From a bacterium (GTDB lineage Bacteria > Blakebacterota > Blakebacteria > Blakebacterales > Blakebacteraceae): DNA of 9,598 nucleotides. Made by a program: the position numbers and the translations under genes. Every line of letters starts with the position of its first letter. Position 1 is the stretch's first letter. Positions 1 to 9,598 of the stretch are shown here, one piece after another. The stretch lies in contig JALGVQ010000108.1 of the NCBI GenBank assembly GCA_025774615.1, positions 1-9,598 of the forward strand, in the 5' to 3' direction. Under the pieces are notes generated by a model. The model saw only the letters and a program-made list of their open reading frames with translations, was not told the origin of the DNA and did not search any database.

Positions 1-334
1 TGCCGGGATCACGGCTATCCACAGCACCGACTATATCCGTACGCGTGACACCATAGCGCCTCTGGCCGAACGGCTCGAACTGCCCGTCACGGTCTATGAT
101 CCGCGGAACCTGGTGGTGAAAGCGGAACTGTTGAAGAGATTACCTGGCAGGCACGTAGTAAGCGGTCACAGCAACACCACCCCGGAACTGGTGCGCCTGC
201 TGGGTGGAAAACCGGGGCCGCCGTTCGTGGAGGCCGGCGAGAACGACCGGCTCTATATCCTGACCCTCTACTCCGACGACAGAGTCGAGACCCTTATACT
301 GCGATTCGGAAAGCGGTTCCGCCCGGAGGGGTAG
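1..334 (+). CDS. Histidine phosphatase superfamily protein, C-terminal part (5' end outside window)
   Basis: The frame is open from base 2 to a TAG at 332-334 and gives about 110 residues. Two segments are typical of the histidine phosphatase (phosphoglycerate mutase-like) fold: HSTDYIRTRDT near the left edge, matching the conserved 'S-D-x-x-R-T-x-x-T' helix, and SGHSNTTPELVRLLGG, which carries the second catalytic histidine. The first catalytic motif (R-H-G) lies upstream of the window, so neither the substrate nor a signal peptide can be judged. The gene ends 25 bp before the converging toxin remnant on the other strand, with no clear terminator between them. The superfamily assignment is secure. 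Members act on very different phosphorylated substrates, so no specific enzyme name is justified. Confidence 0.85.
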   Translation, partial: AGITAIHSTDYIRTRDTIAPLAERLELPVTVYDPRNLVVKAELLKRLPGRHVVSGHSNTTPELVRLLGGKPGPPFVEAGENDRLYILTLYSDDRVETLILRFGKRFRPEG

Positions 335-359
335 GTTCGGCTCCACACAACCATGGCAA

Positions 360-557
360 TCATATCACCTGCTGATCCCGCAGATAGTCCCCGGGTGATT
401 GGACAATGATCCCTTTAACACGCTTTCCGAACCATTGACCAAAATGACGTTTATCCCCCGTGATCAGGTGCGTGGCACCTGCCACCATCGCTGCCTTCAA
501 TATCGGTTGGTCTTTATCAGGTAGCAGCAGGAGATCGGGATCCTCCTCCCGGGTCCC
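360..557 (-). pseudogene. PIN-domain toxin remnant (C-terminal ~60 codons only)
   Basis: Reading leftward from the antitoxin stop, the same frame stays open to a TGA at 360-362. It encodes DPDLLLLPDKDQPILKAAMV, continues with AGATHLITGDKRHF, and ends in a tail close to ...SPGDYL. This matches the C-terminal half of PIN-domain (VapC-like) toxins, including the acidic residue before the 'PIL-AA' helix and the T-G-D motif. The N-terminal half, with the first catalytic Asp (usually '...LDANVL...'), is absent, and there is no start codon at the front of the fragment. A perfect AGGAGG at 542-547 sits immediately before it, where the start of an intact toxin gene would be. A deletion of start codon plus N-terminus is the simplest explanation. 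An active ribonuclease is not expected. A sequencing or assembly error is less likely because about 70-80 codons are missing, not one base. Confidence 0.75.
542..547 (-). promoter_or_regulatory. Orphaned Shine-Dalgarno AGGAGG of the lost toxin gene
   Basis: Read on the - strand, a perfect AGGAGG begins 10 nt after the antitoxin stop codon TAG (558-560). No ATG, GTG or TTG follows at a useful distance; the next codons already belong to the PIN C-terminal half. Its position fits the ribosome-binding site of a toxin gene directly downstream of its antitoxin, and so marks the probable left edge of the deletion. Confidence 0.5.
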
Positions 558-848
558 CTACGGTCTGATATGATCGATCTCGTCCGGATCCAGCCCCATT
601 TCACGGACCTTCCGAACTGCCTGCTCATAGTCGGCTTCATCAACTGCTGAATTGAGCAGGAATTCCGCTACTCTCTCCGAGGTATACGATTCCACGGGAA
701 CAACCGCAGCAGGCCGAAGGAGTATCCCGTCCTCAGTCGCCTCGGCGACCATCATGGAACCATCTTCGATGCCGTAGAGTTGCCTCAACCTGGCCGGAAT
801 AACCACTGTGCCCCTCTTACCGACGCGAGTTGTTTCCATTTTTGACAT
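558..848 (-). CDS. AbrB/MazE-type antitoxin (SpoVT/AbrB DNA-binding domain), toxin partner broken
   Basis: This 96-residue protein has an N-terminal swapped-hairpin AbrB domain (about residues 6-47) with the signature GKRGTVVIPARLRQLYGIEDG followed by ILLRPA. Its C-terminal tail ends GLDPDEIDHIRP, a style common in antitoxins paired with PIN toxins, where the tail binds and blocks the nuclease. Such proteins also bind their own promoter. ATG at 848 is chosen because AGGA lies 6 nt upstream; a second ATG three codons in is possible. The upstream region holds a near-consensus promoter and three tandem 8-bp repeats that could be its operator. Directly downstream in the same frame is a truncated PIN toxin, so the protein now seems to be an orphan antitoxin or free-standing regulator. 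Family assignment is secure; present function is inferred. Confidence 0.88.
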   Translation of the reverse strand: MSKMETTRVGKRGTVVIPARLRQLYGIEDGSMMVAEATEDGILLRPAAVVPVESYTSERVAEFLLNSAVDEADYEQAVRKVREMGLDPDEIDHIRP

Positions 849-860
849 GGCAGATCCTGC

Positions 861-884
861 TATTCTGATTATCTGATATTCTGA
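861..884 (-). repeat. Three tandem 8-bp repeats in the antitoxin leader, candidate operator
   Basis: On the - strand three consecutive octamers read TCAGAATA, TCAGATAA and TCAGAATA; the outer two are identical and the middle one differs at two positions. They begin about 5 nt downstream of the inferred transcription start and end 6 bp before the antitoxin's ribosome-binding site. Position and spacing suit binding by the AbrB-type product to block its own promoter. No binding data are available, and a chance AT-rich repeat remains possible. Confidence 0.5.
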
Positions 885-895
885 TTTACAGACAA

Positions 896-924
896 ATAAT
901 ACGGAATCCCGCTTGCGACGTCAA
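896..924 (-). promoter_or_regulatory. Sigma70-type promoter of the antitoxin gene
   Basis: On the - strand, TTGACG (919-924) and TATTAT (896-901) are separated by exactly 17 bp; each hexamer matches the consensus at five of six positions. Transcription would begin near base 889, giving a leader of about 40 nt that contains the tandem octamers. This is the best promoter match in the window. It lies between the stop of the upstream arginase-like gene (938) and the antitoxin start (848), so the locus can be transcribed independently of the upstream cluster. Confidence 0.65.
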
Positions 925-937
925 CCGGATATCGAAA

Positions 938-1930
938 TCAATCCCTTTTCAGTACTCCATTTATTGCCCCCTCGATCAACCGGATGGCGGCCTGTCGGGA
1001 GAGATGATCGGGGTCCCTCGGCCCATAGGGGGTTGAGGCAATGCCGATCGCGGCCACGCTGGGCCAGGTGAATATCAGTTCGAGACAGGCTGCCAGCTCC
1101 CGGCTCGTCGGACCATCCGGAGCTGTCAAGTTGTGCCCCAGCACCTCCTCAGGCGCGAGAACATCCATATCGATGTGGATGTAGATCACATCGGTCAGCT
1201 CACTCAGGCGATCCATCTGTTCCCGGACATTGCTGGTGAGATCCCGGATGTCATCGGTGGAGATGATCTCGATCTCCAGCCGCTCGATGAGTTCCTGCTC
1301 CCTGGGGTCGGTATCGCGCACATCTCCCAGCACGATGTAACTGGGCGGCAGGGGCGGATCGAGGCTGGTGATCAGTCGATTGCTGTCATTATAGAGACCC
1401 GCCGCCAGGGCAACATCCATCCCGCCGTACATGCCGCTGAGGGTCGTTTCCGGAGTGTTGATGTCGGCATGGGCATCGAAATAGATCAGGCCGACCCGGT
1501 TCGGGATATTCGCCGCGAGGTGATAGACCTGTTCCTCACTGCCCGGCCCCATATGCTGGAGACCCGCCAGGATACCAGGCAGATCGGTGCAGCTGCCCAG
1601 CAGAGCGACAGTGAAGTACTCGTTCTTCCCATGGACTGAGATCAGATCGGCCAGGTGTCTGCTCACCAGAGCTGACCTCGCCCATCCCCCGAATGCATCT
1701 TCCTCCGGCGTGAGGGCGAAGGCCTCATTGAACGCGATCTCCGCGCCCAGCGCTGTGATCCGGTCGATGAGCCCCTCCTCAAGGATACTGTTAGAGGCGC
1801 CGAAGGGATTCCGGACGACCGAGACAGCCACCGATCCCTCCCCACGATATTCCTGCGCACCAATGACCTGCGGCAGAGTCACAAGCAGGCCGATAAGGAT
1901 CCCGGATGCAGTTCGCTTAAAACTGTTCAT
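938..1930 (-). CDS. Exported arginase-fold protein with altered active site (copy A)
   Basis: This 330-residue protein has a signal peptide at about 1-25 (hydrophobic core ILIGLLVTLP, likely cut after VIGA), so it acts outside the cytoplasm, unlike ordinary arginases. The ureohydrolase fold shows in D152-A-H154-A-D156-I-N-T-P and in H252-I-D254-M-D256, which supply five of the six usual Mn ligands. The sixth, the His of 'G-G-D-H', aligns by eye with Cys114 in LLGSCTDLPG. The substrate segment 'S-G-N-x-H-G' is SGMYGG, and the late 'E-V-N-P' glutamate is replaced (GIASTP). A metal may still bind, but classic arginine or agmatine hydrolysis looks unlikely. The start codon has GGGGAG 6 nt upstream and overlaps the previous gene by 14 bp, so the two are probably translationally coupled. 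It is paralogous to the upstream gene, sharing DPPL...VRDT-P and PDT/PETT blocks. Confidence 0.85.
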   Translation of the reverse strand: MNSFKRTASGILIGLLVTLPQVIGAQEYRGEGSVAVSVVRNPFGASNSILEEGLIDRITALGAEIAFNEAFALTPEEDAFGGWARSALVSRHLADLISVHGKNEYFTVALLGSCTDLPGILAGLQHMGPGSEEQVYHLAANIPNRVGLIYFDAHADINTPETTLSGMYGGMDVALAAGLYNDSNRLITSLDPPLPPSYIVLGDVRDTDPREQELIERLEIEIISTDDIRDLTSNVREQMDRLSELTDVIYIHIDMDVLAPEEVLGHNLTAPDGPTSRELAACLELIFTWPSVAAIGIASTPYGPRDPDHLSRQAAIRLIEGAINGVLKRD

Positions 1931-2972
1931 GGTCGACTCCCCTCATCCGTATTCCCTCCACTGCTGCCTCGATCAGTCGATAAGCCGTTGCCAGCGATGT
2001 CTCTCCGGCATCATCGGGAAGACCGGCGATCCCGATGGCGGCGGCTTTCCTCCAGGCGAATATCTCCTGCAGGCTGAGTGCCAGATCCCTGCTCGAGAGC
2101 CCATCCTTCGTCAGGGAAGCACCCGGCATCACGGCAGGATCGAGCACACTGAGATCCACATGCACATATATGACGTCGACAGTATTGCTCAGCCTTCGCA
2201 TCTGCCGGCCGATCGCTCCTGAGCGGGCCTGCATCTCATCGACCGAGATCCTCTCGATAAAGGAATTGTCGATATTCAGTTCTTCATAGGGATTCGTATC
2301 CCGCACGCCGGCCATCACGATATGCCTGGTGGAGAGCGGCGGATCGAGACCGGCCTGAAGGCGCAGGGTCGTGTTGCACAGCCCGGCGGCAACGGCCACG
2401 TTCATCCCGCCCATATCGCCTTCTATAGTCGTGTCGGGTGTATTGAAGGCGCCTTTCGAATCGATCCAGACCAGCCCCACTTTCAGCGGGCGGTTCTCAC
2501 CCTGTCGAGGCAGACCGATGATGTCCCGGCCCAGAGTGTCCTTGAGGGGTGCGCGATCGGGCCCCAGATGCTGGAGCCCGGCGAGCATCCCCACCACCGA
2601 TTTACTGCCTGAGAGCAGTCCGACGAAGAAGCACTCATCCAGGTTGTACTGATAGATCATACGACCCAGCGTCCGGTTGGTGAGCGAGGCCCGGTTCCAC
2701 TCCCCGTATTCCCGTTCCAGTTCAGCCGGCATCCGCACCATTGCGGAACTCAATACCTCACAGCCAAGTTCGACGAGCCGTTCCAGAAGACCTCCATTCA
2801 GGAGCATCTCGGGACCCCGCAACAGCTCGGGACCGGTCCGGGAATCAGACCAGGGATCGGCGAGAACGACAACCTGCATGGTTCCTGAGTCGTTTATATA
2901 TTGTTGGGCCACTGTCGATACCGGCTGAAGAATCAGCAGGCTGAAACATGCACAGCAGATCCGGATCGTCAC
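1917..2972 (-). CDS. Exported arginase-fold pseudoenzyme lacking metal ligands (copy B)
   Basis: This 351-residue protein starts at GTG 2972, preferred because GAGG lies about 7 nt upstream and the product then opens with a clean signal peptide (MTIRICCACFSLLILQPVSTVA). In-frame GTGs as far as 2999 would overlap the preceding gene. The ureohydrolase fold is recognisable from LVWID-SKGAFNTPDTT, MAGVRDTNP and VIYVHVDLSVLDP. The metal site is gone: the expected D-A-H-A-D is D171-S-K173-G-A175, the second Asp of D-x-D is Ser275, and the first His position is Ser123. The substrate His and Glu regions are also changed. The frame is nevertheless intact, with a good ribosome-binding site, which argues for a retained non-catalytic role such as ligand binding or partnership with copy A. 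It begins 4 bp after the NTF2-like gene stop. Confidence 0.85.
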   Translation of the reverse strand: MTIRICCACFSLLILQPVSTVAQQYINDSGTMQVVVLADPWSDSRTGPELLRGPEMLLNGGLLERLVELGCEVLSSAMVRMPAELEREYGEWNRASLTNRTLGRMIYQYNLDECFFVGLLSGSKSVVGMLAGLQHLGPDRAPLKDTLGRDIIGLPRQGENRPLKVGLVWIDSKGAFNTPDTTIEGDMGGMNVAVAAGLCNTTLRLQAGLDPPLSTRHIVMAGVRDTNPYEELNIDNSFIERISVDEMQARSGAIGRQMRRLSNTVDVIYVHVDLSVLDPAVMPGASLTKDGLSSRDLALSLQEIFAWRKAAAIGIAGLPDDAGETSLATAYRLIEAAVEGIRMRGVDHEQF

Positions 2973-2976
2973 GATT

Positions 2977-3564
2977 TTACCTCTTCCCACCACTACCACC
3001 TTTCAGGATGCTTTCCGGGATCTCCCGACCGGGCATCTCGACATCGGTCACTATCGATGAGATCCACCAGCGTCCCTCATGGAAAGCAAGTGAGATGCTG
3101 TCCACCCCGCGCTGAAGCGGGTTGGGGGCCTGGGGATCCATGCGGATCTCATAGACAGCGTAGGAGTGAGCGATCCGCCCGAAAGAGGTCATCTCATATC
3201 GGCCCAGGCGCTCATGGAAACCGGTCCGCTTCATGTCGAATTTCTCGATGTCTTCCTTGAAGAACTGGATGAAGCCCTCCAGATCGAAGGGACGGAATGC
3301 GGCCTCTCCCCTCCCCGGCGGCTGGAAGAAGACAGCCTCGGGATGGCAGAGCAGCCTCATGCGGTCCCAGTCGCACTCGTTCCCCGGGCTGAAGGAACAT
3401 GACCGGTAGAGATCGAGGAGTACATTCTCCACCTCTGTGTAATCGCCGGAGTACTGCCGCCACGGTTCCTGTTCCGCGGCCGATACGGTGAAGCCGCCGC
3501 CGATCATCACCGCGAGGACAACAACCGTTGTGATCCCTGATATGGTTCCTGAAATCCTCTTCAT
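2977..3564 (-). CDS. Exported NTF2/SnoaL-like protein
   Basis: This 195-residue protein has a signal peptide at about 1-29 (core TTVVVLAVMIGGG, likely cut near VSA-AEQ). The rest fits a cone-shaped NTF2-like domain: an N-terminal helix (YTEVENVLLDLYRSC), a DWDRMRLLCHPEAVFF segment typical of the 'W-x-x-L-x-x-x-F-x-x-D-A' region, and a closing strand pair around HEGRWWISSIVTDVE. Two cysteines (CSFSPGNEC) could form a disulfide outside the cytoplasm. NTF2-like domains bind small hydrophobic ligands, act as enzymes, or mediate protein contacts; nothing here decides which. ATG 3564 has AGGGGG 6 nt upstream. The gene lies 67 bp after the propeller gene and 4 bp before arginase-like copy B, so it is almost certainly co-transcribed with them. 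Confidence 0.75.
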   Translation of the reverse strand: MKRISGTISGITTVVVLAVMIGGGFTVSAAEQEPWRQYSGDYTEVENVLLDLYRSCSFSPGNECDWDRMRLLCHPEAVFFQPPGRGEAAFRPFDLEGFIQFFKEDIEKFDMKRTGFHERLGRYEMTSFGRIAHSYAVYEIRMDPQAPNPLQRGVDSISLAFHEGRWWISSIVTDVEMPGREIPESILKGGSGGKR

Positions 3565-3579
3565 GCGATACCCCCTGGA

Positions 3580-3607
3580 AGCCTGTCGGAGAAACCGACG
3601 ACAGGCT
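3580..3607 (-). promoter_or_regulatory. Intercistronic stem-loop before the NTF2-like gene
   Basis: Perfect 9-bp complementary arms AGCCTGTCG and CGACAGGCT flank a 10-nt loop, extendable outward by a G-T and a G-C pair. It lies in the 67-bp gap between the propeller and NTF2-like genes, a few bases before the latter's AGGGGG. No T-run follows, so it is not a standard intrinsic terminator. It may mark an RNA processing or stability boundary or lower expression of the downstream genes. Confidence 0.5.
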
Positions 3608-3631
3608 CCTGTGATATTCCATCCCGAGTGT

Positions 3632-6529
3632 CTACTTCCTGACGATGTACCCTGGATTGTCCTCCTCGATGACCAGGGTCGTTGTCATCTCCTCGCCACT
3701 GACGATCAGTGTCACCAGGTACGTGCCGGCTCCGGCCATTGCTCCTGAAAGCCGTCCCCGAGCGCGCCCGCCGAGGGTCTGAGCCTCAGCGGTGAACCGG
3801 AGCTGGAACGTCCGCAGCCTGCCCAGGTCGGCCCCGGCATCAGTGAGGGCTTCCTGCAGATCCTCTATCAGCCTCAGCTGCGCTCTGTCCGCGCGCTCAG
3901 CCAGACGATCGAGTTCCCTCCCGATCGCGGTGATGAAGAGCTCGATCTGCTGGGAATTCGGATCGGAACTCCGGTCCCACTGGAAGGTGTGGATACCGGA
4001 TCCACCCTTGATCTGAACGGTACGCACCAGTTCGCCGGTGATGTCACTGATCCTCAATTCGCCTGAGCCCGCTGCCTCACTCAAGGTGTACGAAATGAAC
4101 GGGCCATCGGGTGGATTCGGCCCCCTGAACTCCTTATCGGTCTGATAGGGATACTGGCCGCTCGGCCGGGCCCAGATCACCGAGGGTCTGACATCGAAGA
4201 GATGAGCGTCCTTCAGCCTGACAACCGGAGTGAATTGCTGCAGCGCGGTAATGTTGTCGGCGATCCAGGCACCCCTCCCGTGCGTGCCGGCGATAAGATC
4301 CCCGTCCCGTGGATGGATATACAGGTCATGCACCTCGACGGTGGGGAATCCGTTCATGAATCGAGTCCAGTTCCCGCCGCGATCGAGTGAGACGAAAACT
4401 GAAGAGGAAGTGCCGGCGAAGAGCAGATCAGGGTTGTGGTAATCCTCGCGGACCACGAATACGGCACCCTCAGGGAGATTGTTCGAGATCTTCTGCCAGC
4501 TCTCGCCGAAATCATCAGTGATAAAGATGTACGGAGCGATGTCATCGTTCCGGTGTCCGTCAAAGACCAGGTAAGCCCTTCCCTCGACATGGTTCGAGGC
4601 CTCGAGGCGCTTCACCCAGTACTCACTGGGGGCCCCCGGGATATTGTCGATCACGTTGGTCCAGTGCGAGCCACCATCCCGCGTGACCCAGACATTGCCA
4701 TCGTTCGAACCGACCCAGAGGATATCGGGATCCAGGGCTGATTCATCGATGGAGACGATTGCCCGTGCCTTCCCGTCATCCTTCGCGACGGCCAAGGTCA
4801 TGTCAGGACTGATGATCCGCCAGTGATCACCCCGATCCACCGACATGAAGAGATGGTTGCCGCCATAGTAGATCGTGGTCGGATTGTGCTGGGAGATCAT
4901 CAGTGGTGAGTTCCAGTCGAAACGGAACCGGACCCTGCTCGCTCCAGTCTGTCCTTCGGCAGCGGGATAGTATCTCTCCAGATTTGTGGTGTTGCTGGTG
5001 GAGGGTCTGATCCCCCGTCGCTGGCCGGTCCGCAGATCGGTGCGCCCGACGTTCCCGTTCTGGCTCTCGGTGTAGACGATGTTGAAATCAGTTGGCTCGA
5101 CCTGGGCGTAGAACCCGTCTCCCCAGCTGATCATGTACCAGTCCTCGTTCCGGATCCCGTATTGTGACCTGGTCCGGCTCGGCCCACCCCACGAACCGTT
5201 GTCCTGCAGACCGCCATAGACGTAGTACGGATTCCGCATGTCAGCGGTGATGGCGTAGAACTGCGCCATCGGCATCTGCATGCAGAGATCCCAGGTCTTG
5301 CCGTGGTCCCAGGTGATGTTGATCCCGCCGTCACTGCCGAAAACGACATGATCGGAGTCGTTCGGGTCTATCCAGGCGCAGTGGTAGTCGATGTGGGTCG
5401 GCCCGCTGACCCGGGCACCCGAGATAACCGTCACCCCGCCATCCTCGGTGTAACCCATCGCTGTGCCACCTATCCAGATGATGTCGTCGTTGTTCGGGTC
5501 GACCCGGATCTGACTGTAATAGAATGGACGACTGTTGTAGGTGCTCTGCTGGTGCCATGTCGCGCCGTAGTCAGTCGATTTGAAGATTCCGCCGCGGTCG
5601 ACCTGTGATGAGGTCGCTTCTTCCTGAACACCACCTCCCGGTCTTCCACCACCCTGCGACTCGGTCTGGATGATTGCGTACACATGACCCGGTCGACTGC
5701 GGGAGGCACTCAACCCGATCCGGCCCATGTCGACTCCGGGCAGTCCGGCGGTGATCTTTCGCCACGTGGCACCCGCATCGTCAGAGATGTAGATCCCCGA
5801 ACCGGGACCGGTCATCTTCTCCGGATTGCCTCCTGAGAAAGCATCCCGCTGACGCTCATACGCCGCTGCAACCAGTCTTCTACTGTCGGCCGGATCCATG
5901 ACCAGGTCGGTCACACCAGTCTCGTCATCGATGAAGAGCACCTTCACCCACGTCTCCCCGCCATCGGTCGACTTGAACACACCCCGGTCGGGATTGGTCG
6001 CCCAGAGGTGGCCGACCGCAGCTACATAGACGACGTCGGGATCAGCCGGGTCGATCAGTACCCGACCTATATGGTGGGTGTCTTCCAGTCCGACGAAACT
6101 CCACGATTCCCCAGCGTTGGTCGACTTGTAGACTCCCCTGCCCCACGGAGAACTGTTCCTGCCGTTGGCCTCCCCGGTACCGACATAGATGATATCGGGA
6201 TCGCTCTGTGAGACCGCCAGGTCACCGATCGAGGTGATCGGTTGATCGTCGAAGATCGGCTCCCAGGTGGTACCCGCATTGACCGTCTTCCAGATTCCAC
6301 TGGTGGCCGCACCCGCGTAGATGATCTTCGGGTTGCTCTCGACACCCTCGATATCGACCGTCCGGCCCCCCATGTTGGCCGGTCCGATATTCCGCCAGCT
6401 GAACGATTTCAGGATGTTGTCATCGATTGTCTGTGCTGTCACAGGAGTGGAAATCGTGGCTGTCAGCAGAAGCATGAACGGGATGACCAGAACGATGTGA
6501 AACGGATGTTCCCTGAGATTACGAGTCAT
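3632..6529 (-). CDS. Exported Asp-box (BNR, sortilin/VPS10-like) beta-propeller protein
   Basis: This 965-residue protein starts at ATG 6529, preceded by GGGGGA. A start at 6541, four codons earlier, has no comparable ribosome-binding site. A signal peptide (about 1-33, core IVLVIPFMLLLTATI, cut near VTA-QT) sends it out of the cytoplasm. Ten Asp-boxes of the form S/T-x-D/N-x-G-x-x-W occur at about residues 82, 136, 187, 249, 318, 406, 563, 616, 671 and 714, with a degenerate one at 361, indicating two stacked propellers or one large ten-bladed one as in sortilins. A Gly-rich loop lies at 293-300. Residues 811-852 resemble a FlgD-type beta domain (ELRISDITGELVRT...GIHTFQWD). A charged helical segment (about 860-905) and a final beta part (GTYLVTLIVSGEE) follow. 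Databases often call relatives 'glycosyl hydrolase', but no catalytic residues support this; peptide or protein binding is more plausible. Confidence 0.9.
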   Translation of the reverse strand: MTRNLREHPFHIVLVIPFMLLLTATISTPVTAQTIDDNILKSFSWRNIGPANMGGRTVDIEGVESNPKIIYAGAATSGIWKTVNAGTTWEPIFDDQPITSIGDLAVSQSDPDIIYVGTGEANGRNSSPWGRGVYKSTNAGESWSFVGLEDTHHIGRVLIDPADPDVVYVAAVGHLWATNPDRGVFKSTDGGETWVKVLFIDDETGVTDLVMDPADSRRLVAAAYERQRDAFSGGNPEKMTGPGSGIYISDDAGATWRKITAGLPGVDMGRIGLSASRSRPGHVYAIIQTESQGGGRPGGGVQEEATSSQVDRGGIFKSTDYGATWHQQSTYNSRPFYYSQIRVDPNNDDIIWIGGTAMGYTEDGGVTVISGARVSGPTHIDYHCAWIDPNDSDHVVFGSDGGINITWDHGKTWDLCMQMPMAQFYAITADMRNPYYVYGGLQDNGSWGGPSRTRSQYGIRNEDWYMISWGDGFYAQVEPTDFNIVYTESQNGNVGRTDLRTGQRRGIRPSTSNTTNLERYYPAAEGQTGASRVRFRFDWNSPLMISQHNPTTIYYGGNHLFMSVDRGDHWRIISPDMTLAVAKDDGKARAIVSIDESALDPDILWVGSNDGNVWVTRDGGSHWTNVIDNIPGAPSEYWVKRLEASNHVEGRAYLVFDGHRNDDIAPYIFITDDFGESWQKISNNLPEGAVFVVREDYHNPDLLFAGTSSSVFVSLDRGGNWTRFMNGFPTVEVHDLYIHPRDGDLIAGTHGRGAWIADNITALQQFTPVVRLKDAHLFDVRPSVIWARPSGQYPYQTDKEFRGPNPPDGPFISYTLSEAAGSGELRISDITGELVRTVQIKGGSGIHTFQWDRSSDPNSQQIELFITAIGRELDRLAERADRAQLRLIEDLQEALTDAGADLGRLRTFQLRFTAEAQTLGGRARGRLSGAMAGAGTYLVTLIVSGEEMTTTLVIEEDNPGYIVRK

Positions 6530-6568
6530 GTTTTCCCCCATTGAGACAGGTAGCGAGATGCGGGGGCG

Positions 6569-6577
6569 AGTATAGCA
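6569..6577 (-). promoter_or_regulatory. Candidate extended -10 promoter of the exported-protein cluster
   Basis: On the - strand TGC-TATACT (6577 to 6569) forms an extended -10 element, with TATACT matching five of six positions. No good -35 is seen at the usual distance, which extended -10 promoters tolerate. Transcription would begin near 6562, about 33 nt before the propeller start at 6529. Confidence 0.4.
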
Positions 6578-6635
6578 GAGAGAATCGAACAGAGGAAATA
6601 AAGCTGTGGAACCACTCGGATGGTTGGGGGTCGAC

Positions 6636-6662
6636 TGATCTGCGCCACAGGGACTCAGATCA
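6636..6662 (-). terminator. Weak inverted repeat after the flavoprotein gene, possible terminator
   Basis: Perfect 7-bp arms TGATCTG and CAGATCA are separated by 13 nt, beginning 9 bp after the stop of the nitronate-monooxygenase-like gene (6672). There is no T-run. The site lies between that gene and the propeller promoter, where a transcription end would be expected, but the structure alone is weak. Confidence 0.25.
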
Positions 6663-6671
6663 TATCGGATG

Positions 6672-7739
6672 TCAGGCCTCTGCCAGCTCGCCCATCAGTT
6701 CGTCGATGAGTTCTTTCACCGTGAGAATTGTGTCAACCCTGAATACGTTGGAGCCGCAGAACATCAGACCGTCATCAACATCTCCGGCCCATGAATCTGT
6801 GAGTGCCTTCGCGATACAGTATCTGGCGGTAGCGATCTTGCAGGCAGTCAGGCACTGGTAGGGGCAATTGAGCTTGATTTTCACGCCTGCTTCAAGATCC
6901 TGCAGCAGTTTATTCCGGATGGCGCGCCCCGGCAGACCGACAGGACTCTTGATGATCACGATGTCCTCTTTGGTGGCATCCAGGAATCTCTGCTTGAACT
7001 CCTGAGAGACATCGCATTCTTCAGTGACAACGAACCGGGTGCCCATCTGCACACCGGAGGCTCCCATCTCCATCATGCGGGCTATGTCTCCCCCGGTATA
7101 GATCCCGCCGGCAACGATGATCGGGATACTGCGTCCATGCTTGTCCTCGAACGGTTTGACGGCCTCCAGCACCTGGGGCAGCAGGACTTCCAGTGAGAAA
7201 TCGTCGACATTATCGAGTTGTTCGAGTGTGAAACCGAGGTGCCCCCCTGCCAGGGGGCCTTCGAGAATGAACGCGTCAGGAATGCGGTCGAAGCGCCTGT
7301 CCCAGGTGCGTGAGATCAACTCGGCCACGCGCGCGGAGCTGATGATCGGTACCAGGTTCACCTCAGGATCGGGCGCCAGGGCTGGCAGTTTTGTGGGGAT
7401 CCCCGCCCCGAAGATGATGACCATGATCCCGGCCCGTATTGCGGCGGGGATGAGATCCTCTACGTTACTGAGAACCCCCATGAAGTTCACGGCCAGGATG
7501 CCGTCGGTCAACGCTCTGGCTTTACCGATCTCGTTTTCGAGAGCCTCCCGGGACACATTCTCGTAGTCGTTCTTGGCGTCTTCGAAATCCCCCAGACCTA
7601 TGCTGGAGATGGTTCCTATCGCCCCCTGGTTGGCAACCGCGGAGGCAAGACCAGCGATGGAGACCCGTACACCCATACCGCCCTGGATGATGGGAACATC
7701 CGCCGTTAAGCTACCTATCTGCAGTTTTGGTATTTCCAA
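6672..7739 (-). CDS. Nitronate monooxygenase / FabK-like FMN-dependent oxidoreductase with C-terminal Cys cluster
   Basis: This protein has 355 residues with a TTG start at 7739, chosen because GGCGGA lies 6 nt upstream and the protein then opens MEIPKLQIG, the usual start of this family; a GTG at 7757 adds six residues but has no good ribosome-binding site. It is a TIM-barrel flavoprotein: PIIQGGMG (about 16-23) near the FMN, GPLAGGHLG with the conserved His167, and an FMN-phosphate segment IVAGGIYTGGDIA...GVQMGTRF (208-236). KSPVGLPGRAI is typical of nitronate-monooxygenase-like proteins. Cys292, 296, 300 and 308 (C-x3-C-x3-C-x7-C), plus Cys328, lie in the C-terminal part and could hold an iron-sulfur cluster. 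Possible reactions are nitronate oxidation or FabK-type enoyl-ACP reduction; the divergent FabF gene makes an acyl substrate attractive. No signal peptide, so cytoplasmic. Confidence 0.87.
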   Translation of the reverse strand: MEIPKLQIGSLTADVPIIQGGMGVRVSIAGLASAVANQGAIGTISSIGLGDFEDAKNDYENVSREALENEIGKARALTDGILAVNFMGVLSNVEDLIPAAIRAGIMVIIFGAGIPTKLPALAPDPEVNLVPIISSARVAELISRTWDRRFDRIPDAFILEGPLAGGHLGFTLEQLDNVDDFSLEVLLPQVLEAVKPFEDKHGRSIPIIVAGGIYTGGDIARMMEMGASGVQMGTRFVVTEECDVSQEFKQRFLDATKEDIVIIKSPVGLPGRAIRNKLLQDLEAGVKIKLNCPYQCLTACKIATARYCIAKALTDSWAGDVDDGLMFCGSNVFRVDTILTVKELIDELMGELAEA

Positions 7740-7814
7740 CTGAGTTCCGCCAATCACAACAGCAAGACAGGCACCCCACCCGCCCCAGAGTCAGAGAATT
7801 GCTTTATGATACGA

Positions 7815-7843
7815 TTTATAATCTAATCTCATTGACACGTCAT
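7815..7843 (-). promoter_or_regulatory. Candidate promoter of the nitronate-monooxygenase-like gene
   Basis: On the - strand ATGACG (7838-7843, four of six) and TATAAA (7815-7820, five of six) are separated by 17 bp. Transcription would begin near 7808, about 70 nt before the TTG start at 7739. The -35 box lies inside the 15-bp inverted repeat at 7833-7847. Confidence 0.45.
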
Positions 7844-7862
7844 GTCATTTACCGGAAATACT
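7832..7862 (+). promoter_or_regulatory. Candidate fabF promoter with consensus -35
   Basis: TTGACA at 7832-7837 is a perfect -35 hexamer on the + strand. The -10 is uncertain: GGAAAT with a 16-bp spacer and AATACT with a 19-bp spacer (7857-7862) are both imperfect. Such a weak -10 would suit an activated or repressed promoter. The distance to the ATG at 7928 leaves a leader of roughly 60 nt. Confidence 0.35.
7833..7847. promoter_or_regulatory. 15-bp inverted repeat TGACA-N5-TGTCA, candidate shared operator
   Basis: The arms TGACA and TGTCA are perfect complements around CGTCA. The element overlaps the + strand TTGACA of the fabF side and the - strand ATGACG of the flavoprotein side, so a dimeric regulator bound here would cover both -35 regions. 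No regulator gene is recognisable nearby, and the site matches no operator I can name with confidence. Confidence 0.4.
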
Positions 7863-7927
7863 TTTATCGGAATTACTTTGCTCATGGATGCTGAATCGGC
7901 TGTGGATTCCTGAAGGTGCCCCGCGAA

Positions 7928-9169
7928 ATGCAGATACGACGAGTAGTGATCACAGGACTGGGTGTACTGACTTCGATCGGAACGGGTGTTGAGAAATTCT
8001 GGTCCGCTCTGAAAGCCGGCACCAATGGTATAGCCCGGGTGACCCATTTCGATGTTTCCGAATACCGATCGACACTCGCGGGTGAAGTAAAGGAGTTCGA
8101 TCCATTCGAATGGATCGAAAGGAAGACCGCGAAACGGATGGGTCGATTCGCGCAGTTCGGTCACGCCGCCGCAGGCATGGCACTCGAGGATGCCGGTCTC
8201 GATGCCCATCCATTCGACCCGACCAGGATCGGTGTCATCGTCGGCTCCGGGATCGGTGGGTGTGATTCCATCCAGGAACTGTATGACGACCTCTTCAATA
8301 AGGGCCCGCGGAATGTTAATCCCTTCTCGGTTTCCAAAATCGTGGTGAACATGGCAGCGTGCGGGATCTCCATCAGGTACGGCCTGAAGGGCCCCCTGTC
8401 TGCCCCGTCGGTGGCCTGTTCTACCGGTTCCAACGCCATCGGTGACGCCTTCCGCATCGTTCAGCGGGGAGAGGCGGATATCATGCTCGCGGGGAGCTCC
8501 GAAGCGTCTATAAGCCCGATGGCATACGGCGGTTTCTGTGGTTCCCGCTCGATGTCGACGAGTGATTCTCCAGAGACCGCAAGCCGCCCCTTCGACCTGA
8601 ACCGGGATGGTTTCATTATGGGTGAGGGAGCCGGGATCGTGGTCCTGGAGGACCGGGATCACGCTATTGAAAGAGGTGCCGGTATCTACGCCGAACTCAT
8701 CGGGTACGGCAACACTTCCGACGCTTACCATCTCACCGCTCCCGATCCCGAGGGGGATGGAATGGCACGGGTCATGGAAGCAGCTCTGCGCGATGCCGGG
8801 GTGGATCCGGCCGGGGTCGGATATATCAATGCCCACGGCACCTCCACACCACTGAACGACAGGTGCGAAAGCATGGCCATCTCGAGAGTCTTCGGCAGCC
8901 ACGCCGCGAACCTCAAGATCAGCTCTACCAAATCGATGATCGGACATCTCCTGGCCGCCGCGGGGTCAGTGGAATGCGTTGCGACCGTAATGAGCGTGTA
9001 CACGGGAGATATCCACCCTACTATCAACTATCGGGACAACGATCCGGACTGTCCCCACGACTATGTGATTGATGGCACCGAAAAGGCCGATCCCGAGATC
9101 GCCATCAGCAACTCATTCGGTTTTGGCGGCGGAAATGCCTGCCTTGCTATCAGAAAGCACCAGGAGTAA
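7928..9169 (+). CDS. fabF: Beta-ketoacyl-[acyl-carrier-protein] synthase II (KAS II)
   Basis: This 413-residue protein is the full length of FabF. It condenses malonyl-ACP with an acyl-ACP in fatty-acid chain elongation, or in a related pathway, in the cytoplasm. The thiolase-fold catalytic triad is complete: Cys164 in APSVACSTGSNAIG, His303 in NAHGTSTP and His340 in KSMIGHLLAAAG, with Lys335 also present. The C-terminal loop is NSFGFGGGNA (usually GFGGTNA). ATG 7928 is preferred over GTG 7916 because GAAGGT lies about 10 nt upstream and the protein then begins MQIRRVVITGLG as in relatives. It is followed 23 bp later by a FAD oxidoreductase gene. No acyl-carrier-protein gene is next to it, so a specialised lipid or polyketide-like role rather than the core pathway is possible. 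A 24-bp perfect palindrome lies within codons 57-64. Confidence 0.93.
   Translation: MQIRRVVITGLGVLTSIGTGVEKFWSALKAGTNGIARVTHFDVSEYRSTLAGEVKEFDPFEWIERKTAKRMGRFAQFGHAAAGMALEDAGLDAHPFDPTRIGVIVGSGIGGCDSIQELYDDLFNKGPRNVNPFSVSKIVVNMAACGISIRYGLKGPLSAPSVACSTGSNAIGDAFRIVQRGEADIMLAGSSEASISPMAYGGFCGSRSMSTSDSPETASRPFDLNRDGFIMGEGAGIVVLEDRDHAIERGAGIYAELIGYGNTSDAYHLTAPDPEGDGMARVMEAALRDAGVDPAGVGYINAHGTSTPLNDRCESMAISRVFGSHAANLKISSTKSMIGHLLAAAGSVECVATVMSVYTGDIHPTINYRDNDPDCPHDYVIDGTEKADPEIAISNSFGFGGGNACLAIRKHQE
8096..8119. repeat. Perfect 24-bp palindrome inside fabF
   Basis: The half-site TTCGATCCATTC is followed immediately by its exact reverse complement GAATGGATCGAA, with no spacer. It encodes FDPFEWIE (residues 57-64). 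Part of this peptide is conserved in FabF proteins, but the codon choices that complete the symmetry are not forced. Ten bases of the half-site (ATCCATTCGA) recur at 8208-8217. Confidence 0.85.
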
Positions 9170-9192
9170 CGGATGCATCCAGGAGCATCGAC

Positions 9193-9598
9193 ATGAGCCT
9201 GACACTGGATGATGGTTCCCGCATCGGTGTGATCGGCGGAGGGCCCGCCGGGTCATTCTTCTCCTATTTTGCGCTCACCTTCGCCGAACGGGTCGACCTC
9301 GATCTGCGGGTGGACATCTATGAATCCCGTGATTTCACTCAGCCCGGCCCCGGGGGGTGCAACATGTGCGGCGGGATCATCAGCGAAACGCTGGTGCAGT
9401 ACCTCTCTGCCGAGGGGATCGATCTTCCCGATACGGTGATGCAGCGCGGGATCGACTCCTATGTGCTCCACACACCGGAAAGAACCGTGAGGATAGACAC
9501 GCCGGTCAGAGAGAAGCGGATCGCGGCGATCCACCGGGGAGGCGGCCCGCGCGATATCAGTGAAGTGAGATGGGGCGGCCTCGATGGTCACCTGCTCA
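9193..9598 (+). CDS. FAD-dependent oxidoreductase, geranylgeranyl-reductase-like, N-terminal part (3' end outside window)
   Basis: ATG 9193 has AGGAG 7 nt upstream and lies 23 bp after the fabF stop, so the two are probably co-transcribed. The 135 residues seen begin with a Rossmann FAD-binding motif, RIGVIGGGPAGSFFSYF (G-x-G-x-x-G at about 15-20). Next comes an acidic strand end (VDIYESRDF), then PGPGGCNMCGGIIS with Cys56 and Cys59. The CGG-I-I-S part resembles the conserved 'C-G-G-G' segment of geranylgeranyl reductases and related hydrogenating flavoenzymes. A further segment, EKRIAAIHRGGGPRD, looks like a family-specific motif. The substrate is unknown; alkene reduction or oxidation on an acyl or isoprenoid chain would fit with FabF next door. 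The open frame runs off the window edge. Confidence 0.82.
   Translation, partial: MSLTLDDGSRIGVIGGGPAGSFFSYFALTFAERVDLDLRVDIYESRDFTQPGPGGCNMCGGIISETLVQYLSAEGIDLPDTVMQRGIDSYVLHTPERTVRIDTPVREKRIAAIHRGGGPRDISEVRWGGLDGHLL

Follow-up and report, generated by a model that had tools for sequence, protein, structure and literature searches.

A putative exported enzyme–pseudoenzyme pair in an arginase-branch family with cysteine at a metal-ligand position

A described precedent for the use of an inactive ureohydrolase as a subunit is the metformin hydrolase MetCaCb, a heterohexamer in which a metal-free ureohydrolase paralog is needed by the active partner (PMC11271267; 8X3G). Each subunit is inactive on its own, and MetCb is devoid of five of the six metal ligands (PMC11271267). 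Departures from the usual arginase site are also on record, as the peptide arginase OspR carries Ile at the position of His141 but retains the full set of six ligands, with His at MnA (PMC10028609). In arginase, residues N130, T135, S137, D183 and E186 face the α-carboxylate or the α-amino end of arginine, and the loop A equivalents N130, T135 and S137 hold the α-carboxylate of the substrate (PMC9224512). In the open literature, we found neither periplasmic or secreted bacterial arginases of the kind analysed here, nor any description of an arginase-superfamily enzyme that combines a metal-site Cys, export and the loss of the guanidinium-binding residue.

The window analysed here is one whole contig of 9,598 bp (G000:C160) from a genome that is 82% complete. 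ORF reading of its minus strand reveals four consecutive genes, P4, P3, P2 and P1 in transcription order, separated by 67 bp (P4–P3) and 4 bp (P3–P2) and with a 14-bp overlap between P2 and P1, in full agreement with the preliminary description. P2 begins at a GTG (position 2972) behind the Shine–Dalgarno-like sequence GGGAAGAGG, whereas for P4 an ATG at 6529, preceded by GGGGGA, is a likelier start than 6541. P3 and P4 may be co-transcribed with P2–P1 in the window. The G+C-rich hairpin in the P4–P3 gap, which has no T-run and is not more stable than shuffled sequence, might conceivably act as an attenuator between these two genes. A hydrophobic, signal-like N-terminal segment is visible in each of the four products, strong by inspection and picked up by a crude score, as expected from the signal peptides reported earlier. 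The previous assignments of these proteins as arginase-fold, NTF2-like and sortilin/BNR propeller proteins have also been confirmed by Pfam and by the structural model of P3.

Two further regions flank this cluster. At 335–848, on the minus strand, the antitoxin gene is followed by a stretch that by eye resembles a PIN-type toxin reduced to its C-terminal end, likely a broken toxin–antitoxin pair. At 6672–9169, a nitronate monooxygenase/FabK-like gene (minus strand) and fabF (plus strand) are arranged divergently, while their counterparts in genome G002 (L054) are neighbours on the same strand. The possibility of a misbinned contig is disfavoured, since genomes of the same taxonomic family contain relatives of FabF (64–66%) and P3 (69%). 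The phylum of the window is small, and four of its genomes were searched.

Table 1. Positions of the genes, site residues and other features in the window.
Feature	Position	Strand	Evidence
Open reading frame, C-terminal part, histidine-phosphatase-type look, cut by the contig end	2-334	+	by eye
AbrB/MazE-like antitoxin gene	558-848	-	family match
P1, arginase-fold, 330 aa, putative active subunit	938-1930	-	Pfam, AF2, orthologs L009-L012
P1 DMD metal-ligand motif (D232/D234 equivalents), intact	1163-1171	-	
P1 loop A NTPETTLS (N130, T135, S137 equivalents)	1436-1459	-	
P1 DAHAD metal-ligand motif (D124/H126/D128 equivalents), intact	1463-1477	-	
P1 Cys114 codon, at arginase metal ligand His101; family motif [NST]C replaces GGDHS	1589-1591	-	profile alignment
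P2, arginase-fold pseudoenzyme (putative), 351 aa	1917-2972	-	Pfam Arginase, ligand substitutions, dN/dS
P2 DLS, replacing DxD: D234 to Ser	2148-2156	-	
P2 DSKGA, replacing DAHxD: H126 to Lys, D128 to Ala	2448-2462	-	
P2 Ser123, at the Cys/His101 position	2604-2606	-	
P3, NTF2-like, 195 aa, neighbour of the pair	2977-3564	-	AF2 and Foldseek, G002 ortholog
G+C-rich hairpin, 9-10 bp, in the 67-bp P4–P3 gap	3571-3604	-	z -0.8 vs shuffles
P4, Sortilin/VPS10-BNR propeller with FlgD-Ig-like C-terminal domain	3632-6541	-	Pfam

Both P1 (E=1.3e-18) and P2 (E=4e-12) match Pfam Arginase above the cutoff, and the AF2 model of P1 (pLDDT 88) reaches Z=34 to the arginase of B. caldovelox (2cev), placing the proteins in the arginase/ureohydrolase superfamily fold. 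Orthologs of P1 (68–76%) were found at L009–L012. By sequence, the P1 family belongs to the arginase branch and not to the agmatinase branch. However, the TIGR01229 arginase equivalog gives the pair 81 and 64 bits versus a cutoff of 228, and the residues expected of an arginase (EC 3.5.3.1) are incomplete. In a profile alignment with the arginases of B. subtilis and B. caldovelox, the Cys of P1 falls on ligand His101 without gaps. All 40 non-P2 sequences that extend over this position have the Cys, and they also retain the remaining five metal ligands wherever these are covered. At the guanidine end, the proton shuttle His141 is replaced by Gly in 41/41 family sequences and the guanidinium-binding Glu277 by Ser or Thr in 40/40. 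At the amino-acid end, N130, S137, D183 and E186 are conserved in all 41 members of the Cys family and T135 in 40 of 41; N139 is not kept. Since one ligand and the guanidine end have been rebuilt while the amino-acid end stays, this pattern does not correspond to decay.

A scan of named genomes detected close relatives of P1 in Gemmatimonadota, Acidobacteria, Aminicenantes, Saprospiraceae and Woeseiaceae, as well as in a deltaproteobacterial MAG and one archaeal MAG. The family is present in 14 of ~400 genomes of Gemmatimonadota (the phylum of L009) and, likewise, in 14 of ~400 genomes of Acidobacteriota (the phylum of L013). According to the crude score, signal-like N-termini occur in most members, being absent from L024, L090 and L106, and the L126 member has the look of a lipoprotein on inspection. 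Judged from its sequences, the P1 family thus appears to be an undescribed arginase-branch group whose members, spread over several bacterial phyla, are mostly exported. It is thinly spread over Acidobacteriota, Gemmatimonadota, Bacteroidota and others, where a plain 'arginase' annotation is probable and likely wrong. Most members do without a P2 partner, so that P2 is not a general requirement of the family, and no conserved neighbours of the single-copy members were found among the family loci.

Some individual loci deserve mention. A beta-lactamase-like serine hydrolase recurs near four single-copy loci. In a Saprospiraceae MAG (L018, 7429–7881), a small exported protein, NTF2- or lumazine-binding-like by eye and without a match to P3, is encoded divergently beside a single-copy Cys-family gene. 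The pair-bearing genome G062 also harbours a single-copy relative (L126, 1402–2424) with the lipobox-like N-terminus LTLSCSPEPEQ.

P2-type genes have a far narrower range, having been found only in the genome of the window and three genomes of one order (3/154); searches of this order from two centres returned the same three pair-bearing genomes among the 154. In the four P2-type sequences that the searched collections contain, the Cys is replaced by Ser, H126 by Arg or Lys, D234 by Asn or Ser, S137 by Glu or Gln and D183 by Asn (4/4 in each case), and D124 or D128 is lost as well. Nevertheless, dN/dS is low for P2 (0.09–0.23) and for P1 (0.07–0.11), values that are rough because synonymous sites approach saturation. 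P2 thus has the appearance of a pseudoenzyme maintained by selection, and a decaying pseudogene is ruled out by dN/dS and by the intact frames in four genomes. P2 lies directly upstream of P1 in all four P2-bearing genomes (window, L009, L010 and L011), with the P2 stop and the P1 start also overlapping in L009–L011. In a tree of 45 sequences, the P1-type and P2-type clades (100/100 each) are sisters (90/72) inside the Cys family, a grouping that has moderate support. Moreover, the two types share an inserted segment, placed after the Cys motif and ahead of DAHxD, that is absent from the single-copy members aligned. The sister clades and the common insertion make one duplication the simplest account. 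Three exported amidohydrolase-like genes follow P2–P1 at L009 (5978–10271) and at L010 (4708–8992), the latter with an inserted gene.

The claim that two non-canonical arginase relatives are kept together has been supported by the substituted sites and by the adjacency of the pair in every P2-bearing genome. Their description as 'two modified arginases' is correct in that both are altered, although it understates the difference between them: in P1, five of the six ligands remain and the sixth position holds a family-invariant Cys, whereas most of the ligands are gone from P2. On the basis of family membership, ligand pattern, duplication, selection and adjacency, all read from the sequences, we consider it probable (roughly 0.6) that P2–P1 is an exported enzyme–pseudoenzyme pair generated by a duplication within an arginase-branch family with Cys at the His101 position. 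Metal binding, catalysis, substrate, heteromer formation and export are inferences drawn from these data. Both proteins are predicted to reach the periplasm or cell envelope, where P1 would be the active metallo-subunit, using the five canonical ligands and the Cys. As P1 is devoid of Glu277 and His141 and mostly keeps the residues of the amino-acid end, its substrate or ligand, whether hydrolysed or simply bound, would probably be an amino-acid-like compound whose head group is not a free guanidinium. P2 would be unable to bind the metal pair or the substrate in the normal way. Its retention would instead reflect a structural or regulatory role, most likely within a mixed trimer or hexamer shared with P1, on the pattern of MetCb and MetCa. 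A tentative extension, to which we grant somewhat less than even odds, is that the family comprises widespread exported arginase-fold metalloenzymes with a Cys ligand and a rebuilt catalytic site, which act outside the cytoplasm on amino-acid-like compounds by a reaction other than guanidine hydrolysis, with one branch having gained an inactive partner independently of MetCaCb.

Other roles for the pair have to be weighed against this one. P1 could be a genuine amidinohydrolase that is exported and has a guanidino amino acid as its substrate, the Cys merely replacing a His ligand; the arginase-branch profile (E=2e-64) and the retention of N130, T135, S137 and D183 are in line with this idea. 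However, Glu277 and His141 are substituted in all members with coverage of the site, which makes it quite improbable. Classical guanidine hydrolysis by P1 is unlikely, and the guanidino-compound substrate suggested in the preliminary description is disfavoured by the absence of these two residues throughout the family. Alternatively, P1 and P2 could be non-catalytic exported binders of an amino-acid-like ligand, with the metal site of P1 serving for binding and P2 as a diverged second binder. The whole family has lost the proton shuttle and the guanidinium Glu and has kept most amino-acid-end contacts, as such binders might, but five ligands plus an invariant Cys in 40/40 sequences from several phyla go beyond the needs of binding. 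Furthermore, OspR functions with Ile in place of the shuttle, so that the absence of His141 does not preclude catalysis in the P1 family, and in P2 the amino-acid-end contacts S137 and D183 are missing too. A purely binding role for both proteins is thus rather unlikely.

A larger unit, in which P4, P3, P2 and P1 form one secreted assembly, had been proposed in the preliminary description, with conserved adjacency in related genomes as its test. The shared strand, the close spacing and the four signal-like N-termini favour it, as does an acidobacterial single-copy relative (L113) that is followed at a distance of 249 bp by a propeller gene in the same orientation. Nonetheless, the propeller and NTF2-like genes scatter in related genomes, and the proposal is not supported. 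A propeller is a direct neighbour in only that one of about 33 family loci, and a P3 relative adjoins a family gene in none of them. No relatives of P3 or P4 were found in the flanks read at L009 (3.8+7.5 kb) and L011 (5.0+1.7 kb), and no conserved linkage to the pair was detected for P3 and P4 in the four genomes of the phylum or for P3 in 15 family-bearing genomes. P4 belongs to the Sortilin-Vps10 family (PF15902, E=8e-28, 98 bits versus a cutoff of 33) and is an ordinary member of the Sortilin/VPS10-BNR propeller proteins, a multi-copy family without a specific tie to the arginase pair: its own genome yields 21 matches and that of a congener 23, some being fragments of one gene, or roughly 20 matches per larger genome, in unrelated contexts. 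P3 only has sub-threshold SnoaL matches in Pfam, but its AF2 model (pLDDT 83) resembles NTF2-like folds in Foldseek (E about 1e-5), consistent with the NTF2-like superfamily. Its 69% ortholog in G002 (C155) sits apart, beside a sulfatase-like gene and an MFS-like transporter (named by eye). One secreted assembly is therefore very improbable, and P3 and P4 look like incidental neighbours rather than parts of the P2–P1 machine.

The enzyme–pseudoenzyme pair favoured here can finally be compared with the systems described so far. The bacterial arginases of the RocF branch (B. subtilis and B. caldovelox) share with P1 the fold (Z 34), the DAHxD and DxD motifs and most amino-acid-end residues, but differ from the P1 family in the H101C, H141G and E277S/T substitutions and in the predicted signal peptide of the latter. 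OspR is likewise an atypical arginase with the proton-shuttle His replaced, although it has His where P1 has Cys at MnA. With MetCaCb, the pair shares adjacent genes for an active and a pseudo ureohydrolase, found in 4/4 P2-bearing genomes, and a pseudo copy conserved despite the loss of most metal ligands. In contrast, MetCa has all six canonical ligands while P1 carries Cys at H101, the window family lies nearer, by profile match, to arginases (E about 1e-64) than to metformin hydrolase subunit B (1e-6), and the window pair has signal-like N-termini. In addition, no nickel chaperone genes were noticed by eye near L009–L011. Given this arginase kinship, the predicted export and the Cys site, P2–P1 appears to follow the same logic as MetCaCb from a separate origin. 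If so, it would represent a second independent active/inactive ureohydrolase pair, implying that inactive paralogs are taken on as subunits time and again in this fold.
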